A stretch of DNA of 64,000 bases. Source: Methylopila jiangsuensis (GTDB lineage: Bacteria; Pseudomonadota; Alphaproteobacteria; Rhizobiales; Methylopilaceae). The position numbers and the translations under genes were made by a program. Position 1 is the first letter of the stretch; every line of letters starts with the position of its first letter. Shown here piece after piece: positions 1-64,000 of this stretch. The notes under the pieces were generated by a model, which was not told the origin of the DNA, did no database searches, and saw nothing but the letters and a program-made list of their open reading frames with translations. Where the stretch lies: positions 124,001 through 188,000 of the forward strand of contig NZ_BSFK01000005.1 of assembly GCF_027922305.1 (NCBI RefSeq), written 5' to 3'.

Positions 1-45
1 CCGGACAAGATCGTCAGCGTCAAGGTCGCCGCCGACGTCGCCTGA
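1..45 (+). CDS. Peptidyl-prolyl cis-trans isomerase (cyclophilin), 3' end only
   Basis: The last 14 codons of a gene entering from the left edge, ending PDKIVSVKVAADVA then TGA. This tail resembles the C-terminus of bacterial cyclophilin-type isomerases, and such genes commonly precede queA and tgt in Hyphomicrobiales. Only the tail is visible, so the call rests on that short match and on gene order. Confidence 0.6.
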   Translation, partial: PDKIVSVKVAADVA

Positions 46-83
46 CGCGACGTTCGACGGAGAGGCGCGCGATTAAAACACTC

Positions 84-184
84 CCGTCATGCCCGCGCGT
101 TTGCGCGGGTATCCACGACTTTCGCGGAGCTATGCGGCGTGCGTTCAAGTCGTGGATGCCCGAGACGAGCTCGGGCATGACGGC
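84..184. repeat. Paired REP-like palindromic element
   Basis: Two arms (84-120 and 147-184) are inverted copies of each other, and each also folds on itself: GCCCGCGC/GCGCGGG in the left arm and GCCCGAG/CTCGGGC in the right. The right arm contains AGTCGTGGATGCCCGAGAC, which recurs at 7777. The element lies between the cyclophilin and queA genes. It looks like a dispersed REP-type repeat of alphaproteobacteria; a terminator-like role for the stems is possible. Confidence 0.75.
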
Positions 185-289
185 GAGCGAGGGCTCCCGG
201 CCAGCCCCGGCGCGTTCCTGACCGAACCGATCGCCGGGCCTCGCCCGGCGATCCTGCTTTCAGCGCCCGACACGAAGGACCTTCCGTCC

Positions 290-1363
290 TTGGACGTCTC
301 CCTGTTCGACTTCGACCTGCCCGAGGACCGGATCGCCCTGCGGCCCGCGAGCCCGCGGGACAGCGCGCGCCTGCTGGTGGTGCGGCCGGGCGCGGAGACC
401 GAGCTCGAGGACCGGCTGGTGTCCGATCTGCCGGACCTGCTCGCGCCCGGCGACGCCCTGGCGGTGAACGCAACCCGCGTCATCCCCGCCCGTCTCCGGG
501 CGCTGCGCCGGCGCGGCGGGACGGTTGCGAAGGTGGAGATCCTGCTGCACCAGCGGCTCGACGGGGCGCGCTGGAAGGCTTTCGCCCGGCCGGCGAAGAA
601 GCTCGGCCTTGGCGAGCGGGTGGAGATCGGCGAGGGCGCCGCGCCGCTGTCCGCGACCGTGGAGGCGCGGGGCGACGGCGGCGAGGTCACGCTCGCCTTC
701 GATCGCGCCGGGCCCGACCTCGACGCCGCCATCGCCGCGCTCGGGGAACTGCCGCTGCCGCCCTACATCGGCGCCAAGCGCGGCGTCGACGCCCGCGACG
801 CCGACGACTACCAGACCCTGTTCGCCCGCGAGGCGGGCGCGGTGGCGGCCCCGACCGCGGGCCTGCATTTCACGCCCCGGCTGGTGGAGGCGATCGCCGC
901 CCGCGGGGTGAGCCGCCACGAGACGATCCTGCATGTGGGCGCCGGCACCTTCCTGCCGGTGAAGGCGGAGGACACCGACGACCACCGCATGCATTTCGAG
1001 AGCGGGACGCTGGACGCCGCGACGGCCGAGGCGCTGAACGCCGCGCGGGACGCCGGCGGCCGGCTGGTGGCGGTCGGCACCACCTCCTGCCGGCTGCTGG
1101 AAAGCGCGGTCGGCCCCGACGGGCGGCTTGCGGCCTTCGCCGGCGAGACCGACATCTTCATCACGCCGGGCTTCCGGTTCCGGGCGGTGGATGCGCTGCT
1201 GACCAACTTCCATCTGCCCCGCTCCACGCTGATGATGCTGGTGTCCGCCTTCGCCGGCCTCGACGTGGTCCGCCGCGCCTACGCCCACGCCGTCGCCGGG
1301 GGCTACCGCTTTTACTCCTACGGCGACGCCTGCCTGTTCCTGCCGAAAGCCCCGCGCCCATGA
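290..1363 (+). CDS. queA: S-adenosylmethionine:tRNA ribosyltransferase-isomerase QueA
   Basis: Transfers and isomerises the ribosyl part of SAM onto 7-aminomethyl-7-deazaguanine in tRNA to give epoxyqueuosine, the step after Tgt in queuosine synthesis; cytoplasmic. The product is 357 residues, normal for QueA, opening with [16 protein letters not shown] and carrying the family signature [12 protein letters not shown] near residue 187. I chose the TTG at 290 because an AAGGA lies 10 bases upstream and the family N-terminus begins there. The longer reading from 89 would translate the REP-like repeat. The stop overlaps the tgt start by four bases (ATGA), so the two genes are translationally coupled. 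Confidence 0.93.
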
Positions 1364-2478
1364 GCGAGATTCCGTTCCGCATCGCGGCGACCGACGGGGC
1401 GGCGCGCACGGGCGCGCTGGTCTTCCCGCGCGGCGAAATCCGCACCCCCGCCTTCATGCCGGTGGGCACGGCGGCGACCGTGAAGGCCATGTACGCCGGC
1501 CAGGTGCGCGAGACCGGCGCCGACGTGGTGCTCGGCAACGTCTACCACCTCATGCTGCGCCCCGGCGCGGAGCGGGTGGCGGAGCTGGGCGGCCTGCACC
1601 GCTTCATGAACTGGCCGCATCCCATCCTCACCGATTCCGGCGGCTTCCAGGTCATGTCGCTGTCGAGCCTGCGCAAGCTCGACAAGGACGGCGTGACCTT
1701 CAAATCCCACATCGACGGCTCCACCCACCGGCTGACCCCGGAGCGCTCGGTGGAGATCCAGCGCCTGCTCGGCGCCGACGTCACCATGCAGTTCGACGAA
1801 TGCGTGCGCCTGCCCGCGCCGCCCGCCGAGGTGGAGCGCGCCATGCGGCTGTCGCTCGCCTGGGCCGAGCGCTCCAAGGCCGCGTTCGGGACGCCGCAGG
1901 GGCGGGCGCTGTTCGGCATCGTGCAGGGCGGCGACGCGCCCGACTTGCGCAAGGCTTCGGCCCGGGCGCTGGTGGACATCGGCTTCGACGGCTACGCCAT
2001 CGGCGGGCTGGCGGTGGGCGAGCCCCAGCACGTCATGCTCGCCATGCTGGAGGAGACCACGCCGGAGCTGCCGGCGGGCCGACCGCGCTACCTCATGGGC
2101 GTGGGCTCGCCGGACGACCTGCTGAAGTCGGTCGCCCGCGGCGTCGACATGTTCGACTGCGTGATGCCGACCCGCGCCGGCCGCCACGGACAGGCCTTCA
2201 CCCGCTTCGGCAAACTCAACCTGAAGAACGCCCGCCACGCGGACGATCCCCGGCCTCTGGACCCGGAGAGCCCGTGCCCGGCGGCGCGGGACTACTCCCG
2301 CGCCTATCTGCATCATCTGGTGAAGAGCGGCGAAATCCTTGGCATGATGCTGCTGACCTGGGCCAATCTGGACTACTATCAGCGGCTTATGGAGGGCGCG
2401 CGCGCCGCCATCGCCGCGGGGCGCTTCGCCGACTATGCGGCGGAGACCACCGCGGGTTGGGAGGCGGGCGACCGCTGA
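1360..2478 (+). CDS. tgt: Queuine tRNA-guanine transglycosylase (zinc site degenerate)
   Basis: Exchanges guanine-34 of GUN-anticodon tRNAs for preQ1, the committed step of tRNA queuosine modification. At 372 residues it matches bacterial Tgt. The general acid/base Asp lies in [11 protein letters not shown] (about residue 92) and the nucleophilic Asp in the region [10 protein letters not shown] (about 261-270). The usual C-terminal zinc site (Cys-x-Cys-x2-Cys and a later His) is mostly gone: the segment reads [18 protein letters not shown], with Ser304 and Ala309 at two Cys positions, and TWANL with Ala335 at the His position. Only Cys306 remains. The surrounding structure (RAYLHHL, YYQRLM) is well conserved, so the gene looks functional. 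It forms an operon with queA. Confidence 0.95.
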
Positions 2479-2528
2479 CCGCGCCGCGGCCGAAGGTTCG
2501 GGTTGCGCGGTGCCGGTCGTTTACGGAT

Positions 2529-2555
2529 ATGCGGTTGGACTTGTCTGGACCGCAT
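2529..2555. other. Hairpin/palindrome upstream of the type I secretion genes
   Basis: ATGCGGT (2529-2535) and ACCGCAT (2549-2555) form a perfect 7-bp inverted repeat around a 13-base centre in the 201-base gap between tgt and the ABC transporter gene. It may be an operator or a stem in the leader. No partner regulator is visible. Confidence 0.35.
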
Positions 2556-2679
2556 GCGGCGGTGTTCCTCAGGGAACTGCAGGTTACTCCTGACTTGTGG
2601 ACGCTGGGGCCGACGCTTTAAGAGCAGATGCGCCTGACGGTGGCGCTCGATTACCACCGGCCATGCGGATGGGGGACCA

Positions 2680-4425
2680 ATGTCGCAGCCGACGTCCAAG
2701 CTCAGCTCCGGCGCCAAGGCGCTGGAGCGCGTGCGCAAGGAGATCAAGCCGGCCTTCTGGCTGCTGGCGGTGTTCTCCATCGCCATCAACCTGCTGCTGC
2801 TGGTGCCCTCCGTCTATATGATGCAGGTCTATGACCGCGTGCTGCGCAGCGCCGTGATCGAGACGCTGATCTACATCACCCTGATGGCCGCGGCCGCGGT
2901 CGCGGTCTACGCCGCGCTGGAGGCGATCCGCCTGCGGGCGCTGGCCCGCATCGGCGAATGGATCGAGGACACGCTGTTCGAGCCGGTGTTCGCCGCCGCC
3001 ATGGGCGCGGAGCAGGGGCTGGTGAAGGCGAGCGGCGCCGGCGAGGGCACCCCCTTCAACGACCTGCGCACCGTGCGCAGCTTCCTGTCCGGCCCCACGC
3101 TGCCGTCGCTGTGCGACACGCCGTGGATGCCGCTGTTCCTGATCTGCTGCGCCATCATCCATCCCTATCTCGGCCTGCTCGGCCTCGTGTTCTCCATCCT
3201 GATCATCGCGCTGGCGCTGGTGAACGACCGCATGACGCGGCCGGCCGCGGAGAAGGTGGCGCAGGGCCATCAGGAGGCGCAGCGGGTGCTGGCGGAGGCC
3301 GCGCGCAACGTGGACAGCGTCGCCGCCATGGGGCTGAGCCGGCCGCTCGCCGACCGCGCCAGCCAGGCCAACGCCCGCTCCACCGCGCTGCTCGGCGAGG
3401 CGACCGACCGCGGCACGGTGATGATCGGCGCCGGCAAGTTCCTGCGCGTGGTAGCGCAGATCTGCACGCTGGCTCTGGGCGCCGCGCTCTCGCTCGAGGG
3501 CCACATCACGCCCGGCGGCATGATCGCGAGCTCGATCCTGCTGTCGCGGGCGCTGGCGCCGCTGGATCAGGCTATCGCCGCCTGGCGCGGCCTGCAGCAG
3601 AGCCGCTCCGCCTGGGGCCGCATCACCAAGCTGCTGGAGGCCTCCCGCGTGCTGGTGGAGGACCCGATCGCCCTGCCGGCGCCGGCGGGCAAGCTCACCG
3701 TCGAGGGCGTGACGCTGATGACGCCGGGCGGCGAGCGGCCGATCCTCGCCGGCGTGAGCTTCGGCGTGGCGCCGGGTTCGAGCCTCGCGCTGATCGGGCC
3801 GTCGGGCTCCGGCAAGAGCACGCTCTGCCGGGTCATCGTCGGCTCGCGCGCGCCGAACCGCGGCGCGGTGCGGCTCGACGGCGGCGACGTGATGCTGTGG
3901 CGCGACGACCAGCGCCGTCGCTACGTCGGCTATCTGGCGCAGGGCACGGAGCTGTTCACCGGACGGGTGCGCGACGTCATCGCCCGCTTCGACGCGCCCG
4001 ACGACGCCAAGGTGGTGGAGGCCGCGAAGCTCGTGGGCTGCCACGATCTCGTTCTCAGCCTGCCGCAGGGCTACGACACGGTGCTCGTGAACGGCGGCGC
4101 CATGCTGTCCGGCGGCCAGCGGCAGCGCATCGCGCTCGCCCGCGCGGTCTATGGCGACACCCGCCTCGTGGTGCTGGACGAGCCGAACTCCGCCCTCGAC
4201 GGCGAGGGCGAAAGGGCGCTGGTGGGCGCGCTCGCGGCGCTGAAGGAGCGGGGCGTCACGGTGGTGCTCGTCACCCACAAGCCGGCGCTGGCGCAGCTCT
4301 GCGACCGGGTCGGCGTCATGACGGCGGGGCAGCTCACGCGCATGGGCCCGCCGACCGAGATCCTGCGCGAGCTGGTGGCGCCGGTGCCCGCCGACGTCCG
4401 CACCGTTCCGGGAGGGGCGCGATGA
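2680..4425 (+). CDS. Type I secretion system permease/ATPase (PrtD family)
   Basis: Inner-membrane ABC exporter of a type I secretion system, driving one-step export of a C-terminally signalled protein (RTX proteins, proteases, surface proteins). The 581 residues hold an N-terminal membrane domain (first hydrophobic segments at roughly 27-70) and a nucleotide-binding domain. The Walker A GPSGSGKST is near residue 372, the signature LSGGQRQRIALARA near 477, and the Walker B LVVLDEPNSALD near 497. There is no N-terminal peptidase domain, so it is of the PrtD/AprD rather than HlyB type. The start is set by a GGGGGA five bases before ATG. It overlaps the fusion-protein gene by four bases. Confidence 0.92.
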   Translation: MSQPTSKLSSGAKALERVRKEIKPAFWLLAVFSIAINLLLLVPSVYMMQVYDRVLRSAVIETLIYITLMAAAAVAVYAALEAIRLRALARIGEWIEDTLFEPVFAAAMGAEQGLVKASGAGEGTPFNDLRTVRSFLSGPTLPSLCDTPWMPLFLICCAIIHPYLGLLGLVFSILIIALALVNDRMTRPAAEKVAQGHQEAQRVLAEAARNVDSVAAMGLSRPLADRASQANARSTALLGEATDRGTVMIGAGKFLRVVAQICTLALGAALSLEGHITPGGMIASSILLSRALAPLDQAIAAWRGLQQSRSAWGRITKLLEASRVLVEDPIALPAPAGKLTVEGVTLMTPGGERPILAGVSFGVAPGSSLALIGPSGSGKSTLCRVIVGSRAPNRGAVRLDGGDVMLWRDDQRRRYVGYLAQGTELFTGRVRDVIARFDAPDDAKVVEAAKLVGCHDLVLSLPQGYDTVLVNGGAMLSGGQRQRIALARAVYGDTRLVVLDEPNSALDGEGERALVGALAALKERGVTVVLVTHKPALAQLCDRVGVMTAGQLTRMGPPTEILRELVAPVPADVRTVPGGAR

Positions 4426-5762
4426 GCGCGAGCGACGAGAACCCGATTCCCCAGCGCCCCCGCGGCCTGACGCTGTCGAGCCGCCTCAAGGGGGTGACGC
4501 TGGCCGGCGGCGTGGTGATCTTTGGCTTCATGGGCGGCTTCACGGTCTGGGCCATGACGGCGCCGCTCGCGGGCGGCGCGGCGGTGCGCGGCGTGGTGGG
4601 CCCGGAAGGCAGCCGCAAGATCGTGCAGCACCTCGAAGGCGGCATCGTGCGCGAGATCCTCGTCAAGGACGGCGATCTGGTGCAGCGCGGCCAGCCGCTG
4701 ATGACGCTGGAGCGCACCCAGGCGCAGGCCATTTACGGCCAGCAGCGCAACACCCTGTCCCGCCGGCTGGCGGAGGCGGCGCGGCTGTCCGCCCAGCTCA
4801 CGGACAAGGACGATATCGACTTCGCCGCGGCGGAGGCGGTGGCGAAGGACGACCCGACGTTCCCGGATTTCGTCGCCGGCCAGCGGGCGCTGTTCGAGAC
4901 CACCCGGCGCGACCAGCAGGAGCGGCAGGAGCTGCTGGAGACGCAGATCAAGCGCCTCGGCGCGCAGGTGGACGCCAACCGCGCCCGCATCGGCGGCTCC
5001 GAGGCCCAGCGCGACCTGATCGACGTGCAGATCGAGGACACGCAGGGGCTGATGGACAAGGGCCTCGCCCGCAAGCCGCTGCTGCTCGACCTGCAGCGCC
5101 GCCGCTCCGAGCTCGACACCGACATCGCCGCCCTGCAGGCGGACATCCGCCGGGCGGAGATCGAGAGCGCCGAGAAGCGCATCGCGCTCCGCAACGCCGT
5201 CACCAGCTACCTGAACGACACTTCCACCGAGCTCGCCAAGGCCCGCTCGGAGATTTCGGCGCTTCACGCCCGGCTCGCCGCCAGCGAGGACGTGCTGAGC
5301 CGCACCCAGGTTCTGGCGCCCGAAACCGGCTACGTGCTGAACCTGAAGCAGAAGACCGTCGGCGGCGTGGTGCGCCCCGGCGACGAGATCCTGGAGATCG
5401 TGCCGACCGAAGGCGATCTGGTGATCGAGGGCCGCCTCGCCGCCCACGACATCCGCAACATCGCCATCGGCCAGAAGGCGCGGGTGTCGTTCCTCACCTT
5501 CGCCCAGCGCGACATGCCCATGATCGACGGCCGGGTCATCACCATCTCCGCCGACATCATCACCGACCAGCAGACCCGCGAAACCTACTACACCGCCAAG
5601 ATCGCGGTGGACCGGGCCGAGTTCGCGAGCTTCGCCTCGCCCTCCGACATGAAGCCCGGCACCCCGGTCGAGGCCTATGTGGAGGCCCGCAAGCGGGTGG
5701 CGATGGACTATCTGATCGACCCGGTGGTGCACTCCTTCCGCCGTTCGTTCCGGGAGGACTGA
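4422..5762 (+). CDS. HlyD/PrtE-family membrane fusion protein of type I secretion
   Basis: Periplasmic adaptor linking the ABC exporter to an outer-membrane TolC-type channel. The 446 residues begin with a short cytoplasmic segment, one membrane anchor (about 20-42), a lipoyl-like half with KIVQHLEGGIVREILVKDGD, a long coiled coil (about 90-280), and a C-terminal barrel/beta region ending VVHSFRRSFRED. The order and family are typical of PrtDE pairs. Neither a TolC-like gene nor an obvious secreted substrate lies within the window, so the substrate is unknown. Translation is coupled to the exporter gene through ATGA. Confidence 0.92.
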   Translation: MSASDENPIPQRPRGLTLSSRLKGVTLAGGVVIFGFMGGFTVWAMTAPLAGGAAVRGVVGPEGSRKIVQHLEGGIVREILVKDGDLVQRGQPLMTLERTQAQAIYGQQRNTLSRRLAEAARLSAQLTDKDDIDFAAAEAVAKDDPTFPDFVAGQRALFETTRRDQQERQELLETQIKRLGAQVDANRARIGGSEAQRDLIDVQIEDTQGLMDKGLARKPLLLDLQRRRSELDTDIAALQADIRRAEIESAEKRIALRNAVTSYLNDTSTELAKARSEISALHARLAASEDVLSRTQVLAPETGYVLNLKQKTVGGVVRPGDEILEIVPTEGDLVIEGRLAAHDIRNIAIGQKARVSFLTFAQRDMPMIDGRVITISADIITDQQTRETYYTAKIAVDRAEFASFASPSDMKPGTPVEAYVEARKRVAMDYLIDPVVHSFRRSFRED

Positions 5763-5813
5763 GCGGCGGCGGAGGCTCGCGGCGCGATTTCGCGTCGGTG
5801 ATCATCCGCTCAA

Positions 5814-5839
5814 GGAACCGCGACGCCCCGACGGTTGTT
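5814..5839 (+). promoter_or_regulatory. Probable EcfG-type general-stress promoter
   Basis: GGAAC at 5814-5818, a 17-base spacer and TGTT at 5836-5839. This is one base off the alphaproteobacterial EcfG pattern GGAAC-N16/17-CGTT. It sits 62 bases before the start of a general-stress-type flavin protein. A stem (CGCCGG 5857-5862, CCGGCG 5871-5876) lies in the leader. Confidence 0.5.
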
Positions 5840-5901
5840 CTCCTGACGAAAAACGACGCCGGCTCACGGACCGGCGCGGCCCTTCGGAAGGAGACCCCCC
5901 A

Positions 5902-6387
5902 ATGACCGACCGCGACGCCGCCCGCGTGTGGGACCTCGTCGACGACATCGGCGTCTGCATGCTGACGTCGAAGGACGGGGGCGCCCTGCGGGCCCGGCCC
6001 ATGCACGCCATGGCGGACCGGGAGGAGGGCGCGATCGCCTTCTTCACCGACGCCCGCGCGCACAAGGACGACGAGATCGCCGCCGATCCGGAGGTGTGCC
6101 TCGCCTTCTCCAAGCCGAACGCGAACGCCTACGTCTCGCTGTCCGGCGAGGCCACGGTGACGGCGGACCGCGCCGAGATCGAGCGCCACTGGAGCGAGAT
6201 GGCCAAGACCTGGTTCCCGGACGGGCCGGGCGACCCCAACCTGCGGCTGCTCACAGTGCGGCCCCAGTCGGCGGAATACTGGGACGGCAAGTCCAACCCC
6301 GTGGCGGTGGCGTTCGAGATCGCAAAGGCGCGGATCAAGCATGAGCGCCCGGACCTCGGCGACAACGGGAAGGTCTCGCTCACGTGA
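5902..6387 (+). CDS. Pyridoxamine 5'-phosphate oxidase-fold (general stress protein 26-like) flavin protein
   Basis: A split-barrel FMN/F420-binding protein of the pyridoxamine-phosphate-oxidase-related family, close in style to general stress protein 26; the substrate is not known. The 161 residues include the N-terminal barrel strand GVCMLTSKDGGALRARPMH, the loop IAFFTDARAHKDDEIAADP and the tryptophan-containing C-terminus (SAEYWDGKSNP). A GGAAGGAG ribosome site precedes the ATG. It overlaps the next gene by four bases and lies behind an EcfG-like promoter, which fits the stress association of the family. Confidence 0.85.
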   Translation: MTDRDAARVWDLVDDIGVCMLTSKDGGALRARPMHAMADREEGAIAFFTDARAHKDDEIAADPEVCLAFSKPNANAYVSLSGEATVTADRAEIERHWSEMAKTWFPDGPGDPNLRLLTVRPQSAEYWDGKSNPVAVAFEIAKARIKHERPDLGDNGKVSLT

Positions 6388-7616
6388 GCCTCGTCGACGA
6401 GGGCGGGCCGCTCGACATCACGGCCGGGCAGAAGCCGCTTATCGCGGCCCGGCCCGCCCGCGCGCCCATCTCGTCGATGCTCGACGCGGGGGCCAAGGTC
6501 GCCTGCATCGGGCTGTTCGTCATCGTGCTCTCCGCCGCGCTGAAGCTCGCGGCGGAGATTCTCGTGCCCATGACGCTCGCCATCATCGTCGGGCTGCTGC
6601 TCGGGCCCGGCATCGGGCGGCTGGAAAAGCGCGGCCTGTCGTCGACCGCGAGCGCGCTGCTGGTGGTGCTCGCGCTGTTCGGGCTGATCTATCTCGCGGC
6701 CTACGCCTTCTCCATGCCGCTGCAGAGCTGGATCGACCGGGCGCCGGAGCTGTGGACCGCGCTGCAGAAGCGCGTGGTGGAGATGCGCTCCACCTTCCTT
6801 CAGATCAAGCAGGTGTCGGAATCGCTCGAGCGCGTCACCAGCATGGGCGACGACAGCGCGCCCAAGGTGGTGCTGCAGGGCGCGGGCCTGCTGTCGAGCG
6901 CGGCGCTCAGCGCCCCGGCGGTCATCGGCCAGGCGGCGCTGTTCGCCTGCACGCTGTTCTTCTACCTCGCCACCCGCAGCTCCATCCGCACCGGCCTGCT
7001 CAGCATGTGCCTCGGCCGCCGCGCCCAGCTCACCGCCGGCCGCATCATGCGGGACGTGGAGGCGCGGGTGTCGGACTATCTGGTCACGATCACCGTCATC
7101 AACATCGCGCTCGGGCTCGCGACGGCGCTCGCCATGTGGATGATCGGCATGCCGAGTCCGGCGCTGTGGGGCGCGCTGGCCTTCGCGCTGAACTATGCGC
7201 CGTTCCTCGGGCCGGCGGCGCTGACGCTCATCCTGGTCGGCGTCAGCCTCGTCACCTTCAAGACCGCGCTCGCCATCGCCGCGCCGCCGCTCGCCTTCGT
7301 GGCTCTGACCTTCATCGAGGGCAACATCCTGACCCCGATGATCCTCGGCCGCCGCTTCACCATCAACCCGCTGCTGGTGCTCGCGGCTTTGGCGTTCTGG
7401 CTGTGGCTGTGGGGGCCGGTGGGCGCGTTCCTCGCCGCCCCGCTGCTGGTGATCGCGCTGGTGCTCACCAAGCATCTCATCCTGCCGCATGTGGCGCGCC
7501 GGGAGGAGAAGGAGCGCTCCACCGCGCGCCGTTCCCGCCGTATGGCGCGGAAAGCCCGGCGCATGGGCGCGCCGGTGACGGCCGCCGCGCGCCCCGCGCC
7601 CGCGCCGGCGGAGTGA
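6384..7616 (+). CDS. AI-2E family transporter (PerM-type membrane protein)
   Basis: A 410-residue polytopic membrane protein of the AI-2 exporter/PerM family. Members have been linked to autoinducer-2 export, Na+/H+ exchange or permease roles, and the specific solute cannot be read from sequence. Features seen: a hydrophobic N-terminal pair of segments (about 32-80), a long amphipathic middle region, and the C-terminal cluster of helices with ALNYAPFLGPAALTLILVG and the family motif EGNILTPMILGRR. The tail is basic. It starts with GTG inside the stop codon of the flavin-protein gene (GTGA), so the two are cotranscribed and probably both stress-induced. Confidence 0.88.
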   Translation: MSLVDEGGPLDITAGQKPLIAARPARAPISSMLDAGAKVACIGLFVIVLSAALKLAAEILVPMTLAIIVGLLLGPGIGRLEKRGLSSTASALLVVLALFGLIYLAAYAFSMPLQSWIDRAPELWTALQKRVVEMRSTFLQIKQVSESLERVTSMGDDSAPKVVLQGAGLLSSAALSAPAVIGQAALFACTLFFYLATRSSIRTGLLSMCLGRRAQLTAGRIMRDVEARVSDYLVTITVINIALGLATALAMWMIGMPSPALWGALAFALNYAPFLGPAALTLILVGVSLVTFKTALAIAAPPLAFVALTFIEGNILTPMILGRRFTINPLLVLAALAFWLWLWGPVGAFLAAPLLVIALVLTKHLILPHVARREEKERSTARRSRRMARKARRMGAPVTAAARPAPAPAE

Positions 7617-7775
7617 GGCGCGGGACGGAGGAAAGCGGACCGCGCGGAAGGGGTTGATACGGGCGGTTCACAACGGGGTTTGACGGCGCGGCGCGGATTT
7701 CACGGTAAGGTGGGTCGCCATCGTGTCGATGTCGGACGCGGATGGGATGTATCGGCGCTGGGCGCTTCAGCGCGG

Positions 7776-7815
7776 AAGTCGTGGATGCCCGAGACAAGCT
7801 CGGGCATGACGGCGA
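7776..7815. repeat. REP-like palindromic element, second copy
   Basis: A single arm of the same repeat as at 147-184. From 7777 it reads AGTCGTGGATGCCCGAGAC and continues through CTCGGGC to the ATGACGGCGA end, with one base different in the loop. It lies in the 410-base gap 7617-8026. The only other signal I see in that gap is the EcfG-type promoter at its right end. Confidence 0.75.
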
Positions 7816-7963
7816 TAGGGCGTTTTCCGGATAAGGCGCCGAGGACGATCTCAGCGTGCCTCCTGGCGCGGGTCAGGGTCGTGAGCCCACAAGACGATGC
7901 ACACTGTTAGCTTCAGCTCTCCATCGGCCCGCCACGCTAAAGCGCCGTCCGAACGCTTTCCTC

Positions 7964-7989
7964 GGAACCACGCGGCGGCCTAGGCCGTT
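7964..7989 (+). promoter_or_regulatory. EcfG-type general-stress promoter
   Basis: GGAAC at 7964-7968, exactly 17 bases, then CGTT at 7986-7989: a full match to the alphaproteobacterial EcfG promoter pattern. The predicted transcript would begin near 7996, giving a leader of about 30 bases before the proline-rich gene at 8027. Confidence 0.7.
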
Positions 7990-8026
7990 CTCCCACAAAG
8001 CAAAAATCGTTTGAAGGGAGACGCCC

Positions 8027-8197
8027 ATGACTGACGGACCGAACGTTCCAAACCCGCCCATGCCCGGCGAGCCGCCGCTCCCGCCGGACCCTACCCCGGT
8101 GGAGGAGCCGGACGTGACGGACGATCCGGCGACCGACCCGTCGATTGACGAGCCGCTGCGGCCTCAGGAGCCGCCGATGGTCGAACCGCCCATGTGA
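8027..8197 (+). CDS. Small acidic proline-rich protein, probably stress-induced
   Basis: A 56-codon reading frame with 20 prolines, about a dozen Asp/Glu, one Arg and no Lys, built from PP and EPP-like units (starts MTDGPNVPNPP, ends EPPMVEPPM). There is no signal peptide or membrane segment; it should be disordered and cytoplasmic. Evidence that it is real: a strong ribosome site GAAGGGAG six bases before ATG, a full EcfG-type promoter just upstream, and a terminator-like stem right after the stop. I do not recognise a family. The biased composition could arise by chance in GC-rich DNA, but the three flanking signals together argue for a gene. Confidence 0.6.
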   Translation: MTDGPNVPNPPMPGEPPLPPDPTPVEEPDVTDDPATDPSIDEPLRPQEPPMVEPPM

Positions 8198-8217
8198 CCA
8201 CGGCGACGACATCCACT

Positions 8218-8268
8218 GCGGGTGTGGCGTGGCTCCGGATGCGCGGCCGGCGTCACACCCGCATTTTC
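8218..8268 (+). terminator. Terminator-like stem between the proline-rich gene and phaC
   Basis: GCGGGTGTG (8218-8226) pairs perfectly with CACACCCGC (8254-8262) and is followed by ATTTTC. It begins 20 bases after the proline-rich gene's stop and overlaps the last codons of the convergent phaC gene. It may therefore act in both directions. Confidence 0.5.
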
Positions 8269-10385
8269 ACATAGGAGCCCGGCGCGTCCTCGATCGCGGG
8301 GAAGCCTCCCTCGCCGGGAATGCGGGCCTCCGCTTCGCGAGCGTCCATGTCCGCGAGCCAGCCGCGCCAGTCCGGCCACCACGAACCCTTGCGCTCCTCC
8401 GCCTTGGCCAGCCAGTCGTCCAGATCGCCCGCGGGCGCGCCGCCGACCCAGTGCTGGTACTTGTTCTTCGCCGGATGGTTCACGACGCCCGCGATGTGCC
8501 CGGAGCCCGCCAGCACGAAACGCACCGGCCCGCCGAACAGCGTGGCCCCCAGGAAGGCGGATTTCGCCGGCGCGATGTGGTCTTCGCGGGTGGCGAGGTT
8601 GTAGATCGGCGCCGTGACCTTCGACAGGTCGAGCGTCTTGCCGCCCACGTTCATGCGGCCGCCGGCGAGGTCGTTGTTGAGGTAGCAGCCGCGCAGGTAG
8701 AACGAGTGGTTCGCCGCCGGCATGCGGGTGGCGTCCGAGTTCCAGAACAGAAGGTCGAACGGGAACGGCGCCTGGCCCTTGAGGTAGTTGTTGACCACAT
8801 AGGGCCAGATCAGGTCGTTCGGGCGCAGCATGTTGAAGGCGTTGGCCATGCTGGCCCCCTCCAGATAGCCGCGCTGGGCCATCCTGGCCTCCACCGCGGC
8901 GATCTGCGCCTCGTCCACGAACACCTGCAGGTCGCCGGCCTGGCTGAAGTCCACCTGGGTGGTGAAGAAGGTGGCGCTGGCGATGCGGGCGTCGCCGACC
9001 GCCGCCAGATAGGCGAGCGTAACCGCCAGCAGCGTGCCGCCGACGCAGTAGCCGATGGCGTCCACGCTGTCCTCGCCGCTCGCGGCGGTCGCCACCTCCA
9101 CCGCCTTCAGCACGCCGTCGCGCATGTAGTCGTCGAAGCCCATGCGGGCGTGGCGGGCGTCCGGATTGACCCAGGACAGGCAGAACACCGTCAGCCCCTG
9201 GTCCACGCACCACTTGATGAAGCTCTTCTCGGGCGTCAGGTCGAGGATGTAGAACTTGTTGATCCACGGCGGCACGATCAGGATCGGCCGCGCCCGCACC
9301 TTCGGGGTGGAGGGCGCGTACTGGATCAGCTCCATCAGCTCGTTGCGGAAGATGACCTTGCCGGGGGTGGTGGCGAGGTTCTTTCCCACTTCAAAGTTGC
9401 CCGGCATGGTCTGGCGGATGCGCAGGTCGCCCCGGCCGGCGGCGATGTCCTCGGTCAGCATGCGCATGCCGCGCACGAGGTTCTCGCCCTTCTGCGCCAG
9501 CGTCTCGCGGATCAGCTCCGGGTTGGTGGGCACGAAGTTCGACGGCGACACCGCGTTCGAGATCTGCCGCACGTAGAAGCCGGCCTTGTGCCGCGTGTGC
9601 GGATCGAGATCCTGCGCCTCGTCCACCATCCGCTCCGCCCAGCGGGAGGTGTGCAGATAGGCCTGCTTCAGGAAGTCGAAGAACGGGTTCTCCGTCCATT
9701 CCGGGTCCTTGAAGCGGCCGTCCTTCGGGTCTGGCGCGGCCGTGGGCGGCGCGTCTTCGCCGGAGAACCGGCGCAGCGCGTTGGTCCACAGGTCCAGGAA
9801 GCCGCCGGTGAAGGCCGTCTGCGCCTCCACCGTGCGGGCGGGGTCGGACATCCAGCGCTCCGCCACCTGGCCGAGGGTCTTGACCACGTCCACGATCTCG
9901 TTCGTCGCGCCATAGGGCCGCTCGCCGCTTTCACGCGGCCGGAGGTAAGCGCTCAGCGCCTTGCCGCCCTCCTCATAGAGCCGCGCCATGTTGGCGGCGA
10001 AAGCCTCCACATTGGCGGCGCCGAACGGAGCCTCGCGGGTCGTCGCGCTGTCTTCCTCGGGGGAGGGCGGGGCCTCGGCGCGGGGGCGCTCCGCGGCCGG
10101 CTCGGCCTTCGGCGGAGGGGCGGTCTCCGTTTTGGCGCCCGTGGCGGGGCGGCGGGGGGCTCGGGGCGTTCTGGGCGCGGCCGTCGCCGCGGCGCGCTTG
10201 GCCCGCGCCGGTTTCCGGGAGGGCGGTTTGGGAGCGTCCTCAGCCGGGGCCGGGGCCTCCGCCGCGACCTCGACCGGGCGCAGAGCGGGCTTCGCCTCCG
10301 CCTTGCTTTCCGGATGGGCGTCATGGGGACGGGGCTGGGCGGGCATGCGGTCCGTCGCCGAGCGTTCCGCGGCGTTGCGGGCCAT
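8253..10385 (-). CDS. phaC: Class I poly(3-hydroxyalkanoate) synthase with long N-terminal tail
   Basis: Polymerises 3-hydroxyacyl-CoA into PHA storage granules. The alpha/beta-hydrolase core carries the synthase lipase-like box GYCVGG with the nucleophile at about Cys447, the Asp region [10 protein letters not shown] and the His region [19 protein letters not shown]. The chain is 710 residues, about 100 longer than the usual class I enzyme. The extra length is an N-terminal stretch (about 1-125) rich in Ala, Pro, Lys and Arg (for example [20 protein letters not shown]), followed by the conserved start of the synthase domain ([20 protein letters not shown]). The start is supported by AGGGAGGT seven bases before ATG. 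No phaZ, phaR or phasin gene is adjacent. Confidence 0.95.
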
Positions 10386-10514
10386 GATGCGTACCTCCCT
10401 GATGTCCCGGCCCGCTTGTTCTCGCAGGCTCCGGGTTGCGTCTTAGCGGCTTCCCATGACAATAGGCGCAAGCGGCGCGGCGCGTCACGCGCGTCGTTGT
10501 CGACCACACCTCGC

Positions 10515-10535
10515 AAAAAGGCGCGTCCGCGCCTT
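10515..10535 (-). terminator. Short terminator-like stem upstream of phaC
   Basis: On the minus strand AAGGCGC-GGAC-GCGCCTT followed by a T run (plus strand AAAAAGG...). It lies in the divergent gap between phaC and the small lipoprotein gene and could insulate phaC from antisense read-through. The stem is only 7 bp. Confidence 0.3.
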
Positions 10536-10561
10536 CAAGCCCCGCCTTCGAGAGCCGTCCC

Positions 10562-10798
10562 ATGAGCGCGTCACGGATCGTCTCCGCCTTCGTCCTCGTC
10601 GTCGCGGGGACCGCGCTCGCCGGCTGCGGCGGTCAGGGGCTCGAGCGGTTCCGCGGCACGAAGGGTCTGCCGCCCGCGCCGGAACACCTCGCCTATCCGG
10701 CGGTCGGCGTCACGCCGCCGTCGCGGCCCGGCCGCCTGCGCACGCCCGAAGAGCAGAAGCGGCTGGAGGCGGACCTGCTGGCGCGCAAAGTTCGCTAG
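10562..10798 (+). CDS. Small predicted lipoprotein, unknown function
   Basis: 78 residues with a signal peptide ending in a lipobox (TALAGCGG, lipidated Cys about residue 22), then a short Pro-rich mature part (EHLAYPAVGVTPPSRPGRLR) and a charged C-terminal helix (TPEEQKRLEADLLARKVR). It would be anchored in a membrane facing the periplasm. It is divergent from phaC and precedes the aminotransferase gene by 140 bases. I cannot assign a function; small lipoproteins of this shape are common in Hyphomicrobiales. Confidence 0.7.
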   Translation: MSASRIVSAFVLVVAGTALAGCGGQGLERFRGTKGLPPAPEHLAYPAVGVTPPSRPGRLRTPEEQKRLEADLLARKVR

Positions 10799-10887
10799 GC
10801 GGGGCCGCGCGTCCGACCAATTGCGCATGAGTCGGGCGCCAGCCCTGCGGGGCCGAAGTTTGATCGGGACCCGGCGTTACGGTATCC

Positions 10888-10928
10888 CACGGGTTTCCTC
10901 GCGCGCTGGTGCGCGGGGCAGCCCCGTG
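10888..10928 (+). promoter_or_regulatory. Stem-loop leader before the aminotransferase start
   Basis: The outer stem CACGGG (10888-10893)/CCCGTG (10923-10928) encloses an inner stem CCTCGCGC/GCGCGGGG with a six-base loop. The structure ends 10 bases before the ATG at 10939, so it could cover the ribosome site. I do not recognise a riboswitch class. Confidence 0.4.
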
Positions 10929-10938
10929 GCGTCGTCCC

Positions 10939-12159
<1,221 letters not shown>

Positions 12160-12216
12160 CGGGGGATTCCATCAGCGGCCGCGGTTCCTCTCGCTGCCGC
12201 ATTCGGACCTGATCTC

Positions 12217-13518
12217 ATGGCGGAACCTCTGAAGGTCGGCGTCGCCGGCCTCGGCACGGTCGGCTCGGCCGTCGTTCGCATTCTCGGCGCCCGCGCCGCA
12301 GAGCTGGAGGCGCGCGCCGGCCGGCCCATCGTCGTCACCGCCGTCTCCGCGCGCGACAAGGGCCGCGACCGCGGGCTCGATCTGTCCGGCGCCGCCTGGC
12401 ACATGGACGCGAGCCAGATGGCCCGCTCCGCCGACGTGGACCTCGTGGTGGAGCTGATCGGCGGCGCCGAAGGCGCGGCCAAAGCTTGCGTCGAGACCGC
12501 GATCGAGTTCGGCCGTCCGGTCGTCACCGCCAACAAGGCGCTGCTCGCCCATCACGGCCTCGCCATCGCGCAGGCCGCGGAGGCGAAGGGCGTGGCGGTC
12601 GGCTTCGAGGCCGCGGTCGCCGGCGGCGTGCCGATCGTGAAGACGCTGCGGGAAGGCATGGCCGCCAACCGCATGGGCCGGGTGTTCGGCATCCTGAACG
12701 GCACCTGCAACTACATCCTGACCCGGATGGAGAAGGAGAAGATCGGCTTCGCCGAGTGTCTGGCCGACGCCCAGAAGCTCGGCTACGCCGAGGCCGATCC
12801 CACCTTCGACATCGGCGGCTTCGACACCGCCCACAAGCTGGCGCTGCTGGCGACGCTCGCCTTCGGCGTGCAGCCGGACCCGGACGGCATCTATGTGGAG
12901 GGCATCGCCTCCATCACGCCGCTCGACCTGCAGATGGCCGAAGAGCTCGGCTACAGGGTGAAGCTGCTCGGCGTCGCCACCCGCACGGAAGCCGGCGTGG
13001 AGCAGCGGGTGCATCCCTCCATGCTGCCGATGGATTCCGCCGTCGCCCGGGTCGGCGGCGTCACCAACGCGGTGGAGATCGACGGCGACGCGGTCGGCGC
13101 GCTGGTGCTGTCGGGCGCGGGCGCGGGCGGCGACGCCACCGCCTCCGCCGTGATCGCGGACATCGTGGACATCGCCCGCGGCGTCGGCGGTCCCGTCTTC
13201 GGCGTGCCCGCCGCGACGCTCGCCGCGCCGTCGCGGGCGCCCATGGCCCGGCATGAAGGCGGCTACTACATCCGCCTGTCGGTGCTGGACCGTCCGGGGG
13301 CGGCGGCCGCCATCGCCACCCGCATGGCCGAGCAGGGCATCTCGCTCAAAAGCATCATGCAGCACGGCAAGGACGACGACACGGCGGCCGACGCGGTCTC
13401 CGTGGTGCTGATCACCTACGCCACCTCCGAATCCGCGCTGCGGGGCGCTCTGGACGCCATCGAGGCGGACGGGCATATCGACGGCGCGCCGCAGGTGATT
13501 CGCATCGAGAAGCGGTAA
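12217..13518 (+). CDS. hom: Homoserine dehydrogenase
   Basis: Reduces aspartate 4-semialdehyde to homoserine, the branch point to threonine and methionine. The 433 residues match the monofunctional enzyme. They comprise an N-terminal Rossmann fold with GVAGLGTVGSAVV (about 4-16), the catalytic/dimer region with GILNGTCNYILTRMEKE and PTFDIGGFDTAHKLALLA, and a C-terminal ACT domain (about 350-433, beginning YYIRLSVLDRPGAAAAIA) that usually confers threonine feedback. It follows the aminotransferase gene on the same strand. A GC stem (GCGGCG/CGCCGC) just after the stop has no T run. Confidence 0.95.
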   Translation: MAEPLKVGVAGLGTVGSAVVRILGARAAELEARAGRPIVVTAVSARDKGRDRGLDLSGAAWHMDASQMARSADVDLVVELIGGAEGAAKACVETAIEFGRPVVTANKALLAHHGLAIAQAAEAKGVAVGFEAAVAGGVPIVKTLREGMAANRMGRVFGILNGTCNYILTRMEKEKIGFAECLADAQKLGYAEADPTFDIGGFDTAHKLALLATLAFGVQPDPDGIYVEGIASITPLDLQMAEELGYRVKLLGVATRTEAGVEQRVHPSMLPMDSAVARVGGVTNAVEIDGDAVGALVLSGAGAGGDATASAVIADIVDIARGVGGPVFGVPAATLAAPSRAPMARHEGGYYIRLSVLDRPGAAAAIATRMAEQGISLKSIMQHGKDDDTAADAVSVVLITYATSESALRGALDAIEADGHIDGAPQVIRIEKR

Positions 13519-13664
13519 GCAGTAACCGCGGCGTTCAGCGCCGCGCCGCATGCGTATCCCGCCGCGTCCTGCGGCTCCGCCTGCCCGTTGAGCCGGTCGC
13601 GTCGCGCCCGGCGCGGGTTCGCCCCGGCGCCCCGCGCGGCGGGGCTCTCGTCGAGGGACGTGAC

Positions 13665-14699
13665 GTGGCCAAGAAGACGGCGAACGCCGAGAGGCACGTG
13701 GAGGAGCGCCCGGCTCCGATCGACGCGGTGGAGGTGATCGACCGCGCGCTCACCATCGAGATCGTCCGCGTGACCGAGCGGGCGGCGGTGGCCGCGGCCC
13801 TGCTGCGCGGCCGGGGGGACGAGCGCGAGGCGGACGAGGCGGCGGTGGCCGCCATGCGCCGGGAGCTGGACCGGCTGCCGATCCGCGGCACCATCGTCAT
13901 CGGCGAGGGCGACCGCATCGGCGCGCCCATGCTGTTCATCGGCGAGGAGGTGGGCACGAGGCAGGGGCCGCGGGTCGACATCGCGCTCGATCCGCTGGAG
14001 GGCGCCACGCTCTGCGCCAAGGCGCAGGCCAACGCCATCTCCGTGGTGGCGCTCGCCGAAGGCGGCACGCTGCTGAAGGCCCCGGACGTCTACATGGAGA
14101 AGATCGCGGTCGGGCCGGGCTATCCCGCCGGCGTGGTGGCGCTCGACCGCAGCCCGGCGGAGAACCTGGCGGGCCTCGCCGCCGCGAAGGGCGTCGCGGT
14201 CTCCGAACTCACCGCCTGCATTCTCGACCGCCCGCGCCATGGCCGGCTGATCGAGGCGGTGCGCGCGGCCGGCGCCGCCATCCGCCTGATCACCGACGGC
14301 GACCTCGCCGGGGTGATCCACACCACCGATCCCGACGAGACCGGCATCGACATCTATCTCGGCGTCGGCGGCGCGCCCGAGGGCGTGCTGGCGGCGGCGG
14401 CCCTGCACTGCACCGGCGGCCAGATGCAGGCGCGCCTCCTGCTCGACCAGCCCGACGCCCGGCGCAAGGCGGCGGAGGCCGGCATCACCGACTTCGGCAA
14501 GGTCTACGACCTAGGCGAGATGGTCCGCGGCGACGTGCTGTTCGCCGCCACCGGCGTCACGGACGGCGGCCTGCTGTCCGGCGTCCGGTTCGGCCGGCGC
14601 GGCGTGGTGACGGAGACGCTGGTGATGCGCTCCTCCACCGGCACCACGCGACGCATCCGCGCCGAACACGCCCAGACGGAGAAGTTCCATCTCGAGTGA
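13665..14699 (+). CDS. glpX: Class II fructose-1,6-bisphosphatase
   Basis: Hydrolyses fructose 1,6-bisphosphate to fructose 6-phosphate in gluconeogenesis and, in methylotrophs, in formaldehyde- or CO2-linked sugar cycles. The 344-residue GlpX-type chain includes GTIVIGEGDRIGAPML, the metal/substrate segment ALDPLEGATLCAKAQANA, and the C-terminal GDVLFAATGVTDGGLLSGVRF. The start is GTG at 13665; the conserved block IEIVRVTERAAVAAA begins about 27 residues in, as in homologues. The hom-glpX-recJ order on one strand, with recJ starting at the glpX stop, suggests one transcript. Confidence 0.94.
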   Translation: MAKKTANAERHVEERPAPIDAVEVIDRALTIEIVRVTERAAVAAALLRGRGDEREADEAAVAAMRRELDRLPIRGTIVIGEGDRIGAPMLFIGEEVGTRQGPRVDIALDPLEGATLCAKAQANAISVVALAEGGTLLKAPDVYMEKIAVGPGYPAGVVALDRSPAENLAGLAAAKGVAVSELTACILDRPRHGRLIEAVRAAGAAIRLITDGDLAGVIHTTDPDETGIDIYLGVGGAPEGVLAAAALHCTGGQMQARLLLDQPDARRKAAEAGITDFGKVYDLGEMVRGDVLFAATGVTDGGLLSGVRFGRRGVVTETLVMRSSTGTTRRIRAEHAQTEKFHLE

Positions 14700-14778
14700 G
14701 CTGCGCCGTCCCGCGGCGGATGCGTTCCTCGGGGTCGCGGCCTCGTTCGGCGGCCGCGTCTGGCGCGACCGCCTCGAC

Positions 14779-16491
14779 GTGCGTGGCCGCGCCGTGGCCG
14801 ACGAGATCGTCCGTCATCACGGGCTGAGCCCGTTCCTCGCCCGGGTGCTCGCGGGGCGCGGGGTCGCGAGCGAAGCGGTCGAGAGACATCTCAACCCCAC
14901 ATTCGATCTGCTGCCCGATCCGAACGTGCTGACCGCCATGCCCGAGGCCGCAGCCCGGCTTGCGGACGCCTGCGCGCGGGGAGAGAAGGTCGCGATCTTC
15001 GGCGATTACGACGTGGACGGCGCGACCTCCTCCGCGCTGCTGGCGGAGTTCCTCACCAGCGCCGGCTGTGACGTGCAGGTGCACATCCCGGATCGCATCT
15101 TCGAGGGCTACGGCCCGAACGTGGCCGCCATCGACGGCCTTGCGGACGCCGGCGCCACGCTGCTGATCACCGCCGACTGCGGCGCCACCAGCTTCGAGCC
15201 GCTGGCCCACGCCCGCGCCCGCGGGCTCGACGTGGTGGTGATCGACCATCACCAGATGGGCGCGGAGCTGCCGCCCGCCAATGCGCTGGTCAATCCCAAC
15301 CGGCAGGACGACCTGTCCGGGCTCGGCCATCTCGCCGCCTGCGGCGTCGCCTTCCTGACGCTGATCGCGACCCGGCAGGAGCTGCGCCGGCGCGGCGTCA
15401 CGACCGCGCCCAATCTGAAGCGCGCGCTCGATCTGGTGGCGCTGGGAACGGTCGCGGACGTGGTGCCGCTCACCGGGATCAACCGCCTGTTCGTGCGGGA
15501 GGGGCTTGAGGTGCTGCGCCGCCGGCGCCGCCCCGGCCTGCGGGCGCTGATGGATGCGGCGCGGCTCGACGGCCCGCCCACGCCCTACCACCTCGGCTTC
15601 CTGCTGGGCCCGCGCATCAACGCGGGCGGCCGCATCGGCGACGCCGGGCTCGGCTGCCGGCTGATGCTGACCGGGGATGAGCCCGAAGCCGGGCGGATCG
15701 CGGCCGAGCTCGACCGGCTGAACGGCGAGCGGCAGGCGATCGAGCGCGCCACGCTGGCCGAAGCCGAGGCGGAGGCCTACGCCGCGCTCGGCTTGGACGG
15801 GGAGGGCGCGTCCGTCGCCGTGGTCTCCGGCGAGGGCTGGCATCCGGGCGTGGTGGGGCTGGTGGCGGCCCGGCTGAAAGAGCGCTTCCGCCGCCCGGCC
15901 TTCGCCGTCGCCTTCCAGCCCGACGGAACGGGGACCGGCTCCGGACGCTCCATTCCGGGCGTCGATCTTGGCGCCGCGGTGCGCGGAGCCGTCGCCGAGG
16001 GGCTGCTGGCGAAGGGCGGGGGCCACGCCATGGCGGCGGGCGTCACCGTGCGCAAGGAGGCGCTGGGGGCGTTCCGGGCCTATCTGGAGGAGGCGCTTGG
16101 GGCCGCCGTGGCCAGGGCCCGCGCCGATCAGTCCCTGAAGATCGACGCCGCGCTCACCGCGGCGGCGGCCACCCTCGATCTGGCGCGGGATCTGGAGCGG
16201 GCGGGCCCGTTCGGCTCCGGCGCGCCGGAGCCGGTGCTGGCGCTGGCGGCGCACACGCTGTCCTCCGCCGACGTGGTGGGGCAGGGGCACCTGCGGCTGC
16301 GTCTCCGGGCGGGCGACGGCGCCAGCGTGAGCGGCGTCGCGTTCCGGGCGGCGGACAGCGATCTCGGCCGCGGCCTGATCGCGTCGCGCGGCGCTCGGGT
16401 GCATGTGGCGGGCAGCCTGGGCGTCGACCGCTGGGGCGGGCAGGAGCGCGTCAGCCTCAGGGTGATCGACGCCGCGCCGGCGGAGGCCTGA
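14779..16491 (+). CDS. recJ: Single-stranded-DNA-specific exonuclease RecJ (5' end uncertain)
   Basis: 5'-3' exonuclease on single-stranded DNA used in recombination and mismatch or base-excision repair. DHH-family motifs are intact: DYDVDGATSSALL, TADCGATS, VVIDHHQMG, and the DHHA1 motif KGGGHAMAAGV. The first canonical start (GTG 14779) gives 570 residues, but RecJ-like sequence (FLGVAASFGGRVWRDRL) continues in frame upstream to the glpX stop. No ATG, GTG or TTG occurs in that stretch after the nearest in-frame stops. ATC at 14689, seven bases after a GGAG, or CTG at 14701 would restore a normal N-terminus (600 or 596 residues). Confidence 0.92.
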   Translation: MRGRAVADEIVRHHGLSPFLARVLAGRGVASEAVERHLNPTFDLLPDPNVLTAMPEAAARLADACARGEKVAIFGDYDVDGATSSALLAEFLTSAGCDVQVHIPDRIFEGYGPNVAAIDGLADAGATLLITADCGATSFEPLAHARARGLDVVVIDHHQMGAELPPANALVNPNRQDDLSGLGHLAACGVAFLTLIATRQELRRRGVTTAPNLKRALDLVALGTVADVVPLTGINRLFVREGLEVLRRRRRPGLRALMDAARLDGPPTPYHLGFLLGPRINAGGRIGDAGLGCRLMLTGDEPEAGRIAAELDRLNGERQAIERATLAEAEAEAYAALGLDGEGASVAVVSGEGWHPGVVGLVAARLKERFRRPAFAVAFQPDGTGTGSGRSIPGVDLGAAVRGAVAEGLLAKGGGHAMAAGVTVRKEALGAFRAYLEEALGAAVARARADQSLKIDAALTAAAATLDLARDLERAGPFGSGAPEPVLALAAHTLSSADVVGQGHLRLRLRAGDGASVSGVAFRAADSDLGRGLIASRGARVHVAGSLGVDRWGGQERVSLRVIDAAPAEA

Positions 16492-16516
16492 TGTCCGTGC
16501 TCAAAGGTCTGGCGTC

Positions 16517-16532
16517 CCAGATCGCGATCTGG
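16517..16532. promoter_or_regulatory. 16-bp perfect palindrome upstream of exoD
   Basis: CCAGATCGCGATCTGG reads identically on both strands and lies in the gap between recJ and exoD. Its symmetry and position fit an operator for a dimeric regulator, which is not identified. Confidence 0.4.
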
Positions 16533-16674
16533 TGAGGTAGGGCGATGAAAAACCCGCCGAAATCCACGTGAGACACGTTTCCGGCATGTCGCCGCCACCT
16601 GATCTTCACGTTTGTGCCGTTCCGTGAGCCATGACCGCAACAGCGACGCGCACACTTCCGCCGACCGGAGCTTC

Positions 16675-17343
16675 GTGACCGACTTCGCCACGCCCCCCGC
16701 CGCCGTTCCGGACGACGCCGCCGAGCACAAGCGCGGCTTCTCCCAGGTGCTGCGCGAACTCGCCACCAGCGATCGCCCGCGCATCAGCATCGCGGCCATT
16801 CTGGACGCCTTCGGCGATCGCGCCTTCGGGGCGCTGCTGCTGCTGTTCGCGCTGCCGAACGCGCTGCCCATGCCGCCTGGAACATCGGCGGTGCTCGGCG
16901 CGCCGCTGGTGTTCATCGCGCTTCAGCTGATGATCGGCAGCAAGCGGCTGTGGCTGCCGCGCTTCATCACCGAACGCTCCCTGAAGCGGGAGGATTTTCA
17001 GGCGCTGGCGAGCAAGATCGAGCCGTGGGTGCAGAGGCTGGAGCGGCTGCTGAAGCCGCGGGCCGAGGTCATGACGACCTTCGTCGCCGACCGGCTCACC
17101 GGCCTCGCCTGCTTCGTGCTGTCGATCATCCTCATCCTGCCGATTCCGTTCGGCAACATGCCGCCCGCCATCGCCATCTCCGCCTTCGCGCTTGGCGTAA
17201 TCGAGCGCGACGGCGTGGCGATCGCCGTCGGCTGGCTGGCGACGGTGGCGAGCTTCGCCATCCTCGGCGCGCTGTCCACGGTGGTGGTGAAAGGCTTCGA
17301 GCTGTTCGCAGGCCCGGTGATGCGCCTGTTCGGCGGGGGATAA
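16675..17343 (+). CDS. exoD: ExoD-family exopolysaccharide synthesis membrane protein
   Basis: ExoD proteins are needed for normal exopolysaccharide production and alkaline tolerance in rhizobia; the molecular role is not settled. The 222-residue reading has a short cytoplasmic N-terminus, the ExoD motif GFSQVLRELATSDRPRISIAA, and four to five hydrophobic segments (ALLLLFALPNALPMPPGTSA, FVLSIILILPIPFGNMPPA, others). I start at GTG 16675 because a GGAG lies four bases upstream; GTG 16624 and GTG 16612 are alternatives that add 17 to 21 polar residues. ExoR, a repressor of exopolysaccharide genes, is encoded elsewhere in the window. Confidence 0.88.
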   Translation: MTDFATPPAAVPDDAAEHKRGFSQVLRELATSDRPRISIAAILDAFGDRAFGALLLLFALPNALPMPPGTSAVLGAPLVFIALQLMIGSKRLWLPRFITERSLKREDFQALASKIEPWVQRLERLLKPRAEVMTTFVADRLTGLACFVLSIILILPIPFGNMPPAIAISAFALGVIERDGVAIAVGWLATVASFAILGALSTVVVKGFELFAGPVMRLFGGG

Positions 17344-17400
17344 CGCTGTCTTTCCCGCTTGCGGCGAGGGGCGAACCCCCCTATACGTCCGCCCCGCAAC

Positions 17401-17475
17401 GCGCTCTTCGTCTATCGGTTAGGACGTCAGCCTTTCACGCTGAAAAGACGGGTTCGACTCCCGTAGAGCGCGCCA
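17401..17475 (+). tRNA. tRNA-Glu (anticodon TTC)
   Basis: Acceptor stem GCGCTCT (17401-17407) pairs perfectly with AGAGCGC (17465-17471), followed by discriminator G and an encoded CCA (17473-17475). The anticodon loop carries TTC within CCTTTCACG, and the T-loop reads GGGTTCGACTCCC. Confidence 0.97.
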
Positions 17476-17653
17476 TTCCCTCACCACGATGCAACATGCA
17501 GTTTCGTGCGGCCGCAGGCGTTCGCGCGCTGCGACACGCGGGCCGCGGCGCAGCGCCGGCGAACGGGCGTGACGGCGCGCGCTTGCGGCGGCGCGAGGCT
17601 TGACCGCCGGCGTCCCGGCGGGAGCCTGACGCCGTTGTGGGAGGGGGGACGGA

Positions 17654-17890
17654 TCACGCCCCGCGGGCGAAGGCCACCACGTTGCCGCCCTGCGCGAGGC
17701 CGGCGTCCTGCGCGGCCTGATGGCGGTCGACCGAAGTCTCCACCCGCTCGCGCAAACCGCGCACGGTCACGATCAGGTCGAGCCCGAGGCCGAGCGGCGC
17801 GCACATCAGCGTGGCCGCATAGACGTCGAGCGCCTGGGTCAGAAGCTCCGCCTCCTGTTCGGAGAGGGAGAGAGCGAGCTTTCCGGTCAT
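17654..17890 (-). CDS. Small protein of unknown function, 78 residues
   Basis: Starts MTGKLALSLSEQEAELLTQA and continues with a helical region containing AATLMCAPLGLGLDLIVTVRG and a charged ending. There is no signal peptide; the amphipathic pattern suggests a soluble helical protein. The start is the ATG at 17890; the frame stays open upstream, but that extension is Arg/Gly-rich and unlike coding sequence here. It is convergent with the tRNA-Glu side and lies downstream of treY. A TTAA-N7-CTAA site lies about 150 bases upstream. I do not recognise a family. Confidence 0.45.
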   Translation of the reverse strand: MTGKLALSLSEQEAELLTQALDVYAATLMCAPLGLGLDLIVTVRGLRERVETSVDRHQAAQDAGLAQGGNVVAFARGA

Positions 17891-18039
17891 GCGCCTAAAC
17901 CCCGAGATCGTCGGTCGCGCATCGCGGCTCGTCAGGGCGATCGGTCCCGCCCGTGCAGATCCACGGAAGCCCCTGCGCGCCCCCCGGCCGCAAGCGCCTC
18001 CAACGACGCGCGATTCGATTGAACCACGCGGATCTGGAT

Positions 18040-18054
18040 TTAACATACGTCTAA
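18040..18054 (-). promoter_or_regulatory. Possible CtrA-type binding box
   Basis: On the minus strand TTAGACGTATGTTAA, one base off the CtrA pattern TTAA-N7-TTAA. It is located between treY and the 78-residue minus-strand gene and could serve the latter. This is a pattern match only. Confidence 0.25.
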
Positions 18055-18066
18055 CGGAGCGCGACC

Positions 18067-20703
18067 TCAGTCGAAGGCGGTGAGCAGCGCGACCGAAAGC
18101 TCAAGAAGATCAGCCAGTTGGGTTTTCTCGGCAAGCGTCGTCTGCGCGCCTGTCATGCGGTTTCGCCAGCTCTTCCCGGCGAGATGCGGCGGAACGGCAA
18201 CAATCGTGCCCGCAAGCGCGGCCCTATCGAGGGTCAGGGCCGGCGCGGATTCGAGCCGCCCGGCGACGCAGCGCAGGCCCACGACCACCGCCGCGGCGCC
18301 GTCATGCTCACGCGCGAAGGCGATGACGTCGCCGGCCAGCGGCCCCTCCACGGCGAGGGGCGTGTAGGCGCCCAGCGCGAACAGACCGGGCTTTTCCGCG
18401 CGGGCGGCCAGCGCCGCGGCGGCCAGCGCCTGCTTCACCGCGCCGTCGCGCCAATGGAGTGCGGCCTCCGCCACGGTCTCCGCGCGGGACAGCGCGGCCT
18501 CGCGGGCCGGGTAGTCCACCGGGCGGCGGTTGTCGGGGTCCACCAGCGTCAGGTCCCAGAACTCCGTGCCCTGATAGGTGTCCGGCACGCCCGGAACGGT
18601 GAGCTTCAGCAGCATCTGCAGCAGGCCGTTGGCGGCGCCCGCCGGGCCGATCCGCTCCGCGAAGCCGGCGATCTCCCGCCGGAGCGTCGCGTCCGGGCCG
18701 GTGAGGATGCCGTCCAGCAGAGCGCGCGCGGCGGTCTCGTAGGCCTCGTTCGGCGCGCTCCAGTCGGTGGCGAGCTTGGCCTCGCGCAGCGCCTTCTCCT
18801 GCCAGCCGGCGAGACGCTCGGCGTAGGTCGCGCAGGCCGCCGCGTCGTCGGGCGACAGATCGTGCGGCCAAGCGCCCACCAGCGTCTGGTGAAGGATGGC
18901 CTCGTCGCCGGGGGACGGCGCGGCCTCCCCGCGCAACGGCGCGGCCAGCTCCCGCCATCGGGCGACGGCCGACCTCCACGCCTCGGGGATTTCGCTCAGG
19001 ACCGCGAGACGGGCGCGCACGTCCTCGCCGCGCTTGTGGTCGTGGGTCGAGGTGGTGAGCATGGCGGCGGGAAACGCCGCGCCCCGCGCCGCGGTCCGGG
19101 CGTGGAACGTCGCCACCTCCATGGAGAAGGTCGCGACGTCGAAGCCCACGTCTGTGCGCGAGGTCAGCTTGCCGTGGCGGTAGAAGGCGGTGTCCTCCAC
19201 CGCCTTGGCCGCCACGGGGGCGGACAGCTGCTGGAAGCGGCGGATGGCCTTGTCGCGCAGCAGGCGCTCGCTCTCGGGCGCGTCGGCGTCGCCGCCCAGC
19301 CAGCCGTCGAGCAGGTCCAGCACCGCCACATCGGCGGGAAGGATGCTCTCCCGCGCCTTGGCCAGGGCCCGGCCGAACAGGGCCGTGTCGGCCTCGCCCC
19401 GGCCTTCCGCCGCGCTGGCGTAGGTGCGGTAGGCCGGGAAATGCGCCAGAAGCTCCACCAGCGCCCGCCGGATGGCGGCGCGTGAGGTGTCGCGGGTGTC
19501 ATAGTCGAGCCGCGCCACCTGATGCAGCGCCTGCGCCGCCTGATCGAGCTGGGCGGAGAAGGAGCGGTCGAGGATTTCGCGGCGGGCGATCTCCTCCTCG
19601 GCGTGGAAGTCCTCCGGCCGGCCGCTGAGTTCGGCCCAGAAGCCGCCCAGCGGCGCCTCGCCGGCGGGGTCGTGCAGAAGCGCGCTGACGTCGTCCATGA
19701 AGTCGTAGCCGCTGGCGCCGTCGGCGCCCCAGTCGGGCGACAGCTCCTCGCCGGGGCCGAGGATCTTCTCCACCACCAGGTAGGCGCGCTGGTCCTTCAA
19801 AGCGCCGGGGCGCTCGCTCTGGGCGGCGTCCAGATGCTCCCGCAGCCGCCGGCAGTAGCCGCCGGGGTCCATCAGCCCGTCCACATGGTCGATGCGAAAG
19901 CCGTCGATGAGGCCCTCGGCGTAGAGCTTCAGCAGCAGCTCGTGGGTGGCCTCGAACACGGCGGGGTCGGCCATGCGCAGGCCGGCCAGCTCGTTCACGT
20001 CGAAGAAGCGGCGCCAGTTGATCTCGTCGCCGGCCACCATCCAGTGGGCGAGCCGCCAGTTCTGCCGCTCCAGAAGCGCGTGCAGCCGCTCGCGGCCCTC
20101 GTCCGTGGACGGGTCGTAGGCCTCGAGGCCGAGGCTCTCGATCTCGTAGCGGTCTTCGGGGCGCAAGGGGAACAGGTTGTCGTGGTAGCGCAGGGTGAGG
20201 GCGCCGCGCTTGCCGTCGCGGGTAATCTGAAGCGCGCCGCGGCGCAGCGCCTCGCCATAGGTCTCGCCCAGGGTGGGGAGCAGGATCTTGTCCTTGAGCG
20301 CCGGATCGGCGGGCTCCCAGTCGATGTCGAAGAAATGGGCGAAGCGGCTGCCGCGGCCGTGGGCCAGCATGTCCTGCCACCAGGCGTTGTCGGCGCCGAC
20401 CGCCATGTGGTTCGGCACGATGTCGACGATCAGGCCGAGCCCTTCGGCCCGCAGCGCCGCCACCAGCGCCCTGAGGCCGTCCTCGCCGCCGAGTTCGGGA
20501 TTGACGGCGGTGGGGTCCACCACGTCGTAGCCGTGCATGGAGCCGGCGCGGGCGGTCAGGATCGGCGAGGCGTAGAGGTGGCTGATCCCGAGCCGTTTCA
20601 GATAGCCGACCAGCGGCAGGGCGTCGGCGAAGGGGAAGTCCTTGTGGAACTGCAGGCGCATCGTCGCCCGCGGGGGGCTGGCGGGCGTCGGGGCGTCGGT
20701 CAA
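18067..20703 (-). CDS. treY: Malto-oligosyltrehalose synthase TreY
   Basis: Converts the reducing-end alpha-1,4 linkage of maltodextrins into an alpha,alpha-1,1 linkage, making maltooligosyl-trehalose for TreZ. The 878-residue GH13 enzyme begins with MRLQFHKDFPFADALPLVGY and contains IVDIVPNHMA, the nucleophile region GFRIDHVDGLMDPGGY, the acid region AYLVVEKILGPGEEL and the third acidic site TSTHDHKRGEDVRAR, all intact. The start is a TTG overlapping the malQ stop (TTGA). An in-frame ATG 14 codons later is an alternative. It is the last gene of the glgE-to-treY block. Confidence 0.96.
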   Translation of the reverse strand: MTDAPTPASPPRATMRLQFHKDFPFADALPLVGYLKRLGISHLYASPILTARAGSMHGYDVVDPTAVNPELGGEDGLRALVAALRAEGLGLIVDIVPNHMAVGADNAWWQDMLAHGRGSRFAHFFDIDWEPADPALKDKILLPTLGETYGEALRRGALQITRDGKRGALTLRYHDNLFPLRPEDRYEIESLGLEAYDPSTDEGRERLHALLERQNWRLAHWMVAGDEINWRRFFDVNELAGLRMADPAVFEATHELLLKLYAEGLIDGFRIDHVDGLMDPGGYCRRLREHLDAAQSERPGALKDQRAYLVVEKILGPGEELSPDWGADGASGYDFMDDVSALLHDPAGEAPLGGFWAELSGRPEDFHAEEEIARREILDRSFSAQLDQAAQALHQVARLDYDTRDTSRAAIRRALVELLAHFPAYRTYASAAEGRGEADTALFGRALAKARESILPADVAVLDLLDGWLGGDADAPESERLLRDKAIRRFQQLSAPVAAKAVEDTAFYRHGKLTSRTDVGFDVATFSMEVATFHARTAARGAAFPAAMLTTSTHDHKRGEDVRARLAVLSEIPEAWRSAVARWRELAAPLRGEAAPSPGDEAILHQTLVGAWPHDLSPDDAAACATYAERLAGWQEKALREAKLATDWSAPNEAYETAARALLDGILTGPDATLRREIAGFAERIGPAGAANGLLQMLLKLTVPGVPDTYQGTEFWDLTLVDPDNRRPVDYPAREAALSRAETVAEAALHWRDGAVKQALAAAALAARAEKPGLFALGAYTPLAVEGPLAGDVIAFAREHDGAAAVVVGLRCVAGRLESAPALTLDRAALAGTIVAVPPHLAGKSWRNRMTGAQTTLAEKTQLADLLELSVALLTAFD

Positions 20704-22781
20704 GGGCTGCGTCTCCGGTTGAGCGCGTCGAGGCGAGCCGCGGGGGCGGGTTTGGCCAAGGCGTCGGGCGCGGGTTCAGTCAGGCGTCTTCGCCAGTTGG
20801 GGGGCTCGGTGGTGGTGCCGGGCAGGTTGGGCTGCTCGAACTGCCCGAGCGCGTCCTCGAGCGGCAGCAGCGCCAGTTTCGACGGCGTCGCGGCCAGGAA
20901 GCGCACGGCGGCGTCCACCGCCGGGTCGGCGTCGTCGGGAGCGGGCGAGGGGCCCTCCGCAACGCCCGCCTCCACGAAGGCGGCCCACAGCCGCTCCCGG
21001 TCGTCGGCGCGCTCCAGCCGCTCGCGCTCGGCTTCATCGCCCACGGGCGCGCCGAAAGCTTCGCCCCGCAGGTCGATGTCCAAGCCGCGCCACCAGCCGG
21101 CGGTGGTGGGCAGGTCGTGGGTGGAGGTCATGGCGAGGGCGTCGGCGGGGTAGTAGCTCGGGGGATAGAAGCGGCCGGCGTCGCGCTCGAAGCGCAGGAT
21201 GCGCATGCCGGCGACGCCCGCGGCCGCGAGCCGCTCCCGGAAGCCTTCCGGCACCGTGCCCAGGTCCTCGCCCACCACCACGGCGCTGTTGCGGAACGAC
21301 TCCAGCGCCAGCAGCCGCATCATGTCGTCGGCCGGGTAAGCGAGATAGGCGCCGTGAGCCGCGGTCTCGCCCTCGGGCGAGAGCCACAGCCGCGTCAGCC
21401 CCATGGCGTGGTCGATGCGCACGCCGCCGGCGTAGCGCATGGAGGCGCGCAGCGTGGCGAGATAGGGCGCGAAGCCGCGCGCCTTCAGCGCCATGGGCGA
21501 GAAGGTGGCGAGGCCCCAGGACTGGCCGTCGGCGTTGAACAGGTCCGGCGGGCAGCCGACCGAGAGGCCGACCAGCACGTCCTGCTGTCGGGCCCAGGCG
21601 TGGCTGCCGCCTGGGTCCATGCCGACCGCGAGGTCCGAGATCAGGCCGATCGCCATGCCGGCGTCCCTGGCGGCGCCTTGCGCCGCCGCGAAGGAGCGCG
21701 CCGCCAGCCACTGCAGGAAAATGTGGAACGCGACCTCGTCCGCGTGTTCGGCGGCGAAGGCGGATACTTCGGGGCTGTTCGGATCGCGCAGCGGCGTCGG
21801 CCAGTCGCGCCAGTTCCACTGGAAGGCGTCGGCGCCGAAGCGGGCGCCGTGCAGGGCCTCGAACCGGGCGTGATCCTCCAGCAGCGCGCCGCCCTCGGCG
21901 CGGAAGGCGGCGAAATCGAGCGCGAGCCGCCCGGAGGGCTCCGCGAGATCGAAGGCGCGGAAGCCATCGTAAAGCGCGCGGAAGGTGGCGAGCTTGGCGG
22001 CGGCGGCCTCCGGCCAGTCGATCAGCGCCGCCCGCTCGTGCAGCGCGCGGGCCGTGGCGACGCCTGCGGCCTCGGCGGCGGCGGCCGTCCGCTCCTCGCC
22101 GAACACGAAATCCGGGTCGGCGTGCAGCGGGTTGAGGAACAGGCGGCTCGAGGGCGAATAGGGCCCGAAATGATGCGGATCGGCGGTGAAGCCCGCATGG
22201 AGCGGCGACAGCGCCAGCGCGTCGGCGCCCGCCCGGCCGGCGGCGTTCGCGAGCGTCGCGACGCCGCCGAAATCGCCGACGCCGCCGTCGCCCGTGCGGG
22301 TGAGGCCGTAGACCTGGGCCGCGAGGCCCCAGAGCCGCGAGCCGCCCGCCACGTCGCCGATGCTGATCCCGGAGCGGGGGGCGACCGCGACCACGATCTC
22401 AGCCCCCGCCGTCTCCAGCAGGTGATAGCCGGGCTCCAGAATGGCGCGCATGCGGGCGAGCTCGGGGCCGGCCTCGTCCAGCGTGACGTCGAAGGCGGCG
22501 CCGTCCTCGCGCCGCAGCCGGGCCAGCCCTGCGGGGGCGCGCAAGGTGAAGGCTTCGCCCACCGACGCCGTGACGAAGGGCGTCGGCGCCGTCTCCTGCG
22601 CGGTCACGCGGTCATGGGCGTCCGCCGCCTCCGCGGGGCTGTCGCAGCCGAGGCCGAGCGCCCGGAGGATGCGCCGCAGCGTGTCCGCTTCGACCGCGTG
22701 GGTGCGGCCCCACTGGTCGCGCCATTCCGGCGACAGCCCCGCGCGGCGGGCGAGGGCGATGACGGCGTCGTCGTGGTTCAA
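20700..22781 (-). CDS. malQ: 4-alpha-glucanotransferase (amylomaltase)
   Basis: Transfers alpha-1,4-glucan segments between maltodextrins, recycling short chains left by debranching and by TreYZ. The 693-residue GH77 enzyme has the N-terminal extension typical of proteobacterial MalQ and the catalytic regions GGVRIDHAMGLTRLWL, VVGEDLGTVPEGFRERL and MTSTHDLPTTAGWWRG. I chose the TTG start one base after the treZ stop, giving MNHDDAVIALARRAGLSP; an ATG farther upstream would lie inside treZ. It is coupled to treZ before it and treY after it. Confidence 0.94.
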   Translation of the reverse strand: MNHDDAVIALARRAGLSPEWRDQWGRTHAVEADTLRRILRALGLGCDSPAEAADAHDRVTAQETAPTPFVTASVGEAFTLRAPAGLARLRREDGAAFDVTLDEAGPELARMRAILEPGYHLLETAGAEIVVAVAPRSGISIGDVAGGSRLWGLAAQVYGLTRTGDGGVGDFGGVATLANAAGRAGADALALSPLHAGFTADPHHFGPYSPSSRLFLNPLHADPDFVFGEERTAAAAEAAGVATARALHERAALIDWPEAAAAKLATFRALYDGFRAFDLAEPSGRLALDFAAFRAEGGALLEDHARFEALHGARFGADAFQWNWRDWPTPLRDPNSPEVSAFAAEHADEVAFHIFLQWLAARSFAAAQGAARDAGMAIGLISDLAVGMDPGGSHAWARQQDVLVGLSVGCPPDLFNADGQSWGLATFSPMALKARGFAPYLATLRASMRYAGGVRIDHAMGLTRLWLSPEGETAAHGAYLAYPADDMMRLLALESFRNSAVVVGEDLGTVPEGFRERLAAAGVAGMRILRFERDAGRFYPPSYYPADALAMTSTHDLPTTAGWWRGLDIDLRGEAFGAPVGDEAERERLERADDRERLWAAFVEAGVAEGPSPAPDDADPAVDAAVRFLAATPSKLALLPLEDALGQFEQPNLPGTTTEPPNWRRRLTEPAPDALAKPAPAARLDALNRRRSP

Positions 22782-22782
22782 C

Positions 22783-24534
22783 TCAGGCGCGCTCCAGCAG
22801 GGCGATCGTGGTCCGGCCGGGCAGGGTCCCGGCTCGCAAAGCGTCGGCCGCGCCGGGCGCGGTTTCAAATAGAATCGGCCCCGCGACGGGGGCGAGCGAC
22901 GCCGGCTCGTTCACGAGATTGAGCGCGAGGGTGAGCCGCGCGCCGTCGCCGAGCCGCCAGCGGGCGACTGCGGCGGCGGGGCCGACCGCCTCCGCGCCTT
23001 CGCTCACGGCGCCGGGGATGCGGGGCGCGATCTCGGCGGCGCGCAGAGCCAGCAGCCGGGCGATCAGCGCGGCGCGCGCCTCCGCCCGCTCCGGGTGAGG
23101 CTTCGGGATCGAGCGCTCGAAGGTCTCGACCGCGTTCGGGTCCGGGATCTCGGCGCCGGCGAAGGCGGCGAACTTGGCGAACTCCTTGCGGCGGCCCTTG
23201 CGCACCGCCTCCGCGAGGTCGGGCTCGTGGTCGGTGAAGAACAGGAACGGCGTCTCGCTCGCCGTCTCCTCGCCCATGAACAGCATGGGTATCTGCGGGA
23301 TCAGCAGCAGCGCGGCGGTGGCGGCCTCCACCGCTTCAGGCGCCGCGAGCGCGTTCAGCCGGTCGCCGAAGGCGCGGTTGCCGATCTGGTCGTGGTTCTG
23401 CAGGAAGCTGATGAAGGCGGTGGGCGGCAGATGGCCGCTCGGCGTGCCGCGGCGGCGTCCGTCCAGATGAGGCGAGGGCTCGCCCTGATAGACGAAGCCC
23501 TCGGACAGCGCGCGGGCGAGCTTGGCTCCCACGTCCTCGGCGTAGTCGGCGTAATAGCCTTCCCGTTCGCCGGTCAGGGCCGCATGGACGACGTGGTGGA
23601 AGTCGTCGTTCCACTGGGCGTCCACCTCGCCCGCGAGATGGGACTGCTGGTTGTGCTCGTTCTCCAGCACCAGATGCACATGCCGGCCGGGCTCGACGGT
23701 CGCGCGCACCGCCTCCGCCATTTCGTCGATCCAGTCCTGTTCGGAGATGGCGTGCACCGCGTCGAGCCGCAGTCCGTCGAAGCGGTATTCCATCAGCCAG
23801 AACAGCGTGTTCTCGGTGAAGTAGCGGCGCACCTCCGGCAGTCGGAAGTCGATGGCGCCGCCCCATGGCGTCTGCAGGTCGTCCCGGAAGAAGACGGGGT
23901 TTGCGGCGGGGATGTAGTTCCCGTCGGGTCCGAAGTGGTTGTAGACCACGTCGAGGAACATCATCAGCCCAAGCGCATGGGCCTTGTCCACCAGCCGCTT
24001 GAGCTGGTCCGGCGCGCCATAGGCCGCGTCGGGCGCGTAGGGCAGCACGCCGTCATAGCCCCAGTTGCGGACGCCGGGAAAATCCGCGATGGGCATGAGT
24101 TGCACGGCTGTGATCCCTAACGCCTTCAGCCGCGGCAGCGCCTCGGCCACGCCGTCGAAGCCGCCGAAGCAGCCCGCGTGCAGCTCGTAGATCACCGCCT
24201 GCGCCCAGGGGCGGCCGCGCCAGTCGGGCGTCTCCCAGGCATAGGCGTTTGGGTCCACCACCACGCTCCAGCCGTGGACGTCGCCGTCCTGGAGCCGGGA
24301 GGCGGGGTCGGGAACGGCAAGCCCGTCGTCGAGCACGAAGCGGTAGCGCGCGCCGGCGGGGACGTTTCGCGTCTCTTCGAACCAGCCGTCCTCGCTCCGG
24401 ATCATCTCCGTCGGCGGTTCGCCCCGCACCTCCAGCTTCACGCCGTTCTGGGCCGGGGCCCAGAAGCGGAAACGGGTCGCCTCGGGAGCAAACTGGGCGC
24501 CGAACGTCAGGTTGCGCGCGAAAGCTGCCGTCAA
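22783..24534 (-). CDS. treZ: Malto-oligosyltrehalose trehalohydrolase TreZ
   Basis: Releases free trehalose from maltooligosyl-trehalose made by TreY. The 583-residue GH13 enzyme has an N-terminal carbohydrate-binding/E-set domain (FGAQFAPEATRFRFWAPAQ), then the barrel with [18 protein letters not shown] (nucleophile), HLVLENEHNQQS (acid) and SFLQNHDQIGNRAFGDRL. The TTG start lies four bases after the glgX stop, preceded by GGAGAATGAG. TreZ and TreY are separated only by malQ, so the two enzymes are made from one transcript. Confidence 0.95.
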   Translation of the reverse strand: MTAAFARNLTFGAQFAPEATRFRFWAPAQNGVKLEVRGEPPTEMIRSEDGWFEETRNVPAGARYRFVLDDGLAVPDPASRLQDGDVHGWSVVVDPNAYAWETPDWRGRPWAQAVIYELHAGCFGGFDGVAEALPRLKALGITAVQLMPIADFPGVRNWGYDGVLPYAPDAAYGAPDQLKRLVDKAHALGLMMFLDVVYNHFGPDGNYIPAANPVFFRDDLQTPWGGAIDFRLPEVRRYFTENTLFWLMEYRFDGLRLDAVHAISEQDWIDEMAEAVRATVEPGRHVHLVLENEHNQQSHLAGEVDAQWNDDFHHVVHAALTGEREGYYADYAEDVGAKLARALSEGFVYQGEPSPHLDGRRRGTPSGHLPPTAFISFLQNHDQIGNRAFGDRLNALAAPEAVEAATAALLLIPQIPMLFMGEETASETPFLFFTDHEPDLAEAVRKGRRKEFAKFAAFAGAEIPDPNAVETFERSIPKPHPERAEARAALIARLLALRAAEIAPRIPGAVSEGAEAVGPAAAVARWRLGDGARLTLALNLVNEPASLAPVAGPILFETAPGAADALRAGTLPGRTTIALLERA

Positions 24535-24538
24535 AAGC

Positions 24539-26677
24539 TCATTCTCCGATCGGATCGTCGACGGGTTTCGGCGTGCGGCGCACGGCGGCGGCGGGCAGCA
24601 AGCTGAGCGCCAGAACGGCGCTTTGAGCCTGCACCGTCACCACGCCGCCGTGGAACGAACGTCGCGGCGCGGTGGGGCGCGCGGTGTCCAGCAGCACGTC
24701 GGCCGTGGGGCAGGGGGCCGGCAGGGTGAAAACGCGGTCGTCCGCGGTCGGGTTCAGCATGAAGATCAGGATGGGGGCCGCGCCGTCGTCGCGCCGGTAG
24801 GCGCGCCGCAACGTCAACGTCCGTTCGCCGCCGTCGTTCCACGCCGCCGCGCTCAGAGGCTGGCCGTCCTCGCCGAACCAGGCGATGTCGAGCACGCCGG
24901 GGGCGATCTCCTCCCGCCCGTGCAGGAAATGCTTGGCGCGCAGCACCGGCAGTTCGGCGCGCAAGCCGATCAGCCGGGCGACGAAATCGGTCAGCGCCCG
25001 CCCTTCGGGCGTCTCGGCGCGCGACCAGTCCACCCAGGAGATGGCGTTGTCCTGGGCGTAGGCGTTGTTGTTGCCTTGCTGGGTGCGGCCGAACTCGTCG
25101 CCGGCCAGCAGCATGGGGGTCCCTTGCGCGAACATCAGGGTCGCGAGCAGCGCCCGCGCCACCCGGCCGCGCGTCTCCAGAATGGCGGGATCGTCGGTCG
25201 GGCCTTCCACGCCCCAGTTGGACGAGCAGTTCTCGCCGTGGCCGTCGCGGTTGTCCTCGCCGTTGGCGTGGTTGTGCTTCTGCTCGTAGGCGGTGGCGTC
25301 GGCGAGCGTGAAGCCGTCGTGGCTCGCCACGAAGTTGATGGAGGCCCAGGGCTTGCGGGAGCGGTGGTCGAACAGGTCGGACGAGCCCGCGAGCCTCGCG
25401 GCGAGCTCCGGCCGCTGGCCGCCGTCGCCGCGCCAGAAGCGGCGGAAGCTGTCGCGGGCGCGGTCGTTCCACTCCGCGAAGCCGGGCGGATGCTGGCCGA
25501 GCTGGTAGCCGCCGGGGCCGATGTCCCACGGCTCCGAGATCAGCTTCACCCGCTGCAGCACCGGGTCCTGACGCACCGCGTCGAAGAAGCCCGAGCCCGG
25601 ATCGAAGCCGTGGTCCTCGCGGCCGAGGGTCACGCCGAGGTCGAAGCGGAAGCCGTCCACATGGAAGTGCTCGACCCAGTAGCGTAAGGAATCCATCACC
25701 ATCTGCAGCACGCGGGGGTGGCTGAGATTGACGGTGTTTCCGGTGCCGGTGTCGTTGACGCAGCGGCGCAGGTCGTTCTGGATCAGCCGGTAGTAGCTGA
25801 GATTGTCGAGGCCCCGCAGCGAGAAGGTGGGGCCTTCCTCGCTGCCCTCCGCGGTGTGGTTGTAGACCACGTCGAGGATGACCTCGATCCCGGCCGCGTG
25901 CAGCCGCCGGATCGCCACCTTGATCTCGTTCAGCGAGCCGTCGGAGAGGTAGCGCTGTTCGGGGGCGAAGAAGCCGAGCGTGTTGTAGCCCCAGTAGTTG
26001 CGCAGGCCCTTCTCCACCAGCACCCGGTCCTGCACGAAGGCGTGGATCGGGAGCAGCTCCACCGCGGTGACCCCGAGCTTGCGGTAGTGGGCGATCATGG
26101 GCGGGCTCGCCAGCGCCGCGAAAGTGCCGCGCTCGTGGGGCAGCACGTCCTCGCGCTGCATGGTCAGGCCGCGCAGATGCGCCTCGTAGATCACGGTCTC
26201 GGACCAGGGCGTGTTGGGCGGCCGGTCGTCGCCCCAGTTGAACGCGCCGTCCACCACCACCGCCTTGGGCATGCCCGGCGCGCTGTCGCGGCGGTCGTAG
26301 GACAGGTCGCCGCGGGCGGAATGCAGCCGGTAGCCGTAGAGCGCGTCCGACCAGCGCACGTCGCCCCATATCTGGCGGGCGTAGGGGTCGAGCAGCAGCT
26401 TGTTGGGGTTGAAGCGGTGGCCGTGCTGGGGGTCGTAGGGGCCATAGGCGCGGAAGCCGTAGAGCAGCCCCGCCCGGGCGCCGGCGAGATAGCCGTGAAA
26501 CACTTCGTCCGTCTGCTCGGGCAGCGGCACGCGGGCGATCTCCCGCCGGCCGGAGGGATCGAACAGGCAGAGGTCGATGCGCTCCGCGTGGGCGGAGAAC
26601 ACCGCGAAGTTCACTCCGAGGCCGTCCCAGGCGGCGCCAAGCGGGTAGGGCGAGCCGGGTTCGAGCGTGGTCGGCAT
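24539..26677 (-). CDS. glgX: Glycogen debranching enzyme GlgX (first copy)
   Basis: Isoamylase-type enzyme cleaving alpha-1,6 branches of glycogen-like glucan to supply linear maltodextrin for TreYZ and MalQ. The 712 residues comprise an N-terminal CBM48 domain (about 10-110), then a GH13 barrel with VDGFRFDLGVTLGREDHGF (nucleophile), KLISEPWDIGPGGY (acid) and FVASHDGFTLADATAYEQKH. It starts 109 bases after glgB on the same strand and runs into treZ with a four-base gap. A second glgX lies at 34850-36910 on the other strand; the two share motifs and length but differ clearly in sequence. Confidence 0.95.
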   Translation of the reverse strand: MPTTLEPGSPYPLGAAWDGLGVNFAVFSAHAERIDLCLFDPSGRREIARVPLPEQTDEVFHGYLAGARAGLLYGFRAYGPYDPQHGHRFNPNKLLLDPYARQIWGDVRWSDALYGYRLHSARGDLSYDRRDSAPGMPKAVVVDGAFNWGDDRPPNTPWSETVIYEAHLRGLTMQREDVLPHERGTFAALASPPMIAHYRKLGVTAVELLPIHAFVQDRVLVEKGLRNYWGYNTLGFFAPEQRYLSDGSLNEIKVAIRRLHAAGIEVILDVVYNHTAEGSEEGPTFSLRGLDNLSYYRLIQNDLRRCVNDTGTGNTVNLSHPRVLQMVMDSLRYWVEHFHVDGFRFDLGVTLGREDHGFDPGSGFFDAVRQDPVLQRVKLISEPWDIGPGGYQLGQHPPGFAEWNDRARDSFRRFWRGDGGQRPELAARLAGSSDLFDHRSRKPWASINFVASHDGFTLADATAYEQKHNHANGEDNRDGHGENCSSNWGVEGPTDDPAILETRGRVARALLATLMFAQGTPMLLAGDEFGRTQQGNNNAYAQDNAISWVDWSRAETPEGRALTDFVARLIGLRAELPVLRAKHFLHGREEIAPGVLDIAWFGEDGQPLSAAAWNDGGERTLTLRRAYRRDDGAAPILIFMLNPTADDRVFTLPAPCPTADVLLDTARPTAPRRSFHGGVVTVQAQSAVLALSLLPAAAVRRTPKPVDDPIGE

Positions 26678-26786
26678 GAAGGTCGGTTCCCCGGTGTGCG
26701 GCTCTGACGGGCCGGCCGTCCCCCGACGGATCAGGCCCGTGTATGTGGAAGGAGAAGGCGCCGGACCTCCGCCCGGCGCCTCAGGC

Positions 26787-28976
26787 TTAGCCGTTCGGCC
26801 GCAGCGCGATCACTCCGAGCGGCGGCAGCGTGAGCTCCAGAGCGAAAGGTTCGCCGTGGCTCGGCGCTTCGACGGCGCGCACGGCCCCGCCGTTTCCGAC
26901 GTTCGAGCCGCCATAGAGACTGGAATCCGTGTTCACGATCTCGCTCCATTCGCCGCCCACGGGCGCGCCGATGCGATATCCGTGCCGCGGCACCGGCGTC
27001 ATGTTGGCGACCACGAGGATGGGCGCCTCGCCGTCGGCGAGCCTGAGAAAAGCGAACACCGAATTCGCCCGGTCGTCGCCCACGATCCAGCGGAAGCCTT
27101 CCGGCGCGCTGTCGAGCCGGTGCAGCGCGGGTTGCGCGGCGTAGGCGCGGTTGAGGTCGCGGATCAGGCGCTGCACGCCCGCGTGGCCGGGATCGTCCAG
27201 CGCGCGCCAGTCCACCTGCCCGTCGTGGTTCCACTCGGCGCCCTGCGCCACCTCGCCGCCCATGAACAGCAGCTTCTTTCCCGGATGGGTCCACATCAGC
27301 CCGTAGAGCGCGCGCAGGTTGGCGAGCTTCTGCCACTGGTCGCCCGGCATCTTGCCGATGAGCGAGCCCTTGCCGTGCACCACCTCGTCATGGCTCAGCG
27401 GCAGCACGAACTTCTCGGAGAAGGCGTAGACCAGACCGAAGGTGATCCCGTCATGGTTGTACTGACGGTAGATCGGATTCTGCTCCACGTAATGCAGCGT
27501 GTCGTGCATCCAGCCCATGTTCCACTTGTAGTGGAAGCCGAGGCCGCCCTCTTCGGTGGACTTCGTCACGCCGGGCCAGGCGGTGGATTCCTCCGCCACC
27601 ATGATGGCGCCGGGCGCGCGCTCGCGCACCACGGCGTTCAGGTGCTGCAGGAACTGCACCGCCTCCAGATTTTCGCGGCCGCCGTACTGGTTCGGCACCC
27701 ACTCGTCCGCCTTGCGGGAGTAGTCGCGGTAGAGCATGGACGCCACCGCGTCGACGCGCAGGCCGTCCACGTGGAAGGTCTCCAGCCAGTGCAGCGCGCT
27801 GGCGATCAGGAAGTTCTGCACCTCCCGCCGGCCGAAATTGTAGATCGCCGTGTTCCAGTCGATGTGGAAGCCTTCGCGCGGGTCGGCGTGCTCGTAGAGC
27901 GCGGTGCCGTCGAAGCGGTAGAGGCCGTGGGGGTCGGTGGGGAAATGGGCCGGCACCCAGTCCAGCACCACGCCGATCCCGGCGGCGTGGGCCGCGTCCA
28001 CGAAGCGGGCGAAATCCTCCGGCGCGCCGTAGCGGGCGGTGGGCGCGAACAGGCCGAGCGGCTGGTAGCCCCACGAGCCGCCGAACGGGTGCTCGGTGAT
28101 CGGCAGCAGCTCCAGATGGGTGAAGCCCAGATCCTTGACGTAAGGGATCAGCGTCTCGGCGGCGTAGGCCCAGTCCACCGCGCGGCCGTCCGGCGTCCTC
28201 CACGAGCCCAGATGGACCTCGTAGAAGGTGAGCGGCTTGTCTGGCGACTGCGCCGCGGCGCGGGAGTCCATCCAGCTGTCGTCGGTCCAGGCGTAGGGCT
28301 CGGGCGAGGCCACCACCGAGCCGGTGGCGGGCGCGAGCTCGAAGGCGCGGCCCACCGGGTCGGCCTTGTCCGGCAGGCGTGCGCCGTCCGGACCGATCAG
28401 CGCGAACTTGTAGCGCTCGCCCGGCCCGATGCGGGGCACGAACAGCTCCCACACCCCGGACGGCAGGCGCTGGCGCATGGGGTGACGGCGGGAGTCCCAG
28501 GCGTTGAAGTCGCCGATCACCGCCACGCGGCGGGCGTTGGGCGCCCAGACCGCGAAGCGCACGCCGGTCACGCCGTCCACGGTCGCCACATTGGCGCCGA
28601 GCGCGGAGGCGAGCTCGAAATGGCGGGATTCGCCGAAGAGATGCAGGTCGAGGTCGCCCAGCAGCAGGCCGAAGGAATAGGGGTCTTCGGTTTCCTGCGT
28701 CACGCCGCCGGGCCATGTGATGCGAAGGCGATACGGATCGACGCCGCGGGCTTCGCCCTCGAACACCCCGGTTCCGTCGATCTCCTGAAGCGTCGCGACC
28801 ACGGCGCCCGTCGCGCGGTCGACTGCCTCCACATGCTCCGCGCCCGGCAGCACGGCCCGGATCACCGGCGAGGAGCCGTCGTCGTGGCGTCCCAGCACGG
28901 CGAAGGGGTCGCCGTGGGTTCCATGGGCGAGAGCGTCAAGCGAGGCGCGGTCGAGCGTGGTGGAGGCGAGCGTCAT
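26787..28976 (-). CDS. glgB: 1,4-alpha-glucan branching enzyme GlgB
   Basis: Introduces alpha-1,6 branches into linear alpha-glucan, here probably the product of GlgE. The 729 residues are the usual long form: an N-terminal N1 domain (about 1-110), CBM48 (about 125-215, [20 protein letters not shown]), and a GH13 barrel with [31 protein letters not shown] and [19 protein letters not shown]. It ends with the GlgB-type all-beta domain. Its ATG overlaps the stop of the treS-maltokinase gene by four bases, tying branching to the GlgE pathway. Confidence 0.96.
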
Positions 28977-31900
28977 GACGGGTCTCCTTCGGGCGCGAGG
29001 CGCTCGACGACGGCGGCGAGGCCGCCGAGCGGCACGTCGATCCAGGTGGGACGATTCGCGGCCTCGTAGCCGATTTCATAGGCCGCCTTCTCGATCAGGA
29101 ACATGTCGAGCAGGTCCGCCGACAGCGCGCCGCCGGAGGCCGCCAGCGCCTGACGATAGGCGGTGAGGAAGCTTTCGGCCGCGTCGGAGCGGAAGCGCTC
29201 CACGAAGTCGTCGCGGCGGTCGCCGGTGACGTGGGCGGAAGCCTGAACGTTCCGCCCCACCATGGCCGCGGCGTAGTCGAACGAGCGCAGAACGCCCGCC
29301 ACGTCCCGGAGCGGGCTCGCCTTGGCGCGCCGCTCCTCCAGCGGCCGGGCGGGCTCGCCCTCGAAGTCGATGAACACAACGTCGTCGCCCGCGACCAGGA
29401 TCTGGCCGAGATGCAGGTCGCCGTGGATGCGGCTGACGGTGGAGCCGACGCCGGTCTCCGCCAGCCGGCCGATGGCCGCCACGATCGCCTCCCGCCGGGA
29501 GGTGACGGCGCGGGCGCGGGCGGCGTCGGCCTCGGCGGCCCATTCAGTCCGGGCGTCGAGGGCATGGATCGCGCCGTCGAGCAGCGAAACGGCGCGCGCC
29601 TTCCAGCCCTCCACGTCGGCGGTGGAGGCCTTTGCCGGCGCGAAGGCCGGATCGTCGGACGGCCGGGCCAGCACGGCGTGCAGCTCGCCCAGCCGGGCGC
29701 CCAGCGTCGCGGCGAAGGTGGAGAACTCCTGGAAGCGGTGGTCGTCGCTCATGGCGCCGCCGCCCTGTCCGCCGAAGTCGTCCAGCGCGCGGGAGAGATG
29801 GTCCAGCGTCCAGGTCCAGGCGTCGCCCTGGTTGCGCACGTAGCCCTGGATGATGGCGAGCGTCGCCCGCTCGCCCTCGGGCGTCACGCGCGCCATCTCG
29901 CCGAGGAACGGCGCCGCGTTGGCGTAGCCTTGCGCGGTCAGGTGGCGGCCCATTTCGGCTTCAGGGTGGCGCCCCGGCGCGATCTTGCGCAGCACCTTGA
30001 TCATCATCAGATCGCCGGCGATCAGCGACGAGTTGGACTGCTCCGCCGACAGCCAGAGGATTTCGGCGTCGTCCGGCAGGGTGGGGATCTCCACGCCCTC
30101 CGCGGGCTCGAACCGGATCTCGCCGCTCGCGGTCTCGATGCGCCTGCTCTCCTTCAGCGCATTGGCGATGGCGAAGGCGAAGCTCGGCAGCGCGAAGGCG
30201 TCGGTGAGCAGATGCACCTCGCGGCCCTTGCGCACCCGGGCGAGCGCCAGCCGGCTCGGCAGCGCGGACAGGGTCTCGTCCTCCGCCACAACCGCCAGCG
30301 GCAGCAGCCAGCGGGTGGGTTCGGCCCCGCCCGTGACCTCGACCTCGATCAGGCCGATGTCCTGCCCCTGCGCGGTGAGGCGGCTCAGCGCCTTGATGCG
30401 CGGCAGGATCTGCTTCTGGTCTTTTCCTGAGAACCAGCGGCGCTTGGCGAGATAGGCCGGCAGCACCGCCGTCTCCAGCGTCTTGCGCGCCTCCGTCTGC
30501 ATGGCGTCGTCCACGCCCGCGCGCAGCACCAGCGTCTCGTAGTCGGGCAGGGGCTCCGGCGCTGGCGTGTGCCAGGCGGGGGCGGCCTGGGCGGCGGTGA
30601 GCGTGAACCAGTAGAAGCCGTAAGGCGAGAGCGTCAGCAGATAGGTGAGCTGGCCGATGGGCGGGAACACCGAGCCCGCAGTCATCTCCACCGGCACGCG
30701 GCCCTCGAACTCGGACAGGTCAAGCTCCACCGCCTGCGGGCTGCGGCCCATGTTGGCGACGCACAGGATGGTCTCGCCGTCATGCTCGCGCAGATAGGCC
30801 AGCACGCGCCGGTTCTGCGGGAACAGGAAGCGGATGGTCCCGCGGCCGAAGGCCGGGTGCTGCCGCCGGGTCGCCAGCATGCGCCGGGTCCAGTTCAGCA
30901 GCGAATGCGGGTCGCGGGCCTGCGACTCCACGTTGACGGCGAAGTAACCGTAGAGCGGGTCCATGATCGGCGGCAGCACCAGCGAGGCGAAATCCGCGCG
31001 GGAGAAGCCGCCGTTGCGGTCGATGGACCACTGCATCGGCGTGCGCACGCCGTCCCGGTCGCCCAGATGGATGTTGTCGCCCATGCCGATCTCGTCGCCG
31101 TAATAGATCACCGGCGTGCCGGGCATGGAGAGCAGCAGCGAGTTCATCAGCTCCACCCGGCGACGGTCGCGCTCCATCAGCGGCGCGAGCCGGCGGCGGA
31201 TGCCGAGATTGATGCGCGCCCGCCGGTCGGCGGCGTAGGTGGACCACAGGTAGTCGCGCTCCTTGTCGGTCACCATCTCGAGCGTCAGCTCGTCATGGTT
31301 GCGCAGGAAAATCGCCCACTGGCAGTTGTCCGGGATGGCCGGCGTCTGCCGCATGATGTCGGTGATCGGGAAGCGGTCCTCCTTGGCGATCGCCATGTAC
31401 ATGCGCGGCATCAAGGGGAAGTGGAACGCCATGTGGCATTCGTCGCCCTCGCCGAAATAGTCCTTGGTGTCCTCCGGCCACATGTTGGCCTCGGCCAGCA
31501 GGAAGCGGTCGGGATAGGTGCGGTCCATCTCGGCGCGGATCTCGCGCAGGATGCCGTGGGTCTCGGGCAGGTTCTCGTTCGAGGTGCCGTCGCGCTCGAT
31601 CAGATAGGGCACCGCGTCGAGCCGCAGCCCGTCGATGCCGAGATCAAGCCAGAACTTCATCACGTCGAAGACTTCCCGCAGGACTTCCGGGTTGTCGAAG
31701 TTCAGGTCCGGCTGGTGGCTGTAGAACCGGTGCCAGAAGTACTGGCCGGCCACCGGATCCCAGGTCCAGTTGGAGCGCTCGGTGTCGAGGAAGATGATGC
31801 GCGTGCCGGAATAGAGCGTGTCGTCGTCCGACCAGACGTAGAAGTTCCGCTCCGGCGAGCCCTTGGGCGCGTTGCGGGCGCGCTGGAACCACGGGTGCTG

Positions 31901-32284
31901 GTCGGAGGTGTGGTTGATGACCAGCTCCGACACCACCTTGAGGCCGCGCTTGTGCGCCTCCTCGATGAAGCGGCGCACGTCCTCGAGCGTGCCGTAGTCT
32001 GGCGAGACGTCCTTGTATTCGGCGATGTCGTAGCCGTCGTCGAGCCGGGGGCTCGGGTAGAACGGCAGCAGCCAGACGACGGTGACGCCGAGATCGGAAA
32101 TGTAGTCGAGCTTGGACAGCAGGCCGCCGAAGTCGCCGATGCCGTCGCCGTTGGAGTCCGCGAACGACTTCACGTGCAACTGGTAGATGATGGCGTCCTT
32201 GTACCACTGCGGATCGACGCCGTCGCGGGACACCACGGTCCCGGCCGGCGCGGCGGTGTCGATGTTGGGCGAAGGAGCGTTCAT
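28973..32284 (-). CDS. treS: Trehalose synthase/maltokinase fusion (TreS-Pep2)
   Basis: A two-enzyme fusion of 1103 residues. The N-terminal half (about 1-560) is a GH13 trehalose synthase interconverting trehalose and maltose, with [30 protein letters not shown] and [15 protein letters not shown]. The C-terminal half (about 620-1100) is a maltokinase making maltose 1-phosphate with ATP, with the kinase-like motif [19 protein letters not shown] followed by [15 protein letters not shown]. The fused enzymes feed GlgE, encoded immediately upstream. The start is the ATG giving [15 protein letters not shown], which overlaps the glgE stop by one base (TGATG); an earlier ATG lies within glgE. Confidence 0.96.
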
Positions 32285-34284
32285 CAGGCTTCTCCCGAGA
32301 CTCTGGTCAGACGCCACACGTGGAACGGCAGGTCGTTCGGATCGAGATGGATCCACTGGGTCTTGCCGGTGAGCGTGAATCGGTTGCCGCGCATGAGGTC
32401 CTCGACCGCGATCGTCTCATGGTCGCCGAGCCCGAACTCCCACAGCGGGACCTCGTAAAGAGCGTCCTTCACGGCGTGCGGATCGAGATTGACGAAGACG
32501 AGCGCCATGTCCTCGATCCGGCCGGAGCCGTCTTCGGCGAAACGCGGCTTGCCGTAATAGAGAACGTGGTCGTCGAAGGCGTTGTAGAAACGGACGCCCA
32601 GATGGGTCTGGAGCGCGGGGTTCTCCTTCCGGATGCGGTTCAGCCGCGTGATCTCCGGAATGATGTTGCCCGGCTGCGCCCAGTTGCGGATGCGGATCTC
32701 GTACTTCTCGCTGTCGAGATACTCTTCCTTGCCGGGCAGGGCGGCGCTCTCGCACAGCTCGAAGCCGTTGTACATGCCCCACAGGCCCGACAGCGTTGTG
32801 GCGAGCGCCGCGCGGATCAGAAAGCCGGCGCGCCCCGAAGTCTGCAGGAAATACGGGTTGATGTCCGGCGTGTTGACGAAGAAGTGCGGCCGGAAGAAGT
32901 TCTTCGGCGCGGTGGTCGTCAGCTCCGTCAGATAATCGGCGATCTCGGACTTGTGGTTGCGCCAGGTGAAGTAGGTGTAGGACTGGCCGTAGCCCACCTT
33001 CGCCAGTCGATACATCACCTTGGGCCGGGTGAAGGCCTCCGACAGGAAGATGGCGCCGGGGTGCTTCGCCTTCACCTCCGCGATCATCCACTCCCAGAAC
33101 GGCAGCGGCTTGGTGTGGGGGTTGTCGACGCGGAACGTGGTCACGCCCTCCGACGCCCAGAACAGCACCACGTCCCGCAGCGCCTCCCACAGCCCGGGAA
33201 CCGCGTCCGGGCCGTAGAAGTCCACATTGACGATGTCCTGGTACTTCTTGGGCGGGTTCTCGGCGTATTTCATGGAGCCGTCGGGCCGCCACTTGAACCA
33301 GCCCGGATGGTCCTTCAGCCACGGGTGGTCCGGCGAGCACTGGATGGCGAAATCGAGCGCCAGCTCCAGCCCATGCTCCTTGGCGGCGGCGACAAGGGCG
33401 CGGAAGTCCTCCAGCGTCCCCAGCTCCGGGTGCAGCGCGTCATGGCCGCCGTCCGCCGAGCCGATGGCGTAAGGCGAGCCCACGTCGTCCGGGCCGGGGG
33501 TGAGCGTGTTGTTGCGGCCCTTGCGGTTGGCCGCCCCGATCGGGTGGATCGGCGGGAAATAGAGCACGTCGAAGCCCATGTCGCGGATCATGGGCAGGCG
33601 GCGGATCACGTCCCGGAACGTGCCGTGGCGGGTGGGATCGCCGCTTTCCGAGCGCGGAAACAGCTCGTACCAGCTTGCGAACTCCGCCTGCACGCGGTCG
33701 ACGGTGACGCCGTAGGGCCATGTGCGGGTGGCGAAGGCCCGGTGCTCGGCGGCGTCCACGGCGGCGCGGGTCTCGGGCGCCAGCAGCTCCGCCACCCGCG
33801 CGCCCACGTCCGGTTCCGCCCGCAGCCGCAGCACGATGTCGGTCAGCGCCCGCGCGACGCTTGCGGGCGCGGAGGCCGCGATCTGCTCCAGCAGCGTCAG
33901 GCCCTCCTCGGTCTCCAGCCGCACGTCGAGCCCCGCCTCGCGCTTCTTGGTCAGGTCCCGGCGGAAGGTGCCGAAATCGTCCCACCACGCCTCCACCACG
34001 AACTCGTGCGCGCCCACGGTCTCCGGGGTGAAGCCGCCCCGCCAGCGGTCGTTGACGAGCTCCGCCAGCGGCTCGCGCCGCCAAGCGCCGCCAAGCGGCC
34101 GCCACAGCACGGAGGCGCCCAGGACCTCGTGGCCGTCGGCGAACACATCGGCCTCGACGACCACCCTGCGGCCCACTACCGTCTTCACAGGAAAGCGGCC
34201 GCCATCCACGCTCGGGCTCACCGCCTCGATGGCGATGCGCGGGCTGTCGGCGGCCTTGACGGCGTCGGGGGAGGGGATGGTCAT
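32284..34284 (-). CDS. glgE: Alpha-1,4-glucan:maltose-1-phosphate maltosyltransferase GlgE
   Basis: Extends alpha-1,4-glucan with maltosyl units from maltose 1-phosphate, releasing phosphate. The 666-residue GH13_3 enzyme has the family opening VSPSVDGGRFPVKTVVGR, an N-terminal beta domain, a helical insert, and a barrel with TTFRVDNPHTKPLPFW (nucleophile), IFLSEAFTRPKVMYRL (acid) and FFVNTPDINPYFLQTSGR. The ATG at 34284 is preceded by GAGGAGAGAG, a strong ribosome site. It is the first gene of the seven-gene minus-strand block, and its promoter should lie in the 139-base gap facing the DUF2934 gene. Confidence 0.96.
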   Translation of the reverse strand: MTIPSPDAVKAADSPRIAIEAVSPSVDGGRFPVKTVVGRRVVVEADVFADGHEVLGASVLWRPLGGAWRREPLAELVNDRWRGGFTPETVGAHEFVVEAWWDDFGTFRRDLTKKREAGLDVRLETEEGLTLLEQIAASAPASVARALTDIVLRLRAEPDVGARVAELLAPETRAAVDAAEHRAFATRTWPYGVTVDRVQAEFASWYELFPRSESGDPTRHGTFRDVIRRLPMIRDMGFDVLYFPPIHPIGAANRKGRNNTLTPGPDDVGSPYAIGSADGGHDALHPELGTLEDFRALVAAAKEHGLELALDFAIQCSPDHPWLKDHPGWFKWRPDGSMKYAENPPKKYQDIVNVDFYGPDAVPGLWEALRDVVLFWASEGVTTFRVDNPHTKPLPFWEWMIAEVKAKHPGAIFLSEAFTRPKVMYRLAKVGYGQSYTYFTWRNHKSEIADYLTELTTTAPKNFFRPHFFVNTPDINPYFLQTSGRAGFLIRAALATTLSGLWGMYNGFELCESAALPGKEEYLDSEKYEIRIRNWAQPGNIIPEITRLNRIRKENPALQTHLGVRFYNAFDDHVLYYGKPRFAEDGSGRIEDMALVFVNLDPHAVKDALYEVPLWEFGLGDHETIAVEDLMRGNRFTLTGKTQWIHLDPNDLPFHVWRLTRVSGEA

Positions 34285-34423
34285 GCGTCTCTCTCCTCGG
34301 CGGGCGTTTTGGTGGCTTGGAAAGGACGGCGCGTCGCGCAGGCGACGCCCCGCATTGGTGAGCATAGGTCGGTCGGCGCCGCCGTCCGACAACCCCGAAC
34401 CCCCGCGATTAGGGAGGCGTTGC

Positions 34424-34708
34424 ATGAGCGACCGGGACGTTCACATCCGCGATCTCGCCTACAGAATCTGGGAAGAGGCCGGCCGTCCCCATGGCGAGGA
34501 CGAGCGGCACTGGGAGGAGGCGCAGCGGCGCTACGCCGCGGCGGCGCCGGCGGCCGCGTCCGACGAGGAGGCGGAGCGGGCGCGAAAGGAGGCGAGCCGC
34601 GCGCGCAAACGCGCCAGGCTTGCGGCCGAGCAGGCCAAAGCCGCCGCGGAAGCGACGCCCCAACCGGCCCCGAAGCCCAAGAAAAAGAAGGCCAGGTCGC
34701 CGGCCTGA
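34424..34708 (+). CDS. DUF2934 family protein
   Basis: 94 residues: an N-terminal DUF2934 module (about 5-35, IRDLAYRIWEEAGRPHGEDE) followed by a long Ala/Arg/Glu/Lys helix and a basic tail ending KPKKKKARSPA. The function of the family is unknown. In proteobacteria such genes often sit beside glycogen or trehalose genes, and here it is between divergent glgE and a second glgX. The start is set by AGGGAGG seven bases before the ATG. The basic tail could bind nucleic acid or polyanions; that is speculation from charge. Confidence 0.85.
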   Translation: MSDRDVHIRDLAYRIWEEAGRPHGEDERHWEEAQRRYAAAAPAAASDEEAERARKEASRARKRARLAAEQAKAAAEATPQPAPKPKKKKARSPA

Positions 34709-34755
34709 CGGAGGCGTGGTTCTTTCGCGATCGCGAAATGAACATGTGACCATCC

Positions 34756-34780
34756 GGAACGCGCGCGCGTCGCAGCCGTT
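34756..34780 (+). promoter_or_regulatory. EcfG-type general-stress promoter before the second glgX
   Basis: GGAAC at 34756-34760, 16 bases, CGTT at 34777-34780: a full match to the EcfG pattern. Transcription would start near 34787, about 63 bases before the chosen glgX start. It lies in the gap after the DUF2934 gene. Confidence 0.65.
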
Positions 34781-34849
34781 GTTGTCCCCGTGACGGGACA
34801 GGAGCGGGCGACGCGTCGCCCGCCGAACACGGGCGAGGCGAGCGATCTC

Positions 34850-36910
34850 ATGAGCGACATCAAGAGCGGCCGTCGGATCGAAGCGGGGCGGCCGACCATC
34901 CTTGGCGCGACGCCGGACGGCGACGGCGTCAACTTCGCCCTGTTCTCGGCTTACGCCGACCGGGTGCAGCTCTGCCTGTTCGACGAGGGAAACAACGAGG
35001 TCGAGCGCATCGACCTGCCCGAATACACCGACGAGGTGTGGCACGGCTATGTGCCCGGCCTGAAGCCGGGCCAGCGCTACGGCTACCGCGTCCATGGCCC
35101 CTACCGGCCGGAGGAGGGGCACCGCTTCAACCCGAACAAGCTGCTCGTCGATCCCTACGCCCGCTCGATCCTGGGCGCGGTGGACTGGAATCCGGCGGTG
35201 TTCGGCTACGATCTCGAGTCCGACGACAAGGACCTGTCCTTCAGCGAACTGGACAGCGCCCCGTTCATGCCGAAATGCGAGGTGGTGGATTCCGGCTTCG
35301 ACTGGTCCGGCGACCAGAAGCCCAACGTGTCGTGGGACCGCACGGTGTTCTACGAGACCCATGTGCGCGGCTACACCATGCTGCACCCGGCGGTTCCCGA
35401 AGACGTCCGCGGCACCTTCGACGGACTGACGCAGAAGGACGTGATCGCCCACATCAAGGCGCTGGGCGTCACCTCGGTGGAGCTGCTGCCGATCCATTAC
35501 TTCCTGGACGACGACTACCTGCTCGCCAAGGACCTCAAGAACTTCTGGGGCTACAACACGCTCGGCTTCTTCGCGCCCATGGGCCGCTACATGGGCAAGG
35601 CCGGGCTCGCCAGCTTCAAGCACATGGTGCGCGCCTTCCACGACGCCGGCCTCGAGGTCATCCTCGACGTGGTCTACAACCACACGGCGGAAGGCAACGA
35701 GCTGGGCTCGACGCTCAGCTTCAAGGGCATCGACAACCTGTCCTACTATCGCACCCTGCCGGACAACCACCGCTACTACATCAACGACACCGGCACCGGG
35801 AACACGGTGAACACCAGCCATCCGCGCGTGCTGCAGATGGTGACGGATTCGCTGCGCTACTGGGTCGAGGAATGCCATGTGGACGGCTTCCGCTTCGACC
35901 TCGGCACCATTCTCGGCCGCGAGCCGGAGGGCTTCGACCAGCGCGGCGGCTTCTTCGACGCGGTGGGCCAGGACCCGGTGCTGCGCGGGGTCAAGCTGGT
36001 GGGCGAGCCGTGGGACATCGGCCCCGGCGGCTACCAGGTCGGCGGCTTCCCGCCCGGCTGGGCGGAGTGGAACGACAAGTATCGCGACCAGGTGCGCGAC
36101 TACTGGAAGCAGGGCGCCGGGCATCTCGGCGATTTCGCCGCCCGCGTCACCGGGTCGGGCGACGTCTACGACCAGCGCGGCCGCCGGCCGTGGGCTGGCG
36201 TCAACTTCATCACCGCCCATGACGGCTTCACGCTGAACGATCTCGTCTCCTACAACGAGAAGCACAACGAGGCCAACGGCGAGGACAACAAGGACGGCCA
36301 TTCCGACAACCGCAGCTTCAACTACGGCGTCGAGGGCGAGACCGACGACGAGGGCGTGACCGCCGTGCGCGAGCGCCAGAAGCGCAACCTGATGGCGACG
36401 CTGCTGCTGTCCCACGGCACGCCCATGATCCTGGCCGGCGACGAGTTCGGCCGCACGCAAGGGGGCAACAACAACGGCTACTGCCAGGACAGCGAAATCT
36501 CCTGGGTGCATTGGGAGCTGGACGATCAGGACCAGATCCTGCTCGACTTCACCAAGCGGCTGCTGAAGCTGCGGGCCGAAAAGCCGATCCTGCGCCGGGC
36601 GAGCTTCCGTGACGGCATGGGCGTCGCCTGGATCAACCCGGTCGGCGGCGAGCAGACGCCGGAGCAGTGGGCCGACGAGGGCGCCGACTGCATCGGCCTG
36701 CATCTCACCACCGCGGACGGCGAGGAGGCGATCCTGATCTTCAACAGCCACGACGGGCCTGTGCCTTTCGTGCTGCCGGAGCGCGAGGGCGGCAAGCCCT
36801 GGACCGTGACGCTCGACACCGAGCGCCCGGCGGACGAGAACGCCCGCGAGGCGCCGGGCGGCGCCGAGCCGCTGGAGGTTCAGGGGCGGTCGCTGCTGCT
36901 GCTCACCTGA
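34850..36910 (+). CDS. glgX: Glycogen debranching enzyme GlgX (second copy)
   Basis: Isoamylase-type debranching enzyme, 686 residues: CBM48 domain (about 10-105) then a GH13 barrel with VDGFRFDLGTILGREPEGF, KLVGEPWDIGPGGYQV and FITAHDGFTLNDLVSYNEKH. It differs from the copy at 24539 throughout and is on the opposite strand, so it is a diverged paralogue and not a recent duplication. I start at the ATG giving MSDIKSGRRIEAGRPTILG. A GTG 60 bases upstream would fall only three bases after the likely transcript start of the EcfG-type promoter. A strong terminator follows the gene, so it is probably transcribed alone under stress. Confidence 0.95.
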   Translation: MSDIKSGRRIEAGRPTILGATPDGDGVNFALFSAYADRVQLCLFDEGNNEVERIDLPEYTDEVWHGYVPGLKPGQRYGYRVHGPYRPEEGHRFNPNKLLVDPYARSILGAVDWNPAVFGYDLESDDKDLSFSELDSAPFMPKCEVVDSGFDWSGDQKPNVSWDRTVFYETHVRGYTMLHPAVPEDVRGTFDGLTQKDVIAHIKALGVTSVELLPIHYFLDDDYLLAKDLKNFWGYNTLGFFAPMGRYMGKAGLASFKHMVRAFHDAGLEVILDVVYNHTAEGNELGSTLSFKGIDNLSYYRTLPDNHRYYINDTGTGNTVNTSHPRVLQMVTDSLRYWVEECHVDGFRFDLGTILGREPEGFDQRGGFFDAVGQDPVLRGVKLVGEPWDIGPGGYQVGGFPPGWAEWNDKYRDQVRDYWKQGAGHLGDFAARVTGSGDVYDQRGRRPWAGVNFITAHDGFTLNDLVSYNEKHNEANGEDNKDGHSDNRSFNYGVEGETDDEGVTAVRERQKRNLMATLLLSHGTPMILAGDEFGRTQGGNNNGYCQDSEISWVHWELDDQDQILLDFTKRLLKLRAEKPILRRASFRDGMGVAWINPVGGEQTPEQWADEGADCIGLHLTTADGEEAILIFNSHDGPVPFVLPEREGGKPWTVTLDTERPADENAREAPGGAEPLEVQGRSLLLLT

Positions 36911-36947
36911 AGCCCCAATTGCGACGCATCCCGAGCTTAAGGCCTTG

Positions 36948-36980
36948 CGACGGTCGCGCTTCCCCGCGCGGCCGTCGTTT
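36948..36980 (+). terminator. Rho-independent terminator of the second glgX
   Basis: Stem CGACGGTCGCGC (36948-36959) with GCGCGGCCGTCG (36966-36977), 12 pairs including one G-T, a six-base loop TTCCCC, then TTT. It lies 37 bases after the glgX stop. Confidence 0.75.
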
Positions 36981-37024
36981 CGTGTTACGACCGCCTTCGC
37001 TGTCAGCCGCCGGACCCGCCGCCC

Positions 37025-37915
37025 ATGCCGTTGATCTCCCGCCGCGCGCTCATCGGCTCCGCCGGCGCCGGCTTCCTGCTCGCGACCGGCGGCGGCGCCT
37101 ACGCCGGGCTGATCGAGCCCACCATGATGCTCAACGTCACCGAATACGCGCTGACGCCGCCGCGCTGGCCGGCGGATTTCCGGCTCACAGCGGCGGTGAT
37201 CTCGGACGTGCATGTGTGCGAGCCCTATGTGCCCATGAGCCGGGTGAAGCGGATCGTGGAGACGGTGAACGCGCTGAAGCCGGACATCATCTTCCACCTG
37301 GGCGACCATGAATCGACCCACCGCTTCGTCACCGGCCGGGTGCCGCCGGAGGAGTGGGCGGCGGCCTATGCGGACCTCGCCGCGCCGCTCGGCCTGTTCA
37401 CCGTGCTCGGCAACCACGACTGGTGGAACAACGCCCGCAGCATCCGCCGGGCGCTCGACGGCGCGCGCATCCGCGTGATGGAGAACGAGGCTGAGCTTCT
37501 GAGCGTCAACGGCCGCCGCTTCTGGGTGGCGGGGCTTGGCGACCAGATCGCCCACTGGATCAAGCCCGGCCATTTCCGCGGCGAGGACGACCTGCCGGGC
37601 ACGCTGTCGAAGCTCTCCACCGACGATCCCGCGCTGCTGCTGGTCCACGAGCCGGACATCTTCGTGGACGTGCCGGAACGGGTGTCGCTCACCTTCGCCG
37701 GCCACACCCATGGCGGGCAGGTGTATATACCCGGCTGGACCAACCCCTTCATTCCCTCCGCCTATCGCGACCGCTTCCGTTACGGCCACGTGGTGGAGAA
37801 GGGCCGCCACATGCTGGTCTCGGGCGGTTTCGGCATGAGCGGCCTGCCCATCCGCTTCGGCGTGCCGCCGGAGGTGCTGCTGGTGCGGCTCGGCGGCGCG
37901 GGCGACGCGGCGTAA
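37025..37915 (+). CDS. Calcineurin-like metallophosphoesterase with Tat-type signal
   Basis: A 296-residue phosphoesterase of the YaeI/YkuE style (UDP-2,3-diacylglucosamine or phospholipid phosphodiesterase-like; substrate unknown). The N-terminus SRRALIGSAGAGFLLATGGG is a twin-arginine-like export signal or membrane anchor. Dimetal motifs are complete: DVHVCEP, HLGDHE, LGNHDWW, and GHTHGGQVYIPG. It would act on the periplasmic side of the inner membrane. The ATG at 37025 is the only start placing the signal at the N-terminus. The gene stands alone after the glgX terminator. Confidence 0.88.
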   Translation: MPLISRRALIGSAGAGFLLATGGGAYAGLIEPTMMLNVTEYALTPPRWPADFRLTAAVISDVHVCEPYVPMSRVKRIVETVNALKPDIIFHLGDHESTHRFVTGRVPPEEWAAAYADLAAPLGLFTVLGNHDWWNNARSIRRALDGARIRVMENEAELLSVNGRRFWVAGLGDQIAHWIKPGHFRGEDDLPGTLSKLSTDDPALLLVHEPDIFVDVPERVSLTFAGHTHGGQVYIPGWTNPFIPSAYRDRFRYGHVVEKGRHMLVSGGFGMSGLPIRFGVPPEVLLVRLGGAGDAA

Positions 37916-38145
37916 AAGCCGGGCCGGCCGGCGTTCGCGCCCTTCCGCGGTCGATGTCCGCGCATCTTCGCATCCCGCGCGCCGCCGCGGGGGCGTCGAT
38001 GAAGGGGGATGACATGGCGCGCCGCCCGGTTCGTTTCCGGCGCGTTTTCCCCCGCGCATCAGGGCTTTCACGTATTTGAATCGTCCGGCGCAACTTCTAC
38101 GGGTGGCCGCTCCGCCATGGAGGCGGTTCAGAAGGCGATTCGTCC

Positions 38146-38616
38146 ATGCGCATCATTCTCGTCGCGGCTCTCGTGCTTCCGCTGGGCGCCTGCGCCTCGA
38201 TCACCCGTGGCGCAACGAACCAGCTCACCGTCACCACCACGCCGCCGGGCGCGTCGGTCCGCACCTCGCTCAACCATGCGTGCCAGAGCCCCTGCACCTT
38301 CTCGGTCGGCCGCAAGGACGAGTTCATCGTGACCGCGACCCTGCCGGGCTACCGCGAGGCCTCCGTTCCGGTGAAGACGAGGCTCGCCGGCTCCGGCGCC
38401 GCGGGCTTCGCAGGCAACGTGCTGCTGGGCGGCGTGGTGGGCATGGGCGTGGACGCCGCGACCGGCGCGACGCTGGAGCATTACCCGAACCCCGTGGCGA
38501 TCACGCTCGAGCCGGCGGCGCCCTCAGCCGCGCCGGCTCCGTCGAAGCCCGGCCGCAGGACAAGCCCGGCCCAGAAGCCGGTGGCCTTCAAGTCCGAGGC
38601 CTTTCCGAGCAGCTGA
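38146..38616 (+). CDS. Predicted lipoprotein with PEGA-like domain
   Basis: 156 residues: a short signal ending in a lipobox (LPLGACAS, Cys about 16), then a beta-rich PEGA-like repeat (TVTTTPPGASVRTS to VTATLPGYREASVPVKTRLA). A Gly-rich hydrophobic hairpin (GFAGNVLLGGVVGMGVDAAT) and a Pro/Ala-rich basic tail follow. It should be lipid-anchored in the envelope. Such proteins have no firmly assigned role; surface-layer or cell-envelope binding is the usual guess for PEGA domains. Confidence 0.75.
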   Translation: MRIILVAALVLPLGACASITRGATNQLTVTTTPPGASVRTSLNHACQSPCTFSVGRKDEFIVTATLPGYREASVPVKTRLAGSGAAGFAGNVLLGGVVGMGVDAATGATLEHYPNPVAITLEPAAPSAAPAPSKPGRRTSPAQKPVAFKSEAFPSS

Positions 38617-38639
38617 GACGACTGCCGGCATCGTGAGGA

Positions 38640-38677
38640 CATACAATATTGACATTGTATGCAGCCATTCCTAGCTT
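38640..38677 (+). promoter_or_regulatory. Promoter overlapped by a palindromic operator, before the DUF983 gene
   Basis: CATACAAT (38640-38647) and ATTGTATG (38654-38661) form a perfect 8-bp inverted repeat with a six-base spacer. The spacer and right arm contain TTGACA (38649-38654), a consensus -35, with TAGCTT 17 bases later as a weak -10. A repressor bound to the palindrome would block this promoter. Confidence 0.5.
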
Positions 38678-38725
38678 CCGGTCGCCTGGCGTTTCGCCGG
38701 GGCCGGAAGAAGGGACGACCGCGAT

Positions 38726-39136
38726 ATGTCCGACACCGTCTATCCCCGCCAGAACCCTTACCGCGTCGGCGTCCGCGGCCTGTGCCCGCGCTGCGGCGAG
38801 GGCCACATGTTCCAGGGCTTCCTGAAGTTGCGGCCGAACTGCGAGGTCTGCGGGCTCGACTACTCCTACGCCGATCCCGCGGACGGCCCGGCCTTCTTCG
38901 CCATGACCTTCGCCTGCCTGCCGTCGGCCTTCTTCGCGGTGTGGCTGGAGGCGGCCCATCAGGCGCCCTACTGGGCGCATCTGTTCACCACCCTGCCGAT
39001 CATGCTGGTGACGCTGCTGCCGCCGCTCCGGCCGCTGAAAGGGTGGCTTGTGGCGAGCCAGTATTATCACAAGGCCGCCGAGGCCCGGCTGGTGCGCCCC
39101 GGCGACGACGCCCCCAAGGTCGATTGGGTGGACTGA
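38726..39136 (+). CDS. DUF983 family membrane protein
   Basis: 136 residues with an N-terminal zinc-ribbon-like Cys pair (GLCPRCGEGHMF and later NCEVCGLDYSYADPADGP) and two hydrophobic segments (about 50-70 and 75-97). DUF983 proteins are common in alphaproteobacteria near cytochrome oxidase genes, but their function is unknown. The gene has its own palindrome-overlapped promoter and is convergent with uvrB. Confidence 0.85.
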   Translation: MSDTVYPRQNPYRVGVRGLCPRCGEGHMFQGFLKLRPNCEVCGLDYSYADPADGPAFFAMTFACLPSAFFAVWLEAAHQAPYWAHLFTTLPIMLVTLLPPLRPLKGWLVASQYYHKAAEARLVRPGDDAPKVDWVD

Positions 39137-39145
39137 CGTACGCCG

Positions 39146-39203
39146 GGAGCCGCTCCGGCTCCGCCTGCCGCGAAGCCTTGGACGCCGGCCGCCTGTGGCC
39201 GGC
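39146..39203. terminator. Two GC-rich hairpins between the convergent DUF983 and uvrB genes
   Basis: GGAGCCG-CTC-CGGCTCC (39146-39162) and GCCGGCC-GCCTGT-GGCCGGC (39184-39203). Both are perfect 7-bp stems in a 75-base convergent gap, but neither has a T run, so termination efficiency is uncertain. Confidence 0.4.
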
Positions 39204-39211
39204 TCCCGCGC

Positions 39212-41956
<2,745 letters not shown>

Positions 41957-42043
41957 GGGGCCAATATGGAGCCGGGGGCGGCGGAATGCGAGGCCGGCGC
42001 GCCGTGCTATGCTGCCCGAAAACGTAAGGGGGGAAACGTCGCC

Positions 42044-42310
42044 ATGCGCCGCATTCTGCTTGTGGGTGTCGCCAGTCTTGTTCTCGCCGCGCCGGCGGCG
42101 GCGCAATCGGCCTGCGCGGAGCTCTGGGGCGAGCGCAACGCCGTCTACGCCCGTGCCGGCTACTGCTTCAAGACCGACCGCGCCATCCGCGCCTTCGGCA
42201 ACGCCGGCTGCCAGTACGACCGTCTGGAGGACGTGCCGCTGTCCGACCGGGAGCGGGCGCGGGTGCGCGACATCCAGCGCGAGGAGCGCCTGCTGCGCTG
42301 CCCGCGCTGA
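42044..42310 (+). CDS. Secreted YARHG-domain protein
   Basis: 88 residues: a Sec signal peptide ([11 protein letters not shown], cleavage about 21/22), then a small YARHG-type domain with [28 protein letters not shown] and an Arg/Glu-rich final helix. The Cys residues may form disulphides. The domain is extracellular or periplasmic and has no known role. The start at 42044 follows GGGGGAAACG. Divergent from uvrB across 87 bases. Confidence 0.82.
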
Positions 42311-42338
42311 CGCAGGCTTCGGGCGTGCGCAACGGCGC

Positions 42339-43481
42339 TCAGGCCGCGTCGCGCCAGCCGTAGAGCCAGTCCAGTCCCCCGAGCAGCGCCGACGTTGGGG
42401 CGGCGGCGAGCGCCAGATTGCGCGCCGTCGCGGCGAGGCCGCCGAGATGGTCGATGCGCGCCTGCCGCCGGGAGGCTTCGGGCAGGCGCCCGACCCGCAT
42501 CAGCCGCGCCTTCTCATAGGCTCCGAGCGGGTCGGGGCCGCCGTCCGCGATCAGGCGGGCGAGGGTGGCGGCGTCCTCGATCGCGAAGGCCGCGCCCTGG
42601 CCGAGCGAGGGCAGGGTGGCGTGGGCCGCGTCGCCCAGCAGGGCCAATGCGCCGCGCCGAAGCCGCGGGGCGGCGGGACGGTCGAACAGCGGCCATTCGG
42701 TCCATGGTCCGGCGCCCGCCGCCAGCGTCCGGGCGGGATCGGCCCAGCGCGCCACGCGCTCGACCGGCGTCATGCTCCCGAGGGCTCCGATCAGCACCAC
42801 ATTGGCCTCGCGGCCGCCGCGCACGGGATAGAGCACCAGATGGGCGCCGGGCGCGAGCCAGACGCTGACATGATCGAGCGGGAAGGCGCCCGGCAGCCGC
42901 TCCGCCGGGACCACGGCGCGGTAGGCGACGAGCCCGGTTTCGCGCACGGCGGCCGACAGTTTCAGCGCGCCGCGCACCGCCGAGCGCAGCCCGTCCGCGC
43001 CGACGCCGAAGCGGCCCTCCCGGCGCCCGGCCGCGCCCTCGCGCGTGACCGTGAACGCCGCGCCGCCCCCCAGCGTCTCCGCCGCGGTCACGGCGCCGCC
43101 GAGGTGAAGCGCGGCGCCGGCCTCCGCGGCCACGGCCTTGGACAGAACGGCGTGCAGATCGGCCCGGTGGATGACCCGGTAGGGCGCGCCCCAGCGCCGT
43201 TCGGCCGTTTCGCCCAGCGGCAGCCGCCGCAGCAGGCGGCCGCTTTCGGCGGCCACGATGCGCACGCCCTCCGGGCGGCTCGCCGCGGCGTCGAGCGCGG
43301 GGCCCAGGCCGAGCCCGTCCAGAATCCGGCTGGCGTTGGGCGCGAGCTGCACCCCGGCCCCGACCTCCGACAGGATCGCGGCGCGTTCAAAGATTTCGCA
43401 GGCCACGCCGCGCCGGGCAAGGGCGAGGGCGAGCGTCAGGCCGCCGATCCCTGCGCCGGCGATCAGGACGGGCGCGGCCAT
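42339..43481 (-). CDS. FAD-dependent monooxygenase (salicylate/3-hydroxybenzoate hydroxylase-like)
   Basis: Group A flavoprotein monooxygenase of 380 residues. It shows the FAD fingerprint [20 protein letters not shown] (residues about 5-24), a DG motif ([15 protein letters not shown]) and the GD motif [17 protein letters not shown]. These enzymes hydroxylate aromatic or related substrates with NAD(P)H and oxygen. The specific substrate is not evident, and no other aromatic-catabolism gene is adjacent. It is followed on the plus side by the convergent YARHG gene and lies 16 bases after the zinc-finger gene, so the two may be cotranscribed. Confidence 0.87.
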
Positions 43482-43497
43482 GGGGCGTCGCGCCGTC

Positions 43498-43746
43498 TCA
43501 GGCCGCCGCCGGTCCGCGCCACAGGCAGCCGGCCGGATCGGACGCGTCCGCGTGCAGGCTCGCCCGGAACTTGTAGTGGGTTGAGCAGTAGGGGCAGATG
43601 ATCTCGTCGTCCGAGCCCATGTCCAGATAGACGTGGGGGTGGTCGAACGGCGGCTTGGCGCCGATGCACTGGAACTCCCGCGCGCCGATGTGGATCACGC
43701 TCACGCCCGTGTCGTTGGCGAAATGCGGCGTTCCGTGGTCGGCCAT
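43498..43746 (-). CDS. Zinc-finger CHCC (NDUFS6-like) protein
   Basis: 82 residues with the zf-CHCC layout: FQCIGAKPPFDHPHVYLDM then EIICPYCSTHYKF, giving the Cys/His/Cys/Cys zinc ligands. It is homologous to the mitochondrial complex I accessory subunit NDUFS6 and is typical of alphaproteobacteria, where it is thought to associate with complex I. The ATG at 43746 was chosen for its GGGAG ribosome site; an ATG 12 codons upstream lacks one. It precedes the flavin monooxygenase by 16 bases. Confidence 0.88.
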   Translation of the reverse strand: MADHGTPHFANDTGVSVIHIGAREFQCIGAKPPFDHPHVYLDMGSDDEIICPYCSTHYKFRASLHADASDPAGCLWRGPAAA

Positions 43747-43891
43747 GGCGCGTTCTCCCGGCGCTTCGAGGATGTGCGCCAAGGCTTAAGTCCTTCGCGG
43801 CCGCCCCACAAGCAGGTTCGGCTTTCGTATAAGCCTCAAGGCGGCTAGAACCGTCGCGGGAAAACGTAAGAAGCGGGAGTTCAGCCGCCCT

Positions 43892-44644
43892 ATGCCGACC
43901 TTCGACTCCGACGGCCTGACGCTCGCCTATCGCGACGAGGGCGACGGCGATCCGATCCTGCTGATCCACGGCTTCGCCTCCAATCTCGACGTGAACTGGG
44001 TCGGGCCGGGCTGGTTCGACGTGCTGCAGGCCGACGGGCGGCGGGTGGTCGCCATCGACAACCGCGGCCATGGGGCGAGCGAAAAGCTTTACGATCCGGC
44101 GTTCTACGGCTCCGACCTGATGGCTCGGGACGCCGTCCGGCTGCTGGACCACCTGAACATCGCCCGCGCCGACGTCATGGGCTACTCCATGGGCGCGCGC
44201 GTCGCGGCGCTGCTCGCGATCGAGTCCCGCGGGCGGCTGCGCAGCGCCATCCTCGGCGGCATGGGCGACGGTCTGCTGCGCGGCGCGCCCTCCGCCGACG
44301 ACATCGCCGAAGGGCTGGTGGCCGACAGCGTGGACGACATCGCCAACCCCACGGCCAAGATGTTCCGCCGCTTCGCCGAAGCGACCGGGGCCGACCGCCG
44401 GGCCCTTTCCGCCTGCATGCGCATGCAGCGCACGCTGGTGGATCCGGAAAAGCTCGGGACCATCACGACCCCGACGCTGGTCGCGGTCGGGACCGAGGAC
44501 GAGGTGGCGGGCGATCCGCAGGCGCTCGCGGACCTGATCCCCGGCGCGGAGCTGCTGCTCATCCCGCGCCGCGACCACAACCGCGCGGTCGGCGACAAGG
44601 TCTACAAGGCCGGGGTGCTGAGCTTCCTCGAACGGCGGCCGTGA
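43892..44644 (+). CDS. Alpha/beta-fold hydrolase
   Basis: A 250-residue soluble hydrolase: oxyanion loop ILLIHGFASNLDVNW, nucleophile elbow MGYSMGARVAALL (Ser about 94), a late Asp in VAVGTEDEVAGD and the catalytic His in RRDHNRAVGD. The substrate is unknown; esterase or C-C hydrolase activities are typical for the size. It has no signal peptide. It is divergent from the zinc-finger gene and 101 bases before cysE, from which it appears independent. Confidence 0.85.
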   Translation: MPTFDSDGLTLAYRDEGDGDPILLIHGFASNLDVNWVGPGWFDVLQADGRRVVAIDNRGHGASEKLYDPAFYGSDLMARDAVRLLDHLNIARADVMGYSMGARVAALLAIESRGRLRSAILGGMGDGLLRGAPSADDIAEGLVADSVDDIANPTAKMFRRFAEATGADRRALSACMRMQRTLVDPEKLGTITTPTLVAVGTEDEVAGDPQALADLIPGAELLLIPRRDHNRAVGDKVYKAGVLSFLERRP

Positions 44645-44745
44645 GCGGCGCCGCGCTTCGGTAATCCTGCGGCGCCGATTATTGCAGCCATGCGACTTTG
44701 ATCGCCTGCGCGGCGCCCCATCTGTGGTATGGAGCGGGGGACCTT

Positions 44746-45591
44746 ATGGTCCGGGAGCACAACGAGATGGCCAAACTGGCGCGCGCCGAAAGCCACAACC
44801 TGATGACGCTGGACCCCACCTGGGCGCGGATTCGCGCCGAGGCCGACGAGGTCGTGCGCCGCGAGCCGGAGATGGCGGGCTTCATGCTCGCCACCATCCT
44901 CAATCAGGACAGTCTGGAAAGCGCCGTGGCGCATCGTCTCGGCGCGCGACTCGACCGCGACGAGGTTCCGGGCGACCTGATCCGCCAGACCTTCGAGGAG
45001 ATGGCGGCGGCCGACGCCGAGATTCCCCCTTCGCTCCGGGCCGATATTTCGGCGGTGGTGGACCGTGATCCCGCCTGCAACCGGGCGCTGGAGCCGCTGC
45101 TGCACTTCAAGGGTTTCCACGCCATCCAGACCCACCGTCTGGCGCACTGGCTGTGGACCACGGGCCGCCGGGACTTCGCGCTCTACCTGCAGAGCCTGTC
45201 GTCCTCGGTGTTCCAGGTGGACATCCATCCCGCGACCCGCATCGGCCGCGGCCTGTTCTTCGACCACGCCACCGGCGTGGTGATCGGCGAGACCGCGGTG
45301 ATCGAGGACAACGTCTCGATCCTGCACGGCGTGACGCTGGGCGGCACCGGCAAGAGCAACGAGGACCGCCACCCGAAGATCCGCCACGGCGTGCTGATCG
45401 GCGCGGGCGCCAAGATCCTCGGCAACATCGAGATCGGCCATTGCTCGCGGGTTGCGGCGGGCTCGGTGGTGCTGCACGACGTGGCCCCCAACCTCACCGT
45501 CGCCGGCGTGCCGGCCCGCGTGGTCGGCGCCTCGCCCTGCGCGGAGCCGTCCCGCAGCATGGACCAGATTTTTTACGACGCCGGCATCTGA
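44746..45591 (+). CDS. cysE: Serine O-acetyltransferase
   Basis: Acetylates serine with acetyl-CoA to O-acetylserine, the precursor of cysteine. The 281 residues have a helical N-terminal domain (TWARIRAEADEVVRREPEM) and a left-handed beta-helix with DIHPATRIGRGLFFDHATG, VSILHGVTLGGTGK and HPKIRHGVLIGAGAKILGN. The chain ends FYDAGI; the terminal Ile is the residue that inserts into CysK in the cysteine synthase complex. ATG 44767, also with a GGGAG site, is an alternative start. DUF3126 follows nearby, as in relatives. Confidence 0.94.
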   Translation: MVREHNEMAKLARAESHNLMTLDPTWARIRAEADEVVRREPEMAGFMLATILNQDSLESAVAHRLGARLDRDEVPGDLIRQTFEEMAAADAEIPPSLRADISAVVDRDPACNRALEPLLHFKGFHAIQTHRLAHWLWTTGRRDFALYLQSLSSSVFQVDIHPATRIGRGLFFDHATGVVIGETAVIEDNVSILHGVTLGGTGKSNEDRHPKIRHGVLIGAGAKILGNIEIGHCSRVAAGSVVLHDVAPNLTVAGVPARVVGASPCAEPSRSMDQIFYDAGI

Positions 45592-45627
45592 ACGCGTCCC
45601 CCGCGTCGGCCATGAAGGCATAGCGTC

Positions 45628-45873
45628 ATGTCGCGCACCCATCTTTTTCTCGTCCTCGCGGGCCTCACGCTCGCGGGTTGCGCTATCGATCCCGCGGAGC
45701 AGCGGGCGATGGACATCGCCCAGTGCCGCGAATACGGCATGCGGCCGGGCACCGAGGCCTTCGCCAACTGCCGCATGACGCTGGACGTGGAGCGCAAGCG
45801 CGAGCGCAGCCGCCGTCTCGACGATCTGGACCGGCCCTATTGGGGGCCGTACGGGCCCTACGGCCGCTGGTGA
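45628..45873 (+). CDS. Small predicted lipoprotein, unknown
   Basis: 81 residues with a signal peptide ending in lipobox LTLAGCAI (Cys about 18). The mature part has two Cys (IAQCREYGM, FANCRMTLDV), a charged segment (RKRERSRRLDDLDRP) and a Tyr/Pro/Gly ending. The lipobox and spaced Cys pair suggest an envelope protein with a disulphide. I do not recognise a family. It lies 36 bases after cysE on the same strand and may be cotranscribed. Confidence 0.65.
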   Translation: MSRTHLFLVLAGLTLAGCAIDPAEQRAMDIAQCREYGMRPGTEAFANCRMTLDVERKRERSRRLDDLDRPYWGPYGPYGRW

Positions 45874-45975
45874 GAGCGGCTTGCCACGGCCGCCGCGCCG
45901 TGGCACTTCCGGCGTCCGACATCGGCCGCCGCTTCGGCCGCCGGCCCCTCATCCAGACCTCTCCGGGAGACGACC

Positions 45976-46185
45976 GTGGACAAGCTCGAACTCGAGCGCG
46001 TGCAGAGCTACATGCGCAAGCTGTTCCAGAACCAGACCATCCGGGTGACCAAGCGTCCGCGCAAGGACGACAGCGCCGAGGTCTATCTGGGCGACGAGTT
46101 CGTGGGCGTGCTGTTCCGCGACGACGAGGACGGCGATCTGTCCTACAACTTCCAGATGGCGATCCTCGAGACCGATCTCGACTGA
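45976..46185 (+). CDS. DUF3126 family protein
   Basis: 69 residues beginning MDKLELERVQSYMRKLFQ, with VTKRPRKDDSAEVYLGDEF and the ending ETDLD. This small conserved alphaproteobacterial family of unknown function is commonly found next to cysE, as here. The start is GTG at 45976, preceded by GGGAGA. It is cytoplasmic, with no membrane segment. Confidence 0.88.
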   Translation: MDKLELERVQSYMRKLFQNQTIRVTKRPRKDDSAEVYLGDEFVGVLFRDDEDGDLSYNFQMAILETDLD

Positions 46186-46256
46186 ACGTCCCGGATCGGG
46201 ACGGCATGGGCCTTGCTGCGGAAGGGCGTCTGATCCACCGCGGCAAGGAGGAGCCC

Positions 46257-46565
46257 ATGTCGCCCGTCCTCGCCAGCGCGCTGACGCTGGCCTTTGGTTT
46301 CGCCCTTTCAGGGCTCGCCGCCTCCGCCTTCGAGGCGGCCACCGCGCGGCGCGCCAGCTTTCGCCTGCTGCGCGCGCCGGACGTGCTGGCCGTGGTCGCG
46401 GTGCCGCTGGTCACCATCGCCGCGCCCTACATGATGGCGCGCAATCTGGCGGCGCTGCGCCGGGAGCGCCGATCCACGGTTCTGGGCGTCGCGGCCGGCA
46501 CGGTGCTGGCGGGCCTGTGGAGCCTTGCGCTAGGGTCCGCGGCGCTGCAGGCGCTCGGCGTCTGA
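46257..46565 (+). CDS. Small membrane protein, unknown
   Basis: 102 residues with three likely membrane segments (about 5-25, 40-62 and 77-97). Between the last two is a short Arg/Glu-rich loop ([13 protein letters not shown]). The ATG at 46257 follows GCAAGGAGGAG. It lies between DUF3126 and the gamma carbonic anhydrase gene, 40 bases before the latter, in a tight same-strand series that starts at cysE. No family is recognised. Confidence 0.7.
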
Positions 46566-46605
46566 CGCCCGGCGCTCCGCTCGAACAGGCAAGGACACCT
46601 CATCC

Positions 46606-47136
46606 ATGGCGCTTTACGAACTCGACGGCGTTCGGCCGCAGACCCCCGCCAACGGACGCTTCTGGGTGGCCGACAGCGCGGACGTGATCGGCGACGTGGT
46701 GCTGGAGGAGGACGCCAGCGTCTGGTTCGGCGCGGTTCTGCGCGGCGACAACGAGCGCATCGTCATCGGCGCGCGCTCCAACGTGCAGGACGGCTGCATC
46801 CTCCACACCGACCCCGGCTTTCCGCTGACGCTGGGCGAGGACGTGACGCTCGGCCACAACGCCGTGGTGCACGGCTGCACGATCGGCGCCGGCAGCCTCA
46901 TCGGCATGGGCGCGACCATCCTCAACGGCGCGAAGATCGGGAAGTCCTGCCTCGTGGGCGCCAACGCGCTGGTGACCGAGGGCAAGGAGTTCCCGGATTT
47001 CTCCATGATCGTCGGCTCGCCCGCCAAGGTGGTGCGGGAGCTGGGCGGCGAGTGGGAGATCCGCCTGCTCGGCACCGCCGGCCGCTATGTGGCCAACGGC
47101 CGCCGCTACGGCGCAGGATTGAAAAAGATCGGCTGA
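46606..47136 (+). CDS. Gamma-class carbonic anhydrase-like protein
   Basis: A 176-residue left-handed beta-helix hexapeptide-repeat protein of the YrdA/PaaY/gamma-CA family, with the metal-binding His residues in CILHTDPGF and GHNAVVHGC. Members hydrate CO2 or act as zinc or iron proteins of unknown role; some are inactive as carbonic anhydrases. The [16 protein letters not shown] segment is typical. It is the last gene of the cysE-side series. Confidence 0.9.
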
Positions 47137-47176
47137 CCGGGCTCCAGGATCGTTCTTTCTAGGCAAGGGGCGTGAT

Positions 47177-47206
47177 CTGTCGCGCAATGGCGCTTTGCGT
47201 CGACAG
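47177..47206 (+). promoter_or_regulatory. First hairpin in the DAHP synthase leader
   Basis: CTGTCG (47177-47182)/CGACAG (47201-47206) extended by CGCAA/TTGCG, with one bulged T and a seven-base loop. No T run follows. It lies upstream of the larger stem at 47226-47277. Confidence 0.45.
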
Positions 47207-47225
47207 GTGCTAGAAGCGCGGCCCA

Positions 47226-47277
47226 CAAGCGGCCATATGACGCGCGGACGACGTTTTCGTCCCCGTATGGTCGCTTG
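47226..47277 (+). promoter_or_regulatory. Long stem-loop directly upstream of class II DAHP synthase
   Basis: CAAGCGGCCATATG (47226-47239) pairs with CGTATGGTCGCTTG (47264-47277) over 14 bases, two of them G-T. It encloses a second stem GGACGA (47246-47251)/TCGTCC (47257-47262). It ends 18 bases before the ATG at 47296 and just before the GGAGAG ribosome site. The G-T pairs make it more an RNA structure than a DNA palindrome. No known riboswitch class is recognised. Confidence 0.6.
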
Positions 47278-47295
47278 AAGACCTTGGAGAGCATG

Positions 47296-48681
47296 ATGTC
47301 CGAGCGTTGGAGCCCGTCCAGCTGGCGCAACAAGCCGATCGTCCAGTCGCCGGTCTATCCGGACACGGCCGCGTTGCAGGCCGCCGAGGCCCAGCTCGCC
47401 AGCTTTCCGCCGCTCGTTTTTGCGGGCGAGGCGCGCAAGCTGAAGAAGAAGCTGGCCCAGGTCGCGGCGGGAGACGCCTTCCTGCTGCAGGGCGGCGACT
47501 GCGCCGAGGCCTTCGCGGAGCATTCCGCCGACAACATCCGCGACTTCTTCCGCGTCTTCCTGCAGATGGCGGTGGTGCTGACCTACGCCGCCTCCTCGCC
47601 GGTGGTGAAGGTGGGCCGCATCGCGGGCCAGTTCGCCAAGCCGCGCTCGGCCCCGACCGAGACCGTGGACGGCGTGGAGCTGCCGATCTACCGCGGCGAC
47701 ATCATCAACGGCGCCGACGCCACGCCGGAGTCGCGCATCCCCGATCCGCGCCGCCTGCTGGAGGCTTACCGCCAGTCGGCCGCCACGCTCAACCTGCTGC
47801 GCGCCTTCGCGAACGGCGGTTACGCCAATCTCGATTTCGTGCATCAGTGGATGCTCGGCTTCGTGAAGGAGAGCCCGCAGTCCGGCCGCTACCAGGAGAT
47901 CGCCGACCGCATCGCCGAGGCGCTCGACTTCATGCGCGCCTGCGGCATCGACCCGGAGGCGAACCCGGAGCTGCGGACCACCGAGTTCTTCACCAGCCAT
48001 GAGGCGCTGCTGCTGGGCTACGAGCAGGCGCTGACCCGCGTCGACTCCACCACCGGCGACTGGTACGCGACCTCCGGCCACATGATCTGGATCGGCGACC
48101 GCACCCGCCAGCTCGACCACGCCCACATCGAGTACTTCCGCGGCGTGAAGAACCCGATCGGCCTGAAGTGCGGCCCGTCGCTGAAGCCGGACGAGCTGAT
48201 GCGCCTGATCGAGGCGCTGGACCCGGACAACGAGCCGGGCCGGCTGACCCTGATCGCCCGCTTCGGCGCCGACAAGGTGGGCGACCACCTGCCGGGTCTG
48301 GTGCGCGCCACCAAGACGGAAGGGCGCAACGTGGTGTGGTCGTGCGATCCCATGCACGGCAACACCATCAAGTCGGCGTCGGGCTACAAGACCCGGCCGT
48401 TCGACCGCATCCTGCAGGAGGTGCGCGGCTTCTTCGACGTGCATTCGGCCGAAGGCACCCACGCCGGCGGCATCCATGTGGAGATGACCGGCAAGAACGT
48501 GACCGAATGCACGGGCGGCGCCCGCGCCATCTCGGACGCGGATCTGCGGGACCGCTACCACACCTTCTGCGACCCGCGCCTCAACGCGGAGCAGGCGATC
48601 GAGCTCGCCTTCCTGGTGGCCGAACGCCTCAAGAAGGAGCGCGTCGCCCGCGGCCGTCGCCACGTGGTGGCGGCCGAGTAA
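47296..48681 (+). CDS. 3-deoxy-7-phosphoheptulonate synthase, class II
   Basis: Condenses phosphoenolpyruvate and erythrose 4-phosphate, the first step of aromatic amino-acid synthesis. It is a plant/Mycobacterium-type class II enzyme of 461 residues: [16 protein letters not shown] at the N-terminus, the metal Cys in [51 protein letters not shown] and [10 protein letters not shown]. The start was chosen at the second of two close ATGs with GGAGAG upstream, matching the family N-terminus. A structured leader precedes it and a strong terminator follows, so it is a single-gene unit. Confidence 0.95.
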
Positions 48682-48689
48682 GGATCTTC

Positions 48690-48724
48690 GGACGGCGCGC
48701 CTTCAGGACGCGCCGTCCTTCCTT
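48690..48724 (+). terminator. Terminator of the DAHP synthase gene
   Basis: GGACGGCGCG (48690-48699) and CGCGCCGTCC (48709-48718) form a perfect 10-bp stem with a nine-base loop, followed by the pyrimidine-rich TTCCTT. It starts eight bases after the stop codon. Confidence 0.75.
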
Positions 48725-48839
48725 GCCGGGCGCGGCCGGACAGGGCCGTGCGGGGCGTTCTGGCTCCATGTGCGCGGCGGCGACCTCCATGAGACGCGGG
48801 ACAGCCATTCGGCGACGTCTTTCGCGACGGCGCGGTCCG

Positions 48840-49274
48840 TCACGCGCCGTGGGGCAGGGGGGCTTGCCGCCCGCTCTCCGGCGACAGCGCCTCGATGATC
48901 CCGCAATCGCGCACCGCGCCGTGGCGGCATTGGTGCACCATGCCCTCGAGTTCGTCGCGCAGCGCGGTGAGGTCGGCGATCTTGCGCTCCACCTCGGCGA
49001 GATGGGCGCGCGCGATCTCGTCCACCGCCGCGCAGGGCCGGTCCCGCTGGTCGGCGAGGTCGAGCAGCGCCCGCACCTGATCGAGCGAGAAGCCCAGATC
49101 GCGCGAGCGGCGGATGAAGCTCAGCCGGTTCAGATGACTGCGGTCGTAGGCGCGGTAGTTGCCGGCGGTGCGGCGCGGCGGCGCCAGCAGGCCGATGCGC
49201 TCGTAATAGCGCACGGTCTCCACCTTGGCCCCTGCGGCGCGGCCCAGCTCACCGATGGAAAGAACGTCTGACAT
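48840..49274 (-). CDS. MerR-family heavy-metal regulator (ZntR/CadR/PbrR type)
   Basis: A 144-residue MerR activator. The N-terminal winged helix starts LSIGELGRAAGAKVETVRYY; a dimerisation helix follows and then a C-terminal metal loop. Cys81, Cys116 and Cys124 (RPCAAVDE, HQCRHG, RDCGIIEAL) match the three-cysteine set of ZntR/PbrR/CadR sensors for Zn, Cd or Pb, and differ from the two-cysteine CueR loop. It is divergent from the P-type ATPase gene and shares with it a 66-base gap holding a perfect MerR-type operator. Confidence 0.92.
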   Translation of the reverse strand: MSDVLSIGELGRAAGAKVETVRYYERIGLLAPPRRTAGNYRAYDRSHLNRLSFIRRSRDLGFSLDQVRALLDLADQRDRPCAAVDEIARAHLAEVERKIADLTALRDELEGMVHQCRHGAVRDCGIIEALSPESGRQAPLPHGA

Positions 49275-49277
49275 GGC

Positions 49278-49310
49278 TTGACCCTGTAGCGGCTACAGGG
49301 TCCATATGGT
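49278..49310 (+). promoter_or_regulatory. MerR-type promoter/operator of the metal-export ATPase
   Basis: -35 TTGACC (49278-49283), then the perfect inverted repeat ACCCTGTAG (49281-49289) CGG CTACAGGGT (49293-49301), and a -10 in CATATGGT (49303-49310). The 19-21-base spacing between -35 and -10 is longer than usual, the hallmark of promoters that MerR proteins activate by untwisting. Confidence 0.88.
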
Positions 49311-49340
49311 GCGTCACGTCGGAAGTGTCGAGGTGACGAG

Positions 49341-51485
49341 ATGGCTGACCCCAGCGCGCTGAAGTTCCGCATCGAGGGCATGGACTGCGGGTCCTGCGCC
49401 GCGAAGATCGAGACCGCCATGCGGCGCCTGCCGGGCGTGTCCGAGGTCGAGGTCAGCGTCACCGCCGCCTCCATGGCGATCGCCGTGGACGAGGACCGCA
49501 CCAGCCGGGAGACCATCCGGTCCAAGGTGAACGCGCTCGGCTTCCGGGCGCTCGACGGCGGCGAAGGCCACGGCCGCGACGGCCATGCCCACGATCACGG
49601 GCACGACCATGGCGGACCGGACGACCGGCCGTGGTGGCGCACGCCGAAGGGCGTGAACGCCATCGTCTCCGGCGCCCTGCTCGCGCTCGCCTGGGGCGTG
49701 TCGCTGGCGGAGCCGCACTGGGCCGCCTGGCCCTACGCGGCCGCGGCTCTGGTGGCGCTCGCGCCCGTGGTCCGGCGGGCGGCGGCCGGCGCGCTCAACG
49801 GCACGCCGTTCAGCATCGAGACGCTGATGGCGGTGGCGGCGCTGGGCGCGATCGCCATCGGCGAGGCTCCCGAAGCCGCGGTGGTGGTGTTCCTGTTCGC
49901 CGTCGGCGAGCTCCTGGAGGGGGTGGCCGCCAGCCGGGCGCGGGCGGGCGTGAAGGCGCTGGTGGCGCTGATGCCCAACTCCGCGCGCCGCATCCGGGGC
50001 GAGGCCATCGAGACCGTGCCGGCGTCCGACCTCGTGGCGGGCGATCTCGTGCTGGTGCGCCCCGGCGACCGCGCCCCCTCCGACGGCGTGGTGCAGGACG
50101 GCGTCTCGGACATGAACGAGGCGCCGATCACCGGCGAGTCCCGTCCCGTGCCCAAGGCGCCCGGCGCGACGGTCTATGCGGGCAGCGTCAACGGCGACGG
50201 CGAGCTGCGCGTCGCCATCACCAAGGCCGCCTCGGACAACACCATCGCCCGCATCGTCGCCATGGTGGAGGAAGCGCAGGCGACCAAGGCCCCCACCGCC
50301 CGCTTCATCGAGCGTTTCAGCCGCTGGTACACGCCCGCCGCCATGGTTCTGGCGCTGCTGGTGATCGTGCTGCCGCCGCTGCTCGCGGACGGCGACTGGC
50401 GCACCTGGATCTATCGCGGCCTCGCGGTGCTGCTGGTCGCCTGCCCCTGCGCGCTGGTGATCTCCACGCCCGCCGCCATCGCCTCGGCGCTGGCCGGCGG
50501 CGCGCGTCGCGGCCTGCTCATCAAGGGCGGGGCCGCGCTGGAGACGCTCGGCCATGTGACCGCTGTCGCCTTCGACAAGACCGGCACGCTGACGGAAGGT
50601 CGCCCCCGGGTCGTGGACGTTGTGGCGATCGACGGCGGGGAGGACGAGGCGCTCGCCAAGGCGGCGGCGGTGGAGCGCGGCTCCAGCCATCCGCTCGGGG
50701 CCGCGATCCTGGATGCGGCGCAGGCGCGGGGCCTCGCCGTGCCCAACGCCTTCGGCGGCTCGGCCGCTCCGGGGAAGGGCGTGACGGCCAGGCTGATGTC
50801 CGGCTTCGTCACCGTGGGCTCGCCACGGCAGGCGGCGGAGAAGGGCCTTCTTTCCGCCTCCGCCGCAGAACGGGTCGCCACGCTCGAGTCCGAAGGCAAG
50901 ACCGTGGTGGCGGTGAGCGAGGGCGAGCGGCTGATCGGGCTGGTGGCCATGCAGGACACGCTGCGTCCGGACGCCGCCGCGGCGCTGGCGCGGCTGAAGG
51001 CGCTCGGCCTGCGCGCCATCATGCTGACCGGCGACAACGCCCGCGCCGCCGCCGCCATCGCGGGCGAACTGGGCGTGGAGCACAGGGCCGAGCTCCTGCC
51101 CGACGCCAAGCTGGCGGCGATCGCGGAGCTCGGCCGCGACGGCCCCGTGGCCATGGTGGGCGACGGCGTGAACGACGCGCCCGCGCTGGCCGCGGCCTCG
51201 GTGGGCGTCGCCATGGGGGGCGGAACCGACGTGGCGCTGGAGACCGCGGACGCCGCCCTGCTCTCGAACCGGGTGTCGGGCGTGGCCGACCTGGTGACGC
51301 TGTCCCGGGCGACGCTCTCCAACATCCACGTCAACGTGGCGCTGGCGCTCGGCCTGAAGGCCGTGTTCCTGGCCGCGACGCTCGTCGGCTGGGCGCCGCT
51401 GTGGATGGCGATCCTCGCCGACACCGGCGCCACCGTGCTGGTGACCGCGAACGCGCTGCGCCTGCTGCGGTTCGATCCCGCCTGA
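49341..51485 (+). CDS. zntA: Zn2+/Cd2+/Pb2+-exporting P1B-type ATPase
   Basis: ATP-driven efflux of soft divalent metals across the inner membrane. The 714 residues hold an N-terminal HMA domain with IEGMDCGSCAAK (Cys16, Cys19) and a His/Asp-rich linker (about 74-92, GHAHDHGHDHGG) that may bind Zn. The transport site CPC lies in VACPCALVIS (about residue 367), the phosphorylation site in FDKTGTLTEG (about 412), and the hinge in MVGDGVNDAPALAAA. The combination fits the P1B-2 (ZntA/CadA) class. Regulated by the divergent MerR protein through the operator just upstream. Confidence 0.94.
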   Translation: MADPSALKFRIEGMDCGSCAAKIETAMRRLPGVSEVEVSVTAASMAIAVDEDRTSRETIRSKVNALGFRALDGGEGHGRDGHAHDHGHDHGGPDDRPWWRTPKGVNAIVSGALLALAWGVSLAEPHWAAWPYAAAALVALAPVVRRAAAGALNGTPFSIETLMAVAALGAIAIGEAPEAAVVVFLFAVGELLEGVAASRARAGVKALVALMPNSARRIRGEAIETVPASDLVAGDLVLVRPGDRAPSDGVVQDGVSDMNEAPITGESRPVPKAPGATVYAGSVNGDGELRVAITKAASDNTIARIVAMVEEAQATKAPTARFIERFSRWYTPAAMVLALLVIVLPPLLADGDWRTWIYRGLAVLLVACPCALVISTPAAIASALAGGARRGLLIKGGAALETLGHVTAVAFDKTGTLTEGRPRVVDVVAIDGGEDEALAKAAAVERGSSHPLGAAILDAAQARGLAVPNAFGGSAAPGKGVTARLMSGFVTVGSPRQAAEKGLLSASAAERVATLESEGKTVVAVSEGERLIGLVAMQDTLRPDAAAALARLKALGLRAIMLTGDNARAAAAIAGELGVEHRAELLPDAKLAAIAELGRDGPVAMVGDGVNDAPALAAASVGVAMGGGTDVALETADAALLSNRVSGVADLVTLSRATLSNIHVNVALALGLKAVFLAATLVGWAPLWMAILADTGATVLVTANALRLLRFDPA

Positions 51486-51520
51486 CCCCACGTTCGCGCC
51501 AAAGCTGAACCGCGGCCGAA

Positions 51521-51554
51521 GGCCCGCCTGCCCGTAAGGGCGGCGGGCCTTTTT
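51521..51554 (+). terminator. Rho-independent terminator of the metal ATPase gene
   Basis: GGCCCGCC (51521-51528)/GGCGGGCC (51542-51549) continued by GCCC/GGGC with one bulged T, tetraloop GTAA, then TTTTT (51550-51554). Confidence 0.9.
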
Positions 51555-51599
51555 CATGCGGCCCGCGCGGAAAACCTGTCACAGGGTGAACCGTCTCTA

Positions 51600-51831
51600 A
51601 ATCGCCCCCCGTTTTGACGCCCGCGCGTTAACACATGGCCAACCAAATGATCGCCTGCATTTCTTGCGCGAAACTGTCGTGGTAAACGAATTCACCCCCA
51701 TATCTGTAAATAACTCGTCTCTATTTCATTTATGAAAAGCAAACATCGAATATAAAACTGCCCATCTCCATTTAGATGGAATTCAAATCCCATGTGAGAT
51801 GGTCTTTCCCGGGACAGGACGGGAGACACCA
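51600..51831. other. AT-rich upstream region of the BTLCP peptidase gene
   Basis: About 230 bases distinctly richer in A+T than the rest of the window, with runs such as AAATAACTCG and ATATAAAACT. There is no reading frame of note. It contains a short stem CCATCT/AGATGG (about 51763-51780) and probably the peptidase promoter. The composition suggests a binding region for regulators or a nucleoid protein, or simply an uncoded relic. Confidence 0.55.
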
Positions 51832-52467
51832 ATGACTAACCTTTTCAAGAAAAGCGCCGTTTATATTCTGTTTGGACTGATGACCGGCGGATTCACCCTG
51901 ACGCCGGCGGCCTCCCAGACCGTCAAGGTGGCGCAGTCCACCACCATGGAGGTGATCGGCGGGGCCAAGCCGCCCATGGGCTGGCTGCAGTTCTGCAAGG
52001 CCTTCGCCAGCGACTGCGCCGTGAAGCCCGCCAAGCCGGTCCGCGTGAAGCTGAGCGCCGCCAAGCTCGCCGAGCTCGACCGGGTCAATCGCGCCGTCAA
52101 CGCCGAGATCGCGCCCGTGACCGACATGGAGCTCTACGGCGTCGAGGAGCTGTGGACCTACCCGACCGAGGGCAAGGGCGACTGCGAGGATTACGTGCTG
52201 CTGAAGCGCCGGGCGCTGATCGAGGCCGGCTGGCCGCGCCAGGCGCTGCTGATCACCGTGGTGCGCGACCTGAAGGGCGACGGCCACGCCGTGCTCACCG
52301 TCGTCACCGACCGCGGCGACTACGCCCTCGACAACCAGGCCGAGGACGTGAAGCCCTGGGCCGACACCGGCTACACCTTCGTGAAGCGCCAGTCCCAGGC
52401 CGACGCCAACCAGTGGGTCCTGCTCGGCGACGGCATCGGCCCGGTGGGCGTCGCCACCGCGCCCTGA
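51832..52467 (+). CDS. Bacterial transglutaminase-like cysteine peptidase (BTLCP)
   Basis: A 211-residue exported protein: a signal peptide (about 1-29, YILFGLMTGGFTLTPAASQ) then a papain-like core with Cys118 in GKGDCEDYVLLKRRAL, His152 in DGHAVLTVV and Asp167 in YALDNQ, the expected catalytic triad. The family includes LapG, the periplasmic protease that clips biofilm adhesins. Hyphomicrobial members are numerous and mostly uncharacterised. The ATG at 51832 has GGGAGACACC upstream. Adjacent genes give no partner; the type I secretion pair of the window is 46 kb away. Confidence 0.88.
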   Translation: MTNLFKKSAVYILFGLMTGGFTLTPAASQTVKVAQSTTMEVIGGAKPPMGWLQFCKAFASDCAVKPAKPVRVKLSAAKLAELDRVNRAVNAEIAPVTDMELYGVEELWTYPTEGKGDCEDYVLLKRRALIEAGWPRQALLITVVRDLKGDGHAVLTVVTDRGDYALDNQAEDVKPWADTGYTFVKRQSQADANQWVLLGDGIGPVGVATAP

Positions 52468-52534
52468 TCGCCTGAGATTTGGAACACGCGGTCCGGTCAC
52501 CCGTCCCCACCCCGTCCCCGACCGGACAGCGCCA

Positions 52535-52573
52535 GAGGCCGGCCCGCGCAAGCGGCGCCGGCCTCGCCGTTTT
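52535..52573. terminator. Bidirectional terminator-like stem
   Basis: GAGGCCGGC (52535-52543) pairs with GCCGGCCTC (52557-52565), followed by GCCGTTTT. It lies between the convergent BTLCP and metallo-beta-lactamase-fold genes. Confidence 0.65.
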
Positions 52574-53484
52574 CAGGCGAGCCGATAGACGCCGTTAAGC
52601 CGCGGCGCGCCGTCGGTCTCCGCGAGGCCCCGCGCCACCAGATCCTCGAGATGGGCGAACACCGACAGGGCCGCCGCCCCCGACAGGCCCGGATCGAGCC
52701 CGCGGTAGAGTTCGGCCACAAGCTGCGCCGCCCGGCGCTCGCCCTCCTTCAGCCGGGCGAGGATCGCGGTCTCCCGCATCAGCCGGTGGCCGATCAGATG
52801 GCGCACGAAGGTGCGGGCCTGATCGAGCCTGGGACCGTGACCGGGGAGATAGATCTCCTCCTCCCGCGCCATCAGCCCGCGCAGCGAGGCCATGTAGGGC
52901 GCCATCGCCCCGTCCGGCGGCGCCACGATCGAGGTCGACCACGCCATGACGTGATCGCCCGAGAGCAGCGCGCCCGCGCCCGGCAGCGCGAAGGCGAGAT
53001 GGTTGGCGGTGTGGCCCGGCGTCGCCACCGCGACCAGCGCCCAGCCGTCGCCCTCCACCGCCTGCCCGTCGGCGAGCTCCACGTCCGGCCGGTAGGCGGC
53101 GTCGGAGGAGGCGTCGAGCAGCGCGCCTTCGCCCTCCTCAAGCGCCCGGAACGGCCGGTGCGGCCCGGCGCCGTAGACCGGCGCGCCGGTGGCGGCCTTC
53201 AGCGCGGCGAGCCCGCCCACATGGTCGAGATGGCTGTGGGTGACGACGATGGCCTCCACCGTCTCGCCCGTCACGGCCGCGAGCAGCGCCGCGAGGTGCG
53301 CCTCCGAACGCGGCCCCGGATCCACGATCGCCACCCGCCCGCGCCCGACGACGTAGCTGTTGGTGCCGGTGAAGGTGAAGGGCGAGGGATTGGGCGCGAG
53401 CACGCGCCGCACGCCGGGGATGACCTCGACGGCGACGCCCGGCTCGGCGTCGCGGCTGCGGTCGAAGGTGAGGTCGTCGCTCAT
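52573..53484 (-). CDS. Metallo-beta-lactamase-fold hydrolase (LACTB2/glyoxalase II-like)
   Basis: A 303-residue MBL-fold enzyme: the metal motif VVTHSHLDHVGGL, later ligands in TPGHTANHL and LLSGDHVMAW and a final His in YLPGHGPRLD. A C-terminal winged-helix-like domain follows (AAQLVAELYRGLDPGLSGAA), as in LACTB2-type nucleases/hydrolases. The substrate is unknown; thioesterase or RNA hydrolase roles occur in the family. The product is cytoplasmic. It stands alone between a shared terminator and the tRNA-Gln region. Confidence 0.87.
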   Translation of the reverse strand: MSDDLTFDRSRDAEPGVAVEVIPGVRRVLAPNPSPFTFTGTNSYVVGRGRVAIVDPGPRSEAHLAALLAAVTGETVEAIVVTHSHLDHVGGLAALKAATGAPVYGAGPHRPFRALEEGEGALLDASSDAAYRPDVELADGQAVEGDGWALVAVATPGHTANHLAFALPGAGALLSGDHVMAWSTSIVAPPDGAMAPYMASLRGLMAREEEIYLPGHGPRLDQARTFVRHLIGHRLMRETAILARLKEGERRAAQLVAELYRGLDPGLSGAAALSVFAHLEDLVARGLAETDGAPRLNGVYRLA

Positions 53485-53747
53485 GATCCTGCTCCCCGGA
53501 CGCCGTTTCGTGACGGAGGCCGCCCGTGGCCTTCGCGGCCGAAGCGCGCCGAAGGCCCCGCTCGTTCCGGCGGCGGGCGCTCGCCCGCGATGACGGGCGT
53601 CGGACCGCTCCCTACCGCAGTTCGCGCCGGACCGACACGCCCGATGAAAGCGGATGCGGGGGCGCGCGCAAGACTTTCGCGCGAAGCCGTTGCGCCGGGA
53701 CCGCGCTTCCGGCTATCCATCCCGCTCGCGTCGCAACGGACGCGCGA

Positions 53748-53822
53748 TGGGGCGTCGCCAAGCGGTAAGGCAGGGGATTTTGATTCCCCCATGCGGAGGT
53801 TCGAATCCTCCCGCCCCAGCCA
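53748..53822 (+). tRNA. tRNA-Gln (anticodon TTG)
   Basis: Acceptor stem TGGGGCG (53748-53754) pairs with CGCCCCA (53812-53818), then G and encoded CCA (53820-53822). The anticodon stem GGGGA/TCCCC surrounds TTTTGAT with TTG, and the T-loop reads GAGGTTCGAATCCTC. Confidence 0.97.
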
Positions 53823-54328
53823 AAATCTTGCATAAATAACTGAAATATATCGGCCAATTTCGTGGCGTCCCTCGCAGTTCGGCTGATCGTCTCAGTCGGC
53901 CGCCATCCGGCGGTCGCAGCGGGAGGGGCGCGCATGAAATGTCTCTTCGAACGCTGAGGCGTGTTTCTCCTCCGAAGGGCGGCGCCACGCGATCTCAGAT
54001 CGGCGCCTCAGCGATCCGACTTGGTGGGAGCCTTCTCGTCCGCGATCGGCAGAAGCCGAAGTCCGGGCTTGGACTATAGGCTGGATCGCAACGCCTTTTC
54101 GCGAAAGCCCGCATGTCTCCCGAGTTCACCAAGGCCAAGCTCGCCCAGCTCGTCCCAGGTCTTTGCGACATCTTCCGGTCCAGCCAAACGTGACAGCTTC
54201 TGGCAAAGCCCGCGCGGTTCACTCGGCGCCGCGTGCGCCCGGTAGGGAGCCGCCATCAGCACACCCGCGCAGCCCGCCGGGGACGGAAGGCCGTGCAGCG
54301 AGCTTGGAGAGGGGCGCGCGTCGCCGCG
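53823..54328. other. Intergenic region without a supported gene
   Basis: About 500 bases between tRNA-Gln and exoR. All reading frames are short and lack ribosome sites. A minus-strand frame (54074-54262) has an amphipathic ending but no other support. The first 30 bases after the tRNA are A+T-rich. I see no repeat, palindrome or terminator of note. Confidence 0.6.
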
Positions 54329-55198
54329 TCAGCCGCGGTCGCTGCTCCAGGCGGTGACGAAATTGGCGGCGGCGGCGCGTTCGTCCGAGGAGGCCTTGGT
54401 CATGGCCTCGTCGTAGAGCTGGACGATCCAGGCGTCGGCGTCGCTGGCGGCTTCGCGGGCGAGGGTCAGCCACATGAGGCCGCGGGCCGCCTGACGCGGC
54501 ACCTCGGCGCCGTTGAACAGCATGTGGCCGAGCACGGCCTGGGCCTCGCGCTGGCCCTTGTTGGCGGCGAGGCCGAGCCAGCGGGCCGCCTGCCGCACGT
54601 CCTTCTTCACGCTCTGGCCGTCGAGATACATGCGGGCCAGATTGTACTGGGCGTCCGGGTCGCCGAAATAGGAGGCGGCGTAGGAGAACATCTCGCGGGC
54701 GCGGGTGGCGTCCGGGCCGATCGGGCTGTCCGGGATGCCGTCGAGATAGTAGTTGCCGAGCGCCACGAAGGCGTTGGCCACGAAGCGGGCCTGCACCGTG
54801 TCCGGCGCGTCGTCGGCGTGGGCGTTGGCGATCTGGCTGAAATAATCGAAGGCCTTGACCTGATCCCGGTCGACGCCGTCGCCCTCGGCGTACATGCGGC
54901 CGAGCTTCCATTGCGCCATGGCGTGGCCGCGCTTGGCGGCGTCGATCAGCGAGGTGAGGGCGCTCGCCTTGTCGCCGGCGATGTAGGCGCGGGCGCCGGT
55001 CTGGAACTGCTCGAACGGCGAGGGCTCGGATTTGGAGGCGCTTCCGGCGCCCTCGAAGGCGCGGGCCGCGCCGCAGGCGCAGGTGAGGGCGAGCGTGGCG
55101 GCGAACAGGGCGTGGGATACGCGGACGGCGTTCCGGAAGGAGCTGCCGGGCGACAGCCGGAACGGACGCGGCGAAACGGGAGCCGCAGACCGGCTCAT
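54329..55198 (-). CDS. exoR: Exopolysaccharide regulator ExoR (Sel1-repeat periplasmic protein)
   Basis: In rhizobia ExoR is a periplasmic inhibitor of the ExoS sensor kinase, so it restrains the ExoS-ChvI system controlling exopolysaccharide, motility and symbiosis genes. The 289-residue product has an export signal (about 15-50, VSHALFAATLALTCACGAAR) and Sel1/TPR-like repeats: AMAQWKLGRMYAEGDGV, FVANAFVALGNYYLDGIPD, PDAQYNLARMYLDGQSV and GLMWLTLAREAASD. Length and repeat phrases closely follow Sinorhizobium ExoR. ATG 55198 is preceded by GGGGGAC; an in-frame ATG 11 codons upstream is less likely. The partner genes are not in the window. Confidence 0.9.
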   Translation of the reverse strand: MSRSAAPVSPRPFRLSPGSSFRNAVRVSHALFAATLALTCACGAARAFEGAGSASKSEPSPFEQFQTGARAYIAGDKASALTSLIDAAKRGHAMAQWKLGRMYAEGDGVDRDQVKAFDYFSQIANAHADDAPDTVQARFVANAFVALGNYYLDGIPDSPIGPDATRAREMFSYAASYFGDPDAQYNLARMYLDGQSVKKDVRQAARWLGLAANKGQREAQAVLGHMLFNGAEVPRQAARGLMWLTLAREAASDADAWIVQLYDEAMTKASSDERAAAANFVTAWSSDRG

Positions 55199-55364
55199 CC
55201 GTCCCCCAATGTCGAGTGCTCTCGCGTCCATGGTCCCGCTTATGCGCTGGCCTGACGGCCCCATTGAGGCGTCCGGCCGACGTTCCTGTGGCGGGATCCG
55301 GCCCGGGCGCCACGATCGGCGCCGACGGTTTCAGACCACTCGCGACCCGCTGACGGAACGCCCC

Positions 55365-55382
55365 GATCCCCCCGGATCGGCA
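55365..55382. other. Short palindromic stem upstream of exoR
   Basis: CCGATCC and GGATCGG form a perfect 7-bp inverted repeat around a three-to-four-base C-rich centre. It lies in the 332-base gap between opgG/opgD and exoR, read toward exoR. It could be the tail terminator of the opgG/opgD gene or an operator; there is no T run. Confidence 0.35.
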
Positions 55383-55530
55383 TTAACCAAGATACGCAGT
55401 GACTTCAGCAGGTTAGGCTTAGGGGTGATGGCGCTTTGTGGCGAGACGGCGGCGAATCTGTCCCTCCCGCATGGCGGTCCCCGCAGGGCGCGGGGTCTGT
55501 GTCGTTCATGCCACATTCAGAAAACCGGGC

Positions 55531-57105
55531 TCACCCGGCGCGGCGCCAGGGGAAAAGCCAGGTCTCGGTCAGCGTCTTCGCGCCCGCCTTGAGCACCGCG
55601 CGCACCACGGCCTCCTCGCCCGGCTGCTCGATCTCGTGGTCGAGGAACAGGCGGAAGCCGTTGATTTCCGGGTTCGGCACCACGAAAGCGGCGTTGATCT
55701 TGCCGGTGCTGGCGCTGGTTTCCGTCACCACCTTCCGCGGGTCGTCCAGCCAGTAGGCTAGGTCGCCGCCGGCGAAGTCCACGATGAAGCGGCGCACGTT
55801 CTCGGGCGCGGCGGAAGGATCGCCGGAGGCGCGGGGATCGGTGACGAAGGTGTGCAGCGCGCGCCCCTCCGGCGACAGCCGCTCGGCGAGCTTCAGCGAA
55901 CGGATCTGGTACGAGAAGCGCAGGGTGGCGCCGGGCTCCGCGGCGGCGTCCGGCACCCAGTAGGCGACGACGTTGTCGAAGGTCTCGTGGTCGGTGGGGA
56001 TCTCCACCAGCTCCACCCGGCCCGGCCCCCAGTCGCCCTGCGGCGCGATCCAGTAGCTCGGGCGCAGGTCGTAGCGCACCTCAAGGTCCTGATAATGCTC
56101 GAACAGCCGGTCGCGTTGGAGCAGGCCGAAGCCGCGGGCATGGCCTTGGGGAAACAGGGTCTTCTCCAGCTTTCGCGGATTGATCAGCGGCCGCCAGAGC
56201 CACTGGTCGTCGGCGCCGTGGACCAGCAGGCCGTCGGAATCGTGCACCTCCGGCCGGAAGCCGCGATACTGGCGGCGGTCGTTCTCGCCGTACTGGAACA
56301 TGGAGGTGAGCGCCGCCACGCCGAGCTTCGGGATGCTGACGCGCGGGAACAGCGTTGAGCCCACGTCGACGGTGGTCTCCTCGCCGGGCGTGATCACCAT
56401 GCGGTAGGCGCCGGTGAGCGACGGCCCGTCCAGAAGCGCGTGGACGACGATCCCGGTCGCCGCGGCGCCGGGCTCCTCGACCCAGAACTCCCGGAAGAAC
56501 GGAAACTCCTCGGGCTGCTGCTCGCCGGTGCCGACGGCGACGCCGCGGGCGGAGATGCCGTAATGCTGGCCGGCGCCGAGGAAGCGGAAATAGCTCGCGC
56601 CGAGGAACACCGCCAGCTCGTCCGACACGGTGGGCTTGTTCAGCGGGTAATGCAGCCGGAAGCCGGCGAAGCCGAGGTCGATGGGCAGCCGGCCTGGGGC
56701 CTTGTTGCCGCCGAAGTCGAACAGGCCGGAATCGTAGGGGATCGGCGCCGGCACGCCCTCGCGCACCAGATTCACCACCACCGGCTGCTGGTAGAGGAAG
56801 CCGAGGTGGAACAGCTCCATGCTGAAGCCGCTGCCGCCCTTGGCGAAGTAGGCCCGGTCGCGCTTGAAGCGCACGTCGCGGTAGGCGTCGAAGCCCATGT
56901 CCTTCAGCGCCTGCGGCAGCTCCGCCTTCGGCTCGACGAAGGGCTCGGCCGCGAGCCGACGGGCGCGCTCGATCACCACCCCATGGTCGAAGACGCGCGG
57001 CGCGTCGCTGGGCGCTGGCGGCGGGGTCTGCGCGGAGACGCTGGCGCTTGCGAGCGCGCCGGCTCCCGCGCCGAGCAGAACGACGGCGTCGCGACGGGTC
57101 AGCAT
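55531..57105 (-). CDS. Periplasmic glucan biosynthesis protein OpgG/OpgD
   Basis: Part of osmoregulated periplasmic glucan synthesis. These proteins fold as a large beta-sandwich plus Ig-like domain, and recent family work treats them as glucan-acting enzymes. The 524 residues begin with a twin-arginine-like signal (LTRRDAVVLLGAGAGALASA), which favours OpgD. Family blocks include FHLGFLYQQPVVVNLV, FGASYFRFLG-like LGASYFRFLGAGQHYGISAR, and FFREFWVE. The membrane glucosyltransferase OpgH is not in the window. The gene lies 75 bases downstream of nothing on its own strand except valS's end, so it may follow valS transcription. Confidence 0.88.
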   Translation of the reverse strand: MLTRRDAVVLLGAGAGALASASVSAQTPPPAPSDAPRVFDHGVVIERARRLAAEPFVEPKAELPQALKDMGFDAYRDVRFKRDRAYFAKGGSGFSMELFHLGFLYQQPVVVNLVREGVPAPIPYDSGLFDFGGNKAPGRLPIDLGFAGFRLHYPLNKPTVSDELAVFLGASYFRFLGAGQHYGISARGVAVGTGEQQPEEFPFFREFWVEEPGAAATGIVVHALLDGPSLTGAYRMVITPGEETTVDVGSTLFPRVSIPKLGVAALTSMFQYGENDRRQYRGFRPEVHDSDGLLVHGADDQWLWRPLINPRKLEKTLFPQGHARGFGLLQRDRLFEHYQDLEVRYDLRPSYWIAPQGDWGPGRVELVEIPTDHETFDNVVAYWVPDAAAEPGATLRFSYQIRSLKLAERLSPEGRALHTFVTDPRASGDPSAAPENVRRFIVDFAGGDLAYWLDDPRKVVTETSASTGKINAAFVVPNPEINGFRLFLDHEIEQPGEEAVVRAVLKAGAKTLTETWLFPWRRAG

Positions 57106-57180
57106 GGTGTTCGCCTCATTGAAAGTTCGCCCCGGCGGGACATAGGGCGGATGCGGCGGCGCAACAGACGCCGCCGCCGG

Positions 57181-59880
57181 TCACGATCCGCCGAGCTGGC
57201 GCAGCGCGGCCTCGATCTTGGCGAGCCGGGCGGCGTAGTCGGCGCGCTTCTCGCGCTCGCCCTCCACCACCTCCTCGGGCGCGCGGGCGACGAAGCTCTC
57301 ATTGGCGAGCTTGCCGTCGATGCGCTTGATCTCGCCCTCGGCCTTGGCGCGCTCCTTGGCGAGGCGGTCCTTTTCGACTGCGATGTCGACCACGCCCTCC
57401 AGCGGCACGGCCACGATCTGGCCGCGCACCAGAAGCTGGATCGCGCCCTTGGGCGCGGCCTCCGCGAAGGAGACGCCGGACACGCGGGCGATGCGGGAGA
57501 GCGTCGGGGCCGCGCGTTCGGCGCGGGCCTTCAGCGCCGCGTCGGCCTCGACCAGCACCAGCGGCAGCGCGGCGGAGACCGGCACGCCCATTTCGGCGCG
57601 GGCCGAGCGCAACTCGGTGACGAGCTCCACCAGCCAGCCGATTTCGGCCTCGGAGCCGGCGTCGCCGAGCCCCTTGAGCGACGGCCAGCGGGTGAGCGCC
57701 AGCACGTTGGCCCGGCCGGCGGCGCCGGCGCGGGACGCCCACAGCTCCTCGGTGACGAACGGCATGAACGGGTGCAGCAGCGTGACCGACAGATCGAGCA
57801 CATAGGCGACCGCGGCGCGGGTCTCCGCGGCGTCCGGGCCCTGGTCCTCGCCCTGCAGCACGGGCTTGGCGAGCTCCAGATACCAGTCGCAGACCACGTT
57901 CCAGACGAAGCGGTAGACGGCCGCGGCCGCCGCGTCGAAGCGGTAGGCCTCGAGCGCCGAGGTGACCTCCGCCGTCGCCTTCTCAGCCTCGCCGAGGATC
58001 CAGCGGTTGAGCGTCGCCTTCACCGTCGCCGGATCGAAGCCGGCGGCGGGCGCGCAGCCGTTCATCTCCGCGAAGCGCGAGGCGTTCCAGAGCTTGGTCG
58101 CGAAGTTGCGGTAGCCCTCGACGCGGGCGCGCGCCAGCTTGATGTCGCGCCCCTGCGCCGCCATGGCGGCGAGGGTGAAGCGCAGCGCGTCGGCGCCGTA
58201 GGCGTCCACCAGCTCGATCGGGTCGATGACGTTGCCCTTGGACTTGGACATCTTGGCGCCCTTCTCGTCGCGGACGAGGGCGTGGATGTACACGTCGCGG
58301 AACGGCACCTCCTTCATCACATAGAGGCCCATCATCATCATGCGGGCGACCCAGAAGAAGATGATGTCGAAGCCCGTCACCAGCGCGGCGTTGGGGTAGT
58401 ATTTCGCGAGCTCCGGGGTCTCGTCCGGCCAGCCCATGGTGGAGAACGGCCAGAGCGCCGAGGAGAACCAGGTGTCGAGCACGTCCTCGTCGCGGGTCAG
58501 CGGGGTAGGGGCGCCGTAGCGCGCTTCGGCGGCGGCGAGCGCCTCCGCTTCGGTCTCCTCCACGAAGATCGCGCCGTCCGGCCCGAACCAGGCCGGGATG
58601 CGGTGGCCCCACCAGAGCTGGCGCGAAACGCACCAGGGCTGGATGTTCTCCATCCACTCGAAATAGGTCTTGGACCAGTTCTCCGGGATGAAGCGGGTGC
58701 GGCCGTCGCGCACGGCGGCCATAGCCTCCACCGCGAGCTTCGCGGCGTCCACGTACCACTGGTCGGTGAGATAGGGCTCGATCACCACGCCGGAGCGGTC
58801 GCCGTGCGGCACCTGATGGACGTGCGGCTCGATCTCCACCAGCAGGCCGCGCTCCTCCAGCAGCGCGACGACGCGCTTGCGGGCCTCGGCGCGGTCGAGC
58901 CCGTCGAGCGCCAGCGTCTCGGCGTCGGGCGCGGAGCCGTCGAGGAAGTCCTCGTTGCCGGCGAGCGTCACCGCGCCGTCCGGGGTGAGGATGTTGATGA
59001 GCTTCAGCCCGTGGCGCTTGCCGACCTCGAAGTCGTTGAAGTCGTGCGCGGGCGTGATCTTGACCGCGCCGGTGCCCTTCTCCGGGTCCGAATAGCTGTC
59101 GGCGACGATCGGGATGCGGCGGCCGACCAGCGGCAGCAGCACATGCTTGCCGATGAGATGGGTGTAGCGCTCGTCGTCCGGGTGCACGGCCACCGCCGCG
59201 TCGCCCAGCATGGTCTCGGGCCGCGTGGTGGCGACGACGATGGACTCGTCCGAGCCCTCGACCGGGTAGCGCAGGTGCCAGAGATGGCCCTTCACCTCCA
59301 CCGACTGCACCTCGATGTCCGAGATGGCGGTGAGCAGCTTCGGGTCCCAGTTCACGAGGCGCTTGTCGCGGTAGATCAGGCCGTCCTTGTGCAGGCGCAC
59401 GAACAGCCGGACCACGGCGCGGGACAGGCCCTCGTCCATGGTGAAGCGCTCGCGTGACCAGTCGCAGGAGGCGCCGAGGCGCTTCAGCTGCTTGAAGATC
59501 ATGCCGCCGGACTCGGCCTTCCACTCCCACACGCGCTCGACGAACTTCTCGCGGCCCATGTCGCGGCGGCCGGGCTCGCCCCGCTGCGCGAGCTGGCGCT
59601 CGACGACCATCTGGGTGGCGATGCCTGCGTGGTCCATGCCCGGCTGCCACAGCACGTCCTTGCCGCGCATGCGCTCGAAACGGGCCAGCACGTCCTGCAG
59701 CGTGTTGTTGAGCGCGTGGCCGATGTGCAGCGAGCCGGTGACGTTGGGCGGCGGGATGACGATGCAGTAGGGTTCCGCGCCCGGTTCCGCGCCGGCGCCG
59801 GCGCGGAAGGCGTCCACCTCCTCCCAGCGCGCGCCGATGCGGGCTTCGATGTCGGCGGGGGCGTAGGTCTTGTCGAGCAT
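57181..59880 (-). CDS. valS: Valyl-tRNA synthetase
   Basis: Class Ia aminoacyl-tRNA synthetase charging tRNA-Val, with an editing domain. The 899 residues are normal for alphaproteobacteria: [19 protein letters not shown] at the start, HIGH in [14 protein letters not shown], the editing region [34 protein letters not shown], and a C-terminal coiled-coil tRNA arm ([20 protein letters not shown]). The ATG at 59880 was chosen because the family N-terminus begins there; the frame stays open upstream through mauN but that sequence is only an alternate frame. GAAGGC lies upstream. Confidence 0.96.
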
Positions 59881-59996
59881 GGCGGGCCTTCGGGCGTGCG
59901 GGTCGCGCCGGCTCTGCGCCGCCGCGAACGGGATCGTGCGGTCTTGAAGCGCAGCGGCGCGCCGGGTGTCAAATCCGGCGTCCGCATGAGCGGGTC

Positions 59997-60860
59997 TTAA
60001 CGCGCCTCCCGGCGCAGCCGCGACGTCATCTCGAACACGTCCACCGGGCAGGCGTCGATGCAGCTTCCGCAGTTCACGCAGTCGCCGGACAGGATCAGCG
60101 TCGAGCCCTTGCCCTTGAGGGCGGGGGTGATGACGTGCGGCTCGGTGCAGACGTTGAAGCAGGCGCCGCAATTGGTGCAGTCGCCGCGCCGTTCGGCCGC
60201 GACGCGCGTGACGCTCGCCCTGCCGATGAGGCCGTAGAAGGCGCCGACCGGGCAGAGATGGCCGCACCAGCCCCGGCGGGTGATCAGCAGGTCGAGCAGG
60301 AACACCGCCGCGACGATGGTCCAGCCGGCGCCGAGGCCGAAGATCAGCCCGCGCTGGAGCACGCTGACCGGGTTCACGAACTCCCAGGCGATGGTCCCGG
60401 TGGCGAGCGAGGCGAGCAGCGCGCCGGCGAGCACCCAGTGCCGCGTGCGGCGGTCGAGCTTTCGGTCGCGGGTGATGCCGAGCTTCTCCCGCAGCCAGTG
60501 CGCCGCGTCGGTCACGATGTTGACCGGACAGATCCAGCCGCAATAGGCCCGGCCGCCCACCAGCGCGTAGAACAGCGCGATCAGCCCCGCGCCGAGCATG
60601 GCCACCCCGATGGGCGCGGTTCCCGCCACCACGGACTGCGCGAACATGAACGGATCGGCGAGCGGCACGACGCCCAGCAGCTCGCTCGAGGCGAAATTGC
60701 CGCGCACGATCCACAGGCCGGCCAGCGGGCCGGCCATGAACACGCCGAGCGCTGCGATCTGGGTCGCCCGGCGCAGCAGCCACCACTTGTGGCCCCGGAG
60801 CCAGCCCTTGGCCGCCACGCCCTCGGCCCGCGCGGACGCGGTGAAGGAAAAGCCCTTCAT
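59997..60860 (-). CDS. mauN: MauN (NapH-like polyferredoxin membrane protein)
   Basis: A 287-residue membrane iron-sulphur protein of the NapH/MauN type: four membrane segments, two CxxxCP-type loops ([20 protein letters not shown]), and two 4Fe-4S ferredoxin motifs at the end ([29 protein letters not shown]). In mau clusters MauM and MauN are accessory proteins and are not always essential for methylamine growth. Its ATG overlaps the mauM stop (ATGA). Identified as MauN rather than NapH because the adjacent genes are mauM, L, G, J and C. Last gene of the cluster before valS. Confidence 0.87.
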
Positions 60861-61519
60861 GCCGGCCGCCCGGCGGGGTTTCGGCCCCGGCCGCCGAGGC
60901 CGAGCTCACGCGGCAGGACGCGGATCGCCGCCCGGTCCACCACGCAGTGTTTCTCGCAGGTGCCGCAGCCGGTGCAGGTCTTGGAGTGGACCACGGGGAT
61001 CAGCATCCGCCGGCCCCGATGCGTCTGCCATTCAAGGGTGATCGCCTCGTCGGAGATGGGGCAGACCCGGTGGCAGATGCTGCAGGTCATGCCTTTGTAG
61101 TTGAGGCAGGTCTCCTGCCCGACGAGCACCGCCACCCCCATGTCCGCCTTGCGGATGCTGGGCAGGTCGCGGTCCAGCGCGCCGGTGGGGCAGGCTTTGG
61201 CGCAGGGCGCGTCCTTGCACATGTAGCAGGGCGTCTCGCGCGCGATGAAGAACGGCGTGCCGAGCGCCGCCGGATCGCCGAGTTCGGCGAGCCGCAGCGT
61301 GTCGAACGGGCAGGCCCGCACGCACAGGCCGCAGCGCACGCAGGCCGCGAGGAACTCGCTCTCCGGCCGCGCGCCGGGCGGGCGCAGCGCCTTCGCCTCC
61401 GCGTCCCGGGCGGATTCCACGTAGGCCGTCAGCGCGAGGCCGGCGAGGCACGCCACGCCGGCCGCCTTGGCGGCGCCGGTGAGCATGTCGCGGCGCGACG
61501 GCGCCTTGCTGTCGGCCAT
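60857..61519 (-). CDS. mauM: MauM (NapG-like ferredoxin-type protein, Tat-exported)
   Basis: A 220-residue periplasmic iron-sulphur protein with a twin-arginine signal ([18 protein letters not shown]). It has four cysteine clusters suited to 4Fe-4S centres: [41 protein letters not shown] and [14 protein letters not shown]. It pairs with MauN as an electron-transfer module, like NapG with NapH; the electron donor and acceptor in methylamine metabolism are not established. It lies 17 bases after mauL and overlaps mauN. Confidence 0.87.
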
Positions 61520-61536
61520 GGAGGTCTCCTTCGCCC

Positions 61537-61869
61537 TCAGTTCGCCGCCACGTCGAACTCCATGCGGATGATGGGGTGGATCCAGCAGCGCACGATCACA
61601 TGGCCGGCGTGCTTCAGCGTGGTGCGCTTGGTTGTGCGGGGCGGCTGGGTGTCCAGCGTCTCGACCGTGCCGTCCTCGTAGGTGAGGTAGAGATTGTGGG
61701 CGATGTCGGCGTGGTTCACGAAGGCCAGCGTGTCGCCGAGCTTCGGCTTCACGCCGGTGTCCAGCACCTCGGTGTGGTGGATCGGGATCTCAAACTCCTC
61801 GGCCGCGGCGGGCGCCGCGACGGCGATGAGGCAGGCCAGAAGCGCGCTGCGGAGCAGGATGGGGGCCAT
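61537..61869 (-). CDS. mauL: MauL-type cupredoxin
   Basis: 110 residues: a signal peptide (about 1-23, LLACLIAVAAPAAAEE) and a small cupredoxin domain. The segment GDTLAFVNHADIAHNLYL parallels the amicyanin strand carrying the first copper His (here His58), and VRCWIHPIIRM supplies Cys95, His98 and Met103 in the plastocyanin-like spacing C-x2-H-x4-M. Position between mauG and mauM and size match MauL, which to my knowledge is grouped with cupredoxins and needed for active methylamine dehydrogenase. Distinct from the amicyanin gene at the window edge. It lies 14 bases after mauG. Confidence 0.8.
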   Translation of the reverse strand: MAPILLRSALLACLIAVAAPAAAEEFEIPIHHTEVLDTGVKPKLGDTLAFVNHADIAHNLYLTYEDGTVETLDTQPPRTTKRTTLKHAGHVIVRCWIHPIIRMEFDVAAN

Positions 61870-61883
61870 GAGGCGGGGTCTCG

Positions 61884-62939
61884 TCAGGGAAGCTGCGGCA
61901 GGGCGACCGGGGCCGCCTCCGCCTTCAGGGTTTCGAGGAAGGCGATGAGCTGGCGGCGTTCGGCCTCGCTGAGATCGAGCGGCTTCATCTCGAACGACAG
62001 GCTCGGCCGCTTTTCTCCGCCCTTGGCGTAGTGCTCGACGACGTCGGCGAGGCTGCCGATCTGGCCGTCATGCATGTAGGGGCCCTGCATGCGCAGGTCG
62101 CGCAGCGACGGCGTCTTGAAGGCGTTCTGCATGGCGACCACGCTCGGCGGCGCGAACTTGCCGCGTCCGCGGTCGTCGCTCGCCGTCAGGCCGATGTCGT
62201 GGAAGCTGTCGTCGGTGAAGCGCCAGCCCGAATGGCAGGCGGCGCAGCCGGCCTTGCCGTTGAACAGCGCGAAGCCGCTCTTGGCGTCGGGCGCGATGGC
62301 GGTCTCGTCGCCTGCGATCCAGCGGTCGAACGGCGCCTCGCCCGAGACCAGCGTGCGCTGGTAGGTGGCGAGCGCCGCGGTGACGTTGCGGGCGCTGATC
62401 GGATCGTCGCCGCCGAACGCCCCCGCGAACAGCGGCCCATAGCCCGCGACCGCCTTCAGGCGCTCAACCACGAGATCCATGGTCATGTTCATCTCGTCGG
62501 GCGCGGTGATCGGCATGCGCGCCTGCGCCTCCAGGCTGTCGGCGCGGCCGTCCCACTGGAAGGCGGCGCCCCAGGCGAGGTTGCGCACCGGCGGCGTGCG
62601 CCGATGCAGCGTCGCCATGCCGAAGCCCACCGCCCTGGGCAGGCCGTCGGTCCAGCCGAGACTCGGGTTGTGGCAGGTCCCGCAGGAGACGCTGCCCGAG
62701 CGCGACAGGCGCGGATCGAAGAACAGCGCCTTGCCGAGCGCCTCCTTCTCCGGGGAATGGGGATTGGCCTTCGGAAACGGCGTCGCGTCCGGGCGCCGGA
62801 ACTTGGCCTTCAGCGCCGCGAGGTCGGCGGGCGCGGCCTGCCCGGCCGGCTCCGGCGCGGCGCCGACGCCCGTCGTGACCGCATAGGCTGCGGCGCAGAC
62901 GAGGACGCTCCAGACGGCCAGAACGCGGTGTCCCAACAT
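61884..62939 (-). CDS. mauG: MauG di-heme enzyme for TTQ cofactor maturation
   Basis: A periplasmic di-heme c-type protein of the cytochrome c peroxidase/MauG family. MauG completes the tryptophan tryptophylquinone cofactor in the small subunit of methylamine dehydrogenase using peroxide or oxygen equivalents. The 351 residues have a signal peptide (about 1-28), heme sites SCGTCH (86-90) and CAACH (232-236), the inter-heme Trp in FQWDGRADSLE (about 129) and PYMHDGQIGSLADVVEHY with Tyr288. Context (mauJ before, mauL after) supports MauG over a simple peroxidase. It lies 42 bases after mauJ. Confidence 0.88.
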   Translation of the reverse strand: MLGHRVLAVWSVLVCAAAYAVTTGVGAAPEPAGQAAPADLAALKAKFRRPDATPFPKANPHSPEKEALGKALFFDPRLSRSGSVSCGTCHNPSLGWTDGLPRAVGFGMATLHRRTPPVRNLAWGAAFQWDGRADSLEAQARMPITAPDEMNMTMDLVVERLKAVAGYGPLFAGAFGGDDPISARNVTAALATYQRTLVSGEAPFDRWIAGDETAIAPDAKSGFALFNGKAGCAACHSGWRFTDDSFHDIGLTASDDRGRGKFAPPSVVAMQNAFKTPSLRDLRMQGPYMHDGQIGSLADVVEHYAKGGEKRPSLSFEMKPLDLSEAERRQLIAFLETLKAEAAPVALPQLP

Positions 62940-62981
62940 CAGATTCCCAACTCGCTTTCTGTGCGTCTCACGCGCGCGCCG

Positions 62982-63866
62982 TCAGGAGGCGAGCGCCAGG
63001 GCCTCGCCCTGCCGGCGGGCGATCTCGGCGAGCAGCACCTCGCGCGCGGCGAGATCGGCGAGGCTGGCGATCGGCGCGAGCCGGGCGCGGGCCTCCTCGT
63101 CGTCGACGTCGCTCGCGTCCGGCCGCTCCAGCGCGGAGGCGATCCGGTCGCCCATCTCCCGCGCCATGTCGACGAACTCGGCCAGCGGCCGGTCCCTCAG
63201 CCCGGCGCAGCAGGCGGCGGCGCCGGAATGCACCAGCATGTCGAAGGTGATCGCCCGGCCGTTCCGCGCCGCCATGGGCGGGAACGGCGCGCGGCCCTCG
63301 CGCCAGGGCCGCAGCACGGCGTTGGCGTTGAGCAGCCGCCAGGCGGAGTCCGAGGCGTTGCGGGCGCGCTGGTAGATGCGGATGAGCGGCTTCAGGTCGT
63401 CGGCCACGTGCTCCACGGCGTCGAGGTCGATGTCGAGCGCGCTTGGCCGGAACGGGGTGCAGCGCCACCGGGCGCCGTGGCGGGGGTCCGCCACGCGCCA
63501 GCCGGCGAGCGCCATGCCCCGGCCGAGCTCCAGCGCCCAGCGGGCGAGCCGCTCGTCCACGTCCCGCCGGCAGGCGGCGAGGGCGGCGAAGGGATCGCCG
63601 CCCTGCACCCGGTAGATGATCTCGTTCAGCTTGCCGGATTCGTCGCCGTAGAAGGCGATCTCCGCCTTCATGCCCTGCACGTCCCGGAAGTAGACCCGGT
63701 TCACCGCTTCGGCCCGGACGTCGATCTCCCAGGTCTGGGTGACGGGATTGCGCACGAAGAAGCCGACGACAATGTCGCGGGCCGTGCGGTCCGCCTTCGA
63801 CGCCGCGACGGACGGGGCGGGCGTCTCGGGCTTGAGCGCCCCCATCAGATCGTAGGGAATCCACAT
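62982..63866 (-). CDS. mauJ: MauJ (methylamine utilisation protein, function unknown)
   Basis: 294 residues with no signal peptide and no motif I recognise. The sequence is mixed alpha/beta with several Cys (FDMLVHSGAAACCAGLRD) and an acidic C-terminal region (DASDVDDEEARARLAP). The call rests on position: in Methylobacterium and Paracoccus mau operons a soluble protein of about this size, MauJ, lies between mauC and mauG, exactly as here. Its biochemical role is not known. The start at 63866 has GGAGGAC upstream; the gene follows mauC by 30 bases. Confidence 0.75.
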   Translation of the reverse strand: MWIPYDLMGALKPETPAPSVAASKADRTARDIVVGFFVRNPVTQTWEIDVRAEAVNRVYFRDVQGMKAEIAFYGDESGKLNEIIYRVQGGDPFAALAACRRDVDERLARWALELGRGMALAGWRVADPRHGARWRCTPFRPSALDIDLDAVEHVADDLKPLIRIYQRARNASDSAWRLLNANAVLRPWREGRAPFPPMAARNGRAITFDMLVHSGAAACCAGLRDRPLAEFVDMAREMGDRIASALERPDASDVDDEEARARLAPIASLADLAAREVLLAEIARRQGEALALAS

Positions 63867-63896
63867 GGCGAAGTCCTCCGGTCCGTCAGGCGCGCG

Positions 63897-64000
63897 TCAC
63901 TCGACGACGACCTTGCCGGTCATGAACGGATGCGGGGTGCAGATGTAGTTGTAGGTTCCGGCCGTGTTGAACTTGACCGTGAAGGTCTGGTTCGCGCGCA
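63897..64000 (-). CDS. mauC: Amicyanin MauC, C-terminal part (runs off the window)
   Basis: The last 34 residues of a blue copper protein; the visible end reads FNTAGTYNYICTPHPFM followed by a short TGKVVVE tail. The motif CTPHPFM contributes the Cys, His and Met copper ligands in the spacing specific to amicyanin, the electron acceptor of methylamine dehydrogenase. The 5' part lies beyond 64000, and in known clusters mauFBEDA would come next. Confidence 0.88.
   Translation of the reverse strand, partial: RANQTFTVKFNTAGTYNYICTPHPFMTGKVVVE

Follow-up and report, generated by a model that had tools for sequence, protein, structure and literature searches.

The window analyzed here, a stretch of 64,000 nucleotides from Methylopila jiangsuensis, contains a small gene (8027-8197, forward strand) that, judged by its homologues and by pN/pS, is a real conserved coding gene shared by a single genus-level group within the Alphaproteobacteria, and that appears from the sequence upstream of it to be driven by a general-stress (EcfG-type) promoter. 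Its ATG-to-TGA frame encodes a microprotein of 56 amino acids, of which 20 are proline, 13 are aspartate or glutamate and one is basic, for a computed net charge of -12, which bears out the small acidic frame, over one third proline, described in an earlier sequence-only reading of this DNA. Tryptophan, cysteine, tyrosine and phenylalanine are all absent, five proline pairs are present, and the GC3 of the frame is 0.84. Two open reading frames of 40 to 90 amino acids in the window have at least 30% proline, and that of the microprotein is the only one with a net charge of -5 or below. The ribosome-binding site predicted in front of the frame is GAAGGGAG (8013-8020, forward strand), 6 nucleotides 5' of the ATG; by eye, 12 of the 13 genomes of the genus have a GGAG-type sequence ahead of the start that was chosen (the window's and 11 of the 12 others, G007 being the exception). 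The earlier label of undescribed agrees with the searches made: neither Pfam nor NCBIfam nor PHROGs has a family that matches the window protein, a profile of the microprotein had no match among PDB sequences, and none of the titles and abstract openings listed in literature searches concerned it.

The gene stands above chance by its conservation (homologues in 13 of 13 genomes, pN below pS in every pair of copies, and an EcfG-type site before the gene or its upstream neighbors in 13 of 13) and not by its single promoter match. With the window protein alone as the query, matches were obtained in 12 of the 13 Methylopila and Hansschlegelia genomes, its own included, of which several were weak (E = 4.6 in G001), and no match was obtained in G012. 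A profile built from 12 of the 13 copies detected a homologue in all 13 genomes with E-values from 2.7e-27 to 2.1e-14, and the copy of G012, which had been left out of the profile, nevertheless scored 1.3e-14. Aligned by codon, the 13 copies show a pN (median 0.18) lower than the pS (median 0.52) in each of the 78 pairs, differences at the first, second and third codon positions number 733, 627 and 2036 (2036 of 3396 at the third), and length changes preserve the frame; being related by descent, however, the 13 genomes do not test conservation independently. The sequence-only reading had offered a lack of synonymous-biased change in relatives as grounds for giving up the frame, and by these 78 comparisons the frame survives. 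It is very unlikely that the locus produces no functional protein and is instead a conserved stress-induced RNA or a frame that is a by-product of GC-rich sequence, as a short, low-complexity frame with high GC3 might suggest; the third-position bias, the pN and pS values, the frame-keeping length changes and the ribosome sites seen by eye before 12 of 13 starts all argue against it. In two genomes (G008, locus L041, and G010, locus L043) the nearest start lies 57 and 63 nucleotides upstream of the codons of the GPNVP start, predicting an N-terminal extension of about 19 to 21 residues, downstream of the promoter and ribosome site.

The order of genes at the locus is queA-tgt-PrtD-HlyD-(PNPox)-(AI-2E)-microprotein in all 13 genomes, with the genes in parentheses variable. 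On the forward strand of the window, the constant upstream landmarks are a PrtD-type type I secretion ABC transporter (2680-4425, TIGR01842) and a HlyD-type type I secretion adaptor (4422-5762, TIGR01843), followed by a pyridoxamine-5'-phosphate-oxidase-like (PNPox) gene of the Pfam family Pyrid_ox_like (5902-6387, PF16242, E = 2.9e-44) and an AI-2E family transporter (6384-7616, PF01594, E = 5.9e-37). It had been suggested that orthologues be sought by synteny beside phaC, but this landmark was ruled out: phaC adjoins the microprotein gene in the window only, in convergent orientation, and was not found in 16.5-kb slices of the 12 relatives, the constant landmark being the queA-tgt-PrtD-HlyD side. 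Downstream, of the 12 loci covered (those of all genomes except G012), 11 have a tRNA-Lys gene at distances of up to 3 kb, the window's locus being the one without, on the strand opposite to the microprotein in 10 of the 11. Ribosome stalling at proline pairs is associated with EF-P sensing, and the five pairs of the window copy might be those of a regulatory leader peptide that stalls ribosomes and thereby controls a downstream gene; but phaC in the window is convergent, the tRNA-Lys gene is mostly on the opposite strand, and the copy of G012 holds just two proline pairs. This extremely improbable reading was rejected because neither of the downstream genes considered, phaC and tRNA-Lys, is constant in both presence and strand.

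A strong GC-rich stem (8217-8263, forward strand) overlaps the end of the convergent phaC and is a possible terminator shared with it. Of the terminator-like stem proposed earlier, the stem itself holds up (the fold of 8196-8276 has an energy of -36.9 kcal/mol, z = -2.2), but its U tract is weak, consisting of AUUUUC alone, and a terminator scan by its rules found none. Elsewhere in the window, a palindromic element, GATGCCCGAGAC(A/G)AGCTCGGGCATGACG, occurs on the forward strand in two near-identical copies (155-182 and 7784-7811) with 0.00 expected in shuffles, and the second copy is located in the gap before the microprotein gene. Upstream of queA-tgt, just before the start of the window, are two tandem genes of cyclophilin-type peptidyl-prolyl isomerases (L067, 4947-6045), a few kilobases from the microprotein with its 36% proline, which may be a coincidence.

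Within the genomes searched, the microprotein is restricted to the genus. At an E-value of 0.1 the profile matched none of five genomes that represent two further genera of the family and, at an E-value of 0.01, none of the 384 genomes outside the genus in a sample of the order (397 genomes, 13 of them in the genus); in a sample of the class (385 genomes, overlapping the sample of the order) it matched the window's own genome only, also at 0.01. Among 20 loci with weak hits (L011 to L030), an acidic proline-rich frame of 30 to 130 amino acids, as judged by thresholds set by the authors, was found in L012 only, which belongs to a member of the genus (G010). Relatives of the HlyD protein outside the genus were found in 7 of 26 genomes at an E-value of 1e-60 and are just 31-36% identical, and a look at 12 loci with relatives of HlyD or PNPox revealed no small frame that is both acidic and rich in proline. 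No relatives beyond the genus were thus found at the thresholds searched for the family, order and class samples and for the loci adjacent to HlyD and PNPox, with the caveat that low-complexity chains diverge fast and remote relatives could escape.

The predicted promoter before the microprotein gene in the window (GGAAC-N17-CGTT, 7964-7989, forward strand) has its -35 box at 7964-7968 and its -10 box at 7986-7989. Three matches to GGAAC-N16-18-CGTT were found in the window and 1.25 were expected, so a lone match proves nothing, as the sequence-only reading had cautioned with its estimate of about one by chance. Across the gaps between hlyD and the microprotein gene (20 segments totaling 3598 nucleotides, with gaps of less than 25 nucleotides left out, the genes of relatives taken to start where their tblastn matches begin, and the final gap ending at the GPNVP codons), GGAAC-N17-19-GTT occurs at 17 sites that represent all 13 genomes, and on the reverse strand at none. 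Dinucleotide shuffling of these gaps (1000 times) yielded 0.11 sites on average and never sites in more than two genomes, and the gaps between tgt and prtD at the same 13 loci (2660 nucleotides) contain the motif in none of the 13. Permuted motifs (n = 89) were found in a mean of 0.44 genomes; the most frequent, CGGAA/GTT and GGAAC/TTG (8 of 13 genomes each) and GGAAC/TGT (4), differ from the real motif by a one-base shift of one of its halves and hence are not independent. The -10 box is GGTT at 12 of the 17 sites, TGTT at three, CGTT at one and AGTT at one, so that the strict CGTT belongs to the window copy only (1 of 13 genomes). The GTT form was adopted after the relatives had been inspected, and agrees with the published EcfG motif of Sphingomonas melonis Fr1, read later, which reads GGAAC-N17-20-GTT and has examples with GGTT (PMC6599016); flexibility of the -10 box is the title of a section of PMC7083833. 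The proposed consensus EcfG promoter is therefore retained as a class of site common to 13 of 13 genomes, but its CGTT consensus gives way to GGAAC-N17-19-GTT as the better description.

These sites are directly before the microprotein gene (or before the PNPox remnant of G001, described below) in nine genomes. In the other four (G002, G003, G005, G007) a GTT-type site precedes the PNPox gene and not the microprotein gene directly, with an additional one-mismatch site before the microprotein gene in G005. EcfG-type sites precede PNPox in five genomes and AI-2E in three; that of the PNPox-like gene in the window (GGAAC-N18-GTT with TGTT as the -10 box) is at 5814-5839 on the forward strand. The product of this neighbor is a protein of the type known as general stress protein 26 and has no homology to the microprotein. 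Such sites, together with the PrtD and HlyD genes upstream in 13 of 13 genomes, could indicate that the microprotein is an accessory of a neighbor, as partner of the PNPox-like protein, of the AI-2E transporter or of the type I secretion system, but PNPox and AI-2E do not keep company with it. A near full-length PNPox gene lies between HlyD and the microprotein in just 5 of 13 genomes (G000, the window's genome, and G002, G003, G005, G007) and an AI-2E gene in just 5 (G000, G005, G006, G009, G011), compared to 13 of 13 for the microprotein, and neither has a match at the locus in G004, G008, G010 and G012. Eight of the 13 genomes thus lack PNPox at this position if the remnant of G001 is counted as an absence. 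This remnant (L044, 8097-8243) comprises 48 codons in frame with both ends of PNPox recognizable, aligns to PNPox with a score of 59 (none of 500 shuffles scored above 9), and overlaps the microprotein start with its stop codon, the promoter being kept. Full-length PNPox genes are found elsewhere in the genomes of G001, G004 and G010; an EcfG-type site is 74 nucleotides before the match in G001, and 81 nucleotides upstream in G013 of another genus, and is absent within 100 nucleotides upstream of the copies of G004 and G010. G009 and G012 have no PNPox relative at an E-value of 1e-10. The secretion genes, for their part, seem to be outside the stress unit of the microprotein, since the gap between tgt and prtD has no EcfG-type site in any of the 13 genomes. 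A role as accessory of any of these neighbors is thus quite unlikely.

The resemblance of the microprotein to members of the EcfG (PhyR-NepR) regulon consists of the GGAAC-N17-20-GTT motif, and the table of EcfG-dependent genes of S. melonis Fr1 contains many hypothetical proteins as well as general stress protein 26 (PMC6599016); the difference is that no published target has been matched to the microprotein, and EcfG control is here deduced from sequence only. NepR, of the NepR-PhyR-EcfG switch, was over the cut-off in all 13 genomes of the genus. An EcfG-type site within 700 nucleotides before nepR was found in just 2 of 13, which speaks against EcfG control; for calibration, genome-wide counts and the genes behind consensus sites were used instead. 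The window's genome (G000, 3.7 Mb) contains 60 sites of the form GGAAC-N16-17-CGTT versus 16 of the reversed pattern; many of the 60 are within long frames, and only 30 became loci. Ten genes behind such sites, chosen by eye as plausible and thus indicative of likely targets rather than an unbiased test, include five with a Pfam match, and among the genes behind sites are GT20 (of the trehalose-phosphate-synthase type), CBM48/alpha-amylase, DUF1236 and DUF3072. Within the window, a full EcfG-type match at 34756-34780 (forward strand) precedes a gene with CBM48 and alpha-amylase domains (GlgX-like), which is likely a further stress gene.

The chain that this gene encodes is probably unfolded, to judge from its composition. 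In the five copies computed (the window and four relatives, of 13), proline makes up 33-38% of residues, net charge is -10 to -14, and mean hydropathy places every copy in the disordered region of the charge-hydropathy plot. AlphaFold2, given six sequences, predicted an extended chain with no helix of four and no strand of three residues (pTM 0.19). The disordered polyproline chain foreseen in the sequence-only reading therefore agrees with composition, but less well with the mean pLDDT of 76, a fairly high value if the whole chain is disordered. Hydrophilins and LEA-like proteins are small, hydrophilic, predicted to be disordered and linked to stress, and hydrophilins are defined by a glycine content above about 6% together with high hydrophilicity. 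The microprotein is likewise small, hydrophilic, predicted to be disordered and stress-linked, but differs from them in its very high proline content, strong acidity and absence of a family match, and in the low glycine of the window copy (3.6%; glycine is above 6% in three of the five computed copies).

In 12 aligned copies, 18 columns are invariant, comprising 14 prolines plus one each of valine, aspartate, isoleucine and glutamate, and the conservation could be partly compositional, 14 of the 18 being proline. This proline share, the composition and charge of the five computed copies and the stress-type promoter would all suit a bulk stress protectant: a disordered acidic chain, made in quantity, whose composition alone would shield proteins or membranes, with no need of a specific partner. 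The same 12 copies also have core positions other than proline (D, N, V/I, S and E) that are invariant or nearly so, which is more than composition would need, and bulk protection is a possible but somewhat improbable role. The majority sequence of the core, downstream of the GPNVP start, is VPVQDPDIVPNPDPxIDPSIDEP, from which the window copy is by eye the furthest departure. Because these positions are conserved besides composition, a binding motif is favored over bulk shielding, tempered by the share of proline among the invariant columns, and the conserved order of residues leans towards a ligand rather than a protective function.

We infer EcfG dependence, disorder and the existence of a partner, and consider the chances about even that the microprotein is a small, disordered, acidic, polyproline-like general-stress protein that docks by a conserved linear motif. 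Under stress, NepR would release the sigma factor EcfG, which would direct transcription from the microprotein's own promoter or from the promoter before the PNPox or AI-2E genes; the resulting protein would be acidic and extended, resembling a polyproline-II chain, and the core after its GPNVP start would be the linear motif that docks to a specific partner in stressed cells. A bolder proposal, which we regard as unlikely though conceivable, is that of a genus-specific stress effector, a disordered acidic polyproline peptide with one linear motif for one defined partner, present in all genomes of the genus that were searched, around which enzyme and transporter neighbors come and go. The microprotein would be an orphan member of a well-known type of regulon rather than a new kind of system, and unnamed small proteins are common among the general-stress-response targets tabulated in PMC6599016. 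Its sequence is compact and, like its promoter, conserved in genera that have cultured strains (Methylopila and Hansschlegelia), so that its function is experimentally tractable, and it would show that a single genus can have general-stress effectors of its own.
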